This document shows, piece by piece, positions 1 through 64,000 of a stretch of 64,000 nucleotides of DNA. The translations under genes were made by a program, and so were the position numbers. The notes beneath the pieces are model-generated. The model worked only from the letters and a program-made list of their open reading frames with translations, was not told the origin of the DNA and ran no database searches. The stretch covers positions 62,001 through 126,000 of the forward strand of contig NZ_FOOF01000001.1 in NCBI RefSeq assembly GCF_900113115.1. The letters run 5' to 3'. Every line of letters starts with the position of its first letter. The stretch's first letter is position 1. This DNA is from Duganella sp. CF458 (GTDB lineage Bacteria; Pseudomonadota; Gammaproteobacteria; Burkholderiales; Burkholderiaceae_D).

Positions 1-1665
1 ATCCTGGCGATCCGCAACGGCCAGAAGCCGCGCCCCAAAAACTATGAGCGCATCTACTGGGACTTCGTGGCCGCGGGTGCGCCAGTGCCGCCCTCTTCGG
101 GCCAGACCATCGCCCTGTCGGAACTGATGAAGCGCGCCGGCTTTACCGACCAGGAGTTCGCCAAGCTGAAAGAGGCGGAAGCCAACTCCAACGAACTGGT
201 TCGCACCGAAGTGATCGCGATGAATGCGGTCAAGGGCAAGTTTGACGACGGCAAGGGCGGCTTCACACGCGAGGCAGCGCCCGATCCCGAGATGGCGCGC
301 CGGATCATGCACGACAAGGCCTACCACCAGAACAAGGCCAAGATCATGCAGCCCGTAAACGAGTTCCTGGCCCTGCTCGACGAACGTACCAGCGCCGAGG
401 TGACGGCAGCCAGCGCGGCCTTCGACCGGGCGCAGTTTCTGGCGCAGGCCTTGCAAGCCATGTCGGTCATTGCGGCCGTGGCCTGCCTGTTGTTTGCCTA
501 CCGTTACATCCGTTCCGGCCTGCAGCAGGCGATCGATACCGCGGAATGTATCGCGGGCGGTGACTTGAGCCGCGATATCGATACCAGCCGCAGCGACGAG
601 ATCGGCCAATTGCTGCAGGCGATGGAACACATCAACAAGGGCCTGGCGGACATGATCGGTAATATCCGCAGCAGCACCGACCAGATGACGGTGGCCACCA
701 GCGAGATCGCCACCGGCAATGCCGACCTGTCGGCCCGCACCGAAACGCAGGCTTCCTCGCTGGAGGAAACCGCCAGCGCGATGGAAAACCTGACCGATAC
801 CGTGCAGCAGAACGCCAGCAACGCGCAGCAGGCCAACCAGCTTGCGGCCGATGCCGCGCACGTCGCGGAGCAAGGCGGCGACGTGGTGTCGCAGGTGGTG
901 GTCACCATGGGCGCGATCAAGGACAGTTCAGCGCGCATCAGCGACATCATCGGGGTGATCGATGGGATTGCGTTCCAGACCAATATCCTGGCGCTGAATG
1001 CGGCGGTCGAAGCGGCGCGCGCCGGCGAGCAAGGACGCGGTTTTGCCGTGGTGGCGTCGGAGGTGCGCAACCTGGCGCAGCGCAGCGCGGCAGCGGCAAA
1101 GGAAATCAAGGAACTGATCGGCGCTTCCGTCTCGAGAGTCGAGGAAGGCGGACGCCTGGTCGATACGGCTGGCGACACCATGCAGCGCATCGTGGCTTCG
1201 GTGCACAAGGTGGCCGGCATCATGGGTGAAATTACCAGCGCCAGCCAGCAACAGGGCAGCGGCATCGGTGAAGTGAACCAGGCGATCGGGCAGATGGATA
1301 CCATGACGCAGCAGAATGCCGCTTTGGTCGAGCAAGCGGCGGCGGCGGCGGAAAGCTTGCAGGAACAGGCGCAGGCACTGGCCCAGGCGGTCAGCATCTT
1401 CCGTTTGAAAGCCGGCAGCGGCGCCACCGCAATGCCCATTCCGGCGCGCGCCCCCCGCACCGGACGCCCAGCAACCCCATCGACGGCGCCACGCCTGCCG
1501 GCGGCACGCGCCGCCCGGCCCGAGGACCGCGCAGCAAGCAGCGCGCCGTCGCAGCCGCCCTCACAGCCATCTTCACAGCCTTCCTCACAGCCGAGGAAGG
1601 CAACCCAAGCCGCAGCCACGGACCGCAAAACCGCCCCGGCGGGCGACGACTGGGAAGAGTTCTAA
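1..1665 (+). CDS. Methyl-accepting chemotaxis protein (5' end outside window)
   Basis: Inner-membrane chemoreceptor that signals to CheA/CheW. The reading frame is open from base 1, so the N-terminus and first membrane segment are missing. The remaining periplasmic part (to about base 435, with NYERIYWD) is not a sensor fold I can name. A transmembrane segment lies near bases 440-515, then a HAMP domain (about 510-670), then the cytoplasmic signalling hairpin whose conserved tip reads [16 protein letters not shown]. The tail is a flexible Pro/Ser/Gln linker with [11 protein letters not shown] repeats ending in DWEEF, which resembles the CheR/CheB-tethering pentapeptide of high-abundance receptors (NWETF type), so this receptor is probably a docking site for adaptation enzymes. 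Its stop overlaps the convergent ABC permease gene by 4 bases. Confidence 0.93.
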
Positions 1666-3215
1666 GCCCGGCGCCAGCGGTTATGGGCAAAGCCCGCTGC
1701 CCACGCCAGGCAGCCTGCCAATGCCCATGCAGCCGCCGTGCCCAGGTTGGCGGAGCCATTGAAGCCCACCAGGTCCAGCGCCGCCTCTTTCGGCGCATTG
1801 AGCGCGATGTACCATGTGAACAGGAACAGTGCGAGGAACAGCCGCGCCCCACGCGTCAAGCCGCCCAGCAGGCTGGCGGCTGACGCCAGCGCCAGCACGC
1901 CGGCCAGCGCTGCGGCAGCGCGCGCCGGCGCATCAAACGACCAGCGCAATGCCGCCATGAGCAGCGGCAGGGCGAGCACCAGGCTGGCGCTCCATTGCCG
2001 CAAGTAGCGCCGCAGCACGCCGCCCGGCAGCGCGCCGGTCATGGCATCGGCCCCATTCTGCCAGTCGCGCGGCGCGATGCCGCACACAATCAATCCCCAG
2101 CCCGCGACCCCGATCGTCATCACGCCCGGCAGCAACACGGGCGCCACCACTGCCGCCGCCACGGTGCCTGCAGCCAGCAGCAGCGCTGCGGAAGGCGACA
2201 TCGACAACACCAGCGCCACCTCCGCCAGCACCTCGCCCGCAAAACCCGGAACGCGCATCGCCAGGCCAGGCAAAGGCCGCACGGCGATCGCCACCGGGCG
2301 CAGCATGCGGTGAGCCAATGCCAGCAGCCGGCTGCCGCGCGCAGAGCGCGGCCGTACCCGGTCCGGTGAATAGCGGTGGAAGAAAAGCGCAGCAGGTGCC
2401 AACAGCAGGAACGACAACGACAAGGTGGCCGCCCTGATCCCCCACGCTTTCAGGTTCCATAGGGATGCCGGGATCACCATGGTCGGCCCGGAGGGATCGA
2501 AAGCATGCCGGCCCAAGGCAAAGTAAGTCGTTTCAAAATGTTCGCGCAAGGTCGTCACTGCCACCGACAGGCCGGAAAAATCGAGGAACATCGGCCACAG
2601 CGCCCCCGGGCTCTCCGTCACGCCAACCAGTGCGCCGAACTGCATGCACCACAGGAAGAAGAACAGCACGTCGCCGCGCTTGCCAACCAGGGCTCCGATA
2701 TTGTCGAACAGGACCGCGCAGGCGGCCGCGTAACTGATAATCGGCAGCAGCATCAGCACATAGGTCTGCAAATAGACCAGCAGCTCGATCGGCCCCTCGC
2801 CCCGCAAGGCATGCAGCGCCAGCGTGGAACCCAGGTAAGCGAGTACGAACAGCATCAGGTAGGCCACGCCGCCAAGCCAGCGCCCGCATGCCAGCAAGGC
2901 ATTACTGGCGCCTGTCGCGCCGATCACGGCACCCATGCCGCTTTGCAGGTCATCCGCCACGCGCCCGCGCACCAGGTAAAAGCCCGCCAGTCCCAGCAGC
3001 ATTCCGGCGATGTGCGCGCTGCCAAAGGCCAGCGCCTGGCTGGTGTACAGCACGCGCTTCTGATCGATCACCATCATCGTGATGCCATCGGCGGGATCGG
3101 CAATCGCAAGCCAGCACAGGCCCATCGCCGCCAATAGCGCCACCAGCGTGGACAGCCGGCGCAGCCGCAAGCGTACTTCGTTGAGCGCGATCACGCGCAA
3201 GGCCGGCGCGTTCAT
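1662..3215 (-). CDS. ABC-2 type exporter permease subunit
   Basis: 517-residue polytopic inner-membrane protein with roughly a dozen hydrophobic segments, starting [20 protein letters not shown] as ABC-2 permeases often do (short cytosolic N-terminus then membrane span). It follows the ATPase gene at 3212-4087 with a 4-base ATGA overlap, so the two are translationally coupled and form one exporter. The substrate cannot be read from the sequence; ABC-2 systems of this layout export drugs, lipids or polysaccharide precursors, or assemble surface structures. At its 3' end it overlaps the chemoreceptor stop (CTAA shared), leaving no room for an intergenic terminator. Confidence 0.85.
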
Positions 3216-4087
3216 GCCGCCACCGCCACCGGTTCCGACAAGGCGTCACGCTGCGCCATCAGCGCCTCCTCCAGGCTGGGCTCGACCGCCAGCGCGCCTG
3301 CCATCGGTTGCCCTGGATGCGCCACGCGCAACTGCACTTGCGAACCCTGGCGCTGCGCCTGCAGCACGTGGAAGCGGCTGCGCAGCGCATCGTATTCGTC
3401 CGCATCGACACTGGCCTGCCACACCTGGCCGCGCGCCCGCTGCAGGATGGCGTCCGGCGTTTCCAGCGCCAGCAGGCGACCCTTGCGCATGATAGCCAGC
3501 TGGCCGGCGATGCTCTCCACGTCCGGCACGATATGGGTCGACACGATCACCAGCTTGCCAAAGCCCAGCTCGGACAACAGCCGGCGGAAGCGCAAGCGCT
3601 CCTCCGGATCCAGCCCGGCTGTCGGCTCATCCACGATCAGGATGTCGGGATCATTCAGCAGTGCCTGGGCGATCCCTAAACGGCGCCGCATGCCGCCCGA
3701 GAACGAGGCCGCCGGCCGCCGCGCATGTTCGGACAGGTTCACCAATTCCAGCAGTTCGCGTATGCGGGCCGGATCGCGCACCCCTTTCAGCGCAGCGAAA
3801 TATTGCATGCACTCGAGCGCCGTCAGGTTCGGATAAACGCCAAACTCCTGCGGCAGGAAGCCAAGGCGGCGCCGGATCGCATCCGGATTGCGCACAATGT
3901 CCTTGCCGTCGAACAGGATGCTGCCGGCAGTCGGGCGCGACAAGGTCGCGACCAGCTGCATCAAAGTCGTCTTGCCGGCGCCGTTGTGACCAACCAGCCC
4001 GACTACGCCACTACCAAGTTTCAGGGATACGTCGTCCACCGCTTTCAGGTCGCGGAAAGCCTTGCTGACATTGCGCAGTTCGAGCAT
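3212..4087 (-). CDS. ABC transporter ATP-binding protein (CcmA-type)
   Basis: 291-residue nucleotide-binding subunit of the exporter encoded with the downstream permease. Walker A is GHNGAGKTT, the Q-loop lies in FLPQEFG, the ABC signature is FSGGMRRR, Walker B is ILIVDEPTAGLDP and the switch His is in VSTHI, so the ATPase should be active. About 70 residues after the ATPase core form a variable C-terminal domain typical of CcmA-like drug or ABC-2 exporters. The start at 4087 is preceded by GAGG inside a small inverted repeat (4096-4119). The gene is divergent from the diguanylate cyclase gene. Confidence 0.93.
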   Translation of the reverse strand: MLELRNVSKAFRDLKAVDDVSLKLGSGVVGLVGHNGAGKTTLMQLVATLSRPTAGSILFDGKDIVRNPDAIRRRLGFLPQEFGVYPNLTALECMQYFAALKGVRDPARIRELLELVNLSEHARRPAASFSGGMRRRLGIAQALLNDPDILIVDEPTAGLDPEERLRFRRLLSELGFGKLVIVSTHIVPDVESIAGQLAIMRKGRLLALETPDAILQRARGQVWQASVDADEYDALRSRFHVLQAQRQGSQVQLRVAHPGQPMAGALAVEPSLEEALMAQRDALSEPVAVAA

Positions 4088-4095
4088 GTTGTTTT

Positions 4096-4119
4096 CGCCT
4101 CAAGAATAGGAATGAGGCG
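4096..4119 (-). promoter_or_regulatory. Inverted repeat overlapping the RBS of the ABC exporter operon
   Basis: CGCCTCA (4096-4102) and TGAGGCG (4113-4119) are perfect 7-base arms around a 10-base spacer, 9 bases upstream of the ATPase start codon. On the mRNA the second arm would contain the GAGG ribosome-binding site, so it could be a translational hairpin or, at DNA level, a dimeric repressor site. Function is inferred only from position. Confidence 0.4.
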
Positions 4120-4208
4120 GACTGTATCCGGACCCCGCCTGGCCCGCGCGGGCGATGCGACGAACGGTTGAAATGGATGGCCGGGTGGAATTTTTCGCAA
4201 CTCATTAC

Positions 4209-4229
4209 ACAAGTGGAAATTCCACTTGT
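4209..4229. promoter_or_regulatory. Perfect 21-bp palindrome in divergent intergenic region (likely operator)
   Basis: ACAAGTGG (4209-4216), spacer AAATT, CCACTTGT (4222-4229): an odd-length perfect dyad in the AT-rich gap between the divergent ABC exporter operon and the diguanylate cyclase gene. The symmetry and location are what one expects of a dimeric repressor (TetR or MarR family) site. No regulator gene adjoins it, so the protein that binds it is unknown. Confidence 0.5.
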
Positions 4230-4326
4230 ATTTTCCCCACAGTTGAGGCGTCTATCATGAAAATAGTGAGTCATCAGCGAGATTTCCTGCTTGCAACAGG
4301 CATATAATGAACCGCACACGCTGCTC

Positions 4327-6438
4327 ATGCGACCCCAAGGACCCAAGTTGCCAGGCTTTCCGGTTTTGACGATTTCCAAGCGCCTCCGTACGCTGGTCGG
4401 CGCCTGCCTGCTTGCGCCCTGCCTGGCGTTTGCCGAGTCGCCCCTCGACCGCGACATCGCCGAGATCCGCGAGGTGGTCCGCTTCGTTCCCGAAAAAGCC
4501 CTGGTCCAGTTGCAGCAGATGGAACCGGTGGCCCGCTCCGCCCCGCCCCTGACCCGCGCCGAATTCCTGGCCCAGCTTAGCCTGACCCACCGCAGCCTCG
4601 GCAAGCAAGACGTGGCGCTGGCCCTGGCCGAGGAACTGCACGACTTCGGCCGCGCGCAGGACAACAAGATCATCATCGCCAAAGGCTTGCTGACCAAGGC
4701 CTATGTACGCTCGGCGATGAACGAACGCCAGGTGTCGCACGAACTGGCGTTTGAAGCGGAAAAGCTGGCCAGCGCCACCACCGACCTGGTGCTGCGCGTG
4801 CAGTCCACCATCACGGCCGGCCAGAGCTACGCCGAACAAGGCAACTACCCGGTGGCCCTGATCCGCCTGCAATCGGCCGTGGAGCTGGCGCAAAAGATCG
4901 AGAACGACAAGGTGCCGCTGGCCAGTGCGCTGAATGCCCTCACCCTGTTCTACACCCAGGTGCGCGAGTACGAGAAGGCATGGGAAACGCTGGGCGAGAC
5001 TTTCGAAGTGTCGGAGACCCTCGATTCACCGGGACGCATGGCAATTGCCAACAATACCGAATACGGCCTGGCGGTCGATACGCAACAATACAAACGCGGC
5101 ATGCGCGCCCTGCTGGCCAACCTGGACCTGACCCGCAAGCTTGGCGCCAAGCGCATGATCGCCACCACGCTGGTGAACCTGTCCGACATCAACCTGAAGC
5201 TGCACGACTTCCCGACCGCGCTGCGCTTTGCCAACGAAGCGTCGGTTGCGGCACGCGATGCCAGCGACGATGCCAACGAAGCCACGGCGCGCATCAATGC
5301 CGGCCAGGCCTATATGGGCACAAACAGGGTCGCCGAGGGCAAGAAGTCGTTTGCGCTGGGCATGGCCTATTACGAAAAAACCGGCGACAAGCCCGAGCTG
5401 CAAGCCTTGTTGACCGAATATGGCGAAGCGCTGGAACGCGTGGGCGATTACCAGGGTGCGGTGGAAGCCTATCACCGCGAGCGCCAGATCTCAAACGAAC
5501 TGTTCGAATCGCAGCGTAAAAAAACCATGTGGGAGCTGCAGGAAAAGTACGATACCGAAAAGAAGAAGCGCCAGATCGAACAGCTGTCGCATGAAAACCA
5601 GGCCAAGGGCGCGGAGCTGACCGCACGCCGCCTGCAGCAGCGCATCTGGTGGCTGCTGGCAGTCGTGTTCGCGCTGGCTTCGGTGATCGTCGGCCTGCTG
5701 TATCGCAAGGTGCGCCAGGCCAATGCCCAGCTTGAGGTAAAGAACCTGGAGTTGAAAGCGCAAAGTTCGCTCGATCCGCTCACCACGCTTTACAACCGGC
5801 GCCACTTCCAGGATTACATGCGCACGCATAACCAGGTGGAACGGCGCGGCGTCAACGGCGAAGATATCGTGGGCGCCCTGTTCCTGCTGGACGTCGATCA
5901 CTTCAAGCACGTCAACGACACCTACGGCCACGCCGCCGGCGATGCCGTGCTGAAGATGATCGCGGAAAGCCTGCGTGTTGCGCTGCGCGAAACCGACATG
6001 ATCGTGCGTTGGGGCGGCGAGGAATTCCTGGCCTTCCTGCCCGCCATTCCGCGCAACGGGGTGGACGAAATCGCGCGCCGCATCCTGAACTGCGTGTCGT
6101 CGCAACCGGTACCGTTCCAGGGCCACATGATCCACGTCAACGTATCGGTCGGCTTTGCGCCGTTCCCGCTGGCGCCGGGCGGCTTGCCCTTGCCCTGGGA
6201 GCGCGCGGTCAACCTGGTCGACATGGCGCTTTACCTGGCCAAGGCCCATGGCCGCAACCGCGCCTACGGCGTGCGCGGCTTCAGCAACTTCGAGCAGACC
6301 TCGATGGAAGCCATCGAGCAGAACCTGGAACAGGCCTGGCGCGCCGGCTTTGTCGACCTGACGCTGGTGTTGGGCGGCATGCCCGACGAACCGCCGCCGT
6401 CCAATGTGGTGCCGCTCAAGAGCAAGTCCGGCAACTAG
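4327..6438 (+). CDS. TPR-containing membrane diguanylate cyclase (GGDEF)
   Basis: Makes cyclic-di-GMP from GTP. Order of parts: signal peptide (hydrophobic core ending CLAFAES), a large periplasmic TPR-like helical domain (about bases 4480-5500), a charged coiled coil, one transmembrane segment (about 5640-5711, IWWLLAVVFALASVIVGLLY), then a cytoplasmic GGDEF domain from LDPLTTLYNRRHF onward. The catalytic motif is GGEEF (bases 6013-6027) and the inhibitory I-site RETD sits exactly five residues before it, so an active, product-inhibited enzyme is likely. The start is uncertain: ATG 4327 lacks a ribosome-binding site, whereas TTG 4348 is preceded by AAGGA and would also give a clean signal peptide; an upstream TTG near 4291 is less likely. 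Confidence 0.92.
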   Translation: MRPQGPKLPGFPVLTISKRLRTLVGACLLAPCLAFAESPLDRDIAEIREVVRFVPEKALVQLQQMEPVARSAPPLTRAEFLAQLSLTHRSLGKQDVALALAEELHDFGRAQDNKIIIAKGLLTKAYVRSAMNERQVSHELAFEAEKLASATTDLVLRVQSTITAGQSYAEQGNYPVALIRLQSAVELAQKIENDKVPLASALNALTLFYTQVREYEKAWETLGETFEVSETLDSPGRMAIANNTEYGLAVDTQQYKRGMRALLANLDLTRKLGAKRMIATTLVNLSDINLKLHDFPTALRFANEASVAARDASDDANEATARINAGQAYMGTNRVAEGKKSFALGMAYYEKTGDKPELQALLTEYGEALERVGDYQGAVEAYHRERQISNELFESQRKKTMWELQEKYDTEKKKRQIEQLSHENQAKGAELTARRLQQRIWWLLAVVFALASVIVGLLYRKVRQANAQLEVKNLELKAQSSLDPLTTLYNRRHFQDYMRTHNQVERRGVNGEDIVGALFLLDVDHFKHVNDTYGHAAGDAVLKMIAESLRVALRETDMIVRWGGEEFLAFLPAIPRNGVDEIARRILNCVSSQPVPFQGHMIHVNVSVGFAPFPLAPGGLPLPWERAVNLVDMALYLAKAHGRNRAYGVRGFSNFEQTSMEAIEQNLEQAWRAGFVDLTLVLGGMPDEPPPSNVVPLKSKSGN

Positions 6439-6758
6439 TTCTTTTCCTTGCGCGCTTCGCGGGCCGACTCCTGCATTTCCTTGCCGGCCTGCTCGACCTT
6501 TTCGCCGAGCTTCTCGGTTGCCTTGTTCAGTTTCTCGCCAGCTTGCTGGGCGGCCTGGTCCAGCTTCTGGCCAGCCTGGCCGAGCTTTTCTTCAGCCTTG
6601 CTGGCTGCCTGGTCCAGCTTTTCGCCGGCGACGTTGGCGGCTTTGTCGATTTCACGGCCGGCCTGCTCGGCCGGGCCAATGCGCTTGTCTTCAGGTTTCT
6701 GGCAGCCGCCCAGGACCAGCGCCAGCGTTGCAAACAGCACGGCAATCATGCTTTTCAT
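6435..6758 (-). CDS. Small lipoprotein with amphipathic helical repeats
   Basis: 107 residues. The N-terminus MKSMIAVLFATLALVLGGC is a lipoprotein signal with a clear lipobox (LGGC). The mature part is almost entirely Lys/Glu/Ala/Gln helix built of repeats of the type GEKLDQAA, GQKLDQAA and GEKLNKAT, spaced at about 11 residues, as in apolipoprotein-like or LEA-like stress proteins. I infer an envelope-associated, possibly lipid- or peptidoglycan-contacting role. It ends convergently with the diguanylate cyclase, sharing CTAG. Confidence 0.75.
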   Translation of the reverse strand: MKSMIAVLFATLALVLGGCQKPEDKRIGPAEQAGREIDKAANVAGEKLDQAASKAEEKLGQAGQKLDQAAQQAGEKLNKATEKLGEKVEQAGKEMQESAREARKEKN

Positions 6759-6809
6759 GGTGTCTCCTTTCCATCCAGCATACTGAAAATGTTACGCTAG
6801 AATACTCCA

Positions 6810-7448
6810 ATGGACGCGCACATTCCCATCCTTAAGCGGGCGGGCATGGTGCTGGTGGTGCTGGGCACCTGCGACCTGCTGGCCATCCGCTCCGGCCTTT
6901 TCCTGCTCGGCGCAGCAGCCGGAGTCGGCTTGCTGTACGGCAGCCTGCACATGGCGTCGCTGGTGCGCTGGATCGCCGCCTTCGCGCTGTGCGCCCTTGG
7001 CGTGATGATGCTGGCCTGGCCCCTGATGCAGCCGGTCGACCTGACCCTGACCCAGCTCAAGCTGCAACCGCGCATCCTGCCGTCCCTGGCCACCAGCGCG
7101 ACCTGGCTGGTGCTGCTGCACTGGCTGTACCGCACACTCAGCGCACCTGCCGTCCTGGCGGCGCGCCGAGCCGCCGGCCACAAGCCGCGCCATATCGGCT
7201 TGGCGGCCGCCAGCGGCGCCGCACTGTCGCTGATGGTGTGCAGCGCGCTGGCGCTGATGCTGCATGGTGAAGCCGCGCAACGCGCGCGGCGCGCGGCTGA
7301 ACGCCAGTTCGGGCCGGACTACCGCTACCATGTGGCAGCATTGAAAGTTGATGGCAAGCGGGTGGAAGGATTGGTCACTGCGTGGAACGGCAACGAGATC
7401 CGCAACATTCCAGTCGCCTGGCAGGACGACGCTAACGGCGACCGATGA
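6810..7448 (+). CDS. Hypothetical multi-pass membrane protein
   Basis: 212 residues, not recognised. About five hydrophobic helices occupy residues 10-165, followed by a soluble C-terminal stretch containing RQFGPDYRYHVAALKVDGKRVEGLVTAWNGNEI-like sequence (a short beta-rich tail, probably periplasmic). The ATG at 6810 has no Shine-Dalgarno; a possible -10 TAGAAT at 6798-6803 would put the transcription start almost on the ATG, so the message may be leaderless. The 3' end overlaps the convergent small membrane protein gene by 17 bases. Confidence 0.65.
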   Translation: MDAHIPILKRAGMVLVVLGTCDLLAIRSGLFLLGAAAGVGLLYGSLHMASLVRWIAAFALCALGVMMLAWPLMQPVDLTLTQLKLQPRILPSLATSATWLVLLHWLYRTLSAPAVLAARRAAGHKPRHIGLAAASGAALSLMVCSALALMLHGEAAQRARRAAERQFGPDYRYHVAALKVDGKRVEGLVTAWNGNEIRNIPVAWQDDANGDR

Positions 7449-7713
7449 CGAAGGCGCCGACCAGTGCGGCGACGCCGAACACCAGCAAGGTGCTGCAAAA
7501 AGCCAGGTTGAGGAATTTGGAAAGGTTCAGCACCCCGAGCACGGCAGCAGCCAGGAAGGCCAGCCCGAAGAACAGCAGCCAGCCGGCCGTGTCGGCAGCC
7601 GACATTTCAGTGCCCCGCTCTTGCACATGGCGCATGAAGGCGCGCCGAATGACGTTGGATGCCAGCAACACCAACAGGAAAGCGCCACCTGCAGCCAACA
7701 AGCTTACTTGCAT
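7432..7713 (-). CDS. Hypothetical small membrane protein
   Basis: 93 residues with three predicted transmembrane helices: residues 5-22, a central one (WLLFFGLAFLAAAVLGVL) and a C-terminal one (LLVFGVAALVGAFVIG). No family recognised. It lies convergent to the preceding membrane protein gene with a 17-base overlap of coding ends. Short hydrophobic proteins of this kind are common and without known function; the evidence for reality is the clean membrane pattern and codon use. Confidence 0.55.
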   Translation of the reverse strand: MQVSLLAAGGAFLLVLLASNVIRRAFMRHVQERGTEMSAADTAGWLLFFGLAFLAAAVLGVLNLSKFLNLAFCSTLLVFGVAALVGAFVIGRR

Positions 7714-7769
7714 CTGCCCTCCGCACCGTGGTCCGATTATCGGCTTTGGGCAGATGGTAGCACTGAGTC

Positions 7770-8225
7770 TTAATCGGCGACGATCTTTTTGGGCGGCGGC
7801 GGCGGGGCAAAGGCGACGTTATCGCCGTCCGGCGCCGACTCCTGTGCCTCCGAAAACTCGAGCCAGCGATCGAGGCTGGCACGGCGGCGGATGGTGATGC
7901 CCTTGTTGCTGATGTAACCGATCTGCTCGAAGTTATCCAGCTTGCACACCATCTTGGAGGTGGTCGGCAGGTTGTCGCGCAGGCGGTCGTATGCCTTGCG
8001 CGCCTTCTGCTCCCACTTGGCCAGGGTTGGCTCGTTGAAGCGGTTGCTTTCGTAGTAAATGGTCAAGGTGTGGTCGTGATTGCCGTAGCCGACTACCGCC
8101 GCGCCCTTGCGGACGGCGCTCAGGATATCTTCCTTGATATTGGAGGTCGGGACGAAAATGGCCGCACGGCTATCCGTTTCGTCGGGCCGCTGCAGCGGCA
8201 AGTCCTGGCCAAACTGTACACCCAT
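7770..8225 (-). CDS. Hypothetical cytoplasmic protein
   Basis: 151 residues, soluble, with a mixed alpha/beta core (FVPTSNIKEDILSAVRKGAAVV, YYESNRFNEPTLAKWEQKARKAYDRLR) and a Pro-rich C-terminus (APPPPPKK). No signal peptide, no membrane segment and no motif I can tie to a known function. It is divergent from the M29-like peptidase gene at 8335, with about 110 bases between. Confidence 0.6.
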   Translation of the reverse strand: MGVQFGQDLPLQRPDETDSRAAIFVPTSNIKEDILSAVRKGAAVVGYGNHDHTLTIYYESNRFNEPTLAKWEQKARKAYDRLRDNLPTTSKMVCKLDNFEQIGYISNKGITIRRRASLDRWLEFSEAQESAPDGDNVAFAPPPPPKKIVAD

Positions 8226-8297
8226 TGATGTTTCTCCCCGGCTATATTCTTCCGATTCTACCTCGCGCCCTTTCCCGGTTCAAGCGGCGGCGCGCCG

Positions 8298-8303
8298 TAT
8301 AAT
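8298..8303 (+). promoter_or_regulatory. Candidate -10 element for the M29-like peptidase gene
   Basis: A perfect TATAAT stands in GC-rich surroundings 32 bases before the ATG at 8335. No convincing -35 hexamer is visible 16-18 bases upstream, so an activator or extended -10 contact may be needed. If used, transcription would begin near 8310, which rules out the in-frame ATGs at 8302 and 8308 as starts. Confidence 0.45.
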
Positions 8304-8334
8304 GCGCATGCCTCATCCTCTTTATAGCCTGATA

Positions 8335-9363
8335 ATGACAGCTTTTCCACCTGCCGCCCGCGATTCGGCAGCCCGCAACGTACGCGACCTGCTCGCCCAC
8401 GCCATCGAACACGCCGCGCCACAGCGGGCTTTAGTGGTATTCGACCAGCGCAGCCCGCTGTCCCAGGTGCTGGCCGATGCCTACCGTACGGCCCTGCCCG
8501 ACGGCCGTTTCATCGACTTCGACACGGTGCAGCCGGATGAAGTGCTTGCGGCTTTCGAGCAACTACAGGCGGGCGACCTGGTGGTGCTGGTGCAAACCAC
8601 CAGCTTCCGCCTGAACGAATACCGCATCCGCATGGAGCTGTTCAAGCGCGGCTTGAAGGTGATGGAGCATATGCATTTGTCACGCATGCCGGGCGCGCAA
8701 GGTCTTGTCTATATTGATGCCTTGGCTTACGACCCGGTGTACTACCGCGGCGTGGGCCATGCGCTGAAAGCGCGCATCGAGCGGGCGCAGTCGGGCGTGG
8801 TGGAAAGCGGCGGTGAGCGGCTGGTGTTCGCCTCCCCGTTTGAAGAAGCCAAGCTGAATATCGGCGACTACGGCGCCATGAAGAATGTCGGCGGCTTGTT
8901 CCCGATCGGCGAAGTATTCACCGAAGCACAGGACCTGGAAGCGGTCAACGGCCGCGTCAAGGTATTTGTATTCGGCGACACCACCTTCCACGTCAACCGC
9001 CCGACCACTCCAATCACCATGATCGTGGAAAAAGGTCGCGTGGTCGGCGCCGAAAACAGCACGCCGGAATTCGACAATATGCTGGCGATCATCCGCGCGC
9101 ATGAAGGCGAAGTGTGGGTGCGCGAACTCGGCTTCGGCATGAACCGCGCCTTCTCGCGCGAACGCACGGTGGACGATATCGGCACCTACGAGCGCATGTG
9201 CGGCATCCACCTCTCGCTGGGCGCCAAGCACGGCCAATACCAGAAGCCCCAGTTCAAGCGCAAGGACGCCCGCTTCCACGTCGACGTCTTCGTCCAGACC
9301 GACGCGGTCCACCTCGACGACGACCAGGTCTACCGCGACGGTGGCTGGGTTCCCGCTTCCTGA
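8335..9363 (+). CDS. M29 (aminopeptidase T)-like metallopeptidase
   Basis: 342 residues, cytoplasmic. The C-terminal half keeps the order of metal ligands of the M29 leucyl aminopeptidase family: ELGFGMN (Glu), GIHLSLGAKHG (His) and FHVDVFV (His-x-Asp). The N-terminal half is a Rossmann-like region (LVVFDQRSPLSQVLADAYR), also as in that family. I infer a dimetal aminopeptidase, though distant members annotated only as hypothetical exist and activity is unproven. The start is set by the TATAAT at 8298-8303; upstream ATGs at 8302 and 8308 are in frame. The last 34 bases overlap the convergent DUF418 gene. Confidence 0.75.
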   Translation: MTAFPPAARDSAARNVRDLLAHAIEHAAPQRALVVFDQRSPLSQVLADAYRTALPDGRFIDFDTVQPDEVLAAFEQLQAGDLVVLVQTTSFRLNEYRIRMELFKRGLKVMEHMHLSRMPGAQGLVYIDALAYDPVYYRGVGHALKARIERAQSGVVESGGERLVFASPFEEAKLNIGDYGAMKNVGGLFPIGEVFTEAQDLEAVNGRVKVFVFGDTTFHVNRPTTPITMIVEKGRVVGAENSTPEFDNMLAIIRAHEGEVWVRELGFGMNRAFSRERTVDDIGTYERMCGIHLSLGAKHGQYQKPQFKRKDARFHVDVFVQTDAVHLDDDQVYRDGGWVPAS

Positions 9364-10511
9364 GGCATCCACTGCCAGTTGGTAATGGCGCGCAGCAGCC
9401 ATTCGGCGGGACCATATGTGTGATGCTTGAGCCACCAGGCGCTGAGGGCCATCTGCGCGAGGTAGATCGCAGGCACCAGCGCTAGCACGGCGATGGGCGG
9501 GAGTTCGTCGCACAGGCGCATGCCGTAGCCGGTGAACAGCCAGGCCATGATCACCGACTGCAACAGGTAATTGCTCAAGGCGAGCTTGCCCATCGGCGCC
9601 AAGGCAGCGATCACGCGCGCGCCATGGCGGCTGTCGAACAACATCAGCAAACCCGCCACATAGGCCGCTGTCAGGAAAGGCGCGGTCAGCACGCTCAGTG
9701 CAGTGGCGAAGATGATCATCGCCCCGCCGGGAGCGAGCTCGGAGGCCAGCGCGTACAGCACTGCGCCCGCCATACCCACCAGGCCGAGCCGCAGGATGCG
9801 CGGCAGCCAGGCACGCAACGCGTCGACCTTGGCAAACATCTGCTCCCGCCCGGCCGCCATCCCAAACAGGAACATGGCAAACGCGCTCGGCCCCTGGCCA
9901 AACAGCAGCAGCGCCACCGTCGTGGGAAATTCGCCCGTAACGAAGGCTTGCGTACTGCGCGCATCGCCATGGAAGGCTGCCAGCTTGGCAAACACCGGCT
10001 TCAGCTCCGGTGCCCCCTCGCCTGCCAGCAGGACGACTGCACCGAGCGCTGCCAGCATCAAGGCAGCCAACAGCAAAAGCACCGCTGCAACTTCTATCGC
10101 GCGCCGCTGCCTGCCGTACAGGGCCAGGAGCAGGGAGCACAGCAAGCCATACAAGTGCAGGATGTCGCCATAGAACAGCAGGCAGCCATGCAGTACACCA
10201 AGCACCACCAGGCCCGCGGAACGGCGCAACATGCGCGGACGGAAGGCAGCGCCCGCGCGATCGGCTGCCGCCAGCTGCAAGGTAAAGCTGTAGCCGAACA
10301 GGAAGGAGAACAGCAGGTAGAACTTGGTCTCGAACAGCAGCGCGACGACGAAACGCACCGCGATATCGAGCGCGCCCGTGTAGCGCGGGTTGTTCACGCC
10401 GGAGGCAAAATAGGGATCGGCAAACAGCCAGATATTGACGGCCAAAATACCGAACAGCGCAAAACCGCGCAGGGCGTCGACATTAAGCAGGCGGTCCTTG
10501 CTTTCCTTCAC
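9330..10511 (-). CDS. DUF418 (YeiB-type) membrane protein
   Basis: About 393 residues, ten or so transmembrane helices. The N-terminal RLLNVDALRGFALFGILAVN and the C-terminal GPAEWLLRAIT are hallmarks of the DUF418/YeiB family of acyltransferase-like inner-membrane proteins, whose function is not established. I choose the GTG at 10511 because it shares GTGA with the stop of the upstream DUF6404-like gene, giving translational coupling; an in-frame GTG at 10532 would add seven residues and overlap more. The 3' end overlaps the M29-like gene by 34 bases. Confidence 0.85.
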   Translation of the reverse strand: MKESKDRLLNVDALRGFALFGILAVNIWLFADPYFASGVNNPRYTGALDIAVRFVVALLFETKFYLLFSFLFGYSFTLQLAAADRAGAAFRPRMLRRSAGLVVLGVLHGCLLFYGDILHLYGLLCSLLLALYGRQRRAIEVAAVLLLLAALMLAALGAVVLLAGEGAPELKPVFAKLAAFHGDARSTQAFVTGEFPTTVALLLFGQGPSAFAMFLFGMAAGREQMFAKVDALRAWLPRILRLGLVGMAGAVLYALASELAPGGAMIIFATALSVLTAPFLTAAYVAGLLMLFDSRHGARVIAALAPMGKLALSNYLLQSVIMAWLFTGYGMRLCDELPPIAVLALVPAIYLAQMALSAWWLKHHTYGPAEWLLRAITNWQWMPQEAGTQPPSR

Positions 10512-10861
10512 CGCAGCCCCAGCGCCTGCCACGTCGGCAGCTTATTGACCAGTCTCGTGCGCAGGAAAAATGCAGCCATCAGCAAGGCCAACGCCAGGCC
10601 AAACGAAGCGCCGGTCAGCACAACCGAATTTTTCACAACCAGTCTTTGCGCTGGTCCAAATGCCATACTCAGGATCGCGATAGCGCCGTAAGCCAGCCAA
10701 AACACCAGCACATTGACGTGGAAAGGTGCAAACAGGGGCGGCGGAACCCGGATACCGATACGCCACATCATCCGGTGTAACAACGGCAGCAAATCCCGGC
10801 GGGGGAAGCCTGCAGCCTCCAACAATTCAATCGCGCGCTCATGTCGTGAACTTTTCATCAT
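10508..10861 (-). CDS. DUF6404-like small membrane protein
   Basis: 117 residues. A helical N-terminus (HERAIELLEAAGFPRRDLLPLLHRMMWRIGIRVPPP) is followed by two transmembrane helices (LVFWLAYGAIAILSMAF and ASFGLALALLMAAFFL). This arrangement, with the RxGxxVPPP sequence just before the first span, matches my memory of the DUF6404 family; its function is unknown. It is the first gene of a two-gene unit with the DUF418 gene (GTGA overlap), suggesting the two membrane proteins act together. Confidence 0.7.
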   Translation of the reverse strand: MMKSSRHERAIELLEAAGFPRRDLLPLLHRMMWRIGIRVPPPLFAPFHVNVLVFWLAYGAIAILSMAFGPAQRLVVKNSVVLTGASFGLALALLMAAFFLRTRLVNKLPTWQALGLR

Positions 10862-10879
10862 CCGATTGTCGCACCCAAG

Positions 10880-11815
10880 TTACAAAATGAGCAACCCCGC
10901 ATCTGCCAATGCCTGGTCCCACGGGGGTACCGGCTGGTATTCCGCCACCAGGAAATCGATCAGCGCCCTCACTTTTGGCGATAGCTGGCGCGTTGCCGGG
11001 TACAGCGCGCTCAAATGGTTCAGAGGTAGTTCCCAGTCGGCCAGCACGGGCACCAGCCGCCCTTCGATGATGTCGCGCCAGGCCAGGAAGGTCGTCGTGT
11101 AAACAATGCCCAACCCGCGCAAGGCAGCATGCTGCAGCACCATCCCATTGTTGGCGGTAAAGCCCGGCGTCACCCGTACCGTGACCCGCTCCCCGCCGCG
11201 TGCAAAGTGCCAGGCGATACCGCCGGTCAGGTGGCTGAAATGCAGGCACTGGTGGCGATGCAAATCCTCCGGCACCTCCGGCCGCCCTGCCCGCGCCAGG
11301 TAAGCCGGCGAGGCACACAGCACGCCACGGCAGGGAGCCAGGGGCCGTATCGCCAGCGCGCGGCTGTCGGGAATGCCGCCCACACGGATAGTCAGGTCAA
11401 AGCCATGCTCAATCGGATCGAGCAGCGCATCATCCACGTGCAGCAGCGGTGACAACTGCGGATGCGGAAGGCTGAACCGCGCCACCGCATCGGCCAGCCA
11501 TTCGCTGCCGAAGCTGGACGGCGCCTGTATGCGTAGCGGCCCGGCCAACTCGATGCCGGCGTGCGTGACCACCCGCGCCGCTTCCTGCGCCTGCATCACC
11601 GCCAAGGCGCACGGCTCAAGGTAGGCCTGCCCCGCATCGGTCAAGCTCACATCGCGCGTGGAGCGATGCAGCAGGCGCGCATTGAGCCGCTCCTCCAGCG
11701 CGATGACGTGCTTGCTGACCATGGCGCGTGTCATGCCCAGCCGGCGCGCTGCGCCGCTGAAGCTTCGCTGCCGCGCCACTTCCACGAATATTTCCATTGC
11801 CCTGAGCTGGTCCAT
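10880..11815 (-). CDS. LysR-family transcriptional regulator
   Basis: DNA-binding regulator. The N-terminal winged helix-turn-helix (SFSGAARRLGMTRAMVSKHVIALEERLNARLLHRSTR) belongs to the LysR group whose members begin MDQLRAMEIF; the rest is a periplasmic-binding-protein-like effector domain. I set the start at ATG 11815, which has GGAG nine bases upstream and the usual family N-terminus. An ATG at 11833 (METIDD) lies inside a perfect inverted repeat and is less likely. The gene is divergent from the phytanoyl-CoA-dioxygenase-like gene at 11920, which by LysR custom is its probable target. Confidence 0.92.
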   Translation of the reverse strand: MDQLRAMEIFVEVARQRSFSGAARRLGMTRAMVSKHVIALEERLNARLLHRSTRDVSLTDAGQAYLEPCALAVMQAQEAARVVTHAGIELAGPLRIQAPSSFGSEWLADAVARFSLPHPQLSPLLHVDDALLDPIEHGFDLTIRVGGIPDSRALAIRPLAPCRGVLCASPAYLARAGRPEVPEDLHRHQCLHFSHLTGGIAWHFARGGERVTVRVTPGFTANNGMVLQHAALRGLGIVYTTTFLAWRDIIEGRLVPVLADWELPLNHLSALYPATRQLSPKVRALIDFLVAEYQPVPPWDQALADAGLLIL

Positions 11816-11822
11816 GTCGTCG

Positions 11823-11845
11823 ATTGTCTCCATTTTGGAGACAAT
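11823..11845. promoter_or_regulatory. Perfect 9-bp inverted repeat at the LysR gene start
   Basis: ATTGTCTCC (11823-11831), spacer ATTTT, GGAGACAAT (11837-11845). On the LysR mRNA one arm contains the GGAG ribosome-binding site for ATG 11815, so a hairpin would hide it; at DNA level it could be the autoregulatory operator. Both readings rest on position and symmetry only. Confidence 0.5.
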
Positions 11846-11856
11846 GTGTCAACCGT

Positions 11857-11892
11857 TTGCGCATTGTTCGCAACCAATGGCTTCCCTACAAT
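11857..11892 (+). promoter_or_regulatory. Candidate promoter and LysR site for the dioxygenase-isomerase unit
   Basis: -35 TTGTTC (11864-11869), 17-base spacer, -10 TACAAT (11887-11892), then AAAAGGAG before ATG 11920. A short dyad TTGCG-N7-CGCAA (11857-11873) covers the -35 hexamer and is a candidate regulator contact. Confidence 0.45.
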
Positions 11893-11919
11893 GACCCAAG
11901 TTAAGAAAAGGAGCTCCAC

Positions 11920-12759
11920 ATGCTGACCGACGCCCAGAAAGCCCAATACGCCAAGGATGGTTTCATCGTCATCCCCGGTTTCAAGAGCGCAGAACAAATC
12001 GCCGCCCTGCGTGCCCGCGCCGCGCAAGTCGTGAACGACTTCGACCCGGCGGTCGCGCAAGGCATCTTCACCACCAAGGAGCAGGAGAAGAAAGCCGACG
12101 ACTATTTCCTCGGCTCGGACAACACCATGCGCTGCTTCTTTGAAGAGGAAGCCTTCGGCCCGGACGGCCAACTGAAACAGGCCAAGGAGCTGTCGATCAA
12201 CAAGATCGGCCACGCCATGCACGACCTGGATCCCGCTTTCCGTGCCTTCACGGCCGACGCGCGCCTGGAGCAGGTCGCCCGCGATATCGGCCTGGCCGAA
12301 CCGCAGGTCTGGCAATCGATGTACATCTTCAAGCAACCCGGCATTGGCGGCGAAGTACGCTGGCACCAGGATGCCACTTACTTCGACACCACGCCGATCA
12401 GCGTCACCACCTTCTGGTTCGCGCTGGAAGACGCCACGCTGGAAAACGGCTGCATGTGGGCGGAACCGGGCGGCCATCGCTCGCCGCTGCGCGAGCGCTT
12501 CATCCGCGAAGGCGACCAGGTGCGCGTGGAAAAATTGGACAACACGCCATGGCCGACCGACGCAACCGCCGTGCCGCTCGAATGCAAGGCCGGCTCGCTG
12601 GTCTGTTTCCACGGTCTGCTGCCGCATTACAGCGCCCCGAACCGCTCCCCGGTTTCGCGCCACGCCTACACCCTGCACGTGACCGACGGCCGCGCCGAAT
12701 ACTCCAAGCGTAACTGGATCCAGCGCGACGCATCCTTGCCAGTGCGAGGCTTCCTGTGA
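11920..12759 (+). CDS. Phytanoyl-CoA dioxygenase family protein
   Basis: 279-residue non-haem Fe(II)/2-oxoglutarate oxygenase of the PhyH fold. The iron triad is visible as WHQD (His149, Asp151) and SRHAYTLHV (His248 or nearby His). Length and the sequence WHQDATYF resemble PHYHD1-like members. The substrate is unknown; bacterial members hydroxylate various small metabolites. A strong ribosome-binding site (AAAAGGAG) precedes the ATG. It overlaps the downstream TIM-barrel isomerase by GTGA, so oxygenation and isomerase/lyase steps on one substrate are a reasonable guess, controlled by the divergent LysR protein. Confidence 0.87.
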   Translation: MLTDAQKAQYAKDGFIVIPGFKSAEQIAALRARAAQVVNDFDPAVAQGIFTTKEQEKKADDYFLGSDNTMRCFFEEEAFGPDGQLKQAKELSINKIGHAMHDLDPAFRAFTADARLEQVARDIGLAEPQVWQSMYIFKQPGIGGEVRWHQDATYFDTTPISVTTFWFALEDATLENGCMWAEPGGHRSPLRERFIREGDQVRVEKLDNTPWPTDATAVPLECKAGSLVCFHGLLPHYSAPNRSPVSRHAYTLHVTDGRAEYSKRNWIQRDASLPVRGFL

Positions 12760-13574
12760 AAATCAGCATCTTCGCGCCACACTGGGGCAGCAACGACTTG
12801 CCGCCGGACGTCTTCATCGCCAAGGTGAAGGAAGCCGGCTTTGACGGCATCGAAATGTCGCTGCCGCTGGACCGAGCACAGCGCGACAGCTGGGTCTACA
12901 AGATCGCCAACGCCGGCCTGGATTTGATTGTCGCCCAATGGGAGACAGTGTTCCATAGCGACTTCGATGCCCACAAACAGGCACTCGGCGAATTGCTGCG
13001 CAACGCCTGCGAAGTGCAACCGGTCCTGGTCAACTCGCACACCGGCAAGGATTGGTACACACCAAAACAGAACGAAGAACTGATCACGCTCGCCGCCGAC
13101 ATTTCGGAAGAATACGGCGTGCCGGTGGTGCACGAGATCCACCGCAGCCGCTTCAGCGGACATCCGATGCTGCTGCTGCCCTACCTCGATCGCCTGCCGC
13201 AACTGCAGTTGAACGCAGACCTCTCGCACTGGTGCGTGGCCTGCGAATCGCTGCTGGAAGATCAGGAATTGATGCTGGCTAAAGTACTGCCGCGCGTGCG
13301 TCATATCCACGCCCGCATCGGTCACCAGCAAGGCCCGCAGGTGGCAGACTTCCGCGCGCCGGAAAATGCCGACGCACTGAAAGCGCATCTTGCGTGGTGG
13401 GACCGCATCATCGAACTGCGCCGCAACGACGGCGCCGAACGCATGGCGCTCACGCCGGAATTCGGACCTGCCCCGTACACCTTCAGCCTGCCTTACACCG
13501 GCCAACCGGTCAGCAATGCGTGGGACCAGAATGTGGCGATGCTGGGCCTGTTACGCCAGCGCTACTGCATGTAA
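12756..13574 (+). CDS. Sugar phosphate isomerase/epimerase family protein
   Basis: 272 residues of the xylose-isomerase-like TIM barrel (AP endonuclease 2 superfamily). Visible landmarks are KISIFAPHWG at strand 1, AGFDGIEMSLP at strand 2, VLVNSHTGKDW, VVHEIHRSRFSG, LNADLSHWC and RHIHARIGHQQGPQV, with the His/Glu/Asp residues that usually bind the divalent metal. Substrate unknown. It starts with GTG overlapping the stop of the PhyH-like gene, so the two are coupled and probably act in one small catabolic route. Confidence 0.85.
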   Translation: MKISIFAPHWGSNDLPPDVFIAKVKEAGFDGIEMSLPLDRAQRDSWVYKIANAGLDLIVAQWETVFHSDFDAHKQALGELLRNACEVQPVLVNSHTGKDWYTPKQNEELITLAADISEEYGVPVVHEIHRSRFSGHPMLLLPYLDRLPQLQLNADLSHWCVACESLLEDQELMLAKVLPRVRHIHARIGHQQGPQVADFRAPENADALKAHLAWWDRIIELRRNDGAERMALTPEFGPAPYTFSLPYTGQPVSNAWDQNVAMLGLLRQRYCM

Positions 13575-13657
13575 CCCATGCCCTTTTTCTTTTCTCCGTT
13601 CAGTGTCATACTGATATTTGCATTTTCGCAATATTTCCTTGATGCACGGAGAACAGA

Positions 13658-14164
13658 ATGGACAAAGCAGGATTTTGGAGCATCATCGACAAATCGCGGC
13701 AGGCTGCCGGCGGCGATCCGGACGAACAGCTTGAGGCACTTGGCGAACTACTGCGCGATATTGCGCCGGACGAAATTGTCTCCTTCGATTACCACCTGAG
13801 CGCCTACCATGCCCGCGCCAACCACTGGGACCTTTGGGGTGCCGCCTACATCATTGGTGGCGGATGCTCTGACGACGGCTTCATGGATTTCAGGGGCTGG
13901 CTGATTTCTCGAGGCGAGAAAGTATACGAAGCCGCATTGGCCAACGCCGATTCGCTCGCAGGGTTCGTGGAAGACCATGACGGCGACTGCCAGATTGAAG
14001 GCTACCAGTACATCGCATCCCAGGTCTGGGAAGAGAAGACCGGAAAATCATACGATGACTTCCCCGCGCATGACCTGCCAATGGGGCATGAAGTCGAAGG
14101 TACGCCATGGGAAGAGGAAGACCTGGATGCCAGGTTCCCTGAACTGACTGAAAGGTTCGACTGA
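13658..14164 (+). CDS. DUF4240 domain-containing protein
   Basis: 168 residues, acidic and soluble. MDKAGFWSIIDKSR, the central LWGAAYIIGGGCSDDGFMDFRGWLISRG and the C-terminal Glu/Asp-rich stretch match DUF4240, a family found next to immunity and polymorphic-toxin genes in some bacteria but with no proven activity. A ribosome-binding site (GGAG) precedes the ATG. It opens a run of small genes extending to 18.4 kb; no toxin gene is evident beside it. Confidence 0.75.
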   Translation: MDKAGFWSIIDKSRQAAGGDPDEQLEALGELLRDIAPDEIVSFDYHLSAYHARANHWDLWGAAYIIGGGCSDDGFMDFRGWLISRGEKVYEAALANADSLAGFVEDHDGDCQIEGYQYIASQVWEEKTGKSYDDFPAHDLPMGHEVEGTPWEEEDLDARFPELTERFD

Positions 14165-14207
14165 TAGGGGCTGACCAGATCCGGACGACGAATTAAAGTA
14201 GAACACC

Positions 14208-14624
14208 ATGAACAAAATTCTGATCGGCTTTGCTGTTGTAGTCGCTGCCGCTGGCTTGGGCTACGTTCAATACATGAAGGGCGAAGTCGCCGCGCGCTAT
14301 TCACCCGACGCGCTCAAGCAGATCGCGGCAGAATCCAACAAAGAGCTGCCAGTGATGGTTGATCACCTGACACGGCTGGACGCCGTGATGGCGACCGAAC
14401 GTACACTGGAAAAGCGATACACGCTGGTCACGGCCCAAGCCTCCGAGTCCCTGCAGGCGGAATTGACGACCAAACTATTCCCTGTCATCAAAGAACAGTC
14501 ATGCCAGAACCAGCAATCGAAAGAGCTGTATCAACATGGGGTATCGGAGGCGTTCACCTACTCGGATATGAATGAAAAACCGGTAGCGTCTATCACGTTG
14601 AATAAGAACAGCTGCACGCAATAA
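14208..14624 (+). CDS. Hypothetical membrane-anchored protein
   Basis: 138 residues. An N-terminal hydrophobic helix (ILIGFAVVVAAAGLGYV) anchors a soluble domain of about 110 residues predicted to face the periplasm, with two cysteines (SCQNQQ and NSCTQ at the C-terminus) that could form a disulfide. The domain resembles small periplasmic proteins of unknown function. Codon use is less GC-biased than in the flanking core genes. Confidence 0.55.
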   Translation: MNKILIGFAVVVAAAGLGYVQYMKGEVAARYSPDALKQIAAESNKELPVMVDHLTRLDAVMATERTLEKRYTLVTAQASESLQAELTTKLFPVIKEQSCQNQQSKELYQHGVSEAFTYSDMNEKPVASITLNKNSCTQ

Positions 14625-14718
14625 TGAAGAAGATCGGAAGTAAAATCCCCCTCCCGGCCGGCGATGATTCAGCCATCAGAGGTGGCAACGAGTTCGGCCG
14701 GCATGGCGGCAAGCAGCG

Positions 14719-15303
14719 ATGATAGGTCGCTTGAATCTCATGCTCAAGCCAGTCATCGCTTTCGCCATGCTGGCAATCACTTCGCTGGCGTCCGCCGCCG
14801 AATTCACCATTGTTACAGCTAAGGGATATGTGCGCTTCGCCGTTCCCGACCAATGGGCAGTAATGGCCATGCAAACCAAGCCGCCCGTTTCGGTTGCTGC
14901 TTTCCAGGTCGCGAATCCAGCTGACGGGGGGACGCCGCATTCCAGCAATGTCGCGGTCAGCCTGTTCCATATTGAGACTGAGCGCGGGCAAGCGGCTGCA
15001 TCTGCCATAGGTAAGCAATACGGCAGGCTGCCGCCGTCCATCAGCACGCTCGAAGGCTGGGCCATCTACACGCAGGAGGCTAGTCAGCAAGGGGCGACAT
15101 ATACCATCATCGATGAGAAGAAACCCTTCGCAGACGTCGTCGTAGGCCTGCGCTTCGCATGGCCACATCTCCCGGCCAATCCGCCAGGTTACGACCAGTC
15201 CATGAACCGTGCATTCGAATCGCTTCGCCGCTCCGTGTCTTCCGGGCTTGGCGCCCCCGCATCAAGGCCCGGCGAGGTGGTTCGTCGGCCAGAATCACCA
15301 TAG
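14719..15303 (+). CDS. Hypothetical secreted or periplasmic protein
   Basis: 194 residues with a signal peptide (MLKPVIAFAMLAITSLASA, cleavage near the following Ala-Glu). The mature part (FTIVTAKGYVRFAVPDQWAVMAM, ISTLEGWAIYTQEA, FADVVVGLRFAWP) reads like the short beta-rich lipoprotein-like domain seen in many periplasmic proteins of unknown role. The ATG at 14740 may be the true start rather than 14719; neither has a strong ribosome-binding site. Confidence 0.5.
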   Translation: MIGRLNLMLKPVIAFAMLAITSLASAAEFTIVTAKGYVRFAVPDQWAVMAMQTKPPVSVAAFQVANPADGGTPHSSNVAVSLFHIETERGQAAASAIGKQYGRLPPSISTLEGWAIYTQEASQQGATYTIIDEKKPFADVVVGLRFAWPHLPANPPGYDQSMNRAFESLRRSVSSGLGAPASRPGEVVRRPESP

Positions 15304-15375
15304 CATCGGCTCAATCGTTCACCCGCATAGGTGAAGCAGAGGCGAGTGATTTCGTTGTACCAATAAAAAAGACCG

Positions 15376-15678
15376 ATGAAAACCAAAGCGCTATTTTGTG
15401 AAGACCTGGCAGCGATCCTCAAGAGGGAGCTTGCCAATGGCAACTCATTGACCGAACCGCCGACAGTGACCGATTGGCCGAATCGCGGCTCGGTCTTCGC
15501 CCATTTGGCAAAAGACCTCACCACACCGAAAAACGCACTACCGGAAATCATTGAAGCTTCGATATGCAATGATCCACACTACGGCTGGTACCAGGAGCTG
15601 TTCTGCCGCCGGCACCAGCATTTGCTGGTAGCTGGAATCCCCAGACCTGGTCAACCGATGTGGACCAGCAATCATTAG
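15376..15678 (+). CDS. Hypothetical small protein
   Basis: 100 residues, soluble, no recognised domain. The sequence (LAAILKRELANGNSL, DWPNRGSVFAHLAKDL, PHYGWYQELFCRRHQHLLV) looks like a real folded protein with aromatic-rich C-terminal part. It sits 8 bases before the next gene, so it may be cotranscribed with the two membrane proteins that follow. Confidence 0.5.
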   Translation: MKTKALFCEDLAAILKRELANGNSLTEPPTVTDWPNRGSVFAHLAKDLTTPKNALPEIIEASICNDPHYGWYQELFCRRHQHLLVAGIPRPGQPMWTSNH

Positions 15679-15685
15679 GCTAAAC

Positions 15686-16108
15686 ATGAAAAACACGAAA
15701 CTGAAGACCGGGCTCATACTTGTCATCGGCGCCTTGTCCGGGGCAGTATGGCTGTTTGGATCCGTGCTGCCAGCCCTTTATCTTGACGCCGCACTTTATA
15801 CCGATGACGGCCCTGTACTGGACTTAGGGATGTTAATCCTGTTGTTTTCATTTCTCTTCGGAGTTGTCGGTGCGCTGCTGACAGTGTGGGCAGGACAGCG
15901 CTTGCCCCAAGCACCTTACCTTCACCTGCTGGCGAGTGCAGTATTCGTACTGTTCACCGCTGCGTTCATTAATGGGCCAATAGCGCTTGTCCAGGTGCTG
16001 TTTGAACTAAAGCTCTGGGCATTCATGTTCGGAAGCGCTGCTATATTCTTCATCGCTCGCCGGAAGCGGATCTTTCAACCAGCCATCGTAGCCGCACCCA
16101 AACCTTGA
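15686..16108 (+). CDS. Hypothetical four-helix membrane protein
   Basis: 140 residues with four transmembrane helices (about residues 8-28, 46-68, 78-100, 108-128) and a short positively charged tail. No family recognised. The stop overlaps the start region of the next membrane protein gene, so the pair is probably translated together. Confidence 0.55.
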   Translation: MKNTKLKTGLILVIGALSGAVWLFGSVLPALYLDAALYTDDGPVLDLGMLILLFSFLFGVVGALLTVWAGQRLPQAPYLHLLASAVFVLFTAAFINGPIALVQVLFELKLWAFMFGSAAIFFIARRKRIFQPAIVAAPKP

Positions 16109-16482
16109 ACATGCTGACTATCGCCGCATTGCTGCTTTTCCTCACAGGCCTCGCGCATTCATACCTTGGCGAGCGTTACATCCTCATTCGCCTCTTCAAG
16201 CGCGATAACCTGCCCAAACTATTCGGCGGAACTGACTTCACCACGGGCACATTGAGGTTTGTCTGGCACCTTCTCACTCTGGTTTGGTGGGGCATTTCGG
16301 CCATCGTCTTGCTGGCATCAGGACAAAACCTCGATACTGCTTCAGTTCTTCGAGTCTTCAGCATAGTCGCCCTGGTTTCCGGCCTTTTGCCACTTTACTT
16401 CACCGGTGGCCGGCATCTGTCCTGGATCATTTTTTTCACCGTTGGCGCCCTGCTCTGGTTAGGATCTTTCCGAATGGCGTGA
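16105..16482 (+). CDS. Hypothetical membrane protein
   Basis: 125 residues with four predicted membrane helices (LTIAALLLFLTGLAHSYLG, a second near VWHLLTLVWWGISAIVLL, a third at FSIVALVSGLLPLYF and a fourth at IIFFTVGALLWLGSF). Small membrane proteins with an N-terminal LxHSYLGE are widespread in proteobacteria and lack a known function. Start is TTG 16105 (overlapping the previous stop) or ATG 16111, two bases after it; ATG is the simpler choice. Confidence 0.55.
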   Translation: MNMLTIAALLLFLTGLAHSYLGERYILIRLFKRDNLPKLFGGTDFTTGTLRFVWHLLTLVWWGISAIVLLASGQNLDTASVLRVFSIVALVSGLLPLYFTGGRHLSWIIFFTVGALLWLGSFRMA

Positions 16483-16527
16483 AGACTCCGACGCCGAGTT
16501 TAAGCAGCTTATCAAAGGGGAAGTGAG

Positions 16528-16980
16528 ATGTACCACGCTATCGTACGCCGCAAGATCACGCAGGTTTTCGCAGGGCTCAGCGCGGGCCGCATCGAAGCCG
16601 TAACCGACGAACTGGCTCCAGACGCAACGCACTATTTCGTTGGCACGCACGCACTGTCGGGAACCCGCCGAACACCGGAAGCGATCCGCGCCTGGTACGA
16701 ACGACTGCTTCGCCTGCTGCAAGGAATTAACTTCACTCTTCACGAGGTAAGGGTTTCAGGCTGGCCATGGCGGACGCAGGTCGAGGCGATCTGGACCGAG
16801 ACAAACAATGGCACCGACGGAGTCAGAACCACCGCAGAAGGCGTAAACCTGATCGAGATCCGCTGGGGCCGCGTGACCCGCGTCCGTATCTACCCCGATA
16901 CCGCCGCATTGGAACGAACCCTGCACCGCATTGCGTCCAAAGGCACGGCGGAAGCGATGGCAAGTCCCATCATCTCGTGA
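16528..16980 (+). CDS. NTF2-like / SnoaL-type protein
   Basis: 150 residues with the cone-shaped alpha+beta NTF2-like fold pattern: N-terminal helices (VRRKITQVFAGLSAGRIEAVTDEL), APDATHYFVGTHALSGTRRTPEAIRAWYERL, then beta strands ending in IEIRWGRVTRVRIYPDT. SnoaL-like proteins act as isomerases, cyclases or ligand binders; nothing here fixes the substrate. GGGGAAG precedes the ATG. Confidence 0.75.
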   Translation: MYHAIVRRKITQVFAGLSAGRIEAVTDELAPDATHYFVGTHALSGTRRTPEAIRAWYERLLRLLQGINFTLHEVRVSGWPWRTQVEAIWTETNNGTDGVRTTAEGVNLIEIRWGRVTRVRIYPDTAALERTLHRIASKGTAEAMASPIIS

Positions 16981-17042
16981 CTCCATGACGATGCATCCAC
17001 ACCCTCCGACTGAATCTGACTACGAGCACTGATCCCTCCTCA

Positions 17043-17540
17043 ATGCCGATCACTCCATTCCACTTTGGCCCGGGAGCCGCACTTCACACTATCGCCCCCA
17101 AGCGGGTCAGCTTCATTGCCTTTTGCACAGCGAACGTCCTGATCGACGTGGAACCGCTCTACTACATGCGCACCGAGCAATTTCCGCTGCACCGGTTCTT
17201 TCATACCTACCTCGGGGCGACGCTCATCGTCTTGCTGACCGTCGTACTATTCATCGCGGCGCGCGCAATTGCCAATCACATCCGGCTGCCGAATTTGTTC
17301 GGTTGGCGAGAGCTGGGCATGGCCAATGTGACTATTGGAGCCGCATTGGGCAGCTTCACGCACATCGTATTCGACAGCATCATGCATTCGGATATCATGC
17401 CGCTTGCACCGTTCAGCAATTCGAACCCGCTTCTAAGGGCCATCCCTCTCGATACCTTGCACTGGTTGTGCGTTCTCGCTGGAGCAATAGGGATAACGAT
17501 CCTGCTTTCGCGAAAACTGCTGGGCAAAGCCGACACGTAG
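17043..17540 (+). CDS. Membrane protein of the metal-dependent hydrolase-like (DUF4184/DUF457-type) group
   Basis: 165 residues with four or five transmembrane helices. MPITPFHFGPG, DVEPLYYM, LHRFFHTYLGATL and FTHIVFDSIMHSDIMP carry the regularly spaced His and Asp residues that mark YdjM-like membrane-bound hydrolases. Family assignment is by motif only and the reaction is not known. The ATG has no clear ribosome-binding site. Confidence 0.65.
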   Translation: MPITPFHFGPGAALHTIAPKRVSFIAFCTANVLIDVEPLYYMRTEQFPLHRFFHTYLGATLIVLLTVVLFIAARAIANHIRLPNLFGWRELGMANVTIGAALGSFTHIVFDSIMHSDIMPLAPFSNSNPLLRAIPLDTLHWLCVLAGAIGITILLSRKLLGKADT

Positions 17541-17562
17541 TAACTAAACTGAAGGGACACAT

Positions 17563-18039
17563 ATGCCGATCATTCGCGCCTCGCAAAGGCTAGTCGAGAC
17601 TATTGAGACGTCGTCCCCCGGATTGTTGAACCGCGAGGAGTGGATCAGCGAACCTGGTGGACTATCCCAGTTTGGAGCGTTCATCCACGTTCTCATGCCA
17701 GGAACCCGCTCGTCGATCAAGCACTGGCACCAATCGGAGGATGAACTGGTGTACGTCCTCGATGGCGAAGTAACCGTCGTCGAAGGTGAAAATGAATCCG
17801 TCCTTGCCCCGGGCGACGCGGCGACGTTCCCACAAGGCGATGCTGTTGGCCACTACCTTTGGAACAAGAGCCAGTCTCCAGTCCACTGCATGATTGTCGG
17901 AACGCGGGCACCGACTGACCGCATCACTTATCCCGACCATGATCGGATCTTGCACCGGGACCGGTCGCAACCTGAAGATCTTTGGACCGACTCTTCAGGC
18001 CGAGCGTCAGATAGCCCCTACAAAGAATGGGTTCCGTGA
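17563..18039 (+). CDS. Cupin domain protein
   Basis: 158 residues forming one cupin barrel. Motif 1 is visible as PGTRSSIKHWHQSEDELVYVLDGE (metal-binding His-x-His and Glu), motif 2 as the region around GDAVGHYLWN. Single-domain cupins of this size are often sugar isomerase-like or unassigned. It begins 23 bases after the preceding gene. C-terminal sequence DSSGRASDSPYKEWVP is low in structure. Confidence 0.8.
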   Translation: MPIIRASQRLVETIETSSPGLLNREEWISEPGGLSQFGAFIHVLMPGTRSSIKHWHQSEDELVYVLDGEVTVVEGENESVLAPGDAATFPQGDAVGHYLWNKSQSPVHCMIVGTRAPTDRITYPDHDRILHRDRSQPEDLWTDSSGRASDSPYKEWVP

Positions 18040-18092
18040 ATATTCTTGGCAAGGACTTATACTAGGCCCCTCCACCATTCCTGAACACGACT

Positions 18093-18398
18093 ATGGTTAC
18101 CTGCTACCTCCGCTACATTATCGACCCGCACAAGCTTAAGGAATTCGAGCATTACGGGAAAATCTGGATTCCACTGGTCGAAAAATTTGGCGGCACGCAC
18201 CACGGTTACTTCCTGCCTTCCGAGGGCGCGAGCGATGTCGCATTGGCGATGTTTTCGTTCCCAAGCCTGGCGAAGTATGAGGAATACCGCATCAAGTCTT
18301 TCGACGACCCCGAGTGCCAGGCTGCATTCAAATATGCAGAAGAAACGCGCTGCTTCCTTAGCTACGAAAGAAGCTTCTTCCGTCCCGTTTTCGCATAA
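18093..18398 (+). CDS. NIPSNAP family protein
   Basis: 101 residues, a dimeric alpha-beta barrel-like ferredoxin fold: MVTCYLRYIIDPHKLKEFEHYGKIW, GGTHHGYFLPSEG, ALAMFSFPSLAKYEEYRIKSFDDPE. These match the short bacterial NIPSNAP proteins, whose role is unclear. It is the last of the small genes before the convergent anaerobic ribonucleotide reductase operon. Confidence 0.8.
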   Translation: MVTCYLRYIIDPHKLKEFEHYGKIWIPLVEKFGGTHHGYFLPSEGASDVALAMFSFPSLAKYEEYRIKSFDDPECQAAFKYAEETRCFLSYERSFFRPVFA

Positions 18399-18417
18399 GT
18401 CCTGAAAAAGAAGTGCG

Positions 18418-19128
18418 TTAGCCATCCGCCCGCCTGAGCGTGAAATGACGAAATCTGGACTTCACCTGTCCTAGCATCTCGCTGTCCAGCGCGCCCTCGC
18501 TGGACGAATCAATCAGATCTTGCGCGCGGCAACCCACTGAACGGAAGTCCTGCAGTGCATACGTCTTGCAGCCCATGTCGGCAATCTGCCGCGTCAACGC
18601 GGAAATATGCCGGCGGGTGGTCAGCGCGGGATGGACTGTGGTCCTGAGTTCGTATGGCACGCCACTGTCGATGACTAGACGAGCAGCGGCGTGCGCCGCT
18701 TTCCCACTGCCGCTGGCACCGGTGATGTCGTCGTACGCGTCGAATGATGTCTTGATATCGAGGCCTATCCAGTCCACCAGCGGCAAGACCTGCTTCAAGC
18801 GTTCCGGGTAGATGCCAGCGGAGTGCAGGCCCACTTTGAAGCCCAGCGCCTTCACGCTGCGCATGGCGCTCTCCAGCGCGGGGTCGATGGTTGGTTCGCC
18901 TCCGGAAAACACTACCGCATCAAGCAACCCGGCCCTGCCGGCGAGGAAGGCGAGCAGTTCACCCCATGCCAGCGCAGGCGTACCGTCCCGCGGCTGCAAG
19001 TGGGGGTTGTGGCAGTAGCCGCAGCGCCAGGGACAGCCCTGGACGAACACCACGGCTGCCAGCTCGCCGGGATAGTCGGTCGACGTGAACTTTGTGTAGC
19101 CGCCGACCTTGAGCTTCTTGTCAGCCAT
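18418..19128 (-). CDS. nrdG: Anaerobic ribonucleotide reductase activating protein (radical SAM)
   Basis: 236 residues. Uses S-adenosylmethionine and a [4Fe-4S] cluster to install the glycyl radical on the class III reductase. The cluster motif is CPWRCGYC (Cys32, Cys36, Cys39) in the usual CX3CX2C spacing, followed by FSGGEPTIDP, the radical-SAM GGE motif. The start at 19128 is the family N-terminus (MADKKLKVGGY); upstream codons in the frame are shadow. It overlaps the stop of the 57-codon radical-domain gene by 8 bases, so the three genes form an operon. Confidence 0.93.
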   Translation of the reverse strand: MADKKLKVGGYTKFTSTDYPGELAAVVFVQGCPWRCGYCHNPHLQPRDGTPALAWGELLAFLAGRAGLLDAVVFSGGEPTIDPALESAMRSVKALGFKVGLHSAGIYPERLKQVLPLVDWIGLDIKTSFDAYDDITGASGSGKAAHAAARLVIDSGVPYELRTTVHPALTTRRHISALTRQIADMGCKTYALQDFRSVGCRAQDLIDSSSEGALDSEMLGQVKSRFRHFTLRRADG

Positions 19129-19294
19129 TATTCCGCTGCTCGACAAAATAAGTGCGCTCGTTGAACTCGCCTTTCTTGCCGACGTTGAAGGACGAGTACG
19201 GGCGATGGTAGCCCATGACACGCGTCCAGATCTCGCAAGGCTGGCGCTCGGCGTTGTCCAGCGTGATGTCCTGGTTTGGTTGATTGGCGTTCAT
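19121..19294 (-). CDS. Separate glycyl-radical domain of class III ribonucleotide reductase
   Basis: 57 residues, too short for most gene finders. The C-terminal two thirds read CEIWTRVMGYHRPYSSFN, then KKGEFNERTYF, i.e. the glycyl-radical tail that normally ends NrdD: RVMGY holds the radical Gly (Gly28), with the family's conserved Arg and Tyr around it. It has its own GAGGAG ribosome-binding site and ATG, 10 bases after the stop of the nrdD gene and in a different frame, and it overlaps nrdG by 8 bases. The large NrdD protein ends after its Zn-finger region and has no radical motif. I infer that this peptide docks on NrdD and carries the radical in trans, comparable to GrcA with pyruvate formate-lyase. 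Confidence 0.85.
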   Translation of the reverse strand: MNANQPNQDITLDNAERQPCEIWTRVMGYHRPYSSFNVGKKGEFNERTYFVEQRNNG

Positions 19295-19304
19295 GCATAT
19301 CTCC

Positions 19305-21026
19305 TCAGTTGATTGAAAGTTCGCGCGTCTTGCGCGCAATGATGTCCTCATCGCATTTGGGACAGAATTCGTGCTTGCCGCTTAAGTAGCCGTGTTTTGG
19401 ACAGATCGAGAAGGTCGGCGTGACTGTGATGTACGGAAGGCGGAAACGTGTCAATGCCCGCTGCACCAGGCGCCGGCATGCGTCGGCGCTGGAGACCTGC
19501 TCGGTCATATACAAGTGCAGGACTGTGCCGCCGGTGTATTTCCTTTGCAGGCCGTCCTGCAGCTCCAGCGCCTCGAACGGATCGTCGGTAAAGCCGACTG
19601 GAAGCTGCGAAGAGTTGGTGTAGTACGGCATTTCCTTCGTGCCCGCCTGGAGAATCTGCGGCATGCGCACGCGGTCCTCCTTGGCGAAGCGGTACGTCGT
19701 GCCTTCGGCAGGCGTCGCCTCGAGGTTAAACATGTGACCCGTCTGCTCCTGGAACTCCAGCATGCGGCCGCGGATGTGATCGAGCAGTCGTACCGCAAGC
19801 GCAGCGCCAGCGTCGGTCGTGATGTCTTCCTGATCGCCGCTGAAGTTTCGGATCATTTCATTGATGCCGTTCACGCCGAGCGTCGAAAAGTGGTTGCGCA
19901 GTGTGCCGAGATAGCGCTTTGTATAGGGGAACAGGCCGCCATCCATCAGTCGCTGGATGACCTGGCGCTTGATCTCAAGGCTGGTCTTCCCCAATTCGAG
20001 CAATTCGTCCACGCGGGCGAACAGCGCCGCCTCGTCGCCGGCATACAGGTAACCCAGGCGGGCACAATTCAGTGTGACCACGCCAAGTGAACCGGTTTGT
20101 TCGGCCGATCCAAACAGGCCATTGCCTCGCTTGAGCAATTCGCGCAGGTCAAGCTGCAAGCGGCAGCACATGGAGCGGATCATGTTCGGCTTGAGTTCCG
20201 AGTTCACGAAGTTCTGGAAGTAAGGCAAGCCGTAGCGGGCCGTCATTTCGAACAGCAATTCCGCGTTCGGACCGTGCCAGTCGAAATCCGGCGTGATATT
20301 GTAGGTCGGGATCGGGAAGGTGAAGGCGCGGCCCTTGGCGTCGCCACCCATCATTACTTCGATGTAGGCGCGGTTGATCATGTCCATCTCGGCCTGCAGG
20401 TCACCGTAGGTGAAGGGCATCTCCTCTCCGGCGATCAAGGGCACCTGCTGCTGCAAGTCTTCCGGGCAGGTCCAGTCGAAGGTCAGGTTGGTGAACGGTG
20501 TTTGCGTGCCCCAGCGCGAAGGGACGTTCAGGTTATAGATCAGCTCCTGCATGGTCTGCTGTACCTGCTCGTATCCCAGCTTGTCCTTGCGGACGTAAGG
20601 TGCCAGGTAGGTATCGAAGGAACTAAATGCCTGCGCGCCGGCCCACTCGTTCTGCAGCGTGCCAAGGAAGTTCACGATCTGGCCGGCCGCGCTGGACAGG
20701 TGCTTCGGCGGAGCCGATTCCACTTTTCCCGGCACCCCGTTCAAGCCCTCGTTCAACAAAGTGCGCAACGACCAGCCGGCGCAGTAACCGGCCAGCATGT
20801 CGAGGTCGTGGATGTGGATGTCGGCATTGCGGTGCGCCTCGCCGACCTCGCACGGGTAGATGTGATCGAGCCAGTAGTTGGCAACCATCTTGCCGGAGAT
20901 GTTGAGGATCATCCCGCCCAGCGAATAGCCCTGGTTGGCGTTGGCATTCACGCGCCAGTCGAGCTGCTGGAGGTATTCGTTGATTGAGGACTCCACGTCC
21001 ACTGTGGTTTTGCGGGTTTGACTCAT
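19305..21026 (-). CDS. nrdD: Anaerobic ribonucleoside-triphosphate reductase catalytic chain lacking its radical tail
   Basis: 573 residues. Converts NTPs to dNTPs without oxygen. Visible family features: VNFLGTLQNEWAGAQAF, RSMCCRLQLD, NGLFGSAEQTGSLGVVTLNCARLGYL, and near the end CPKHGYLSGKHEFCPKC (metal-binding Cys/His cluster). The chain stops 15 or so residues later (ELSIN) where other members continue into the glycyl-radical tail, and that tail is supplied by the neighbouring 57-codon gene. There is no N-terminal ATP cone, so allosteric control may differ from E. coli NrdD. The promoter carries two NrdR boxes. Confidence 0.93.
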   Translation of the reverse strand: MSQTRKTTVDVESSINEYLQQLDWRVNANANQGYSLGGMILNISGKMVANYWLDHIYPCEVGEAHRNADIHIHDLDMLAGYCAGWSLRTLLNEGLNGVPGKVESAPPKHLSSAAGQIVNFLGTLQNEWAGAQAFSSFDTYLAPYVRKDKLGYEQVQQTMQELIYNLNVPSRWGTQTPFTNLTFDWTCPEDLQQQVPLIAGEEMPFTYGDLQAEMDMINRAYIEVMMGGDAKGRAFTFPIPTYNITPDFDWHGPNAELLFEMTARYGLPYFQNFVNSELKPNMIRSMCCRLQLDLRELLKRGNGLFGSAEQTGSLGVVTLNCARLGYLYAGDEAALFARVDELLELGKTSLEIKRQVIQRLMDGGLFPYTKRYLGTLRNHFSTLGVNGINEMIRNFSGDQEDITTDAGAALAVRLLDHIRGRMLEFQEQTGHMFNLEATPAEGTTYRFAKEDRVRMPQILQAGTKEMPYYTNSSQLPVGFTDDPFEALELQDGLQRKYTGGTVLHLYMTEQVSSADACRRLVQRALTRFRLPYITVTPTFSICPKHGYLSGKHEFCPKCDEDIIARKTRELSIN

Positions 21027-21034
21027 CGCTTTAT

Positions 21035-21050
21035 GAACTACATGTTGTGA
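21035..21050. promoter_or_regulatory. NrdR box, promoter-distal to the upstream one (next to nrdD start)
   Basis: 16 bases fitting the NrdR consensus acaCwAtATaTwGtgt at the invariant CTA/AT/T(T)G positions (CTACATGTTGTG in the core). It ends 9 bases from the nrdD ATG and lies 31 bases, three helical turns, from the second box at 21066, the spacing typical of tandem NrdR operators. Confidence 0.75.
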
Positions 21051-21065
21051 TGAACTGAATGTTAC

Positions 21066-21081
21066 ACACTAAATATAGTGA
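21066..21081. promoter_or_regulatory. NrdR box upstream of nrdD
   Basis: ACACTAAATATAGTGA matches the NrdR consensus at 14 of 16 positions. Together with the box at 21035 it marks repression by the (d)ATP-sensing regulator NrdR, which is established for class I, II and III ribonucleotide reductase genes. I saw no NrdR gene in this window. Confidence 0.85.
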
Positions 21082-21167
21082 AAAGCATGTGCAAAAATGC
21101 CGTTTTTTGATTTCCTTGATCTGGTTTAAATTTGATAAGATTCGTGCAAATTTCTTGGAGATCAGCC

Positions 21168-21599
21168 ATGACCTTTGTTCGCGCGCTTTGTCTTTTTGCT
21201 GCCCTGACCCTGAATTCAGCGACAGCGGCACCAACGCCGGAGCAGGAAGTGATGGCCGTCACGCAAGCGGCGTGTGAAGCTTTTCGATTGCGCGATATTC
21301 CAGCGCTGGAGCGCTTGCTGGCTCCCGAATTCAATCTCGTGAGCTCAAACTCCGACATTCAAAGCCGCGCGCAAGCGATTCAGGAAGTTCGCGACGGCGA
21401 TCCCCAGTACGATCGCTTTGAGAACCACAGCATGTCCGCACGCGTGTATGGCGATGCGGCCATCGTCCAGGGCATTACGTCGCTCAAAGGCCGCTCGGGC
21501 GGAAAGCCGTTTGCGCTGGACGTTCGATTCACTGATACCCTGGTGCGTGTTAAGGGTAGTTGGACGATTGTAGTAAGCCATGTAACCAGGATTCCATGA
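21168..21599 (+). CDS. Periplasmic NTF2-like (DUF4440-type) protein
   Basis: 143 residues: a signal peptide (MTFVRALCLFAALTLNSATA), then an NTF2-like domain with VMAVTQAACEAFRLRDIPALERLLAPEFNLV and the strands ending TDTLVRVKGSWTIVVSHVTRI, typical of DUF4440. Function unknown; such secreted domains bind small ligands. The ATG at 21168 has GGAG seven to eight bases upstream. Its stop overlaps the next gene (ATGA), so the pair is coupled. Confidence 0.75.
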   Translation: MTFVRALCLFAALTLNSATAAPTPEQEVMAVTQAACEAFRLRDIPALERLLAPEFNLVSSNSDIQSRAQAIQEVRDGDPQYDRFENHSMSARVYGDAAIVQGITSLKGRSGGKPFALDVRFTDTLVRVKGSWTIVVSHVTRIP

Positions 21600-21919
21600 A
21601 GCGAGCACTTTTCATTTGCACACAAAACCGTCTGCGCAGCCCGACGGCGGAACACGTATTTGCCGGATGGCCGGATGTGGAGACCGATTCGGCGGGCCTT
21701 GGCAATGATGCCGACGTAGCGCAGTCGACCGAGCAGATAGCATGGGCGAACATCATCTTCGTGATGGAGAAAGCTCATCGCAATCGCCTTTCCAGGAATT
21801 TCAGGGCGCACCTGAACGGAAAGCGCGTGATCTGCCTCGATATACCTGACGATTACGAATATATGCAGGCCGAGCTGGTCCGGCTTCTGGAAATCAAAGC
21901 CGGCAAGTTCCTGCGCTGA
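21596..21919 (+). CDS. Low-molecular-weight protein tyrosine phosphatase-like protein
   Basis: 107 residues. The P-loop CTQNRLRSPTAE places Cys8 and Arg14 in the CX5R arrangement of LMW phosphatases, and DIPDDY near the C-terminus supplies the general-acid Asp. It is shorter than the classical 150-residue enzymes, matching the compact subgroup common in proteobacteria. The substrate is unknown. The start overlaps the preceding stop by four bases. Confidence 0.82.
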   Translation: MKRALFICTQNRLRSPTAEHVFAGWPDVETDSAGLGNDADVAQSTEQIAWANIIFVMEKAHRNRLSRNFRAHLNGKRVICLDIPDDYEYMQAELVRLLEIKAGKFLR

Positions 21920-22073
21920 TCGCACGCCGCCAATGTCCAATCATTCGATCGTTCTACGCTAGAGTCCGTGCCGAGAGATACCAGTTCAAGCGCATCGACA
22001 ATGCGCGTCGTTACCAAAAGAGCGGACCGGATTATTTGCTATGCTGGAGCTTCTCGCCACGCGGAGAATGACC

Positions 22074-22310
22074 ATGCCCATCAAAAGCGTTGACGATTAT
22101 GAGATCGAGTTCACAGGCGAACTGCTGGAAGGCACGACGCAATGGGGCGCCTACGTTTCCATCTTCGCCCCATCCGCGAACCCGATGCATATGACCCACA
22201 TCTACCCAAAACGACGCGTGTCGGCAGACCTTACTTTACTTGACCAGCATGCCGCTGAGGCCGAGGCGGAGCGCGCGGCATTGAAAATCCTGGAAGACTT
22301 GCGCTCCTGA
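22074..22310 (+). CDS. Hypothetical small protein
   Basis: 78 residues. Soluble, begins MPIKSVDDYEIEFTGELLEGTTQWGAYVSIF, then PMHMTHIYPKRRVSADLTLLDQHAAEAEAERAALKILEDL, i.e. a beta part and a C-terminal helix. No family recognised. The start is set by GGAG (22063-22066) seven bases before ATG 22074; an ATG at 22068 is too close to it. Four bases separate its stop from the CPBP protease gene, so they probably share a message. Confidence 0.6.
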   Translation: MPIKSVDDYEIEFTGELLEGTTQWGAYVSIFAPSANPMHMTHIYPKRRVSADLTLLDQHAAEAEAERAALKILEDLRS

Positions 22311-22314
22311 CCCT

Positions 22315-22938
22315 ATGACCCAAGACGCCAAAATCCGGTTCACTCTCGGCCGGCAACTTCGCACGTGCGCGATCCTATCCGCAATTGCCATCGCAATCAT
22401 CGCGCTGCTGCACGACAAGCCTAATATGCCCAAGCTGCTGGCCGGGCTGCCCCTACCTCAGCAGGCAGGCGTAGGCCTGGCGGTTGGCATGCTGTACTGG
22501 ATATTCGGCGTCATTGGCTTCAAATATGCTGCTGCGCGAAAGACTAACGAAGCCACCGTTGAGAGCTACAGCCGTTTGGACTTGAGAGGCTGGAACCCTG
22601 TATGGATTGCATTGGCGGCTGGCTTTGGAGAAGAGCTGCTGTTCCGTGGCGCGTTGCAGCCCATGCTTGGCATATGGCTCACGTCCGCGCTATTCGTGCT
22701 CGCGCATATCAAGGCCTACAACTTCAACCAGCTGAATGGCCGCGTGCTGATCCAGGCCGGGGGCGTCTTCGTTGTGAGTGTCTTCTTCGGCTTCGTTGCG
22801 CAGTATGTCGGACTGGTCGCCGCAATGATTATTCATGCCGCCATCGATATCGCCGGCCTGCTCGCAATCCGCCGCATGTCAATGCAGGGCACGGCAGCCC
22901 CGCAAGCTACTGCGCGTGCAGCAGGTCGACTTCCGTAA
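22315..22938 (+). CDS. CPBP family intramembrane glutamic protease
   Basis: 207 residues with six or so membrane helices. The catalytic signatures are present: FGEELLFRGALQP (EExxxR), FVLAHI (FxxxH) and IIHAAIDIAG (HxxxD), as in the Rce1/CAAX-protease-and-bacteriocin-processing group. Function unknown in bacteria beyond bacteriocin self-immunity and peptide processing in some species. The 3' end overlaps the convergent histidine kinase gene by 32 bases. Confidence 0.87.
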   Translation: MTQDAKIRFTLGRQLRTCAILSAIAIAIIALLHDKPNMPKLLAGLPLPQQAGVGLAVGMLYWIFGVIGFKYAAARKTNEATVESYSRLDLRGWNPVWIALAAGFGEELLFRGALQPMLGIWLTSALFVLAHIKAYNFNQLNGRVLIQAGGVFVVSVFFGFVAQYVGLVAAMIIHAAIDIAGLLAIRRMSMQGTAAPQATARAAGRLP

Positions 22939-25222
22939 GCACATCCTTGGCGGGAGCATTGCGCGGCAAGGCGATGATCACGGTAGTGCCTTTGCCAACT
23001 TCGGAGTCAACGTGGATGGTGCCGCGCAATACACCGGTGACGAGGTTATAGACGATATTCATGCCCAAGCCTGAACCACCCTGCCCCATCTTGGTGGTGA
23101 AGAAGGGATCGTACACCTGGCGCAGCGTGCGCGCGCTCATGCCGTTGCCATCGTCGGCGAAGCGCAGTTCGACATTCTCATCGTCCATTTCAACGCCGCT
23201 GATGGTGATGTGTCCCGACTCGCGCCCCTCGAATGCATGCATGATGGCGTTCTGAATTAGGTTGCTCAACACCTGTCCCACGCTGCCGGGATAGGAGATG
23301 AAGTTCAGCGTTTCCGGCATCCACACCTTCACTTCGCAGTTGGCGCGCCGTAGCTGGGCAGAGTAAGCAGCAAGCGTGTCGTGCACGACCCCATGCAAGT
23401 TGAAGGAACGCCTCTTGTCGGACGTCTGGTCGACGGCTACCTGCTTGAAGGAGTGGATCAGGTCTGCCGCGCGCGTCAGCGAGTTGGTGATGATCGAACA
23501 CGCCATGCGCGCATCCTTCAAGTGCGTGTCGAGGGCCGAACGCTTGATGCCGCCTTCGGTAAGTTGGCGTTCGAACTCCTTGCACATATCGCTCAACGCC
23601 GTCGCTGTCAGCAGGCTGTTGCCGATTGGCGTATTCAGTTCATGCGCAATGCCTGCCACCAGCGCGCCGAGCGACGCCATTTTCTCGGAGGTGATCAGGT
23701 TGGCCTGCGCCTGCTTCAACGTCAACAGCACGGCAGACAAATCCTTGTGCGCCAACTCCACGTTGGCCTTCTGCAGCGCCAGCTCGCTCAGGCTGCGTTC
23801 CAGGCCATGCTTGGTGTCGACCAGCGCTGCCTCGGTCTGTTTGCGCTCCGTAATATCGATAATCACCCACACGCAGCCCTTGCGCGGCTCGTTCTGGTCC
23901 AGCATGCGTCCATTCACCATGCACCACAAGCGCCGGCCATTGGCGCTGGCCAGCTCCAACTCGAAATGCATCGGCGTGTCATCGGCCACGCAGGCAAAAG
24001 GATCGCTAAGTCCGCCCGTCAGCATATTGCAGGCACGGCCCGCCAGTTGGCCTGGCTGGTAGCCCATCATCTCCTCCAGCCCCCGGTTGCAGCGCACGAT
24101 CACGCCGTTGGCGAACAAGCCGATGCCGACGATGGCGCTGTCCTGCAACGCGCGCAATTCGTCGGCCGTAATGCGCAGCTTTTGCGCCAGGGCGCGGCGC
24201 CTCTGCAGCGTCATGATCTGTGCGCCAATCAAGGAGCTGATGATGAAACCGGCCAGGGCAATCACGGTAATCAGCCTGAGATCGCGGCTATAGCGCTCGC
24301 CCGCATGGCCTTCAAAATTCATGACCCAGCGCCGTTCGCCGACATCGAGCGGGATCTTGCCGACCAGGCCAGGCAACGCCGGCAAGCGGTCGCCCGACCC
24401 AAGCTTGCCGAAGCTGTTGAACATCAGGTTATCGACATTGGGCTGCATATTGCCGCCATCATTGATGTAGCCGGCGTCGTTGATGCTGACGTAGAGATGC
24501 TGCAGCATCGGGCTGTCGATGGTTTCCGACATCAGGTCGTTCACGCGGAATACGATCGCCACAAAGCCCACCAGCGCCGCATCGCGCTCCTGTTCCGTCA
24601 GCAGCGACGCACCGCGCCGATAGATGGGGGCGCGCGCCACGAATCCCGGCTGGCCGCTGGCATCCTGCACCAGCGTAATGCGTTCCGTGGCCACTACGCG
24701 GCCGGTGGCTTTCCCCAGTTGCAGGGCCTTGTAATGGGGTGCCAATGCGGCCAGGTCGAGGCCGAAGGCATTTTCATTGCCACGCATCGGCTCGTTGTAT
24801 TCGATCAGGAAGTGCTCCGGCCGCACCGATGCAGGGTGCACCTTGTAGTCCGGGTAGCCGCCGCTTTGCAGGCTGTCATCGGCGCGGATGCGTGCTGCAT
24901 AAGTATCTAGTTGACTGGATGACACGCGCCGCACGAACTGAATGGCCTGGAAGCCGGGATAGCGGCGCTTGAGGTCCAGCTCGCGCACGTAGCGGCTGAA
25001 CTCCACGCGCGAGACATCGTCTTTGACCGCGAAGACGCCCTTAATGCTAAGCAGCATGTCGAAGTAGGTTTGCAGGCGAAGCTGGGTGTCGCGCGCAATC
25101 TTTTGCGTATCGCGCTGGAAGGCTTCATTGGTCTGGCGGTCCTGCACATTCACCACGAACATGCAGACCCACACGGTAACGCAAATACCGACAATGAAGG
25201 CCAGGTATCCGTGTATGCGCAT
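22907..25222 (-). CDS. CHASE-domain sensor histidine kinase with PAS domain
   Basis: 771-residue membrane kinase. Order: transmembrane helix 1 (residues about 5-25), periplasmic CHASE domain (about 40-260, with YPGFQAIQFVRRV and FLIEYNEPMRGNENAFGLDL), helix 2 (about 318-338), PAS domain (about 365-465 with C-terminal PAC, WVIIDITERK), coiled coil, phosphoacceptor helix with GIAHELNTPIGN (His near 526), and HATPase with NLIQNA, DDGNGMS, GGSGLGMNIVYN. CHASE binds cytokinin-like or other small extracellular ligands. It follows, on the same strand, an HD-GYP response regulator gene 77 bases upstream, its likely partner. Confidence 0.93.
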   Translation of the reverse strand: MRIHGYLAFIVGICVTVWVCMFVVNVQDRQTNEAFQRDTQKIARDTQLRLQTYFDMLLSIKGVFAVKDDVSRVEFSRYVRELDLKRRYPGFQAIQFVRRVSSSQLDTYAARIRADDSLQSGGYPDYKVHPASVRPEHFLIEYNEPMRGNENAFGLDLAALAPHYKALQLGKATGRVVATERITLVQDASGQPGFVARAPIYRRGASLLTEQERDAALVGFVAIVFRVNDLMSETIDSPMLQHLYVSINDAGYINDGGNMQPNVDNLMFNSFGKLGSGDRLPALPGLVGKIPLDVGERRWVMNFEGHAGERYSRDLRLITVIALAGFIISSLIGAQIMTLQRRRALAQKLRITADELRALQDSAIVGIGLFANGVIVRCNRGLEEMMGYQPGQLAGRACNMLTGGLSDPFACVADDTPMHFELELASANGRRLWCMVNGRMLDQNEPRKGCVWVIIDITERKQTEAALVDTKHGLERSLSELALQKANVELAHKDLSAVLLTLKQAQANLITSEKMASLGALVAGIAHELNTPIGNSLLTATALSDMCKEFERQLTEGGIKRSALDTHLKDARMACSIITNSLTRAADLIHSFKQVAVDQTSDKRRSFNLHGVVHDTLAAYSAQLRRANCEVKVWMPETLNFISYPGSVGQVLSNLIQNAIMHAFEGRESGHITISGVEMDDENVELRFADDGNGMSARTLRQVYDPFFTTKMGQGGSGLGMNIVYNLVTGVLRGTIHVDSEVGKGTTVIIALPRNAPAKDVLTEVDLLHAQ

Positions 25223-25299
25223 GCTTGCTCCGACGGGACTGTGGAGACGACTATAGCATAGGGAAACCCGTAATGCGCTGGGGAAACGGTCGGCCGTTG

Positions 25300-26367
25300 T
25301 TAGTCCGTCGCATCCTGGTATCGCTTCGAAATTTCCATCACCTTTTCCTCAGCGGCGAGCAAAGCGTCGACCACGTCCGGGTCGAATTGTTCACCGCTGC
25401 CTTGGCGGATCAGCTCGATGGCAGTCTCGTGCGTAAAGGCCGGACGGTACACGCGCTCGGACACCAGCGCATCATAGACATCGGCCACGGCAACCAGGCG
25501 CGCCGATACCGGAATGGCATCACCGGCCAGGCCTTGCGGATAGCCGGACCCGTCGTAGCGCTCCTGGTGACTAAAGGTGATTTCGCGCGCGAAGCGCAGG
25601 AAGCCGTTGGAGAAGCCCAGCTCACGCTCCACACCGGCAATGGCGTCGCGGCCATGCACGGTGTGCTGCTTCATGATCTCGAATTCCTCCGGCGTCAGGC
25701 GGCCCGGCTTGAGCAGGATCGCATCGGGGATGCGCACCTTGCCGATATCGTGCAGCGGGGCGGCCTTGAACAGCAAGGGGATATGCGCCTCCACCAGTTC
25801 CTCGGCAAAGCGTGGATTGCCCTGCAACTGGCGCGCCAGCGCCAGCACGATGTGCTGGATGCGGCGCAAATGCGATGGATTTTCTTCATCACGCCATTCG
25901 GCCAGGCTGGCGATGGCCCATGCCGCGGCGTCCGCGATCTGGCCCAGTTCGTTCAGCTGGTTGCGCTGGCGTTGAAGCCTGGCGCGCGCTTCGCGCAACT
26001 GCAAATGGGTGCCGATGCGGGCGCGCAGCAATTCCGGCACCAGTGGGCGCGCCACCACGTCAGAGGCACCCTCGGCAAGAGCGCTTTGCTCCAGTTCCGG
26101 CTGGCCGCGTTCGATCATGGCGATCAACGGAATGCTGGCGGTGTCCGGGTTGCCGCGCAAGCGTTGGCAAACCGCAAAGCCCACGCGCACCACGTCGACC
26201 AGGATCAAGTCCGGACGCGGTAGCTGCTGCGCGGCAGCCAAGGCGGCGTCGCCATCGTCGACCGCGCGCACGGCATACTTGTCTTCCAGCAGATGGCTGA
26301 GCTGTTGCAGGTGGTCGGCCGATCCGTCAACGATCAGCAGCAGCGGCTTGGTCTTTGGACTCTTCAT
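25300..26367 (-). CDS. HD-GYP cyclic-di-GMP phosphodiesterase with degenerate receiver
   Basis: 355 residues. The N-terminal REC-like domain (residues about 8-125) keeps a phosphorylatable-looking Asp58 in LILVDVVRV but has VDG instead of VDD at the acidic pocket, lacks the usual Thr/Ser, and has Arg in place of the invariant Lys (VVARPL). The C-terminal HD-GYP domain keeps LHDIGKV, SHQERYDGSGYP and VADVYDAL, so c-di-GMP hydrolysis is likely. ATG 26367 is chosen over upstream shadow sequence. Neighbours: CHASE kinase downstream, Cys-rich protein upstream. Switching may therefore be by protein contact rather than classical phosphotransfer. Confidence 0.87.
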   Translation of the reverse strand: MKSPKTKPLLLIVDGSADHLQQLSHLLEDKYAVRAVDDGDAALAAAQQLPRPDLILVDVVRVGFAVCQRLRGNPDTASIPLIAMIERGQPELEQSALAEGASDVVARPLVPELLRARIGTHLQLREARARLQRQRNQLNELGQIADAAAWAIASLAEWRDEENPSHLRRIQHIVLALARQLQGNPRFAEELVEAHIPLLFKAAPLHDIGKVRIPDAILLKPGRLTPEEFEIMKQHTVHGRDAIAGVERELGFSNGFLRFAREITFSHQERYDGSGYPQGLAGDAIPVSARLVAVADVYDALVSERVYRPAFTHETAIELIRQGSGEQFDPDVVDALLAAEEKVMEISKRYQDATD

Positions 26368-26407
26368 TGCGGCATGATACCGCACGGGAACTGCGTACAG
26401 GGAACGT

Positions 26408-26719
26408 TCAATCCGAGAGTGCCGGCGAGCCATCCGGCAGGAAGGCGCCGAAACAACGGGTGCATTCGATACAGAACAGGTGGGCCACGCGCACATTCTT
26501 CTGGCGCAGGACCAGTTGCAGGTGCCCTTCCTCGCAAATCGGGCAGGTTTCGCGCATGGTTCCGCACGCCAGCACATCGTCCGCCAGGTAGTTTTCGTCG
26601 TAACGCACACCATCGACGACGCGCTGCGGATCCAGCTCCACCAGGAAAAGCACGGGCTCCGCGCCGCGCTGGTCGGGCACTGGGTAGGCACCTGAATGAT
26701 AGTGATTCATTTGATTCAT
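26408..26719 (-). CDS. Small Cys-rich (Zn-ribbon-like) protein
   Basis: About 103 residues, soluble. Four clustered Cys in two pairs (CPICEEGH and FCIECTRCF) suggest a metal-binding ribbon; the rest ([34 protein letters not shown]) is a small beta domain. No family recognised. ATG 26719 gives a six-base gap to AAAGGGG; ATG 26725, in frame, is too close. It begins an apparent three-gene unit with the HD-GYP regulator and kinase. Confidence 0.6.
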
Positions 26720-26806
26720 TGTCATCCCCTTTGCCCAGCGCAGGTTACGGGCACTTTAACGATAGTCAAATATTCCTCATCAGGCAAGGTCAATGGAAAA
26801 ATTTGC

Positions 26807-26835
26807 TTGCAATTAGATCGCGCGCTATCTATACT
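26807..26835 (+). promoter_or_regulatory. Promoter of the OhrR-type gene with an embedded operator
   Basis: -35 TTGCAA (26807-26812), 17-base spacer, -10 TATACT (26830-26835). A near-perfect 18-base palindrome, TAGATcGCGCGCtATCTA (26814-26831, 16 of 18 positions symmetrical), fills the spacer, so a bound dimer would block polymerase. The -10 sits only seven bases before the ATG at 26843, with no Shine-Dalgarno, so the mRNA is probably leaderless. Confidence 0.7.
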
Positions 26836-26842
26836 CCGGTTC

Positions 26843-27298
26843 ATGGATACGACATCATTTGACCTGGAACAGGTTCCCAAGCTCGACCAGCAACTGTGCT
26901 TCGCCTTGTACTCGACGTCCTTGGCGATGAACAAGCTGTACCGCAAGCTGCTGCGCAAGCTGGGCCTGACTTACTCGCAATACCTGGTGATGATGGTGTT
27001 GTGGGAACAGGACGAGCAAACCGTGTCTGCCCTGGGCGACCGCCTCTTCCTCGACTCGGCCACGCTGACGCCGCTGCTGAAGCGGATGGAGCAAGCCGAA
27101 CTGATCACCCGCACCCGTTGCCCGCAAGACGAGCGCCAGGTGATCATTGCCCTCACGCCGCATGGCAGCGAATTGCGCAATGAAGGTGCCAAGCTGCCGG
27201 CCTGCGTCCTCGGCGCCAGCGGTTGCGACCTGGAGCAAGTGATCCGCCTGCAACGCGAGCTGTCCGTGTTGCGCACCAGCCTGATGAACAACGCCTAA
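26843..27298 (+). CDS. OhrR-type MarR-family peroxide-sensing repressor
   Basis: 151 residues. [42 protein letters not shown] carries the peroxidatic Cys (Cys19) of the OhrR group, and the winged helix reads [30 protein letters not shown]. Further Cys residues at about 93, 121 and 128 could serve as resolving thiols, so it may be of the two-Cys type. OhrR proteins sense organic hydroperoxides and autorepress; the spacer palindrome upstream fits. The gene is followed by a hairpin terminator and then by a hydrolase gene, not by an ohr gene. Confidence 0.88.
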
Positions 27299-27305
27299 GA
27301 AGCAA

Positions 27306-27343
27306 ATGTCCACCTGGGGTCAGGAACCGAGTGGACATCTTTT
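27306..27343 (+). terminator. Rho-independent terminator after the OhrR-type gene
   Basis: ATGTCCAC (27306-27313) pairs perfectly with GTGGACAT (27331-27338) around a 17-base loop, followed by CTTTT. It lies 8 bases after the stop codon. Confidence 0.65.
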
Positions 27344-27349
27344 AAAATC

Positions 27350-27370
27350 AATTAAGTAGCACACTATTAA
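27350..27370 (+). promoter_or_regulatory. Second OhrR-like box before the hydrolase gene
   Basis: AATTAAGTAGCACACTATTAA aligns with the embedded operator region of the OhrR-type gene: with flanks, 15 of 24 positions agree, including AATTA and CTAT. It lies 25 bases before the hydrolase ATG, within the region expected to hold its promoter. I infer shared control by the neighbouring repressor. Confidence 0.45.
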
Positions 27371-27394
27371 ATCGTTAACTAAAGGAGATTTACC

Positions 27395-28393
27395 ATGAAA
27401 ACCGTTATCGCCGCATCTGCCCTCACCTTCCTCGCCGGTTCCGCCTTCGCCGCCAGCCTGCCAGGCGTCGAGCCGCAAACCGCGCAGTTCCTGAAAGCCA
27501 TCGAAGGCGGCGCGCCACTCGAGTCGCTGAGTCCTGCCGATGCCCGGCAAGTATTGGTCGGCGCGCAAAAAGGCGCCAAGCTGCCGGCAGCCGACGTGTC
27601 GGCAAAGGTGATCGATGTCGACGGCGAAAAGATCAAGCTGCACATCGTGCGCCCCGCCGGCGCCAAGGGCACGCTGCCCGTCTTCATGTTCTTCCACGGC
27701 GGCGGCTGGGTGCTGGGCGATTTTCCTACCCATGAACGCCTGGTACGCGACCTGGTCGTGAATTCCGGCGCCGCGGCAGTCTTCGTCGACTACACCCCTT
27801 CGCCGGAAGCCGGTTATGGCGTGGCAATCAAGCAAGCCTATGGCGCCACCAAATGGGTCGCGAAGAACGGCAAGGAAATCAAAGTCGACGGTTCGCGGCT
27901 CGCGGTGGCCGGCAATAGCGTCGGCGGCAATATGGCAGCAGTCGTGGCGCTGATGGCGAAAGACCAGGGCCAGCCCAAGCTGCGCGCCCAGGTGCTGTTG
28001 TGGCCGGTCACCGATGCCAATTTCGATAATGCCTCGTACCAGCAGTTTGCCGAAGGCCACTTCCTGACCCGCAACGCGATGAAATGGTTCTGGAACAACT
28101 ATACGACCGACCTGGCCAAGCGCAAGGAAATCTACGCATCGCCACTGCAAGCTTCGAGCGAACAGTTGAAAGGCCTGCCGCCAACCCTGATCCAGACCGC
28201 CGAATTCGACGTACTGCGTGACGAAGGCGAGGCGTATGGCAAGAAGCTGGATGCCGCCGGTGTCGAAACCACCACCATCCGCTATAACGGCATGATCCAC
28301 GATTTCGGCCTGCTGAATGTGCTGAGCAACGTGCCGGGTACCAGGACCGCCATGCGCCAGGCAGGAGAAGAACTGAAGTTCCGCCTTAAGTGA
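27395..28393 (+). CDS. Secreted alpha/beta hydrolase (HSL-type esterase)
   Basis: 332 residues with a signal peptide (MKTVIAASALTFLAGSAFA). The oxyanion motif HGGGW, the nucleophile elbow GNSVGG, the acid Asp in TAEFDVLRDEGEAY and the His in MIHDFG define the hormone-sensitive-lipase/acetylesterase family. It likely cleaves short-chain esters in the periplasm or outside. AAAGGAG precedes the ATG. Being directly downstream of a peroxide-sensing regulator with a matching box suggests induction under organic hydroperoxide stress. Confidence 0.9.
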   Translation: MKTVIAASALTFLAGSAFAASLPGVEPQTAQFLKAIEGGAPLESLSPADARQVLVGAQKGAKLPAADVSAKVIDVDGEKIKLHIVRPAGAKGTLPVFMFFHGGGWVLGDFPTHERLVRDLVVNSGAAAVFVDYTPSPEAGYGVAIKQAYGATKWVAKNGKEIKVDGSRLAVAGNSVGGNMAAVVALMAKDQGQPKLRAQVLLWPVTDANFDNASYQQFAEGHFLTRNAMKWFWNNYTTDLAKRKEIYASPLQASSEQLKGLPPTLIQTAEFDVLRDEGEAYGKKLDAAGVETTTIRYNGMIHDFGLLNVLSNVPGTRTAMRQAGEELKFRLK

Positions 28394-28399
28394 AAGATG

Positions 28400-28467
28400 A
28401 AAGTCGGGGTCGGCTCTGGCTTCTCAGGAAACGAAAATGTCCGATTGCCAGAGCTGACCCCGACTTT
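28400..28467. repeat. Long inverted repeat (21-bp arms, one mismatch)
   Basis: Arms 28400-28420 and 28447-28467 pair at 20 of 21 positions around a 26-base loop. Lying just after the hydrolase gene, it could terminate transcription, but lacking a T-tract and having unusually long arms it looks more like a mobile palindromic repeat of the kind scattered between Massilia-type genes. No second copy was seen in this window. Confidence 0.75.
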
Positions 28468-28566
28468 CACAACGCTTGTTTCAGGTTTTTTACAAATAAA
28501 CGAAGTGTCGTTGGGAAAAGCTCTCTAGAATAGCCCGGCAGTTATTACAACAAGCATGGGGATTCG

Positions 28567-30930
28567 ATGAAACGCTTTCAATTCGGCCTTGCCGCACTTT
28601 GCCTGACGACGACGGCCTTCGCTGCCGAGCCATTCGATGACAAGTTCCGCCAGCTCGAAGAGCTGCTGCCTTCCGCCAACCAGTACCGCACCGCTTCCGG
28701 CGCTCCCGGCCACGCCTATTGGCAGCAGCGTGCGGACTACACGATCCGCGCCACGCTGGACGAAGCCAACCGCGCCATCTCCGGCAGCGGCCAGGTCACC
28801 TACCACAACAACTCGCCGGATACGCTGCATTACCTGTGGCTGCAGCTTGACCAGAACATCTACAAATCGGATTCCGACGCCCGCATGAGCATGACCGCGC
28901 CATCGCGCGAAGCCTGGGGCCATGCCAAGAGCGACGAGGAAGGCATGAAGTACGAAGGCCTGCGCAATATCCTGGCCGGCCGCGATTTCGACGGCGGTTT
29001 CAAGATCGGTTCCGTCAAGAGTTCCGGCGGCGCGCCGCTGAAGACCACCATCAACCGCACCATGATGCGCATCGAGCTGCAGCAACCGCTGAAGCCGGGC
29101 GAGAAGTTCAGCTTCTCCATCGACTGGACTTACAAGATCAATGAGCAGAAAGTACTGGGCGGCCGTTCCGGCTACGAGTACTTCACCGAGGACAAGAACG
29201 CGTTATTCGAAATCGCCCAGTGGTTCCCGCGCATGGCGGCCTATTACGACGTGTACGGCTGGCAGCACAAGCAGTTCCTGGGCGCTGGCGAATTCACGCT
29301 GGAATTCGGCGACTACGACGTGCAGATCACCGTGCCGGCCGACCACATCGTGGCGTCGACCGGCGAGCTGCAAAACCCGAACGAGGTACTGACCGCCACC
29401 CAGCGCGATCGCCTGGCCAAGGCCCGCACCAGCAAGACCCCCGTCGTCATCGTGACCCAGGCCGAAGCCGAGCAGGCCGAGAAGAACCAGGCCAAGGGCA
29501 GCAAGACCTGGCATTTCAAGGCCAGGAACGTGCGCGACTTCGCCTGGGCCTCTTCGCGAAAGTTCATCTGGGATGCGCAAGGTTACAAAAAGGATGGCAG
29601 CAACCTGATGGCCATGTCCTATTATCCGAAGGAAGGCAATCCGCTGTGGGAAAAGTATTCGACCGCAGCCATCATCCACACCATCGAGCAGTACAACAAG
29701 TACAGCTTCGACTATCCTTACCCGACCGCGATCTCCGTCAACGGCCCGGTGGGCGGCATGGAGTACCCGATGATCTCCTTCAACGGCCCGCGCCCGGTCA
29801 AAGACAAGAAGACCGGCGAAATCACCTACACCAAGCGCGCCAAGTATGGCCTGATCGGCGTGGTGATCCACGAGGTCGGCCACAACTACTTCCCGATGAT
29901 CGTCAACAGCGACGAGCGCCAGTGGACCTGGATGGATGAGGGCCTGAACACCTTCGTGCAGTCGCTGGCCCAGGAAGCGTGGGAAGACAACTATCCGGCC
30001 GGACGCGGCGACCCGCGTTTCATCGTCGACTACATGCGTTCCAGGAACCAGGTGCCGATCATGACCAATTCGGAGTCGCTGCTCCAGTTCGGGAACAACG
30101 CCTACGCCAAGCCTGCCGCCGCGCTGAACGTCCTGCGCGAGACTGTACTGGGCCGAGAGCTGTTCGACTACGCCTTCCGGGAATATGGTCGTCGCTGGAA
30201 GTTCAAACGTCCTACCCCGGCCGACTTCTTCCGCACCATGGAAGACGCTTCGGGCACCGACCTTGACTGGTTCTGGCGCGGCTGGTTCTACACCACCGAT
30301 CCGGTGGACGTGTCGATCGACGGCATCAGCGAGTACGGCGTAAGCACCAAGAATCCTGAAACGGAAAAGGCCTGGAAGAAGGCGCAGCGCGATGCGGAGC
30401 CGGTCTCCATCATCGACCAGCGCAACAAAGGCATGGCGCGCAAGGTCGACGAGCAGCCTGCCCTGAAGGACTTCTACAACGAGCACGACGAGTACACCGT
30501 CACCAATGCCGACCGCAACAAGTTCGCCGAGTCGACCGGCGACCTGGAACAATGGGAGAAGGACTTGCTGGCGCAAGGCAAGCACCTGTACCTGGTGGAC
30601 TTCTCGAACCTGGGCGGCCTGGTCACCCCGCTGGTCCTGCAGATCGAACTGAAGTCGGGCAAGAAGTACATCGAGCGCGTTCCTGCCGAAGTATGGCGCT
30701 ACTCGCCGAAGAAAATCACCAAAGTCATCGTGACCGACGAGCCGCTGGTATCGCTGGTGCATGACCCGTACTGGGAAACAGCCGACATCGACCAGTCGAA
30801 CAACGCCTGGCCGCGCAAGGTGACGCCTTCGCGCCTGGAGCTGTTCAAGTCGCGCCAGCCGGAGAACATGATGAAGGACTTCAACACTCCGCTGAAGAAA
30901 AAGCAGGAAGCGGAATCCGAAACCAAGTGA
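28567..30930 (+). CDS. Secreted M1 family metallopeptidase
   Basis: 787 residues with a signal peptide (cleaved near AFAAEP). The zinc site is HEVGH with Glu 18 residues further on: His435, His439, Glu458 (IHEVGHNYF, WMDEGLNTF). The substrate-anchoring GxMEN loop appears as GGMEYP. The N-terminal third is the beta-sandwich of M1 aminopeptidases. It probably trims peptides in the periplasm or at the cell surface. The stop is followed at once by a DUF6702 gene, and a TonB-dependent receptor closes the unit, suggesting joint handling of an imported nutrient. Confidence 0.9.
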   Translation: MKRFQFGLAALCLTTTAFAAEPFDDKFRQLEELLPSANQYRTASGAPGHAYWQQRADYTIRATLDEANRAISGSGQVTYHNNSPDTLHYLWLQLDQNIYKSDSDARMSMTAPSREAWGHAKSDEEGMKYEGLRNILAGRDFDGGFKIGSVKSSGGAPLKTTINRTMMRIELQQPLKPGEKFSFSIDWTYKINEQKVLGGRSGYEYFTEDKNALFEIAQWFPRMAAYYDVYGWQHKQFLGAGEFTLEFGDYDVQITVPADHIVASTGELQNPNEVLTATQRDRLAKARTSKTPVVIVTQAEAEQAEKNQAKGSKTWHFKARNVRDFAWASSRKFIWDAQGYKKDGSNLMAMSYYPKEGNPLWEKYSTAAIIHTIEQYNKYSFDYPYPTAISVNGPVGGMEYPMISFNGPRPVKDKKTGEITYTKRAKYGLIGVVIHEVGHNYFPMIVNSDERQWTWMDEGLNTFVQSLAQEAWEDNYPAGRGDPRFIVDYMRSRNQVPIMTNSESLLQFGNNAYAKPAAALNVLRETVLGRELFDYAFREYGRRWKFKRPTPADFFRTMEDASGTDLDWFWRGWFYTTDPVDVSIDGISEYGVSTKNPETEKAWKKAQRDAEPVSIIDQRNKGMARKVDEQPALKDFYNEHDEYTVTNADRNKFAESTGDLEQWEKDLLAQGKHLYLVDFSNLGGLVTPLVLQIELKSGKKYIERVPAEVWRYSPKKITKVIVTDEPLVSLVHDPYWETADIDQSNNAWPRKVTPSRLELFKSRQPENMMKDFNTPLKKKQEAESETK

Positions 30931-31418
30931 TGATGCGCTTTAAAGCCGTCCTCGCGGCGGCGCTGCTCTGTTGCGGCGCCGCCGCGCAAGCCCACAATTA
31001 TCACGTCGGCTTGACGGAGATCAGCTTCAACCCTCGCACGGGCGGCACGGAGGTGGTACATACTTACACGGCGCATGATGTGGAGGCGCTGCTGATGAAC
31101 CTGTACCAGCGCCAGTTCGACCTTGGTTTGGAGGAGGATCAGGCCGTGTTCCGTCGCTACCTTGAAAAGCGGTTCCGCATCAGCGTCGACGGCAAGCCCT
31201 TGCCGCTGAAATGGGTCGGCTTGCAAGCCAATGTCGACAATGTCGTGGTATTCCAGGAGATCGACCAGACCGAACTGCCGCCGGGCGCTGTCCTGCTCGA
31301 TGGCGTGCTGACCGATTTCCTGCCCCAGCAAGTCAATAACGTCAACGTCAGCGGCCCTGGCCGTCCGACAGCTTCCATCGTTTTCAATCGCGATCGCCGT
31401 GAACAAGCGCTTCCGTAA
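30930..31418 (+). CDS. DUF6702 family secreted protein
   Basis: 162 residues with a signal peptide (MMRFKAVLAAALLCCGAAAQAHNYH). NYHVGLTEISFNPRTGGTEVVHTYTAHDVEALL and the downstream immunoglobulin-like strands match DUF6702, known from genomes next to M1 peptidase and TonB receptor genes; its role is not known. The start shares a base with the stop of the peptidase gene (TGATG), and the coding end overlaps the receptor gene by about 20 bases, so all three are coupled. Several in-frame starts (GTG 30927, ATG 30930, ATG 30933) are possible. Confidence 0.78.
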   Translation: MMRFKAVLAAALLCCGAAAQAHNYHVGLTEISFNPRTGGTEVVHTYTAHDVEALLMNLYQRQFDLGLEEDQAVFRRYLEKRFRISVDGKPLPLKWVGLQANVDNVVVFQEIDQTELPPGAVLLDGVLTDFLPQQVNNVNVSGPGRPTASIVFNRDRREQALP

Positions 31419-33399
31419 CTTCGCCCTGGCAGGGCTGCTGGCGCCGGCCGCCGCCTATGCCGACGACCCATTCATGCAGCGCGTGCTGATCGAAGGCGCG
31501 CGCGCCAGCCAGGTCGGGATGGCCGATTCGGCCGGTATGGGCAGCGTGTCGCAGCGCCAGCTCGAAGCGCGCACCATTTACCGTCCCGGCGAAATACTGG
31601 AAGCGACGCCTGGGCTGGTGGCCAGCCAGCATAGCGGTGAAGGCAAGGCCAACCAGTTCTATCTGCGCGGCTTCAACCTGGATCACGGCACCGACCTGCG
31701 CACCACGGTCGATGGCATGCCGGTCAACCAGCGCAGCCACGCGCACGGCCAGGGCTGGACCGACCTGAATTTCATCATTCCCGAACTGGTGGCCCGTCTC
31801 GATTACAACAAGGGTCCGTACAACGCCGGCACCGGCGACTTTTCCTCCGCCGGCGCCGCGGCAATCAGCTATTCCGCCCGTTTGCCGCAGGACCAGGCCG
31901 GCGCCACCGCGGGCCAGAACGGCTACGGCCGCGCCCTGCTGGCCGGCTCGCGCGAGTCCGGCAGCAACGGATCCTGGCTTTACGCCCTGGAGACCGTGCA
32001 CAACGACGGCCCGTTCACGCGCGGCGACAACTACCGCAAGCTGAACGCGGTGCTGCGCTACAGCGAAGGCTTCGCCAACAACGGCTACACCGTCACCGCC
32101 ATGGCCTATCGCGGCGCATGGAGTGCGACCGACCAGATTCCGCAGCGCGCGGTGGACAGCGGCCTGCTGGGCCGTTTTGACGGCATCGACCCGACTGACG
32201 GCGGCCAGGCGCGACGGTTCAGCCTGTCCGCCGCCTGGGCGCGCAGCGACGAAAAGCAGACCACCCGCGCCAACGCCTACATCATCAACAACCGGCTCGA
32301 GCTGTTCTCCAACTTCACCTACTTCCTGGACGACCCGGTGCATGGCGACCAGTTTGCCCAGCCGGATCGCCGCGTCACCAGCGGTTTCGATGTAAGCCAT
32401 AGCTGGCATGACCATCTGGACGACATGGCGTGGAGCACCACGCTGGGCCTGCAGGCGCAAAACGACAATATCTTCAACGCCTTGCAACACACACAAGCGC
32501 GGCAGGTGCTGGCGACCGTGCGGGCCGACCATATCGTCGAAACCAGCGCCGCCGTCTACCTGCAACAGCGCCTGCGCGTCACGCCATGGCTGCGGGGCGA
32601 AGCCGGCGTGCGGCTGGACCGCTACCGCTTCGCCGTTGGCGGCGCGCGCGCCGACGAAACGCTGGCCAGTCCCAGTATCAGCCTGGCCTTCGGCCCCTGG
32701 TCCGGTACGGAGTTCTACCTGAACGCCGGCCGCGGCTTCCACAGCAATGATGCGCGCGGCGTGACGCAGGCACAGGATCCCGCCACGCCATTGGCCCGAT
32801 CGCGCGGCCTCGAATTCGGCCTGCGCAGCGAAGCGGTCAAGGGCCTGCAGACCGTGCTGGCCTTGTACCGGCTGGATTTCGATTCGGAGCTGGTCTACCT
32901 CGGCGACGCCGGCAGCACCGAAGCGGGACGCCCGAGCCGCCGCTATGGCATCGAGTTCTCCAACTACTACAAGCCGTTCAAATGGCTGTCCCTGGACGCC
33001 GACCTGGCTTTCGCGCGCGGCCGCTTCCGGCGTGCCGCCCCGGAAGGCGACCGCATTCCCGGTGCGGTCGAAGGCGTGGCGCAACTTGCGGCGACTGTCA
33101 CTCCGGCCGTTCCCTGGTCCGGCGCCCTGCGCCTGCGCTGGTTCGGCCCGCGGCCGCTGGTGGAAGACAATTCCGTCCGCTCCAAGGCCAGCGCCACCGT
33201 CAACGGCCGCCTGGCCTACAAGCTGGCAACCAACGCAACGCTGGAGCTGGAAGGCTTCAACCTGGCCAACCGCCAGGTATCGGCCATCGACTACTTCTAC
33301 GAGTCGCGCCTGAAGGACGAAGCCGAGTCCACGCCAGGCATCCATTTCCACCCGATCGAGGCCAGATCGTTCCGCCTCAGCCTGAATTACATATTCTAA
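31399..33399 (+). CDS. TonB-dependent outer membrane receptor
   Basis: 666 residues. Signal peptide ends at AAAYADD; the N-terminal plug (about residues 45-160) has TPGLVASQHSGEGKANQFYLRGFNLDHGTDL, and the remainder is a 22-strand-type barrel ending in the aromatic LNYIF. Ligand unknown: the plug motifs FYLRGF and RSHAHGQGW are general. Start is GTG 31399, 20 bases inside the DUF6702 gene, giving tight coupling. Together with the secreted peptidase this suggests uptake of a peptide- or metal-related nutrient. Confidence 0.9.
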   Translation: MNKRFRNFALAGLLAPAAAYADDPFMQRVLIEGARASQVGMADSAGMGSVSQRQLEARTIYRPGEILEATPGLVASQHSGEGKANQFYLRGFNLDHGTDLRTTVDGMPVNQRSHAHGQGWTDLNFIIPELVARLDYNKGPYNAGTGDFSSAGAAAISYSARLPQDQAGATAGQNGYGRALLAGSRESGSNGSWLYALETVHNDGPFTRGDNYRKLNAVLRYSEGFANNGYTVTAMAYRGAWSATDQIPQRAVDSGLLGRFDGIDPTDGGQARRFSLSAAWARSDEKQTTRANAYIINNRLELFSNFTYFLDDPVHGDQFAQPDRRVTSGFDVSHSWHDHLDDMAWSTTLGLQAQNDNIFNALQHTQARQVLATVRADHIVETSAAVYLQQRLRVTPWLRGEAGVRLDRYRFAVGGARADETLASPSISLAFGPWSGTEFYLNAGRGFHSNDARGVTQAQDPATPLARSRGLEFGLRSEAVKGLQTVLALYRLDFDSELVYLGDAGSTEAGRPSRRYGIEFSNYYKPFKWLSLDADLAFARGRFRRAAPEGDRIPGAVEGVAQLAATVTPAVPWSGALRLRWFGPRPLVEDNSVRSKASATVNGRLAYKLATNATLELEGFNLANRQVSAIDYFYESRLKDEAESTPGIHFHPIEARSFRLSLNYIF

Positions 33400-33413
33400 G
33401 TACAATAAAGGGC

Positions 33414-34127
33414 ATGATGACGCCCTTGCCCCAATTGATCCACACCCTGCGCAGCGCAGGCTACGCCCTGCTCAAGCCGGCCGACGTGGCCAGCTTGGCC
33501 GGCTGCACCCTGGATGAACTGAACTCCCTGGTCCCGAGCTGGAACGACCTGGCCCCGGACAACTACCTGAAAGACGGCGGCCGCTATCGCCGCCGCCGCC
33601 ACTCCTGCTTCGTGCAGGACGGCCTGGCCCTGGACCAGACACCCCATCGCGCCCATTGGCAGCCGGTCGAATACAACGCCCTGCACGGCGGCATGCGCCG
33701 CCTGTTCGAGCCGATCGCCGCGCAGACGGTCGCCAGCCCAGCCTGGACCAGGCTGGTGGCTGCCATCGGCCAGGCCTGCGCCCAGGTGCGCGGCCAGCAT
33801 CCCTGGTATGTGGAAGCCCACCAGTTCCGCATCGACACCACCGACGGCATCGGCCGCCCGACTCCGGAAGGCGCGCACCGCGACGGCGTCGACTTCGTGG
33901 CCGTGCTGCTGGTTGGCCGCCACGGCATCAAGGGCGGCGAAACCCGCGTGTTCGAGGCCGACGGCCCGAACGGCAAGCGCTTCACCATGACCGAACCCTG
34001 GACACTGCTGCTGCTGGACGACGCGGCTGTCATCCATGAATCGACCCCGATCCAGCCGCTGGACGGCAACGGCCACCGCGACACACTGGTCCTTACCTAT
34101 CGTGACGGCGGTTTCCAAGGCGGCTAA
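33414..34127 (+). CDS. 2OG-Fe dioxygenase family protein (PF10014-like)
   Basis: 237 residues. GAHRDGVDFVAVLLVGRHG and IHESTPIQ, then HRDTLVLTYR, provide the His-x-Asp and His of a 2-oxoglutarate/Fe(II) site as in the BsmA/2OG-Fe dioxygenase family that hydroxylates free amino acids. It starts at ATG 33414, 15 bases after the TonB receptor stop; TACAAT at 33401-33406 could be a -10 element of its own. A link with the upstream receptor operon is possible but unproven. Confidence 0.8.
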   Translation: MMTPLPQLIHTLRSAGYALLKPADVASLAGCTLDELNSLVPSWNDLAPDNYLKDGGRYRRRRHSCFVQDGLALDQTPHRAHWQPVEYNALHGGMRRLFEPIAAQTVASPAWTRLVAAIGQACAQVRGQHPWYVEAHQFRIDTTDGIGRPTPEGAHRDGVDFVAVLLVGRHGIKGGETRVFEADGPNGKRFTMTEPWTLLLLDDAAVIHESTPIQPLDGNGHRDTLVLTYRDGGFQGG

Positions 34128-34169
34128 AAAAACGGTATAGTCTGATCACCCAACCATTTCGGAGGTGAC

Positions 34170-35531
34170 TTGGACTCCAGCTACGATATCGCGCCCGATG
34201 AGCTGGAAATACTCATCGTCGAAGACAGCCCGACCCAGGCTGAGCGCCTGCGACGGCTGATCAGGTCCTCGGGCTACAAGGCCCGGGTCGCTGCCAACGG
34301 TAAACTGGCCCTGGGCGAGATCCACGAATACAAGCCGCACCTGGTCCTGTCCGACATCGTCATGCCCGAGATGAACGGCTATGAACTGTGCCGTGCCATC
34401 AAGGCCGATCCCGCCCTGCGCGATATCCCGGTGATCCTGGTCACGTCGCTGACCGACCCCAAGGACATCATCCGCGGCATCGAATGCGGCGCCGACAACT
34501 TCATCCGCAAGCCCTACGCCGAAGACTACCTGCTGAACCGCATCGGCCAGATGCTGGTCAACCAGAAGCTGCGCAAGAACTCCAGCATGGAAGTCGGCAT
34601 CGCCCTTTACCTGGGCGACCAGAAGCACTTCATCAATGCCGAGCGCCAGCAGATCCTCGACCTGTTGATTTCCACGTACGAACAGGCGGTGCAGGTCAAT
34701 AGCGAGTTGCAGGCGCGCGAACGGCAGGTGATCGAACTGAATATGCGGTTGGCCCACCATGCAGGGGAGCTGGAGACCATCAACCGTGAGATCGCGCTGA
34801 AGAACCTGGAACTGGCCGAAGCGAGCCGCATGAAATCCGCTTTCATCGCCAATATGTCGCACGAACTGCGCACGCCGCTGAACGCCATCATCGGCTTTAC
34901 CGGTGCGCTGCTAATGAAACTTCCAGGCCCGCTGACCGATGAACAGGACCGCCAGCTCAACACCATCCGTGCCAGTGCACGCCACCTGCTTTCCCTGATC
35001 AACGACATCCTGGATGTGGCCAAGATCGAAGCCGGCAAAGTCACGCTGACGGTGGAGTCCGTGCACTGCCAGCAGTTGATGGGCGAGGTGGCCGATACCT
35101 TGCGTCCCTTGGCTGCGCAGAAGGGCCTGGAAGTCTTCATCGAAATGCCGGAGCCCCCGATCGTCCTGCAAACCGACCGGCGCGCCCTGGCCCAGATCAT
35201 CATCAACCTGGCCAATAACGCCATCAAGTTTACCGAGAAAGGGATGGTCAGGCTGGCACTGAGCCAGCGCACTGACGAAGAGCAGGCATTGATCACGGAG
35301 TTCAGCGTGACCGACAGCGGCAGCGGCATCAAGGAAGAGGACCAGGCCAAGCTGTTCCAGGCATTCTCGCAGCTGGATAACACGTCGACCCGGCATGCGG
35401 AAGGCGCCGGCCTTGGACTTTATTTGAGCCAGAACCTGGCCAACCTGCTGGGCGGCTCGCTGTTTTTCAGCAGCGACTTCGGTAAAGGCAGCACTTTCAC
35501 GCTCGCGCTCAAATGTCGGCACGCATCCTGA
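34170..35531 (+). CDS. Soluble hybrid protein: receiver domain plus histidine kinase
   Basis: 453 residues, cytoplasmic. An N-terminal REC (residues about 13-125; LIVEDSPTQ, LVLSDIVMPEMNGYEL, IRKPY) precedes a coiled coil, then MSHELRTPLNAIIGF (His near 231) and a HATPase (NLANNAIKF, DSGSGI, GAGLGLYLS). Such REC-first kinases relay signals to the next gene's protein. The start codon is TTG with GGAGGTGAC upstream. The last 19 bases overlap the following double-receiver gene, which is therefore its likely partner. Confidence 0.92.
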   Translation: MDSSYDIAPDELEILIVEDSPTQAERLRRLIRSSGYKARVAANGKLALGEIHEYKPHLVLSDIVMPEMNGYELCRAIKADPALRDIPVILVTSLTDPKDIIRGIECGADNFIRKPYAEDYLLNRIGQMLVNQKLRKNSSMEVGIALYLGDQKHFINAERQQILDLLISTYEQAVQVNSELQARERQVIELNMRLAHHAGELETINREIALKNLELAEASRMKSAFIANMSHELRTPLNAIIGFTGALLMKLPGPLTDEQDRQLNTIRASARHLLSLINDILDVAKIEAGKVTLTVESVHCQQLMGEVADTLRPLAAQKGLEVFIEMPEPPIVLQTDRRALAQIIINLANNAIKFTEKGMVRLALSQRTDEEQALITEFSVTDSGSGIKEEDQAKLFQAFSQLDNTSTRHAEGAGLGLYLSQNLANLLGGSLFFSSDFGKGSTFTLALKCRHAS

Positions 35532-36331
35532 TCATCGAAGATAACCAGGCCAATATGGACCTGATGACCTATCTGCTGCAGGCTTTCGGCCATCGCCCTC
35601 TCTGCGCCACCGACGGTGAGACGGGGGTGGCGATGGCCATCAGCGAAAAGCCCGACCTGATCCTGAGCGACCTGCACCTGCCCAAGCTGGACGGCCTTGG
35701 CGTGGTGGCGCGCCTGCGCGCGGATCCGGCCACGCGGGCGATCCCGGTGCTGGCCGCCAGCGCCCTTCCGGTCACCGATGGTTGTGCGGCCTTGCGCCGC
35801 GCCGGCTTTTCCGGCTGCCTGCCCAAATCGCTGGAGCCGGATGTCCTGATCCCGGCACTTGAATCCTTCCTGCCTACGCACCTGCGCTCCGCCAGCGCAC
35901 ACCCTGTGCCGACAGCTGCGGCCTCGCCGCCATCCGCCGCCGCAGCGCCCGCAGCCACGGCTGCGCGTGCCCGCGTGCTGCTGCTCGATGCCGCTCCCGA
36001 GAATGCCGGCCTGGTCGCGGCCATCCTGGCGCACAGCGGCTACACCGTCAGCACAGCTTCCAATCCCATGGATACCGGCGCCCTGATGGACGGACATACC
36101 TACGACCTGGTGCTGTGCGAACTGGGAGTGTTGGAAGAGGGCCGCCTGTCCTTCTTGCGGGATGCGCTGGAGATGGCGCCGGGGCTGCCGGTGCTGGTCA
36201 TCCGCCCGGATGACGAGGACAACCTCGGTAACCTGGGAACAGGACGCATCAGCGGCGCACTGTCCCACCCGCTCGACCCGCAACAACTGGTGGCGGCCAT
36301 TGACGGCTTGCTCGGCCGAGCCGCTCGCTAG
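35513..36331 (+). CDS. Double-receiver response regulator (second receiver degenerate)
   Basis: 272 residues. REC1 (residues 1-120) is intact: LIIEDNQAN, phosphosite in LSDLHLPKLDG, Lys in LPKSLEP. After an Ala/Pro linker, REC2 (about 155-268) has LLLDAAPEN but LCEL at the phospho-Asp position and HPLD in place of the Lys, so it should not be phosphorylated and may act as a protein-binding module. No output domain follows. The start overlaps the kinase gene by 19 bases. Confidence 0.87.
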   Translation: MSARILIIEDNQANMDLMTYLLQAFGHRPLCATDGETGVAMAISEKPDLILSDLHLPKLDGLGVVARLRADPATRAIPVLAASALPVTDGCAALRRAGFSGCLPKSLEPDVLIPALESFLPTHLRSASAHPVPTAAASPPSAAAAPAATAARARVLLLDAAPENAGLVAAILAHSGYTVSTASNPMDTGALMDGHTYDLVLCELGVLEEGRLSFLRDALEMAPGLPVLVIRPDDEDNLGNLGTGRISGALSHPLDPQQLVAAIDGLLGRAAR

Positions 36332-36441
36332 GCCAGCACCAGCCAAGCCAGCGCAACAAGGCAGAACACCGCGGCGAGCATGCCAAGCGTGTTCTCCGAC
36401 CGTTCATCGGCGCTGGTCAACTTCCAAAGAAATTTCAACAT
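36328..36441 (-). CDS. Tiny single-span membrane protein
   Basis: 37 residues, below most gene-calling limits. MLKFLWKLTSADERSENTLG then a hydrophobic helix MLAAVFCLVALAWLVLA to the end. GGGGACAAG lies eight bases before the ATG at 36441. It shares CTAG with the stop of the double-receiver gene. No homolog known to me. An in-frame upstream ATG (MRLGTRM...) is possible. Confidence 0.45.
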   Translation of the reverse strand: MLKFLWKLTSADERSENTLGMLAAVFCLVALAWLVLA

Positions 36442-36491
36442 TCTTGTCCCCAACCGCATCGCTACCTGCCCGCTTGATTCTACTACCAAAA

Positions 36492-36533
36492 CTGAACTGA
36501 CAGCGCTGAACTGACAGCGTTGAACTGACAGCG
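36492..36533. repeat. Three tandem copies of a 14-bp unit
   Basis: CTGAACTGACAGCG at 36492 and 36506 and TTGAACTGACAGCG at 36520. The copies lie between the tiny membrane-protein gene and the stop of the DUF1501 gene. They could be a local slippage product or protein-binding iterons; nothing else supports a function. Confidence 0.85.
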
Positions 36534-36550
36534 CCAGCGCGGACTCGCTT

Positions 36551-37798
36551 TCATGCCAGCAACTGCAGGCGCGAAGCGGCGGGCAAGCCAGGGAAGGTGC
36601 GCGCCAGTGCCACATCGGGCAAGCGCAAGTGACGTTCGGCAACGTGGGCCAGCACATGGCGGAAATCAGTGCTCACCGGCAAGTCGCGTCCTTCGTTCAA
36701 TTGGGCCTCGGCCAGGCCTTGCCATGCACCGGCCACTTTGCCCCCGTGCAACTTCCCGCCCAGCAGCCACATGGCGTTGCCATGGCCATGGTCGGTGCCC
36801 CGGTTGCCGTTTTCGCGCGCGGTGCGGCCGAATTCGGACATCACCACGATTACCGTGTCGTCGAACAGCGGGCCAAGGCGCTGCGCCAGCGTCGCCAGCC
36901 CTTGCCCCAGCGGCTGCAGGCGGTTGGCCAGTTGGCCGCTGGCGGCGCCTTGGTTGGCGTGGGTGTCCCAGCCGCCCAGCGCAATGAAGGCAAGCTGGAT
37001 ATTGGCGTTACTGCGCATCAGCGTGGCCAGGCGTCCGGCATCGTCGGGGAAGCCGTTCGGCAAGGGAGCGCCGTTATCGGCCGCCTGCATCTCGGACATC
37101 ATGCCGCTGTTGGCGGCGGCCATCACTTCCTCATGCGCCTTGCGCCCGGCCTGGTACACCTTGCCGTAACGCTGGTTGCCGGCATACAGCGCGTCGAAGG
37201 CTTGCGCAATCTGCGGCCGGTCGAGCGGCGTGGAACGGGTGCCGGCGGCGCCATTGGCCAGGTTGGTGGCCGGCAGCGCGCCGGCCAGCACGCGCGGCAT
37301 CACGGGGCCGATGCTGAGCGCCCGCGTCGGCGTGGGGTCGCCTGGCAGGCCGCCAAGCAGGCGGTTCATCCAGCCGTCCTGCGTGCTCTTCACGCCCGGC
37401 GTGGCCGATTCCATATAGTCTTGCGCATCGAAGTGGGAACGGCTGGCATCGGGTGAACCGCTGGCGTGGACGAAAGCCAGCTTTTTCTGCTCCCAAAGCG
37501 GCATTAACGGCGCCAGCGCGGGGTGCAGGCCGAAGTAGCCATCCAGGTTCAACGCTCCATCGTCCGCGCCCGGCCTGGCCAGGGCGATGTTGGGGCGCAG
37601 GCGCGCATATTCGGGGTCGGCTACCGGCGCCACCACGTTCAAGCCGTCGACCGCTCCGCGCAGCATGACGACGATCAGTTTTTTCGCGGTCGGCGCAGTG
37701 CCGCCGGAGGCCATGGCAGCCGCCCAGGCATTGGGTCCAAGCGGCAGCATCAAGCCGGCGCTGGCGGCAAAGGCATTCAGGAATTGGCGTCGTTGCAT
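36551..37798 (-). CDS. DUF1501 domain protein (Tat-exported)
   Basis: 415 residues. The N-terminus MQRRQFLNAFAASAGL is a Tat signal (RRxFL). VVMLRGAVDGLNVVAP and the conserved VVMSEFGRTARENGNRGTDHGHGNAMW are hallmarks of DUF1501, a secreted family related to sulfatase/alkaline-phosphatase folds. It is partnered, as usual, with the DUF1800 gene just upstream on the same strand (11 bases apart). Such pairs are thought to act in the envelope or on extracellular material, but the substrate is not known. Confidence 0.87.
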   Translation of the reverse strand: MQRRQFLNAFAASAGLMLPLGPNAWAAAMASGGTAPTAKKLIVVMLRGAVDGLNVVAPVADPEYARLRPNIALARPGADDGALNLDGYFGLHPALAPLMPLWEQKKLAFVHASGSPDASRSHFDAQDYMESATPGVKSTQDGWMNRLLGGLPGDPTPTRALSIGPVMPRVLAGALPATNLANGAAGTRSTPLDRPQIAQAFDALYAGNQRYGKVYQAGRKAHEEVMAAANSGMMSEMQAADNGAPLPNGFPDDAGRLATLMRSNANIQLAFIALGGWDTHANQGAASGQLANRLQPLGQGLATLAQRLGPLFDDTVIVVMSEFGRTARENGNRGTDHGHGNAMWLLGGKLHGGKVAGAWQGLAEAQLNEGRDLPVSTDFRHVLAHVAERHLRLPDVALARTFPGLPAASRLQLLA

Positions 37799-37809
37799 GG
37801 CGCGCTCCG

Positions 37810-39171
37810 TTAGCGTTGCATGAAGTCGGGGCTGCCGAGCAGCAGAGCGGCGCGCAGCCGCTCATTGCTGTCGGCAACGATGGCGGCAGTCTGCTGCGAC
37901 ACCGAGGAGCCCAGCGCCTGCTGCACCGTATCGGCGTCGGCACCGGAGGAAAGCGCCAGCGCGTAGCCGATACGGCGGCTCAGGGCATCGGGGTTGAGCC
38001 AGGCCGCTTCCGTATTCTTGTAGCCGTCCGGCGTCTGGCAGCCGTACAGCGGCATGCCAAGGCGGTTCAGGATGCCAACCAGCGGCTTCACTTCGGGCAT
38101 CGGCATGGCTGCCGCACGGGAGGCCGACACCACGTACTGATACGGCGTCTTGAACTTGGTCCCGGCATATTGCTGGTCCATGAATTCCGGGCTGGCGAAC
38201 AGGGTGCGCAGCACGGTGCGGATATCGCCCTTGCTGGCGATCCAGGCCTGCGCCATGCGCTCCACCAGTGCCGGCGGCGGCTGGTCGGCCACGAAATACT
38301 GCGCCAGCTTGCGGCTTATATTGCGCGCCGTGGACGGATGCGCCGCCAGCACGTCGAGCGCATACTCGCCTTCCGCCTCGCCGCGCGCCGCGACCAGCTT
38401 GCCCAGCCAGGTCTTGGCGCCGTTGTCGTGGCGGCGCGGGTCGAACGCGAACCGCGCGTCGCGCTTCGGGCGGTAGGTCCAGCCGGTCAGCATGCGCGCC
38501 AGTTCGGTCACGTCCTTCTGCGTATAGCCGCCATCCACCCCCAGGGTATGCAGCTCCATCAGCTCGCGCGCATAGTTTTCATTCAGGCCGCCGGCCTTCG
38601 AGACCCAGTTATCCAGGTAGAACAACATGGCCGGGTGATGGGCCGTGGCGCCCAGCATCTGGCGGAAAGAACCGAACACGTACGGCCGGATCGCGTCGCG
38701 CTCATAGCTGGCGACCAGGGCGCGGTCCTGGCCTTTGCCCGAAAATACATTGAAGTGGTTGTACCAGAAGTCGACCATGACCTCTTCCAGCTGGCGCGGG
38801 CTGTCAATGGCGCGCAGCAGGCGCGCTTCGGCCGCCTCGGCCGCCATCTGCTGCACCACTGCGCGGCGCTCGCCCTGCTCGCCATTTCGTGCTTCCTGGA
38901 ATCGTTCCAGCGCATCGCCGGCGCTCATTCTCAGCGTTTCCAGCTTGTCCAGCCGTTCGACCAACGCCACCGGCAGGGCCGGCGGGTTCAATTGTTCATC
39001 GATATAGGCGGCCACCCCGGACTGGCGCACCCGCTCGATATCGCCGGGCCGCGGCCCGTAAGCCAGGCGGTTCAGTACATGGATAGCAGCCTGCTCGCCG
39101 GCCAGGGGCGCCGCCCACAGGGCGGCTTGGGGTAGCGCCGCCAGCACGGCACCGAGTATCCAGCCTCGCAT
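37810..39171 (-). CDS. DUF1800 domain protein (secreted)
   Basis: About 453 residues. A signal peptide (MRGWILGAVLAALPQAALWA) is followed by AAIHVLNRLAYGPRPGDIERVRQSGVAAYIDEQL and the family's internal motifs DFWYNHFNVFSGKGQ, NYARELMELHTLGVDGGYTQKDV and AHPSTARNISRKLAQYFV. It is the conserved companion of DUF1501; together they form one unit. The start at 39171 is chosen because it gives a proper signal peptide; 39189 would add six residues before it. Confidence 0.87.
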   Translation of the reverse strand: MRGWILGAVLAALPQAALWAAPLAGEQAAIHVLNRLAYGPRPGDIERVRQSGVAAYIDEQLNPPALPVALVERLDKLETLRMSAGDALERFQEARNGEQGERRAVVQQMAAEAAEARLLRAIDSPRQLEEVMVDFWYNHFNVFSGKGQDRALVASYERDAIRPYVFGSFRQMLGATAHHPAMLFYLDNWVSKAGGLNENYARELMELHTLGVDGGYTQKDVTELARMLTGWTYRPKRDARFAFDPRRHDNGAKTWLGKLVAARGEAEGEYALDVLAAHPSTARNISRKLAQYFVADQPPPALVERMAQAWIASKGDIRTVLRTLFASPEFMDQQYAGTKFKTPYQYVVSASRAAAMPMPEVKPLVGILNRLGMPLYGCQTPDGYKNTEAAWLNPDALSRRIGYALALSSGADADTVQQALGSSVSQQTAAIVADSNERLRAALLLGSPDFMQR

Positions 39172-39311
39172 GATGTCGTCCCAATACAATGATTTCCGGG
39201 ACTTTCTTTATACGCTAGGCGCCGAATTGAGGGCAAAGACTCCTTTGTATCAGGATGTTAATTGTTTGATTTGTATGCTCTAATTCACGTTGCGCAAAAT
39301 GAAAGGACGGC

Positions 39312-40715
39312 ATGAAGAGATATCAGGTCCCGCTATCGGTGGTGGCCATGCTGGCGCTTGGCGCCTGCGGCATTACCGGACCGGCGAACAAGGTCGCGGC
39401 GGATGCGCCGCAACAGTGGCAGGCGCCCCTGCCGCACAACGGCAGCACCGGTGAACTGGCCAATTGGTGGCAGCGCCAGTCCGACCCGCTGCTGGTGCAA
39501 TTGATTGAAGCGGCCCAGGCGGCCAGCCCCACCATTGCCAGCGCCCAGGCCCGTTTCGCCGCGGCTGGTGCCGAGCGCGCCGTAGCGGGCGCCGCATTGG
39601 CCCCGTCGCTGACCGGGGTGCTGAGTTCCACCCGCATGAGCCAGCAATCCGCCAGCGCTCCGACCAATACCACCACCCAGCTGCTGGCCCAGGCCCAGTG
39701 GGAAATCGACCTGTTCGGCGGCGGCCGTGCGCGCCGCAATGCGGCGATTGCGCGCCATGAAGGCGCACAGGCAGGCTGGCATGAAGCCCGCGTCAGCGTG
39801 GCAGCCGAGACGGCTAACCAGTATTACAGCCTGCGCGCCTGCGAAAAGCTGTTGACGGTGGCGCGCATGGACGCCGCCTCGCGCACCCATACGGCGCGCC
39901 TGACCGACATCACCACCAAGGCCGGCTTCCAGTCGACGGCCGCCAACGCGCTGGCCCGCGCCAGCGCCGCCGACGGCAACAGCCGCGCGGTGGCCCAGCG
40001 TGCCGCCTGCGACAACGAATTGAAAGTGCTGGTGGCGTTGACCGCCATGCCTGAACCGGAGCTGCGCGCACGCCTGGCCGACAGCGCGGCCAATGCCGTG
40101 CTGTCGCCGGAGGCCGGCGTGGCCGTCGATTCGATGCCGGCCCAGGTGCTGGCCCAGCGCCCGGACGTTTTCAACGCCGAGCGTGAAGTGGCGGCGGCCA
40201 GCTACGACGTCGCCAGCGCGCGCGCCGAGCGCCTGCCGCGCCTGGGCCTTTCCGGCTCCATCGGGCGCGGCCGCCTGCATGCCGGGGGCCAGGACATCAC
40301 CGCCAATGTCTGGACCATCGGCCCTTTGCAAATGACCTTGCCGATCATCGACTGGGGGGTGCGCCGCGCCAACGTGGAGGCTTCCCGCGCCCGCTACGAC
40401 GCCGCCGTGTCGGGCTACAAGGCCAGCGTGCGCCAGGCCGTGTCGGAAGTGGAGCAGGCGCTGGTGACGCTGCAAAGCACTCAGGAGCGTGCCGCGGACG
40501 CGCAGACCGCGCTGGACGGCTATCGCACCTTCTTCACCGCAACCGAAGAACGCTACAAGAACGGGCTGGCCAGCCTGATAGAACTGGAAGACGCCCGCCG
40601 CACGCGGCTGGCCGCAGAAAACACAGTAGTGACCCTGCAGCGCGAACGCAGCGCCGCCTGGATCGCCCTGTACCGTGCAGCAGGCGGCGGCTGGACCGCG
40701 CCCGCAGCGCAATGA
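39312..40715 (+). CDS. RND efflux outer-membrane lipoprotein (NodT/OprM type)
   Basis: 467 residues. MKRYQVPLSVVAMLALGAC is a lipoprotein signal with lipobox LGAC. The mature part has two internal repeats of long helices and beta hairpins typical of TolC-like channels (WWQRQSDPLLVQLI, AQRPDVFNAEREVAAASYDV, NGLASLIELEDARRTRL). It supplies the outer-membrane duct of the RND pump encoded directly downstream. GAAAGGACG precedes the ATG. Confidence 0.9.
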   Translation: MKRYQVPLSVVAMLALGACGITGPANKVAADAPQQWQAPLPHNGSTGELANWWQRQSDPLLVQLIEAAQAASPTIASAQARFAAAGAERAVAGAALAPSLTGVLSSTRMSQQSASAPTNTTTQLLAQAQWEIDLFGGGRARRNAAIARHEGAQAGWHEARVSVAAETANQYYSLRACEKLLTVARMDAASRTHTARLTDITTKAGFQSTAANALARASAADGNSRAVAQRAACDNELKVLVALTAMPEPELRARLADSAANAVLSPEAGVAVDSMPAQVLAQRPDVFNAEREVAAASYDVASARAERLPRLGLSGSIGRGRLHAGGQDITANVWTIGPLQMTLPIIDWGVRRANVEASRARYDAAVSGYKASVRQAVSEVEQALVTLQSTQERAADAQTALDGYRTFFTATEERYKNGLASLIELEDARRTRLAAENTVVTLQRERSAAWIALYRAAGGGWTAPAAQ

Positions 40716-40728
40716 GATTGGATAACTT

Positions 40729-41883
40729 ATGAAACCACTGCACCGCACTCCCTCCGCAGCATTCGTCCAGCATGCCATCGCCTTTGCCGCGGCATTGGCC
40801 GCCCTGGCGCAGGCGCCGTCCGCCATGGCGGAAGACAAGAAACCGTCCGCCGCCAAGCCTTCGCTGACCGTGACCACGGTCCGGCCGCAAAAAAACAGCC
40901 TGCCGATCCGCCTGACCGCCAATGGCAACGTCGCCGCCTGGCAGGAAGCAATCATCAGCAGCGAATCGAACGGCCTGCGCCTGTCCGACGTCAAGGTGAA
41001 CGTCGGCGACGTGGTCAACAAGGGCGAAGTCCTGGCCGTGTTTGCGCCGGAAACCCCGCAGGCGGAAGTGGCGCAAGCCAAGGCTGCGTTGATGGAAGCG
41101 GAAGCCGCCGCCGCCGAAGCCAAGGCCAATGCCGACCGCGCTCGGTCGATTGAAGACACCGGCGCCTTGAGCGCCCAGCAGATCAGCCAGTACACCACGG
41201 CCGAAGCCACCGCCAAGGCGCGTGCCGCCTCCACCAAGGCCATGCTGGCCTCGGCCGAACTGCGCCTGCGCTACACCAAGGTGGTCGCGCCGGACGCCGG
41301 CGTGATCTCGGCCCGCAGCGCCACCGTCGGCGCGGTCGCCGGTCCCGGCACCGAATTGTTCCGCATGATCCGCCAGGGCCGCCTGGAATGGCGCGCCGAA
41401 GTCACGGCCGCCGACCTGCGCAACGTCAAGGTCGGCGGCAATGCCCTCATCAAGGCCGCCAATGGCAGCGAATTGACCGGCAAGGTGCGCATGGTGGCGC
41501 CGACCATCGACCCGCAGACCCGCTCGGCCCTGGTGTATGTCGACCTGCCGCCGAATAACGGCAAGCAGGCCCCGTTCAAGGCCGGCATGTTCGCCACCGG
41601 CCAGTTCGAACTGGGCGCCTCCGATGCGCTGACCGTGCCGCAGCAGGCGATCACGGTGCGCGATGGGTTCAGCTACGTGTTCCGCTTGAACCAGGACCAG
41701 CGCGTGAGCCAGGTCAAGGTGCAGCCGGGCCGCCGCATCGGCGAGCGCATCGAAGTGCTGTCCGGCCTGGCGCCCGATGCGCAGATCGTGGCTACCGGCG
41801 CGGGCTTCCTGAACGACGGCGACCTGGTGCGCAACGTCGGCGCGCCGGCGCAGGCCGCCACGCCGGCCAAGCCGGCCCGCTAA
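40729..41883 (+). CDS. RND efflux periplasmic adaptor
   Basis: 384 residues, membrane-fusion protein. An export-type N-terminus leads to a lipoyl/hairpin region (DVKVNVGDVVNKGEVLAVF, then a long Ala-rich helical hairpin) and a beta-barrel part (GKVRMVAPTIDPQTRSALVYVDL, AGMFATGQFEL). It bridges the pump at 41893 and the outer-membrane channel at 39312. It starts 13 bases after the channel gene and ends 9 bases before the pump gene. Confidence 0.92.
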   Translation: MKPLHRTPSAAFVQHAIAFAAALAALAQAPSAMAEDKKPSAAKPSLTVTTVRPQKNSLPIRLTANGNVAAWQEAIISSESNGLRLSDVKVNVGDVVNKGEVLAVFAPETPQAEVAQAKAALMEAEAAAAEAKANADRARSIEDTGALSAQQISQYTTAEATAKARAASTKAMLASAELRLRYTKVVAPDAGVISARSATVGAVAGPGTELFRMIRQGRLEWRAEVTAADLRNVKVGGNALIKAANGSELTGKVRMVAPTIDPQTRSALVYVDLPPNNGKQAPFKAGMFATGQFELGASDALTVPQQAITVRDGFSYVFRLNQDQRVSQVKVQPGRRIGERIEVLSGLAPDAQIVATGAGFLNDGDLVRNVGAPAQAATPAKPAR

Positions 41884-41892
41884 GGAGATGCC

Positions 41893-44800
41893 GTGAATTT
41901 TTCAGCCCTCTCCATCAAGCACCCGGTTCCGGCGATCATGCTGTTCATCCTGCTGTCGCTGGCAGGCTGGATGGCCTACCGCGCCAATCCGGTGCAGGAC
42001 TTCCCCGACATCGAACTGCCGATCGTCACCGTTTCCGCCTCCCTGCCCGGCGCCGCGCCGGCCCAGCTGGAGACCGAGGTGGCGCGCAAGATCGAGGATT
42101 CGGTCGCCACGCTGCAAGGCGTGAAGAACATCTATTCCAAGGTATTGGACGGTACCGCCACCATCACCGTCGAATTCATCCTCGAGAAGAACCTGTCCGA
42201 CGCGGTCAATGAGGTGCGCGACGCCGTGACCCAGGTGCGCGCCGACATGCCCGGCGAGATGCGCGACCCCGTGGTCAGCAAGGTCTCCACCGCCGGCCGC
42301 GTGATCCTGGCCTTCACCGTCGCGCCGAAGCAAGGCACCAAGGTCGACGACGCCGACCTGAGCTGGTATGTGGACAATGCCGTCTCCAAGAAGCTGCTGT
42401 CGGTGCCAGGCGTCGGCGCGGTCAAGCGGGTCGGCGGCGTGAGCCGGGAAATCCGCGTCGAGCTGGATGACGAGCGCATGGCCGCCCTGCGCGTGTCGGC
42501 GCTGGACGTGTCGCGCATGCTGCGCCAGGTGCAGAAGGAAGCACCGGGCGGGCGCGGCGATATCAGCGGCGCCGAGCAATCGGTGCGCACCATCGCCACT
42601 GTGAAAAGCGCGCAGGAGCTGTCGCAGATGGACATCCCGCTGGGCGACGGCCGCCACATTCGTCTTGAGCAAGTGGCCAACGTGACCGACACCATTGCCG
42701 AGCCGCGTTCCGAAGCAAGCCAGGACGGCAGGAAAGTGGTCGCCTTCGAGATCTTCCGCACCAAGGGCGCCAGCGAAACCCAGGTTGCCGCCGATGCGCG
42801 CGCCGCGGTGGAAGAACTGCGCAAGGCGCATCCGACCATCGACATCACGCAATCGATCGACAACGCCGAACCGGTGGACGAAAACTTCGCCGGCTCGATG
42901 GAACTGCTGTACGAAGGCGCCATCCTGGCCGTGCTGGTGGTGTGGTGGTTCCTGCGCGACTGGCGCGCCACGCTGGTGGCCGCATCGGCGCTGCCGCTGT
43001 CGGTACTGCCGGCCTTCCTCGGCATGTACTGGATGGGCTTCACGCTGAACACCGTGACCCTGCTGTCGCTGGCCCTGGTGGTCGGCGTGCTGGTGGACGA
43101 CGCCATCGTGGAGATCGAGAACATCGAACGCCACCTGCACATGGGTAAAACGCCGATGCAGGCGGCCATGGAAGCGGCCGACGAAATCGGCATGGCGGTG
43201 ATTGCCACCACCTTTGCCCTGGTCGCCGTGTTCCTGCCGACCGCCTTCATGGGCGGCATTCCCGGCAAATTCTTCAAGCAGTTCGGCTGGGCCGCCGTGC
43301 TGGCGGTGCTGGCTTCCCTGGTCGTGGCGCGCTTGCTGACCCCGATGATGGCGGCCCACCTGCTGAAAGCGACCGACAAGCCGCAGCACGAAGACGGCTG
43401 GATCATGCAGCGCTACATGACGACCATGCGCTGGTGCCTGCGCAACCGCGGCAAGACGGCGTTGGCGGCTGGCGCCTTCTTCGCCGGCTCGATCATGCTG
43501 GTAGGCTTGCTGCCGACCGGCTTCGTGCCGCCGGCGGACCGCGGCCAGACCATGGTCAACCTGGAACTGCCGCCGGGCTCCACCCTGGCCGAGACCCGCG
43601 CCATTGCCGAACGGGCGCGCCTGGCCATCATGGAAGTGAAGCCGGTGACCAATGTATTCAGCTCCATCGGCGGCGGCTCGTCGGGCGACGCCTTTGCGCC
43701 GGGGGCCGCGGCCGAAGCGCGCCGCGCGGTGCTGACCATCACCACCAGGCACCGCAATGACCGCAAGGAGTCAATGCCGCAGATCGACGACATGATCCGC
43801 GAAAAACTCTCCATCCTGCCCGGCGCCCGCTTCACGGTCGGACCGCCGGACACCGGCGTGAAGATGCAGCTGGTTCTGCGTTCGGAAGACCCGGTGGCGC
43901 TGATCGAATCGGCGCGCAAGGTCGAGCGCGACCTGCGCACCCTGCAAGGCATCGGCAACGTGAGCTCCAGCGCTTCGCTGGTGCGTCCTGAGATCATCGT
44001 GCGCCCCGACTTTGCCAAGGCGGCCGACCTGGGCGTGACCGCCAACGCCATTGGCGAAACGGTGCGCGTGGCCACCGCCGGCGATTACGACTTCGAACTG
44101 ACCAAGATGAACCTGGCCGAACGCCAGGTGCCGATCCGCGTCAAGCTGCCCGACAGCGTGCGCGCCGACCTCGATGCCATCGGGCGCCTGACGGTTCCTG
44201 GCCGCAACGGACCGGTGATGCTGGCCAATGTCGCCACCATCACGATGGAGTCCGGCCCGGCCCAGATCGACCGCCTGAACCGCAGCCGCAACGTGACGCT
44301 GGACGTGGAGCTGGGCAGCCGCTCGCTGGGTGAACTGGACGAGGAAGCGCGCCAACTGCCGTCGATGAAAAACCTGCCGCCAACCGTGACCCGCGCGGAA
44401 CTGGGCGACACGCAGGAGATGCAGAACCTGTTCGCCAGCTTCGGCATCGCCATGCTGATCGGCGTGCTGTGCATCTACGGCGTGCTGGTGCTGCTGTTCC
44501 ACGACTTCCTGCAGCCGCTGACCATCCTGGCCGCGCTGCCGCTGTCGATCGGCGGTGCCTTCGTGGCGCTGCTGGTGACGCAGAAAGCGCTGTCGATGCC
44601 GTCCATGATCGGCCTGATCATGCTGATGGGGATCGTGACCAAGAACTCGATCCTGCTGGTCGACTATGCGATCCTGGCGCGGGCCGAGGGCATGAGCCGC
44701 TTCGATGCGCTGGTCGACGCCTGCCACAAGCGCAGCCGCCCGATCCTGATGACCACCATCGCCATGGGCGCCGGCATGATGCCGCTGGCCATGGGCTGGG

Positions 44801-44991
44801 GCGCCGATCCGAGCTTCCGCTCGCCGATGGCAATTGCGGTGATCGGCGGCCTGATCACCTCCACCCTGCTGTCGCTGCTGGTGGTGCCGGCCGTATTCAC
44901 CTATGTGGACGATGCCGAGCACCTATTTAAGCGCATCGTGCACAAGCTGCGCAAACCGCATAAGCACGCACCGGCGCCCATCGCCGAATAA
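41893..44991 (+). CDS. RND multidrug efflux pump (AcrB-like)
   Basis: 1032 residues, the usual length. It begins MNFSALSIKHPVPAIMLFILLSLAGWMAY and has two large periplasmic loops, with proton-relay residues in TM4 (VVGVLVDDAIVEIENIERH, paired Asp). The end has MGIVTKNSILLVDYA as in HAE-1 transporters. Together with the two upstream genes it forms a complete tripartite exporter of hydrophobic compounds. GTG start with AAGGAGATGCC upstream. Confidence 0.95.
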   Translation: MNFSALSIKHPVPAIMLFILLSLAGWMAYRANPVQDFPDIELPIVTVSASLPGAAPAQLETEVARKIEDSVATLQGVKNIYSKVLDGTATITVEFILEKNLSDAVNEVRDAVTQVRADMPGEMRDPVVSKVSTAGRVILAFTVAPKQGTKVDDADLSWYVDNAVSKKLLSVPGVGAVKRVGGVSREIRVELDDERMAALRVSALDVSRMLRQVQKEAPGGRGDISGAEQSVRTIATVKSAQELSQMDIPLGDGRHIRLEQVANVTDTIAEPRSEASQDGRKVVAFEIFRTKGASETQVAADARAAVEELRKAHPTIDITQSIDNAEPVDENFAGSMELLYEGAILAVLVVWWFLRDWRATLVAASALPLSVLPAFLGMYWMGFTLNTVTLLSLALVVGVLVDDAIVEIENIERHLHMGKTPMQAAMEAADEIGMAVIATTFALVAVFLPTAFMGGIPGKFFKQFGWAAVLAVLASLVVARLLTPMMAAHLLKATDKPQHEDGWIMQRYMTTMRWCLRNRGKTALAAGAFFAGSIMLVGLLPTGFVPPADRGQTMVNLELPPGSTLAETRAIAERARLAIMEVKPVTNVFSSIGGGSSGDAFAPGAAAEARRAVLTITTRHRNDRKESMPQIDDMIREKLSILPGARFTVGPPDTGVKMQLVLRSEDPVALIESARKVERDLRTLQGIGNVSSSASLVRPEIIVRPDFAKAADLGVTANAIGETVRVATAGDYDFELTKMNLAERQVPIRVKLPDSVRADLDAIGRLTVPGRNGPVMLANVATITMESGPAQIDRLNRSRNVTLDVELGSRSLGELDEEARQLPSMKNLPPTVTRAELGDTQEMQNLFASFGIAMLIGVLCIYGVLVLLFHDFLQPLTILAALPLSIGGAFVALLVTQKALSMPSMIGLIMLMGIVTKNSILLVDYAILARAEGMSRFDALVDACHKRSRPILMTTIAMGAGMMPLAMGWGADPSFRSPMAIAVIGGLITSTLLSLLVVPAVFTYVDDAEHLFKRIVHKLRKPHKHAPAPIAE

Positions 44992-45001
44992 GGAGCCTGC
45001 C

Positions 45002-45466
45002 ATGAAAGTCCGCGCTGTGGAAATTGAACCTGCCCGGGTAGCCTACCTGCGCCACACCGGGCCCTTCGGCCCGGCGCTGGGAGAATTCTGGCGCGACGTG
45101 GTGGGCCCGTGGATGCAGGCCAATGGCCTGGCGCAGCGTGTCACCTACGGCGTCGCGATGGACGACCCCGGCATCACGCCGCCTGAGAAGTGCCGCTACG
45201 ACGCCTGCGTCGAAATCGGCCACGATGATCCGGCGCCGCCGCCCGCGGCACTGGCAACCATCCCAGGCGGCCGCTACGCGGTGGTGGATTATTACGGCGC
45301 GCCGTCCGGCATTGGCGAGGTGTGGCAAGCTTTCTATAGCGAGGCTTTGCCCGCGGCAGGACTGGCATCGCGCCCCGGTCCCTGTTTCGAACGCTACGCG
45401 GCCGACTTCCGCGCCGACCCGCAATCGGGCGAGTTCGCCTGCGAGCTCTTCATCCCCATCGACTAG
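45002..45466 (+). CDS. GyrI-like small-molecule-binding protein
   Basis: 154 residues. MKVRAVEIEPARVAYLRHTGPFG, KCRYDACVEIG and GGRYAVVDYYGAPSGIGEVWQAFYSEAL, then CFERYAADF, fit the SbmC/GyrI and AraC-effector domain, which binds hydrophobic drugs or DNA gyrase. It lies 10 bases after the RND pump gene and on the same strand with AAGGAGCC before the ATG, so it may sense or protect against pump substrates. Confidence 0.85.
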   Translation: MKVRAVEIEPARVAYLRHTGPFGPALGEFWRDVVGPWMQANGLAQRVTYGVAMDDPGITPPEKCRYDACVEIGHDDPAPPPAALATIPGGRYAVVDYYGAPSGIGEVWQAFYSEALPAAGLASRPGPCFERYAADFRADPQSGEFACELFIPID

Positions 45467-45482
45467 GCTGCCGGCCGGCAGC
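45467..45482. terminator. 16-bp perfect palindrome after the GyrI-like gene
   Basis: GCTGCCGGCCGGCAGC starts right after the stop codon of the GyrI-like gene. It is a loop-free GC-rich palindrome without a T-tract, so a terminator role is only possible. It may instead be a restriction-type or structural palindrome. Confidence 0.35.
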
Positions 45483-45523
45483 TTCACACGAAACACATAA
45501 TCAACGCATATTCGCCGTCCACA

Positions 45524-45558
45524 ATTGCGCTTCCACTATCGACCATTGGAAGCGCAAT
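45524..45558 (+). promoter_or_regulatory. Hairpin sequestering the RBS and start codon of the VIT/vWA gene
   Basis: ATTGCGCTTCCA (45524-45535) pairs perfectly with TGGAAGCGCAAT (45547-45558) around an 11-base loop. The right arm contains GGAAG, the likely ribosome-binding site, and the first two bases of the ATG at 45557. In RNA, translation of the exosortase operon would be blocked unless the stem is opened by a protein, ligand, temperature or small RNA. A dimeric DNA-binding protein is the alternative reading. Confidence 0.65.
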
Positions 45559-47905
45559 GCCAGCGAAAGCCGCCTTAGAAGACCTGCCAACCCCGTACCG
45601 CATACCCCGCGCAACCATCGCTTTTGTCGCGCTGTTCGGGGTCTTGCTGCCTGCCGTCGCACTGCTGTTCGAATCGGTCACCGGCATGTGCCGCCAGATC
45701 TTCTTCGATCCCCTGCCCACGCCGATTCATTTCGCCTTGTACGCCACGATTCCGGTGGCAAACGTGCGGCTATTGAGGGCCCTGATGCGCTGCGAGGCAT
45801 TGCCGCCCGGCTGGGGCCTGCTGCATACTTTCTCGGCCGGGGTCGCGGTTTTTTACAGCCTGGTGTTCTTGCCGATATCCCCCATTGCTGCAATCGGAAT
45901 CATCGCCTTCGGCATTGGCCTGTTCGGCCTTTCGCCAATGTTTGCCGTGGCATGCGTCTTCCTCGCCCGGAATTCATTGAGGAATGGCAGCGGGAAGGCA
46001 CCCGGCAAGCTATGGCGAGGCATGGCGCTTGCATGCTTGGCGTTGCTGGCCCTTGATGCCCCCTCCACCCTGACCCGTATCGGCATGCAGATGGCCGCAT
46101 CGGACTCCGCCGAGACGCAGCTGCGCGGCATTCAGCTCCTGCGCAAAGCAGGCGATGAGGACTTGATGCTGCGCCTGTGCTACCAGCAAGGAGGACAGGC
46201 GACGGACTTGCTTGGCACCTTGTTCGCAAGCCGGACGGAGAGCGACCCGCAGCAAGCCCGCACCACCTTCTACCAGGTGACAGGAACCGTCTTCAATTCC
46301 CATCCCGCCCCGCCGCGGCGCTCGATGCGTGAGTGGGAGCGAACCTTCGACGATGACCTGGGTGGCGCCAACGTGGGCCAACGCGTCAACGACGTAGCGC
46401 TTGTCGCCTCGCGCATGGATGGATCGATCGATACCGATGCCGCGTTGGGCTATATGGAATGGACCATGGAGTTCCACAACAAATCGCCAAGCCAGCAGGA
46501 AGGCCGGGCCCAAGTCGTCCTGCCGCCTGGCGCCGTGGTATCCCGCGCGACGCTGTGGATCGACGGCGAAGAGCGTGAGGCCGCTTTCGGCGGCCGCGCC
46601 CAGGTACGCGAAGCCTACGCCAAGGTGGTCAGCCAGCGGCGCGATCCACTGCTGGTCACCACAGCGGGGAACGATCGGATCCTGGTGCAGATGTTCCCGA
46701 TTCCGCCATCGGGCGACATGAAGATCCGCCTGGGTATCACCATTCCCATGGCTCCTCCAGGCCAGGGAGCCATGCATCTGCAGTTGCCGGCGTTCAGCGA
46801 GCGAAACTTCGACCTGGCAGCGGAGTTGCGCCATGCCATCTGGTTCGAATCGACGGCGCCGTTGAAAGGCAGCCCTGGGCTGATCGCGCAAGCCGGTCCT
46901 CGCGGCCTGTACGCCGTGCGCGGCCAACTGCAGGAACCCATGCCCGCGCAGCCCATGCATACGGTCTGGGCGCCCGGCGCCCGGCCCGCACCGCTGGCCT
47001 GGAGCACCGACGACAAAAGCGCTGACGGCAAGGTCGTCGTCCAGGTATCCAGCGAAGCGGCCGCCATGCCGCCGCAGCGCGTGGCAGTCGTCATCGACGG
47101 CTCGTCCTCAATGCAGCAGCGCAAGCGCCAATTGCTTGACGCGTTGGCTTCCTTCCCCAAAAACACCGAGCTGGCCGTGGTGTTTGCCGGCGATCAAACA
47201 CCTTCGCTGTTCCTCCATGACGGCAGCAATTCGCTCCCCACGCGGGAATACCTCGCACAACTGGACTTCGCCGGCGGGCGCGATAACAGTGACGCGCTGG
47301 GTGCGGCATGGGACTGGGCCGGCATGTCCTCACGCGGGGCGATCGTATGGATTCATGGCGCACAGCCCCTGGCATCCCGCTCGGCGGCTGCCTTGCGGCA
47401 GCGCTTCGAGCGCCGGGCAAACCAGGTCGCCGTGTATGAGCTGGCCGTGGAGCGTGGGCCAAACGAGATTGCGCAACAGCTCAAGGGCGTACACGCCGTA
47501 CCAAGCTTCGGCAACTTGCGCGAGGACCTGGACAAGCTGTTTGCGCAATGGCAGCCGGGCGCGGCGCAAACGGTCATGCTACGCGAACGCCGCAGCGGCG
47601 ATGGTTTGGCTCAATCCAGCCGCACCTCCCCGCACCTGGCGCGGCTGTGGGCGGCCGACGAAGTCGCCGCCATGAGCCTCGATCCGGGCCGGAGTGCGGC
47701 TGCTATCGCGCTGGCCACGCGCTACCAGCTGGTCACTTCCGTATCGGGCGCCGTCGTGCTGGAAACGCGCGAGCAGTACAAGGATGCCGGCCTGGAGCCT
47801 GTGCCGCCTGGCAGCGTGCCGACCATTCCGGAACCGGAGACCTGGGCGATGATACTGGTGGCGACTCTCATGCTGGCCTGGTATCGCCGCTTCCGCACCC
47901 AATGA
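45557..47905 (+). CDS. VIT and von Willebrand A domain protein with PEP-CTERM anchor
   Basis: 782 residues. Several N-terminal membrane helices (to about residue 175), then a VIT domain (about 290-400), a vWA domain (about 508-668) with MIDAS motif DGSSSM, and a C-terminal sorting signal: PEPETWAMI, a hydrophobic helix and a basic RRFR tail. PEP-CTERM proteins are cut and anchored by exosortases. The next gene is an exosortase overlapping by 4 bases, so this is probably its only local substrate. The hairpin at 45524 covers the start. Confidence 0.87.
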   Translation: MPAKAALEDLPTPYRIPRATIAFVALFGVLLPAVALLFESVTGMCRQIFFDPLPTPIHFALYATIPVANVRLLRALMRCEALPPGWGLLHTFSAGVAVFYSLVFLPISPIAAIGIIAFGIGLFGLSPMFAVACVFLARNSLRNGSGKAPGKLWRGMALACLALLALDAPSTLTRIGMQMAASDSAETQLRGIQLLRKAGDEDLMLRLCYQQGGQATDLLGTLFASRTESDPQQARTTFYQVTGTVFNSHPAPPRRSMREWERTFDDDLGGANVGQRVNDVALVASRMDGSIDTDAALGYMEWTMEFHNKSPSQQEGRAQVVLPPGAVVSRATLWIDGEEREAAFGGRAQVREAYAKVVSQRRDPLLVTTAGNDRILVQMFPIPPSGDMKIRLGITIPMAPPGQGAMHLQLPAFSERNFDLAAELRHAIWFESTAPLKGSPGLIAQAGPRGLYAVRGQLQEPMPAQPMHTVWAPGARPAPLAWSTDDKSADGKVVVQVSSEAAAMPPQRVAVVIDGSSSMQQRKRQLLDALASFPKNTELAVVFAGDQTPSLFLHDGSNSLPTREYLAQLDFAGGRDNSDALGAAWDWAGMSSRGAIVWIHGAQPLASRSAAALRQRFERRANQVAVYELAVERGPNEIAQQLKGVHAVPSFGNLREDLDKLFAQWQPGAAQTVMLRERRSGDGLAQSSRTSPHLARLWAADEVAAMSLDPGRSAAAIALATRYQLVTSVSGAVVLETREQYKDAGLEPVPPGSVPTIPEPETWAMILVATLMLAWYRRFRTQ

Positions 47906-48684
47906 AGCTGCCGCCATTTGCCCTGCTGCTGGCCGCCTTATGCCTGGCGTGCTGGCCCGTCCTGCGCTGGTTTGTCGCAGGAACACTGGACGGTTCGAAC
48001 GACTGCGCCGGTCTGCTGGCGGCCGCCGCGGCGGCCATCATCGTGCTGGCGCCAGCGCGTGAAGCCCTGGCCCGCCCGCTCGTGCTGCCCTGCGCTTGCC
48101 TTGCCGTATATCTTGCGGCAACCGCATGCCAGGTGCCGGCGCCGGCGCGTTCTCCGCTTCTGGCGCTGGCCATTACCGCATTAGCCAGCAGCCTCCGGCT
48201 GGGCAAGCGTTTCGACGTGGCCTTGTTCACGCTGTGCATCCTGGCCTTGCCGCTCTCCGCGACCTTGCAGTTCTACCTGGGATATCCGCTGCGCGTGCTT
48301 GCCGGTGACCTGTCCGCGTTCCTGCTGCGCATGAACGGCATCGCCGTAGCGCGCGAAGGCGCCATGCTGGCTTGGCAAGGGCAGCTGGTCTCCATCGACG
48401 CCCCCTGCAGCGGGGTGAAAATGCTGTGGGCCGGCCTGCTGCTGGCAGGTGCACTGGCAGGCGCTGTCCGGCTGTCCTCGCTGCGCACGGCCGTCGCGCT
48501 GATGCTGGCCATCGCCGCCGTCGTCGCAGCCAACGCCATCCGCGCCGCGGCGCTGTTCTATATGGAGGCTGGCATCGTACACCTCCCCGCATCGGCCCAC
48601 GAAGCCATCGGCGTCGTCAGCTTTGCCGCGGCGGGTGCCGGCATCCTGTTCATGACCCACCGCATGGAGAGGCGTGCAGCATGA
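47902..48684 (+). CDS. Exosortase family transpeptidase
   Basis: 260 residues with eight or so membrane helices. The catalytic residues of the family are visible: Cys in DAPCSGVKML, Arg in NAIRAAAL and His in SAHEAIGVVSF. It recognises PEP-CTERM signals such as that of the upstream protein. The overlap of 4 bases with both neighbours and absence of polysaccharide genes here point to a dedicated exosortase rather than the general EPS-linked enzyme. Which named exosortase subfamily it belongs to I cannot tell. Confidence 0.87.
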   Translation: MKLPPFALLLAALCLACWPVLRWFVAGTLDGSNDCAGLLAAAAAAIIVLAPAREALARPLVLPCACLAVYLAATACQVPAPARSPLLALAITALASSLRLGKRFDVALFTLCILALPLSATLQFYLGYPLRVLAGDLSAFLLRMNGIAVAREGAMLAWQGQLVSIDAPCSGVKMLWAGLLLAGALAGAVRLSSLRTAVALMLAIAAVVAANAIRAAALFYMEAGIVHLPASAHEAIGVVSFAAAGAGILFMTHRMERRAA

Positions 48685-49199
48685 GATCCGTTGCGACCAT
48701 TACCTTCGCCACCCTTTGCGCTTTGTCCGCCCTCGCCCCACTGGCTTTCGACGGCAGCACAAGCGGCACCGTCGCCGCCGGCTTCCCGGGGTGGCCCGCA
48801 AGCTTCGAGGGCAGAAAGCTTACCCCGCTCCCGCTTACCGCGATCGAGGCCCGCTTCCAGCAGAACTTTCCGGGCCGCGTGGGGCGCTTTAGCGATGGCA
48901 AGCGGGAAGTCGTGATCCGCTGGGTGGACCAGGGCACACGCAAGCTCCATGCGAGCGCAGACTGTTTCAAGGCGAACGGTTACCAGCTCACCTTACAGCC
49001 GGTAAAAATAGCCGATGCCGAGCGCTGGTCCGGCTTCATCGCGATGCGGGGAACGCAAAAGCTCGAGGTGCGGGAACGCATTGCCGATGGCCATGGTGGT
49101 CAGTGGAGCGACGTCTCGGCCTGGTATTGGGCGGCTCAACTGGGCCAGACCAATGGACCGTGGTGGGCCATCACCGTTGCGCAGAACGTCGGCAACTAG
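48681..49199 (+). CDS. Exosortase-associated EpsI-like protein
   Basis: 172 residues with an N-terminal signal or anchor (ATITFATLCALSALAPLAF). The soluble part has WPASFEGRKLTPLPLTAIEARF, VIRWVDQGTRKLHASADCF and QWSDVSAWYW, resembling EpsI-type companions of exosortases, which have a His/Cys pair after the first strands. It overlaps the exosortase gene by 4 bases and completes the three-gene unit; its stop shares CTAG with the convergent NodT-type gene. Confidence 0.75.
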   Translation: MRSVATITFATLCALSALAPLAFDGSTSGTVAAGFPGWPASFEGRKLTPLPLTAIEARFQQNFPGRVGRFSDGKREVVIRWVDQGTRKLHASADCFKANGYQLTLQPVKIADAERWSGFIAMRGTQKLEVRERIADGHGGQWSDVSAWYWAAQLGQTNGPWWAITVAQNVGN

Positions 49200-50599
49200 T
49201 CGCCGGCCCAGCCGCCGCCCAGCGCACGGTACAAGTCCACGCTGGCGCCCAGCCAGCGGCTGCGCAACTGCAAGCGTGTTACGTCGGCGTTGAACAGCGT
49301 GCGCTGCGCATCGAGTTCTTCAAGGTAGGACGCGTAGCCATTGCGATAGCGGTTGCGTGCAATGCGCAGCGTCTCGGCTGCCGTCGCGCGGCGCGCATCA
49401 TTCTGCACCGACTGCTCCTGCAGGCGCTGCAAGGCAGTCAGGCTGTTCTCCACCTCGACCAGCGCCACGCGCACCGCCTGCACGTAAGCGACCAGCGATT
49501 GATCGCGCTGTGCGGCGGCGGCGTCGGTCTGCGCCTGCACGCGGCCGCCATCCCAGACCGGCGCAGCCAGTCCAGCGCCAACCCGCCAAAGGTAGCTTGG
49601 GTCATGCAGGAACTTGCTGAAATCCGGTGATTGCAGCCCGCCGGCGGCGCTCAGGCGGAAGCTGGGCAGCAATTGTTCGCTGCTTGATCGCACGCCGGCC
49701 TTCGCCGCCGCAACATTGTGCGCGGCACGGGCGATGTCGGGGCGCCGCTGCAACAGGGTTGACGGCAGGCCGACCGGGATTGCAGGCGGGGCCAATTCGT
49801 CCAGCGCCTTGCCGCGCGGGATCGGGCCAGGACTGCTGCCGGCCAGCAGGGACAAGGCGTTCTCCTGGTCGCTGATCTGCCGCTGCAGTTGCGGGATTTG
49901 CTCGGCAGCTGCTTCATACTCGGCCTGCGCCTGCAGCCATTCCAGCCGCGAGGTATAGCCGGTTTCGAACTGCCGTTGCGCCAGCCGGCGCGATTGCTCG
50001 CGCAGGCCCAACGTCGCGCGGGCCAGCTCAAGCTGTGCATCAAGCCCGCGCAGTTGCAGGTAGCCGTTGGCCGCCAGCGCTGACACCGACAGCTGCGCAG
50101 CGCCCGCGTTGGCGCGCTCGGCGGCGAGCGATTGCGCCGCCGCCTCGCTGGCATGTGCCAGGCGGCCCCACAAATCGACTTCATACGCGGCCTGGAATTC
50201 GCCGGCAAACAGGCTGGTGGTGTACGGCACGCCGTTGGCGGCCAGGGTGCGGGTACGGACCGGCGCCAGGGTGGCGCCCAGTGTCGGTGCCCGGCTTGCA
50301 TCGGCTGCAGCAAGCCGCGCGCGGAATTCAGCCACACGCAGTTGCGCCAGCCGCACATCCGTGTTGTGCTCCAAAACCCGCGCCACCAATTCGGACAGCG
50401 CCGGGTCGCCATAGGCTTGCCACCATTCCCGCTCCAGTACCGGCTGCATCCCCACCTGGGGCGCACCTGGGGACGCCTCGCTGCGCCAAGCCTCGGGCAC
50501 CGTCAGCTGCGATTCAACCGGTGCCGGAATGCGTGCCGCGCAAGCGGCCAAGGCGAGGGCCAACGCGAGGGCCGCGCACCTCGCAACGCTGCGCATCAT
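49196..50599 (-). CDS. Outer-membrane efflux lipoprotein (NodT family)
   Basis: 467 residues. The lipoprotein signal ends LALAAC; TolC-like repeats follow (EWWQAYGDPALSELVARVLEHNTDVRLAQLR, LQRRPDIARAAHNVAAAKAG). It is the third gene of a unit with a major-facilitator pump and an HlyD-type adaptor, all overlapping by 4 bases, so the three form a drug or metabolite export channel across both membranes. Confidence 0.9.
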   Translation of the reverse strand: MMRSVARCAALALALALAACAARIPAPVESQLTVPEAWRSEASPGAPQVGMQPVLEREWWQAYGDPALSELVARVLEHNTDVRLAQLRVAEFRARLAAADASRAPTLGATLAPVRTRTLAANGVPYTTSLFAGEFQAAYEVDLWGRLAHASEAAAQSLAAERANAGAAQLSVSALAANGYLQLRGLDAQLELARATLGLREQSRRLAQRQFETGYTSRLEWLQAQAEYEAAAEQIPQLQRQISDQENALSLLAGSSPGPIPRGKALDELAPPAIPVGLPSTLLQRRPDIARAAHNVAAAKAGVRSSSEQLLPSFRLSAAGGLQSPDFSKFLHDPSYLWRVGAGLAAPVWDGGRVQAQTDAAAAQRDQSLVAYVQAVRVALVEVENSLTALQRLQEQSVQNDARRATAAETLRIARNRYRNGYASYLEELDAQRTLFNADVTRLQLRSRWLGASVDLYRALGGGWAGD

Positions 50600-51729
50600 G
50601 GCCTCGCTCCATCCGCCTTTTCGTTCAGGACGGCGGATGTATCGATGCTGACGATGACCGACATCCCTGGCCGCAAGCGCTGCGCCAGCTTCTGGCCCTG
50701 GTCAATCTTGATACGCACGGGTATCCGCTGCGAGATCTTGACGAAATTGCCCGTCGCATTATCCGCCGGCAGCACGGCGAACTCGGAACCCGTGGCAGGC
50801 GATATGCGCTCAACCTGCCCGGTCAGTGTAGCACCGTCCAGCGCGTCGACCTTGAAGGTTGCGCCCTGCCCCACCTGCACGCCGTTCATCTGCGTTTCCT
50901 TGAGGTTGGCGATTACCCACATCTCGCGCGGCACCAATCCCATAAGCTGCGCGCCGGATGCCACATAGGCGCCGCGCCGCACATTCACCTGTCCCAGTTG
51001 CCCATCGGCCGGCGCGGTGATGCGCGTGTTGTCCATATCCACGGTGGCGGCCTTCAGCGCCGCCTGCGCATTTGCCACCGCTGCCTCCAGCGCGCCGCGA
51101 TTGACGGTGACGGACAGCGCTTGCTGCCGGGCGATATCCACGTTCGCCTTGGCCTGCGCGACCGCCGCCTGCGCTTGCGCCCGTGCAGCTCGCTGCGCAT
51201 CCTGTTCGCGCACCGAGAGCGAACCGTCGCCCACCAGTTGCTCCGCCCGCCCGTAGTCGGCCGCGGCGCGCGCGGCCTGCGCCTGGGCATTCGACAGGAC
51301 CGCCTCCTGCAAGGCAATGCCGGCCCGGGCGCTGGAACGCGACTGTTCCCAGTTCGCCAGCGCCGCCTTCTGCGCGGCCAGCTGCGCCAGCGCCTGTTCG
51401 AAGCGCTGGCGGTAGATCCGGGAATCCAGTTCCACCAGTAAATCGCCTTTGCGCACAAACTGGAAGTCCTGCACCTTCACCTCCGCCACGTACGCGGGCA
51501 ATTGCGAGCCGATCACCGTCACCTGTCCGCGCACGGTGGCGTTTTCGGTCGACACGATCGGGCTGGTGAATGGCGGCAGGCGCCACGCATACAATACGAT
51601 CAGCACACCAACCAGGGCGATCAGGGCAAAACCGACCCCCGACAGCCATTGGGCGCGCCGGTCGGGTGCAGGAGGGACGGCGCTTGCCTCGGGCGCGGCA
51701 GTCTCGCTTGCTGGTGGTGGTGTGCTCAT
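50596..51729 (-). CDS. HlyD/EmrA-type periplasmic adaptor
   Basis: About 377 residues. Pro/Ala-rich cytoplasmic N-terminus, one membrane helix (GVGFALIALVGVLIVLYAW), then a lipoyl-like half (DFQFVRKGDLLVELDSRIY), a long helical hairpin and a beta-barrel part (DMDNTRITAPADGQLGQVNVRRGAYV). The start at 51729 overlaps the pump gene stop by 4 bases; longer upstream frame is shadow. It partners the DHA2 pump and NodT channel. Confidence 0.9.
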   Translation of the reverse strand: MSTPPPASETAAPEASAVPPAPDRRAQWLSGVGFALIALVGVLIVLYAWRLPPFTSPIVSTENATVRGQVTVIGSQLPAYVAEVKVQDFQFVRKGDLLVELDSRIYRQRFEQALAQLAAQKAALANWEQSRSSARAGIALQEAVLSNAQAQAARAAADYGRAEQLVGDGSLSVREQDAQRAARAQAQAAVAQAKANVDIARQQALSVTVNRGALEAAVANAQAALKAATVDMDNTRITAPADGQLGQVNVRRGAYVASGAQLMGLVPREMWVIANLKETQMNGVQVGQGATFKVDALDGATLTGQVERISPATGSEFAVLPADNATGNFVKISQRIPVRIKIDQGQKLAQRLRPGMSVIVSIDTSAVLNEKADGARP

Positions 51730-53351
51730 TGGGCTCCCGAGTTGGAAAGAGAAACCTGCGCCATGCCTGTCTGCGCGTTCTGTACCGGTGCCGCGGCACG
51801 GGTGGCCGTGCAAACCTGCCACGCATGATGCAGCGCCATCCACGCCAGCGTGCCGCAGGCGACGAAGAAGATCATCAGGAAGACGTCGTTATAGGCCAGG
51901 ATGTTGGCCTCGCGCGTGGCAGCTCCGCTCAGCGACGGCAGGCCGAACGCCTGCACGCGCGCCGCCACTTGCGGGTCTTGCAGCGTCAAGTGCTCGACCA
52001 GTTGGCTCGAATGGAATTTTTCGCGCACCACCTGGAAAGTACCCACCAGCGCCGCGCCCAGCAGGCTGCCCAGGTTCTGCGTCATCGAGAACATCAGCGA
52101 GAAGCTGATCAGGTTGCACGGCTGCGCGATCACGGCGCCAAAGCCCGACACGAAGATCGGCCCCAGGAAGAAAGTACCGCTGAACGCCAGCAGGAACTGG
52201 CTGAAATACATCTGCTCCGGGCGCGTCAGGCTGGTCGCCTGCGAATCGATCCAGGCCCCCACCGCCATCAGCGCCAGCGCGAACATCAGCATCGGCTGCA
52301 GGCGCTGCGGCGTGATGATCAGGGCGCTGGTCGCTATGCCGAGGGTACAGCCAAGCAGGGCCACCAGCCACAGGGTTTGCATCTGGTCGTTGTTCAAGCC
52401 GATCCCCTGCAGGAAGCCGACCGCGCCGCCGGCCTCCGACTGCACCACGCGGATCAACAGCACCGATATCGCCAGGCGCGTCATGCTGGCCGTGGTCAGC
52501 CAGCGAGTATTGAGCAGGGGCCTGCGCCGGTTATGTTCGATCGCCACCGCCGCCGTGAACAGCACAATGAAGGCGATCAGCGCCCAGCCGATCCAGCGCG
52601 CCTCGAGCCACCACACCGTGCGCCCCAGCGCCAGCACCGCGCACAGGAAAGCCACGCCGGGCGCAAACAGGGCAAAGGTCACGAAGTCCATTTTCTCAAA
52701 TGCTTTCACGCGGTCGCCCGGTGGAAGCTTGAGCAGCAACACGCAGCCGAAGGACAGCAGGGCCATTCCCAGTTCAAAGGAGTACAGGCCGCGCCATTCG
52801 GCGATGGACAGCAGCTCGGAGGAAAAGATGCGCGCCAGCGGCAGCGACAGCTGTGCAAAGCCAATGCCCAGCACCACGCCTTTCAGGCGGTGCTGGGCGG
52901 GGAAAGCCTGCAGCACATAATACAGCCCCAGCACCGTCAGGGCGGCGCCGCTGATGCCGTGCGCCGCGCGTACCGCGATGGCCGACCCCAGGCCGTGCAC
53001 GAACAGGTGGGCCACCGTGACCACGGCATACAGCAGCAGGAACAATTCGGTGAACAGGCGCAGGCCGAACTGCTGGCGGAACTTCACCAGCAACAGATTC
53101 ATGGAGACGTTGCCCATGACGTAGGCCGCCGGCAGCCACTGGATTTCCGCGCTGGTCACGCCCAGCGCACCCTGGGCGTAGACCAGGTTGACCGTGACCA
53201 GCGCGTTACCCAGGCCGCCGGTCAGTGCCACGACCAGCCCTACCAGCAGGAAAGCCAGCCGCTTGGGCGCCGAGTGCAGCGGCGTGGAGGGAGAGCCCGG
53301 CAACAGCGGACGCTCGTGAGGCAGCCATTTTTGTGGGGCATACTCATCCAT
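51726..53351 (-). CDS. DHA2 family drug/proton antiporter (EmrB-like)
   Basis: 541 residues, 14 predicted transmembrane helices as in the DHA2 group of the major facilitator superfamily. GLGNALVTVNLVYAQGALGVTSAEIQWLPAAYVMGNVSMNLL is the conserved first region. With the downstream adaptor and outer-membrane channel (each overlapping by 4 bases) it makes an EmrAB-TolC-like exporter. About 38 bases separate it from the catalase gene, on the same strand. Confidence 0.92.
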   Translation of the reverse strand: MDEYAPQKWLPHERPLLPGSPSTPLHSAPKRLAFLLVGLVVALTGGLGNALVTVNLVYAQGALGVTSAEIQWLPAAYVMGNVSMNLLLVKFRQQFGLRLFTELFLLLYAVVTVAHLFVHGLGSAIAVRAAHGISGAALTVLGLYYVLQAFPAQHRLKGVVLGIGFAQLSLPLARIFSSELLSIAEWRGLYSFELGMALLSFGCVLLLKLPPGDRVKAFEKMDFVTFALFAPGVAFLCAVLALGRTVWWLEARWIGWALIAFIVLFTAAVAIEHNRRRPLLNTRWLTTASMTRLAISVLLIRVVQSEAGGAVGFLQGIGLNNDQMQTLWLVALLGCTLGIATSALIITPQRLQPMLMFALALMAVGAWIDSQATSLTRPEQMYFSQFLLAFSGTFFLGPIFVSGFGAVIAQPCNLISFSLMFSMTQNLGSLLGAALVGTFQVVREKFHSSQLVEHLTLQDPQVAARVQAFGLPSLSGAATREANILAYNDVFLMIFFVACGTLAWMALHHAWQVCTATRAAAPVQNAQTGMAQVSLSNSGAQ

Positions 53352-53389
53352 TGGATCAGTCTACACCCGCCAAGCCTGGCTGCCCACAT

Positions 53390-55669
53390 TTACACCACCG
53401 GCGGATCGGTCTCCCGGTCGAACACGCGCGGGCCCGCCAAGGCTGCCACGAAAGCGGCCAGCGCGGCCTGCAGGTCGGCCGGCGCCGTGCCGATCAGGCC
53501 AGGATCGGGCGCGCCCCCCGGCAGGGTGGCCGGAATGCCTGCCGCTGCCAGTAGCTTGGCGCCGGCGCCCACCACCATCAGCGGTTTGCAATGGCGGTAT
53601 TGCAATGTCACGAATTCGACTGCCAGCGCGTTGGCCGCCAGGGTTTCGACAGCGGCAGCGCCATCGGGCACCAGCACGGCATCGAACAACACCGCCGGGC
53701 CGGTTTCCAGCGACATGTCGGCTTCCAGCCCGCCCACCATGCCGACATGCGGCGCGACCAGGCGCGTGACGGCGCCCTGTGCTTCCAGCTCGGCCTGCAA
53801 CGCATCGACCATCGCCTCGTCGCAACCGGCCGCGATCAGGATCGCCACCTTGCGTCCACGGATGCCGGCCTGCCCGGGCCGCGACATCAGCGACAGCCCC
53901 GGCGACGGCTGGTAAGTAGGCAGCGCGCGCGTGGTGGCCATCGGCTGCGGGTCAGGCACCATGGTCCCCAGGCGCAGCGCCACCATATCGGCCAGCGCGG
54001 CATCAACGTTCACCAGCATGGACAAGGTGCGCTCCCGGATCGCCGGCACCTGCACCTTGCTCAATTCGAAGCTGAAGGCATGGGCGATGTGCATCTGCTC
54101 GGCCGGCGTCTGGCTTTGCCAGAACAGGCGCGCCTGCGAATAGTGGTCGGCAAACAGTTCCGGCTTGCCGCGCACCTTGTCTTCCTGCACCGGCTCGGGG
54201 AAGGACATGAAGCCCATGCGGCCGGCCTGGAACGGGCAGCCGCCGCCCAGCGAGTTCGGTTCGTACGCTACGCGGCCGCGGTGGATTGCCTGGCGGTGCA
54301 TGCCGTCGCGCTGGTTGTTGTGGACCTGCGCGACAGGGGCATTGATCGGAATCTCGTGGAAGTTCGGCCCGCCCAGGCGGCTGATCTGGGTGTCCACGTA
54401 AGAGTGGATGCGGCCCGCCAGCAAGGGGTCGTTGGTAAAATCGATGCCGGGAACGACGTGGGCGGCGCAGAACGCCACCTGCTCCGTTTCGGCAAAGAAA
54501 TTGTCCGGATTCCGGTCCAGTACCATGCGTCCCACCACCTGCAGCGGCACCAGCTCTTCCGGCACGATCTTGGTCGGGTCCAGCACGTCGAAGGGGAATT
54601 GGGCCGCCTCTTCTTCCGTGAAGACTTGCAGCGCCAGTTCCCACTCCGGATACTCGCCCATCTCGATCGCTTCCCACAAGTCGCGGCGGTGAAAGTCGGG
54701 ATCGGCGCCCGAGATACGGACAGCTTCGTCCCATACCAGCGAATAGGTGCCCTGCTTGGGCAACCAGTGGAATTTGACGAAGCGCGACTGCCCCGCCGCG
54801 TTCACCAGGCGGAAGGTATGCACGCCAAAGCCCTGCATGGTGCGGAAGCTGCGCGGGATCGCGCGGTCCGACATCACCCACATCAGCATATGCATCGATT
54901 CGGGCATCAGGGACACGAAGTCCCAGAAGGTGTCGTGCGCGCTGGCGGCCTGCGGCATGGCATGGTGGGGCTCGGGCTTGACCGCATGCACCAGGTCCGG
55001 GAATTTCATCGCGTCCTGGATGAAGAAGACCGGGATGTTGTTGCCGACCAGGTCCCAATTGCCTTCATCGGTATAGAACTTGACCGCGAAACCGCGCACG
55101 TCGCGGGCAGTATCGGTCGACCCGCGCTCGCCCGCCACGGTCGAAAAGCGCACAAAGACCGGCGTGCGTTTTCCTGCGGCGGCAAACGGCGCGGCGCGCG
55201 TCAGCTGCGCCAGTTCGCGGTAGCACTCGAAGAACCCGTGCGCCGCCGAGCCACGGGCATGCACCACCCGTTCGGGAATGCGTTCGTGGTCGAAGTGCGT
55301 GATCTTCTCGCGCAGGATGAAGTCCTCCAGCAGCGCGGGACCGCGCAAGCCGGCCTTCAGGGAGTTCTGGTTGTCGGAAACCGGTACGCCCTGGTTGGTC
55401 GTCAGCGCACGGCCGCCGGCATCGGTGCGCACCCGGTCGAGCGCTTCGTTGTTGGGATTCCCGCCCTGCGGCGGCACACCGGCACCGGTCTTCGGCGAAA
55501 CGGCGCTTTCGCTGGCGGTGCTGGCAGTGTCTGCCGGATTCGCAGCGCTGGCAGAGGCGCCGGCGGGCGGAACGCCCGCGCCATGCTCCGCAGCCTTGTT
55601 GACGTTGAAGGGAAATCGCGCGGCCAGTCCAGCGCCGCGTTTAGCCGGGTCAGGTTTGCTTGTGGGCAC
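53390..55669 (-). CDS. katE: Large-subunit catalase HPII type
   Basis: 759 residues, matching HPII size. Haem-binding features: [11 protein letters not shown] (distal His), [18 protein letters not shown] (Asn), and the proximal Tyr in [15 protein letters not shown]. The C-terminal about 160 residues form a DJ-1/PfpI-like glutamine-amidotransferase fold ([20 protein letters not shown]) present only in large-subunit catalases. An Ala/Pro-rich N-terminal extension precedes the core. GTG start with GGGGAG upstream. The DUF883 gene ends 15 bases before it on the same strand, so they may be cotranscribed. Confidence 0.95.
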
Positions 55670-55684
55670 GGCGCACTCCCCGGC

Positions 55685-55945
55685 TTAGTGCTTGCGCGAA
55701 CCGAGCAGCTTGGAGACGGCGTAGCCTGCGGCCAGCGCTACCAGCAGCGATTTGCCGGGACTTTGGCGCACATAGTTGCGGCCGGATTCGGCAAAGCGTT
55801 TGTAGGCGGCGTTCAACTGGTCGCCTTTGGCCCCAACCTGGTCGGTGATGCTGGTGATATTGTCGGCCACTTTATCGATGGTGCTGTGCATGCCGGCACG
55901 CAAGTCTTTGGCCGGATTTTCGCTGCGGGTGATGTTGTTATCCAT
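55685..55945 (-). CDS. DUF883 (ElaB/YqjD-like) membrane-associated protein
   Basis: 86 residues. A charged amphipathic N-terminal part (MDNNITRSENPAKDLRAGMH) and a C-terminal hydrophobic helix (SPGKSLLVALAAGYAVSKLLG) are typical of DUF883 proteins, which attach ribosomes to the inner membrane in stationary phase in E. coli. It precedes the HPII catalase gene, also a stationary-phase gene in E. coli. AGGAA lies eight bases before the ATG at 55945. The upstream frame to 57142 is a shadow. Confidence 0.82.
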   Translation of the reverse strand: MDNNITRSENPAKDLRAGMHSTIDKVADNITSITDQVGAKGDQLNAAYKRFAESGRNYVRQSPGKSLLVALAAGYAVSKLLGSRKH

Positions 55946-56081
55946 GATCGGGTTCCTCATCGTTAGGGTTGCAGTGGAAGGGTCAAGATAAAGCCGCACG
56001 GCTGCATCCACCGTGCGCCAGCTAACGATGTGCGCGGGCGAATTCTGGCAACCTGCGGTTGTCCCCGTTGAAAGGTGCCGC

Positions 56082-58250
56082 GTGATTCCCATCGACCCTG
56101 TCAGCAGTACCACCGCCGCCACCCCGCCAACGCTGGGCGATCGCCTCGCGCCCGCTACCGCCACGCCGATTCCCACCACGGCCACGCCCTCGGTGTCGTC
56201 GCTTGGGCTGTTCCTGTCCAACCTGGTGCTGGCGCAGCGGCGCTTGCGCGATCTGGCGGCCGAAGGCGGGGATGCGGCCGCGTTTGCGGCGGCCGCAAGG
56301 CAACTGGTCGATAACCTCAATGCCAATGCGCCGCCGTCCTTGGCCGGCGTCCTGACAGCCCAGCAAGCGGCGCTCGGTCGGGCCGGCATTGACGTTGCCA
56401 GCGGCGGCACCCTGTCCACAGACGAGGGCGCGTTGACGGCGGCGTTCAATGCAGCGCCGCAACGAGCGTTGTCCGGGCTGGGCGAGGCCCTCGACGCTGT
56501 CGGCAATGCTGCCGCAGCCCTGCAGCCCAATGCCGCTGCGCAGGCCGCGGCGGCCCGCCCGCCAGCCGCTGTCCCGCCGTCGCCCAACTTGGCCGAGTTG
56601 ACCACCCAGCAGCGCATCGCTGCGGAGCAATCAGCCGAAACGCGCAGGCTGGCCGGCGAGGCCCTCGCAGCCAATGAACTCGAAGATACGCAGCAACAAC
56701 GGCTGGCCGAAGCACAGGCTGCGACAACACGGCAGTTGGACAGTACGCGCGAGGAAGACCTGGCAGCGCAAGCGTTGGCCGACCGCCTCGACGCCGCGCG
56801 CCGCGCAGCCCTGCAGGATGCCGAAGCCAGCCAGCTCGGACGCACCCGGGCCGAGCGCGCTGCCGCCGATCGCCTCGACACGGCGCGCCGCCTGGTTGCC
56901 GAGCAGGCCGAAACGACCGAGTCGGAAGAACTGCTGGCGGCACGTCTTGCCGTGGCGCGCCAGCAGGCCGCGACTGCCAATGCGGAAGTGGATGCCGCCG
57001 CGGCGACCGAAGCGCGTCTTGCCCTGTCCCGGCAGCAGGCAGCCAACGCCAATATCCAGGTCCAAACTGACGCTGCAACGGCCGCACGCCTGGCCCAAGC
57101 CCGCCAGGAGACCGCGGACGCCAACGCCGAAGCGGACGCCAACGCTGCCAGCGACGCCCGCCTGACCTTGGCACGTCAGCAAGCCGCCGCTGCAGAACGC
57201 CTCGCGCCCGCGGCGGCAGGCCCCCAGGACACGCCTGAAGCCCAAGCTGCCGACGCCGCGGCCAATGCCGCACGCACCAGACAGGCACAGATCAACGCGA
57301 CAGCCGCTGAGGCAAGGCGGGCCGCCGATGAGGCGGAACGGGCTGACGCGGCGGCGACCACTGAAGCGTTATCCCTGCAGGACCGCCTGACTGCCCAACG
57401 CCTGGACCAGGCGCGCGACGCCACCCGGGACATCGCTACCGAACAAACGGAAACGCGCCTGGAAGCGCGCCGCCAGGCGCTACGCGAAGCGCAGGCGGCG
57501 GCCCAAGCCGCAGCGGCCCTGGCCGCCAACGCAAGCATCGCGCCGCCGGGCGCACCACCTTCCCCGGCAACTGCGGGCACGCCCGCCACGCCGCCCGGCA
57601 CCGTCCCGCCAGGCAACACCGCAATCCGCCCGCCGGAAGCCGCCATCAGCGCTGCCGGTCCCCAGGTCAGCGGTGCCACGGCCAGCGGCATCGCGCCAGG
57701 AGCTGGGCCGGGGGCGGCCGCCGGCATCGCCACTGCCGCGACGACAACTGCCGCTGCCGCCGCTGCCCAGGAAGCCAGTGCCGCCGCCGAAAGGTCCGCC
57801 CAGGCTGCCGACGCGGCACGCCGCGCCGCTGCCCCGGCATCGTTGCAAGCCCAACGCCAGCAAGCCGCCGATCCCGCCACCGCTGCTGCCGTGGCAGCCT
57901 ATCGTACCGGCGATATCGCGGCGGCAGCCGGACGGCCACCGGCCCCCGCAACGCCATTCGAGCCCGTGCCGCCGCCGCTTGCCGTACCTGCCACCACGCC
58001 AGTCGCCCCGGTCCAGTCACGCCCCGTCCAGCGTGGTGCCGAAACGGCAGCCGGCTACGATAGCGGCGCCGGCACGCAAGCGCGTGGCGGAGCGGCCGGG
58101 GGGACGGCCGGGGGCGCCACCGGCGGCGGGACGCCAGGCGAAGGCGCGCTGCCGCGCGACACGCGCGGCAATGCGGCGCCCGCCGCGGCCCTGGCAGCGG
58201 GTCCGGGCGCAACACCAGCCCCCGGCAGCCGCATCGACAGCAATGCATGA
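56082..58250 (+). CDS. Ala-rich coiled-coil protein with a 24-residue repeat
   Basis: 722 residues, not recognised. About 30% Ala, with no signal peptide. Residues about 55-190 look globular (SLGLFLSNLVLAQRRLRDLAAEGGDAAAFAAAARQLVDNL). A long Ala/Arg/Gln helical region follows, in which four units of exactly 24 residues (ARLAVARQQ, ARLALSRQQ, ARLAQARQE, ARLTLARQQ) recur, then a Pro/Ala/Gly-rich, probably disordered C-terminus of about 200 residues. Start is GTG 56082 with AAAGG six bases upstream; the preceding in-frame codons from 56013 do not look coding. Role unknown; the pattern suggests a structural or surface-binding filament. Confidence 0.7.
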   Translation: MIPIDPVSSTTAATPPTLGDRLAPATATPIPTTATPSVSSLGLFLSNLVLAQRRLRDLAAEGGDAAAFAAAARQLVDNLNANAPPSLAGVLTAQQAALGRAGIDVASGGTLSTDEGALTAAFNAAPQRALSGLGEALDAVGNAAAALQPNAAAQAAAARPPAAVPPSPNLAELTTQQRIAAEQSAETRRLAGEALAANELEDTQQQRLAEAQAATTRQLDSTREEDLAAQALADRLDAARRAALQDAEASQLGRTRAERAAADRLDTARRLVAEQAETTESEELLAARLAVARQQAATANAEVDAAAATEARLALSRQQAANANIQVQTDAATAARLAQARQETADANAEADANAASDARLTLARQQAAAAERLAPAAAGPQDTPEAQAADAAANAARTRQAQINATAAEARRAADEAERADAAATTEALSLQDRLTAQRLDQARDATRDIATEQTETRLEARRQALREAQAAAQAAAALAANASIAPPGAPPSPATAGTPATPPGTVPPGNTAIRPPEAAISAAGPQVSGATASGIAPGAGPGAAAGIATAATTTAAAAAAQEASAAAERSAQAADAARRAAAPASLQAQRQQAADPATAAAVAAYRTGDIAAAAGRPPAPATPFEPVPPPLAVPATTPVAPVQSRPVQRGAETAAGYDSGAGTQARGGAAGGTAGGATGGGTPGEGALPRDTRGNAAPAAALAAGPGATPAPGSRIDSNA
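56940..57227 (+). repeat. Four 72-base coding repeats (24 residues each)
   Basis: Units start at 56940, 57012, 57084 and 57156, exactly 72 bases apart, each opening with Ala-Arg-Leu and continuing xxARQ or xxSRQ. The last unit degenerates after about nine residues. The DNA copies diverge at many positions, so the period is kept by selection on the protein rather than recent duplication. Confidence 0.8.
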
Positions 58251-58373
58251 CCGCCAAGGCCGTGCGCGCCGGCGCTATGCCGCTTTCATCGTCCACCAGG
58301 CAGAACGCGGCAGAATCGAAGCCGCCGTCCCGAATCGGTCGCTTGGCCGTGATCCGGCATGATGCGGTGCGGC

Positions 58374-58401
58374 TTGCCGCGCCGCCCGGATTGTGGATAA
58401 T
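58374..58401 (+). promoter_or_regulatory. Candidate promoter for the amino acid binding protein gene
   Basis: TTGCCG (58374-58379), 16-base spacer, GATAAT (58396-58401), 32 bases before the ATG at 58434. The match is fair rather than strong. Confidence 0.35.
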
Positions 58402-58433
58402 CACGCCATCGACAAACAAAGGGAGACCCTTCG

Positions 58434-59558
58434 ATGAAGCTGAAGCACTCGGTAAGCGCTGTGGCGCTGCTGGCAATGGCCGCTGGCGCCTGCGCGCAGG
58501 ACATGGTGGTAAAGATCGGCCATAGCGGCCCACTGTCCGGCGCACAAGCGTTTTCCGGCAAGGATAATGAAAACGGCGCCCGCCTGGCCGTCGAAGAACT
58601 GAACGCCAAGCCGATCACCATCGGCGGCAAGAAGCTTAAATTCGAACTGATGTCGGAAGACGACCAGGGCGACCCGAAAGCGGGCGTCTCCGCGGCGCAG
58701 AAGCTGGCCGATGCGGGCGTCAAATACGTGGTTGGCCCTTACAATTCCGGCGTCGCCATCCCGGCCTCCCGCATCTACAACGAAGCCGGCACCCTGATCG
58801 CACCGGTGGCAACCAACCCCAAGTTAACGCAACAAGGTTACAAGAACATCTTTCGCATCAACGCCAGCGACACCCAGCTCGGCTCCAAGATGGCACTGTA
58901 TGCTGCCAATGAGCTGAAGGTGAAGAACGTCGCGGTGATCGACGACCGTACCGCGTTCGGCCAGGGCCTGGCGGAAGAATTCAAGAAACAGGCGCGCGCT
59001 TCCGGCCTGCAGGTGGCCGGGCACGAATACACCACCGACAAGGCGGTCGACTTCACCTCCATCCTGACCAAGCTCAAATCAAAGAACGTGCAAGCCATCT
59101 TCTTCGGCGGCTACGCGCCTCAAGGCGCACCGATGGCGCGCCAGATGAAGCAATTGGGCATCCAGGCCAAGCTGCTGGGCGGCGACACCATCTGCACCGC
59201 GGAGATGGGTAAGCTGGGCGGCGACGCCGTCGGCGAAAACGTATTGTGCGCGCAGGGCGGCGCCCTGCTGGAGAAAGCGGCTTCCGGCCCGGCCTTCAAG
59301 GCCAAGTTCAAGAAGCGCTTCAATGCGGAACCTGACGTGTACGCATCGGCCTACTACGATGCGGTGCTGATGTACGCGGCATCGATGCAGAAGGTGAACT
59401 CGATCGACCCGGCCAAAGTTGGCGCCGACATTTCCGCCGGCAGCTACAAAGGCGTGTCCGGCACCTACGCTTTCGATGCCAAAGGCGATATGAAGTCTTC
59501 GCCGGTCACTATCTTCAACTTCAAGAACGGCCAGCCGTCTCCGATTTCGAGCCTCTGA
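58434..59558 (+). CDS. Branched-chain amino acid type ABC substrate-binding protein
   Basis: 374 residues with a signal peptide (VALLAMAAGACAQ). VVKIGHSGPLSGAQAFSGKDNENGARLAVEELN, the DDQGDP and YVVGPYNSGVAIPASRIYNEAG motifs, and the C-terminal VSGTYAFDAKGD define the LivK/LivJ type 1 binding protein. It captures amino acids or other small ligands in the periplasm. No permease or ATPase genes for it are adjacent, so it probably shares a transporter encoded elsewhere. GGGAGACC precedes the ATG. The 3' end overlaps the convergent LysR gene by 38 bases. Confidence 0.92.
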   Translation: MKLKHSVSAVALLAMAAGACAQDMVVKIGHSGPLSGAQAFSGKDNENGARLAVEELNAKPITIGGKKLKFELMSEDDQGDPKAGVSAAQKLADAGVKYVVGPYNSGVAIPASRIYNEAGTLIAPVATNPKLTQQGYKNIFRINASDTQLGSKMALYAANELKVKNVAVIDDRTAFGQGLAEEFKKQARASGLQVAGHEYTTDKAVDFTSILTKLKSKNVQAIFFGGYAPQGAPMARQMKQLGIQAKLLGGDTICTAEMGKLGGDAVGENVLCAQGGALLEKAASGPAFKAKFKKRFNAEPDVYASAYYDAVLMYAASMQKVNSIDPAKVGADISAGSYKGVSGTYAFDAKGDMKSSPVTIFNFKNGQPSPISSL

Positions 59559-60426
59559 GGAATTCCCATAATTCCTGCGCGACCGGCCCGTGCGGCCGGT
59601 CGCTGCGGCGCGCAGCGACCAATTGCTCCACGCTGCCCGGCAGGTACCTGCCGGCAATCGACAGCAAACACCCCTCCTCCAATTCCCGTTCGACCAGGAA
59701 GCGCGGCAGATGGCCCCAAGCGAGGCCCTGCAGGATGATTTCCTTCTTCATCTGCTGGTCCGGCACCGAGCATTGGTGCGCGCCTTGGACCATGAAGTAA
59801 TCCTTGCCCTGGGTATGCCGCGCAGTGTCCCGGATGACGCATTGGGTATATTCGCGCAATTGTGCAGGCTTAACCGCACGGCCGACAGGGAAACGCAGGA
59901 ATCCCGGCGCCACCACCGGCACGAAGGGGATTTTCGACAATGGCATCCATTCGATGCCCGGATCGCTTTGGTCCACGCCATGCACGATCAGGTCCGCATC
60001 GCCGTCGTATAGCCGCTCGATCGGCCCGGTGACCGCCTCCACCTGCACATGCAGTCGCGTTGCCGGACGGTTGCGGAAGAATTCGGCCAGCGTTGCCAGC
60101 ACTTCGCGCTGCGGGCATATATCGCCGATGACCACGCGCAGCTCGTCTTCCTCGCCCATTGCCAGTTGCTGCGCATGCACTTGCAGCCCGGCCATTTCCA
60201 TCAGCGTGGCTTGCGCCTTGCGGTGAAACGATTTGCCGGCCGCGGTCAACGCCACCCGGTAGCCGCTGCGATCGAGCAGTTGCAGGCCGATTTGCTGCTC
60301 CAGGCGCGTCACCGCCGCGTGCACGGCTGGGTGGGAACGATGCAACAGCTCGGCGGCAGGCTGGAAACCGCCGCTGCGGGCGACCGCGTCGAAGCATTGC
60401 AGGTCATGCAGGGTGAATGTGCTCAT
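59521..60426 (-). CDS. LysR-family transcriptional regulator
   Basis: 301 residues. HTH: GGFQPAAELLHRSHPAVHAAVTRLEQQIGLQLLDRSGYRVALTAAG. The C-terminal effector-binding domain has the usual GDICPQREVLATLAEFF and DADLIVHGVDQSDPG motifs. It is divergent from the enol-lactonase-like gene, with about 100 AT-rich bases between, which is the standard LysR arrangement; the target is therefore probably that hydrolase. It overlaps the binding-protein gene by 38 bases at its 3' end. Confidence 0.92.
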   Translation of the reverse strand: MSTFTLHDLQCFDAVARSGGFQPAAELLHRSHPAVHAAVTRLEQQIGLQLLDRSGYRVALTAAGKSFHRKAQATLMEMAGLQVHAQQLAMGEEDELRVVIGDICPQREVLATLAEFFRNRPATRLHVQVEAVTGPIERLYDGDADLIVHGVDQSDPGIEWMPLSKIPFVPVVAPGFLRFPVGRAVKPAQLREYTQCVIRDTARHTQGKDYFMVQGAHQCSVPDQQMKKEIILQGLAWGHLPRFLVERELEEGCLLSIAGRYLPGSVEQLVAARRSDRPHGPVAQELWEFLRGSKSETAGRS

Positions 60427-60437
60427 TGTCCACTTTT

Positions 60438-60465
60438 CTTACAAGGATATACCGGTCTTTATAAT
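60438..60465 (+). promoter_or_regulatory. Candidate promoter for the enol-lactonase-like gene
   Basis: CTTACA (60438-60443), 16-base spacer, perfect TATAAT (60460-60465), in an AT-rich divergent region between the LysR gene and ATG 60530. A small ACCGGT dyad at 60451-60456 lies in the spacer and could be part of the regulator site. Confidence 0.5.
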
Positions 60466-60529
60466 ATATTTCCACTCTGGGCGCAGCTAAGATCCGGTCC
60501 ATCAACCAGCCATTGAAAGGACCACTACC

Positions 60530-61321
60530 ATGTATATCACCACCGGCGACAATGTCCGCATCGCCTACCGCTTCGACGGCGCTGAGCACCTGCCCGTCCT
60601 GATCCTGTCGAACTCCATCGGCACCAGCTACCACATGTGGGACGGTGAGGTGGAGGCACTGTCGCGGCATTTCCGCGTACTGCGCTTCGATACGCGGGGC
60701 CACGGCGCATCGGACGTGCCGGCCGGCGACTACTCCCTCGACCGCATGGGCCGCGACGTACTGGAGATGATGGATGCTCTCGGCATCCGGCGCGCGCACT
60801 TCCTCGGCCTCTCGCTGGGTGGCTTCATCGGCCAATGGCTGGCCATCCATGCGCCCGAACGCCTGGAGCGCCTGGTCTTGTCCAACACCGCCGCCAACCT
60901 GGGGCCGGAAGGTTTTGACGAGCAGATCGCGGCCGTGCGTGCGGCAAGCGACATGCGCGACACAGCCGAAGGCTTCCTTTCCCGCTGGTTCCCGCCGCAT
61001 ATGCTTGCTGCGCAGCACCCACCGGTCGGCAAGTTCCGCGACATGCTGCTGGCAACGGAGCGCCAGGGCCTGGCCGCCAGCCTGGCTGCGGTGCGCGACG
61101 CGGATCTGCGCCGCACCATCAGGCTGATCGCAGCGCCGACCCTGGTGATTGCCGGACGCGACGACACCGTGACTTCAGCCCGGCACGGCGCCGACATCGC
61201 GGCCGCCATCCCCGGCGCATGCCTGCACACCCTGCCGACAGTTCACCTGTCAAACATTGAGTTGCCGGAACAGTTCACCGCAGCCGTGCTGGACTTCCTG
61301 CGCTCACCTTTCCCTTCCTAA
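60530..61321 (+). CDS. pcaD: 3-Oxoadipate enol-lactonase-like alpha/beta hydrolase
   Basis: 263 residues. RFDTRGHGASDVPAGDYSLDRMGRDVLEMMDALGI, the nucleophile elbow GLSLGG, the acid in IAGRDDTVT and the His in TVHLSNIELPEQF match PcaD, which opens the enol-lactone to 3-oxoadipate in the protocatechuate/catechol route. No other pca gene is present in the window, and the sole neighbour is the divergent LysR regulator, so its substrate might differ. AAAGGACC precedes the ATG. Its stop overlaps the EntS-like gene by 4 bases. Confidence 0.8.
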   Translation: MYITTGDNVRIAYRFDGAEHLPVLILSNSIGTSYHMWDGEVEALSRHFRVLRFDTRGHGASDVPAGDYSLDRMGRDVLEMMDALGIRRAHFLGLSLGGFIGQWLAIHAPERLERLVLSNTAANLGPEGFDEQIAAVRAASDMRDTAEGFLSRWFPPHMLAAQHPPVGKFRDMLLATERQGLAASLAAVRDADLRRTIRLIAAPTLVIAGRDDTVTSARHGADIAAAIPGACLHTLPTVHLSNIELPEQFTAAVLDFLRSPFPS

Positions 61322-62541
61322 GCGGCGGGCAGCGATGGATCGTTCAGCGGAACGCTGCGCAGCCGCTTGCACAGGCCGAGCATTGCCAGGCCCAGCACGC
61401 CTGCGGTGGCGCCCAGCACAAAGATGCCCGCCGTGGCCGACAGCAGCTTGCCCAGCAGGCCGATGCCGATCGTGGCCAGCGAGTCCCCTGCCGCATCCTG
61501 TGCCGCCCACAGGCCGTTCACGCGTCCCAGGTAATGGTCCGGCGTATGGCCCTGCACCAGGCCATACTGCAGCAGCGATGCAATGGATACGCAGTAGCCG
61601 AAGCAGGCCAGCAACGCCAGCACCAGCGGGAAGGCCGGCTGGGTGCCCAGCAGCATCAGGCAGGCGAATGCGGCCAGGCTGGCGGCAAGCATGGCCTGGC
61701 CCGGACGCTGCAGCCGCTCGATCCAGCCGCTGATGATGGCGCCCAGCGTCGCGCCCAGGGACACCGCGGAATACATCAGGCCCAGCTCCAGCGCACCGGG
61801 CGCCATGGCCGGAAACAGCACGCGCACCGCCGTGGTCAGCGTCACCAGCGTGCCGACCAGCACCGTCGCCGCCAGCACCGGACTGGTGGACAGGAAGCGC
61901 ACGCCATCCGCCAATGCGCGCAAGGGATGCTCGTCGCTTGCGTGCTGCGGCAGCATGGTGGGGAGGCGCAGCAAAGGCAGCAGGGTCAGGCCGGTGCCGA
62001 TGGCGGCGATGGCGTAGACCCAGCCCACGTCGGTGGCGGCGATCAGCATGCCGCCGATGGCAGGCGAGATCACCGTTGCCAGGCGCATCGAGACCATGCT
62101 CACCGCGCGCGCCTGCATCAGGTTTTCGCGCCCCACAATGGCCGGCATGCAGGCCAGCAGCGCCGTCACGCCCAGTGCGCCGAAAAAGCCGTCCCAGGCC
62201 GACAGGAGGCAGACTGCCCACAAGGATGGCACGGGCAGCCAGGCGTTGGCGGCCAGGCCGACGAAGCCCAGGCCGCAAATGGCACGCGCCAGCAGGATCA
62301 ACTTGCGGCGGTCGTAGCGGTCGGCCAGCACGCCGCCCAGCAGCAGCCCGGCGAACATGCCGCCGCCTTCCAGGGCCAGCGCCAGCCCCACCTGCAGGCT
62401 GTCGCCGGTCAGGGCGTAGACCTGCATCGGCACCGCCACCGACAGCATGCCCAGTCCCAGCAGCGAAATGGTGCGTGCGATGAACACGCTGCGGAAGTCG
62501 CGGTTGCGGCGCAGCAGGCCGAGGTCGACAAACAATTTCAT
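61318..62541 (-). CDS. entS: EntS-type siderophore exporter (MFS)
   Basis: 407 residues, 12 transmembrane helices. The protein matches E. coli EntS in segment order and motifs: ARxISLLGLGMLSVAVPMQVY, GGVLADRYDRRKLILLARAICGLGFVG, WDGFFGALGVTALLA and LGRVNGLWAAQDAAGDS. EntS pumps a catechol siderophore across the inner membrane. The NRPS thioesterase gene is 21 bases upstream on the same strand, so export of that product is the likely role. Confidence 0.9.
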   Translation of the reverse strand: MKLFVDLGLLRRNRDFRSVFIARTISLLGLGMLSVAVPMQVYALTGDSLQVGLALALEGGGMFAGLLLGGVLADRYDRRKLILLARAICGLGFVGLAANAWLPVPSLWAVCLLSAWDGFFGALGVTALLACMPAIVGRENLMQARAVSMVSMRLATVISPAIGGMLIAATDVGWVYAIAAIGTGLTLLPLLRLPTMLPQHASDEHPLRALADGVRFLSTSPVLAATVLVGTLVTLTTAVRVLFPAMAPGALELGLMYSAVSLGATLGAIISGWIERLQRPGQAMLAASLAAFACLMLLGTQPAFPLVLALLACFGYCVSIASLLQYGLVQGHTPDHYLGRVNGLWAAQDAAGDSLATIGIGLLGKLLSATAGIFVLGATAGVLGLAMLGLCKRLRSVPLNDPSLPAA

Positions 62542-62562
62542 ACTCTATTTCCTCATTCAGGT

Positions 62563-64000
62563 TCAGGCGCTGCGTCGTTGGCGCAGTTGCAGGCGTTGTG
62601 CGGCGCCGCCGATTGCACGGTCCAGCAGCGGACCAAGCACTTCCAGCGATTGCGGCGACAGGATGGTCTCGTGCGAGCAGTGCGCCAGATGGTGCACTTC
62701 CAGGTCCGGCACATGCCTGCGCCAGGCCTCGAGCGGGCGGATGTAGCCGGGCAGCGACTGGCCGGCGATGAACAGCGTGACCGGACCGTCGTAGTCCGGC
62801 GTGCGCGTTTGCGCCAGCAGGCGCACCGCGTCGCGGTAGTTGGCGAATACCTGCTCCAGCATCGCCTCCTTCTCCTGGCGCAGCACCTCGTCGGTTTCGC
62901 CTTCGTAGGCATCTCCCAACAGGCGCTCCTGCTCGCGTTCCGCCCCCAACGCCGCTTCCGCGCCTTGCGGGTCGGTCCAGTCGTGCACCTCGGCCGGGTA
63001 GGTATCCAGCAGGCCGAGGAAGCTGACTTCCTCGCCTTGCGCGCGCAAGCGCTCGGCCACGCCATACGCGACGGTGCCGCCCAGCGAGTAGCCCAGCAGG
63101 TAGTACGGCCCTGTTGCCTGTACTCCGCGCACGATCTCCACCTGGCGCTCCAGCAATTCCTCCATGTTTGCGCTGGACGCCACCAGGCCGAGCGGACGCG
63201 GCGACTGCAGGCCGACGATGGCCCTGCCTCCACCAATGTAGCGCGACAACACGCTGTACTGCCAGGCGAAGCCCGAGCCGGGATAGAAGCAGATCAGCGG
63301 CGGGCCTTCGCCCTGGCGCAGCTGGATCACTTGATCGAAGCCGTCGTTGCCGAAATCGTTGACCATGCCCTGGCTGTTCAACAGGGCGGCCAGCCGCGCC
63401 ACGGTCGACGCGGTCATCACCTGGCCGACCGTGATACGGCGTTGCAAGGTGCGCCGCACTTCGGCCGCCAGCTTCATGGCCAGCAGCGAGTGGCCGCCGA
63501 TGGCAAAGAAATCGTCGTCGGCGCCGACTGCCTCCAGCCCCAGCACACGCCCGAACACGTCAGCCAGGCGCTGTTCCAGGCCGCGCGCGGGAGCCCGGCC
63601 AGCCTCCTTGCTGCCACGTGCCGGCAGCGGCAGCGCCTTGCGATCGAGCTTGCCGTTGGCGCTGAGCGGCAGCCGCTCCAGCTCCAGCACGGCCACCGGC
63701 ACCATATGGGCCGGCAAGCGTGCCGCCAATGCGCTGCGCAACTGCGCACTATCCGGGCGCGTATCGGGCGCGGCCACCACATAGGCCAGCAGCTGGCGCG
63801 CATCCGCGCCGCCGCTATCCCCGCCCAGCACCGCGGCGTGCACCACCGCTTCGGCGACACCGGGCTGTTCGCGCAAGACCGCCTCGATTTCACCCAGCTC
63901 GATGCGCTGCCCACGGATCTTGACCTGGTCGTCCGCGCGGCCCAGGTATTCCACCACGCCGCCTTCCAGCCAGCGCACCATGTCGCCGGTGCGATACAGC
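62563..64000 (-). CDS. NRPS terminal module: adenylation end, carrier protein, thioesterase (5' end outside window)
   Basis: The frame is open to the window edge. Order from the edge: A7 motif [11 protein letters not shown]8 [17 protein letters not shown]10 [10 protein letters not shown], then a peptidyl carrier protein with [13 protein letters not shown] (phosphopantetheine Ser), then a type I thioesterase with GYSLGG and terminal His in HCSHETI. It releases the finished peptide from the assembly line, as EntF does. With EntS next door the product is probably a siderophore; the substrate-selecting part of the A domain lies outside the window. Confidence 0.93.

Follow-up and report, generated by a model that had tools for sequence, protein, structure and literature searches.

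Organization of the locus

Three genes of a class III ribonucleotide reductase (RNR) of Duganella sp. CF458 lie together on the minus strand of the window, by which is meant the whole stretch of 64,000 nucleotides that was analysed. The first, nrdD (19305..21026), encodes a catalytic chain of 573 residues that has neither an ATP-cone nor a glycyl-radical motif and that ends in CPKHGYLSGKHEFCPKCDEDIIARKTRELSIN, followed by the stop codon TGA, just past the zinc-knuckle region. Ten nucleotides separate this stop from a small gene in another frame (19121..19294), whose 57-residue product contains CEIWTRVMGYHRP and shows the leader LDNAERQPCE and the RVMGY radical loop of a glycyl-radical subunit. 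The small gene has a GAGGAG ribosome-binding site of its own (19301..19306, minus strand) that overlaps the nrdD stop codon, a placement found also in locus L126, and it shares 8 nucleotides (19121-19128) with nrdG (18418..19128, minus strand), which encodes a radical-SAM activase. An earlier note on this DNA had described an NrdD that stops after its zinc region without a radical motif, a separately initiated radical peptide in another frame, and an 8-base overlap with nrdG; coordinates, translation and profile matches agree with the first of these, coordinates and frames with the second, and the overlap is as described. Upstream of nrdD, a NrdR-box-like site on the plus strand (21066..21081) has two mismatches to what we take to be the consensus. 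FNR-like sites are over-represented in the window but are not specific, and PADLOC gave no match.

Comparison with curated models assigns a role to each of the three products. The core is matched above cut-off by the model of fused NrdDs NF006126 (positions 93-659 of 684, 1042 bits), by PF13597 (positions 2-532 of 562, 575 bits) and by TIGR02487 (457 bits), and this curated-model match over the barrel identifies it as an NrdD; all of its above-cut-off matches are class III models, with no class II barrel among them. It also matches the solved Thermotoga maritima NrdD by sequence and contains an MCCR motif, which, together with a Phe at the tip of the finger loop, defines subgroup NrdDh4 in the available text of Aurelius 2015 (PMC4493059). 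The tip here is GLFG, the T. maritima Ile aligning with the Leu next to the Phe, NrdDh4 being a candidate subgroup. The C-terminus of the core, reached at model position 659 of 684, has no radical motif; this is found in the next gene. The small protein matches NF006126 over positions 649-682, the end that is missing from the core, and PF13597 over 531-562 with 29.3 bits (Pfam cut-off 26.2), its sole match at E <= 1; PF01228, the GrcA-type Gly_radical family, does not match it. Judged from these sequences, the small gene is the missing glycyl-radical domain and not a chance open frame. The nrdG product matches TIGR02495 (192 bits) and Radical_SAM (61 bits), which identifies it as an activase of the NrdG2 type. 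The genome as a whole holds one class III core; the large-chain family to which the other RNR classes belong is matched twice in it, and no radical domain of the pyruvate formate-lyase or GrcA type was found.

Distribution of split and fused forms

Surveys of the genus, the family, the order, and the class and phylum bear out the split as real, conserved and widespread. In the genus, the peptide is found in 44 of 74 genomes, that of CF458 included, and all 44 are split, with the peptide in open frames of 60-303 residues that are too short to hold the core; fusion without exception in close relatives, which the earlier note had held out as contrary evidence, is therefore not what is seen. Compared with the closest copy (L022), the 57 codons of the small gene of the window show 20 synonymous and 5 residue-changing differences. 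The family has the peptide in 84 of 294 genomes, with no frame longer than 430 residues; in G826, also of this family, a single NrdD frame runs to the end of the TIGR02487 model, and it is thus fused.

Across 399 genomes of the order, a core above the curated cut-off is present in 106 and the peptide in 106, both occurring together in 105. The earlier note had proposed asking how often the tail is a separate gene, and the answer for these core- and peptide-bearing genomes is 99 of 105: in 95 the peptide is adjacent, meaning no more than 700 nucleotides downstream of the core on the same strand, and in 4 it is displaced. The 6 fused genomes all belong to one genus, in which G1337 was read and the other five were assigned from the length of the frame and from an HMM match that runs to 681-682 uninterrupted by a stop. 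A long open frame was rejected as proof of fusion when it stands alone, G1490, G1269, G1334 and G1330 (frames of 583-778 residues) being split on reading. One member of the pair is missing in G1308, which has a core without a peptide, the core match ending at model position 572, and in G1270, an assembly of 580 contigs in which peptide and nrdG but no core were found.

Even draws over the class (369 genomes, 33 above cut-off) and over the phylum (398 genomes, 16 above cut-off) led to the reading of 40 loci, of which 32 are split, 1 is displaced and 5 are fused, the window's own locus and one contig fragment being left out; the genome of that fragment has the peptide in a 72-residue frame on another contig. 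Twelve further loci (L142-L153), with weak model matches and the radical motif in the frame of the core, are likewise outside these counts. The best 80 named genome loci, which were picked by similarity to a split peptide, have the motif in a frame of at most 303 residues in 80 of 80 cases; the named loci include Duganella, Massilia, Janthinobacterium, Castellaniella, Alcaligenes, Trinickia, Martelella, Rhodopseudomonas and Sulfuricella. The split form is carried by plasmids as well, namely those of Paracoccus, Bradyrhizobium, Cupriavidus, Shinella, Azospira and the campylobacterote Sulfuricurvum. Altogether, the 149 loci compared, copies included, comprise 122 that are split, 11 that are fused, 15 with a core only and 1 with a peptide only. 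Because fused relatives exist in Acidiphilium and Actinomyces (73-75% core identity), as does the one fused genus of the order, the split is the common state here but is not universal.

That the two genes are the pieces of one broken nrdD, produced by an assembly or sequencing error or by decay into a pseudogene, has almost no chance of being correct and is rejected on the comparative data: the two pieces do match neighbouring and all but contiguous segments of the fused models, but the architecture is repeated in many independent genomes, whose differing frames and gaps exclude the assembly frameshift that the earlier note had wished to see checked, the small gene has its own start and Shine-Dalgarno site, and the differences between copies are mainly synonymous, with the radical residues invariant.

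Reading frames, start sites and displaced genes

In the 122 split loci, the small gene occupies all three possible frames relative to the core (31, 42 and 49 loci), and the distance from the core stop to the small-gene start ranges from -38 to 376 nucleotides. A GGAG, GAGG or AGGA lies upstream of the chosen start in 119 of the 122, the choice of candidate having favoured such sites; where a single ATG candidate is available, a Shine-Dalgarno site is found in 66 of 67 loci, against 9.7% of 3660 control ATGs.

Displacement of the small gene takes several forms. In G734 about 9 kb with opposite-strand frames separate the core from the peptide, which still adjoins nrdG; in G1180, a member of the same genus, the two occupy separate contigs, neither of them at a contig end. 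A 675-codon open frame stands between the two in G1188, and the displacement in G1273 is due only to contig ends. With the genes as far apart as they are in G734 and G1180, trans is the only way for the peptide to reach the core, and the trans action suggested by the earlier note draws its backing from such genomes.

These data also bear on the suggestion that ribosomal frameshifting or read-through of the stop yields a fused NrdD, the small gene never being made alone. Gene order and the short gaps in most species are compatible with such a mechanism, as is the frame common to core and small gene in 31 of the 122 loci, but frame and gap differ freely among species, several stops intervene between the genes in some loci, and no such product could be expected from genes as distant as those of G734 and G1180. 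On the free frames and gaps and on these two genomes, the mechanism was rejected as highly improbable.

Conservation of the small protein and its leader

Among 117 distinct split peptides, the radical glycine does not vary, nor do the RxMG, RP, N, GK, E and R of the domain; within the leader LxDxER[QT]xCE, the Arg 8 and the Cys 5 positions before the R of RVMGY are invariant too (117/117), the Cys standing 8 residues ahead of the glycine. In the fused L102, L122, L125, L130, L141, L164 and L165, the zinc knuckle runs straight into the radical motif without a leader cysteine. This cysteine is kept after a longer linker in the fused NrdD of Acidiphilium and a near-identical copy on an Acidithiobacillus plasmid (L159, L162, L163), in that of Actinomyces (L158) and in the fused genus of the order (NLEERQPCEIW), and such cysteine-keeping NrdDs look like re-fusions of a once separate peptide. 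On a tree of 130 cores, the split label has to switch 6 times, and well supported branches force at least 3 of these switches; the tree was made by a quick method, with long branches flagged, and does not put splits and re-fusions in order. A weak AlphaFold proxy, in which core and peptide of L100 are artificially joined through one stop codon, matches the solved NrdDs through the glycyl loop, with a mean pLDDT of 71 and little confidence in the peptide, the last 26 residues falling below 50.

An invariant cysteine that is absent from canonical fused NrdDs might be taken to mean that the small peptide is a regulator or assembly factor of NrdD, resembling the lost domain without carrying the radical. 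Such a role is very unlikely in view of the invariance of all glycyl-radical signature residues, of a core that has no other radical site, and of the essential function reported for the split nrdDG of Cupriavidus necator in the accessible part of PMC2864759.

A probable two-chain class III reductase

The best reading of the locus, to which we give a probability of about 0.88, is that of a conserved two-chain class III RNR whose small chain would be an obligate, replaceable and trans-acting radical subunit. It is directly observed that the gene stands apart, that it is conserved and under coding constraint, that it almost always occurs together with the core, and that it persists where it has moved away from nrdD. 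From these observations, a scheme of docking, radical formation, turnover and repair advantage can be proposed. Catalytic barrel, active-site cysteines and zinc knuckle belong to the 573-residue chain; NrdG would generate the radical at the glycine of the small chain, from which it would pass to the active-site cysteine of the large chain. Glycyl-radical enzymes die once oxygen cuts the chain at the radical glycine. In the two-chain enzyme, oxygen would be expected to destroy only the 57-residue peptide, which might then be replaced without remaking the enzyme. As the core chain itself lacks a radical site, the term obligate subunit describes the operonic peptide better than the term spare part. 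Counting against the two-chain reading, the separation is dispensable for function, as the fused relatives at 73-75% core identity show.

Cupriavidus provides genetic support for the function of this system. As far as its text is available, PMC2864759, citing Siedow 1999, calls nrdDG of C. necator H16 essential for complete denitrification and names NrdDG of C. metallidurans as Rmet_5137 and Rmet_5139. On the C. metallidurans megaplasmid the small gene directly follows the core, and it is probably the number skipped between those two. Plasmid pHG1 of C. necator H16 carries nrdD (676 residues), then a 66-residue gene labelled nrdD in RefSeq, then nrdG. The NrdD of Siedow's 1999 work is reportedly about 76 kDa, a size compatible with a chain that lacks the radical domain.

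Placement of the radical residue on a cheap separate peptide is a way in which facultative bacteria could keep a class III RNR repairable, and the locus is a natural setting in which to study how a radical could pass from one chain to another.

Relation to known systems

The fused NrdDs of Escherichia coli, phage T4, Thermotoga maritima and Prevotella copri share the barrel family, zinc knuckle, radical motif and NrdG activase of this system, but their radical domain forms the C-terminal end of the catalytic chain itself, whereas here it is encoded by a separate gene and preceded by the leader with its invariant cysteine. GrcA (YfiD) and Y06I of phage T4, bacterial and phage-made, are likewise small stand-alone copies of a C-terminal radical domain, according to the portion of PMC8683613 at hand. 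GrcA belongs to PF01228 and serves pyruvate formate-lyase, in contrast to the PF13597 peptide of the window; moreover, GrcA repairs a complete enzyme, whereas the core would depend on the operonic peptide alone for its radical. The authors of that paper, in the same portion of it (PMC8683613), considered it possible that other glycyl-radical enzymes have spare parts too, and the question of whether they exist beyond pyruvate formate-lyase becomes testable.

Division of a reductase among chains or coding segments has other precedents in the partial texts available. In NrdJa/NrdJb an RNR also has its C-terminal part as a separate chain (PMC9669993), but that enzyme is of class II and uses B12, unlike the class III core of the window. 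The coding sequence of phage nrdD may also be in pieces (PMC3653736), mostly through introns, inteins or homing endonucleases and in part through unexplained breaks, in contrast to the whole domain that forms an independent gene here. A literature search, in which some sources were available in part and key papers lay outside coverage, returned no description of a separate class III RNR glycyl-radical peptide; an earlier description is possible, and the subunit is apparently undescribed but not certainly new.

Orphan and viral copies

Copies of the peptide gene also occur away from any reductase. In three genomes of one genus (g472), a single core with an operonic peptide is accompanied by one or two additional peptide genes, and the stretch read around these contains neither nrdD nor nrdG; all five of these orphans have a single ATG option with AGGA upstream. 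Synonymous codon differences outnumber residue-changing ones by 13 to 3 and by 19 to 4 in two orphan pairs; for pairs further apart (17 to 9 and 12 to 13) the picture is less clear. Within the order, more than one peptide is present in 7 of 106 peptide-bearing genomes, whose 15 places, all of them read, comprise one operonic copy each and 8 orphans, the less clean of which are L284, close to a partial nrdG-like match, and L290, at the start of its contig. Of the 13 orphans, 6 have markers of mobile DNA as neighbours: tail-fibre and spanin genes at L178, a tail-fibre assembly gene at L287, a neck protein at L294, a peptide at L289 identical to that of viral contig L252, AcaB at L292, and a DUF3363 protein with a helicase at L281, AcaB and DUF3363 being presumably pointers to conjugative elements. 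No clear mobile marker was seen among the neighbours compared at L177, L180-L182, L283, L284 and L290, some of which match PHROGs of unknown function.

In IMG/VR, two scans led to 75 loci on 69 contigs, 3 of them with a fused NrdD and 66 with the peptide alone. The available flanks of these 66 contigs contain no nrdD or nrdG match, flanks of at least 2.5 kb on both sides being available for 39 of 65 viral copies and some copies lying near contig ends. Searched whole with PF13597, 50 of the 66 contigs have exactly one match each, within the last 29-42 positions, and no NrdD core; these are mostly the longer contigs (2.05 Mb in total, median 35 kb). The viral contigs may be fragments, none being known to be complete. 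A viral_contigs scan with the 573-residue core found no relative. The flanking proteins are in 12 of 20 cases, from 20 contigs, members of phage structural, packaging, integrase, DNA polymerase or replication-initiation families. Four viral peptides that were compared all match phrog_4132, of unknown function, and the peptide family is rare in annotated phage records. In 53 distinct viral peptides, L271 being left out by the motif filter, the glycine and the arginine before it are each kept in 53 and the cysteine in 52. A Shine-Dalgarno site precedes an ATG in 40 of 65 viral copies, and in 33 of 53 with a single candidate, so that the starts are less regular than the bacterial ones.

It is a rather doubtful, though not negligible, prospect that the orphan and viral copies, as distinct from the operonic ones, are decoys that occupy the host NrdD, or passing cargo, and not working radical parts. 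They have no adjacent nrdD or nrdG, and their Shine-Dalgarno sites are incomplete as described, but the radical glycine is kept throughout the viral set, the orphan pairs show coding constraint, and in T4 Y06I there is a precedent for a working phage radical part, in what is available of PMC8683613. The analogy with GrcA drawn by the earlier note is backed by these orphan and phage-borne copies. An even chance may be given to the proposal that the class III RNR radical domain is a mobile, exchangeable cofactor, with phages, an archaeal virus, prophages and probably integrative elements plugging the peptide into a host NrdD and so restoring or boosting dNTP synthesis once the host's own copy has been destroyed by oxygen. 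Were this true, it would amount to a second, separate family of glycyl-radical spare parts and to a minimal auxiliary metabolic gene; the copies in any case raise the question of why mobile elements carry the radical piece alone.

Radical peptides borne on mobile DNA are mostly 42-90 residues long, reaching 144 in the archaeal virus ANMV-1, where a cysteine-rich knuckle and the radical domain make up a protein annotated as anaerobic ribonucleoside triphosphate reductase. Small genes so named, like those labelled nrdD in RefSeq, are not whole reductases.

Activity Control and Upstream Sites

The NrdD core encoded in the window has no ATP-cone, and in many relatives the model match begins at position 3-4, so dATP activity control seems to have been lost in this branch. 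Upstream of nrdD, a candidate NrdR-box-like sequence is found 40 nt from the gene (21066-21081, + strand), with 2 mismatches relative to the NrdR box consensus; 0.09 occurrences of such a site would be expected by chance. A candidate FNR-like match to the pattern TTGAT-N4-ATCAA is located at 21116-21129, also upstream of nrdD. At 2 mismatches, this pattern occurs 21 times in the whole window versus 10.8 expected, an excess of about 2-fold.

Variation in Gene Context and in Viral Peptides

In a genome of the same order as the window's own (G1188, locus L299), an open frame of 675 codons (2479-4503) lies between nrdD and the peptide gene. On plasmid pAZI09 of Azospira sp. I09 (locus L168), the split nrdD, peptide, and nrdG genes are flanked by those for the alpha and beta chains of ribonucleoside-diphosphate reductase, making this locus a mixed aerobic/anaerobic gene cluster.

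Among viruses, a 144-aa protein of ANMV-1 (KP703175; locus L274, 2686-3120), annotated as "anaerobic ribonucleoside triphosphate reductase," contains only a cysteine-rich knuckle and the radical domain, and pieces of this kind may be counted as NrdD in lists of viral auxiliary genes. In some viral radical peptides (L224, L225, L241, L246, L253, L260, and L270), an extra N-terminal cysteine-rich stretch precedes the ERxxCE motif.
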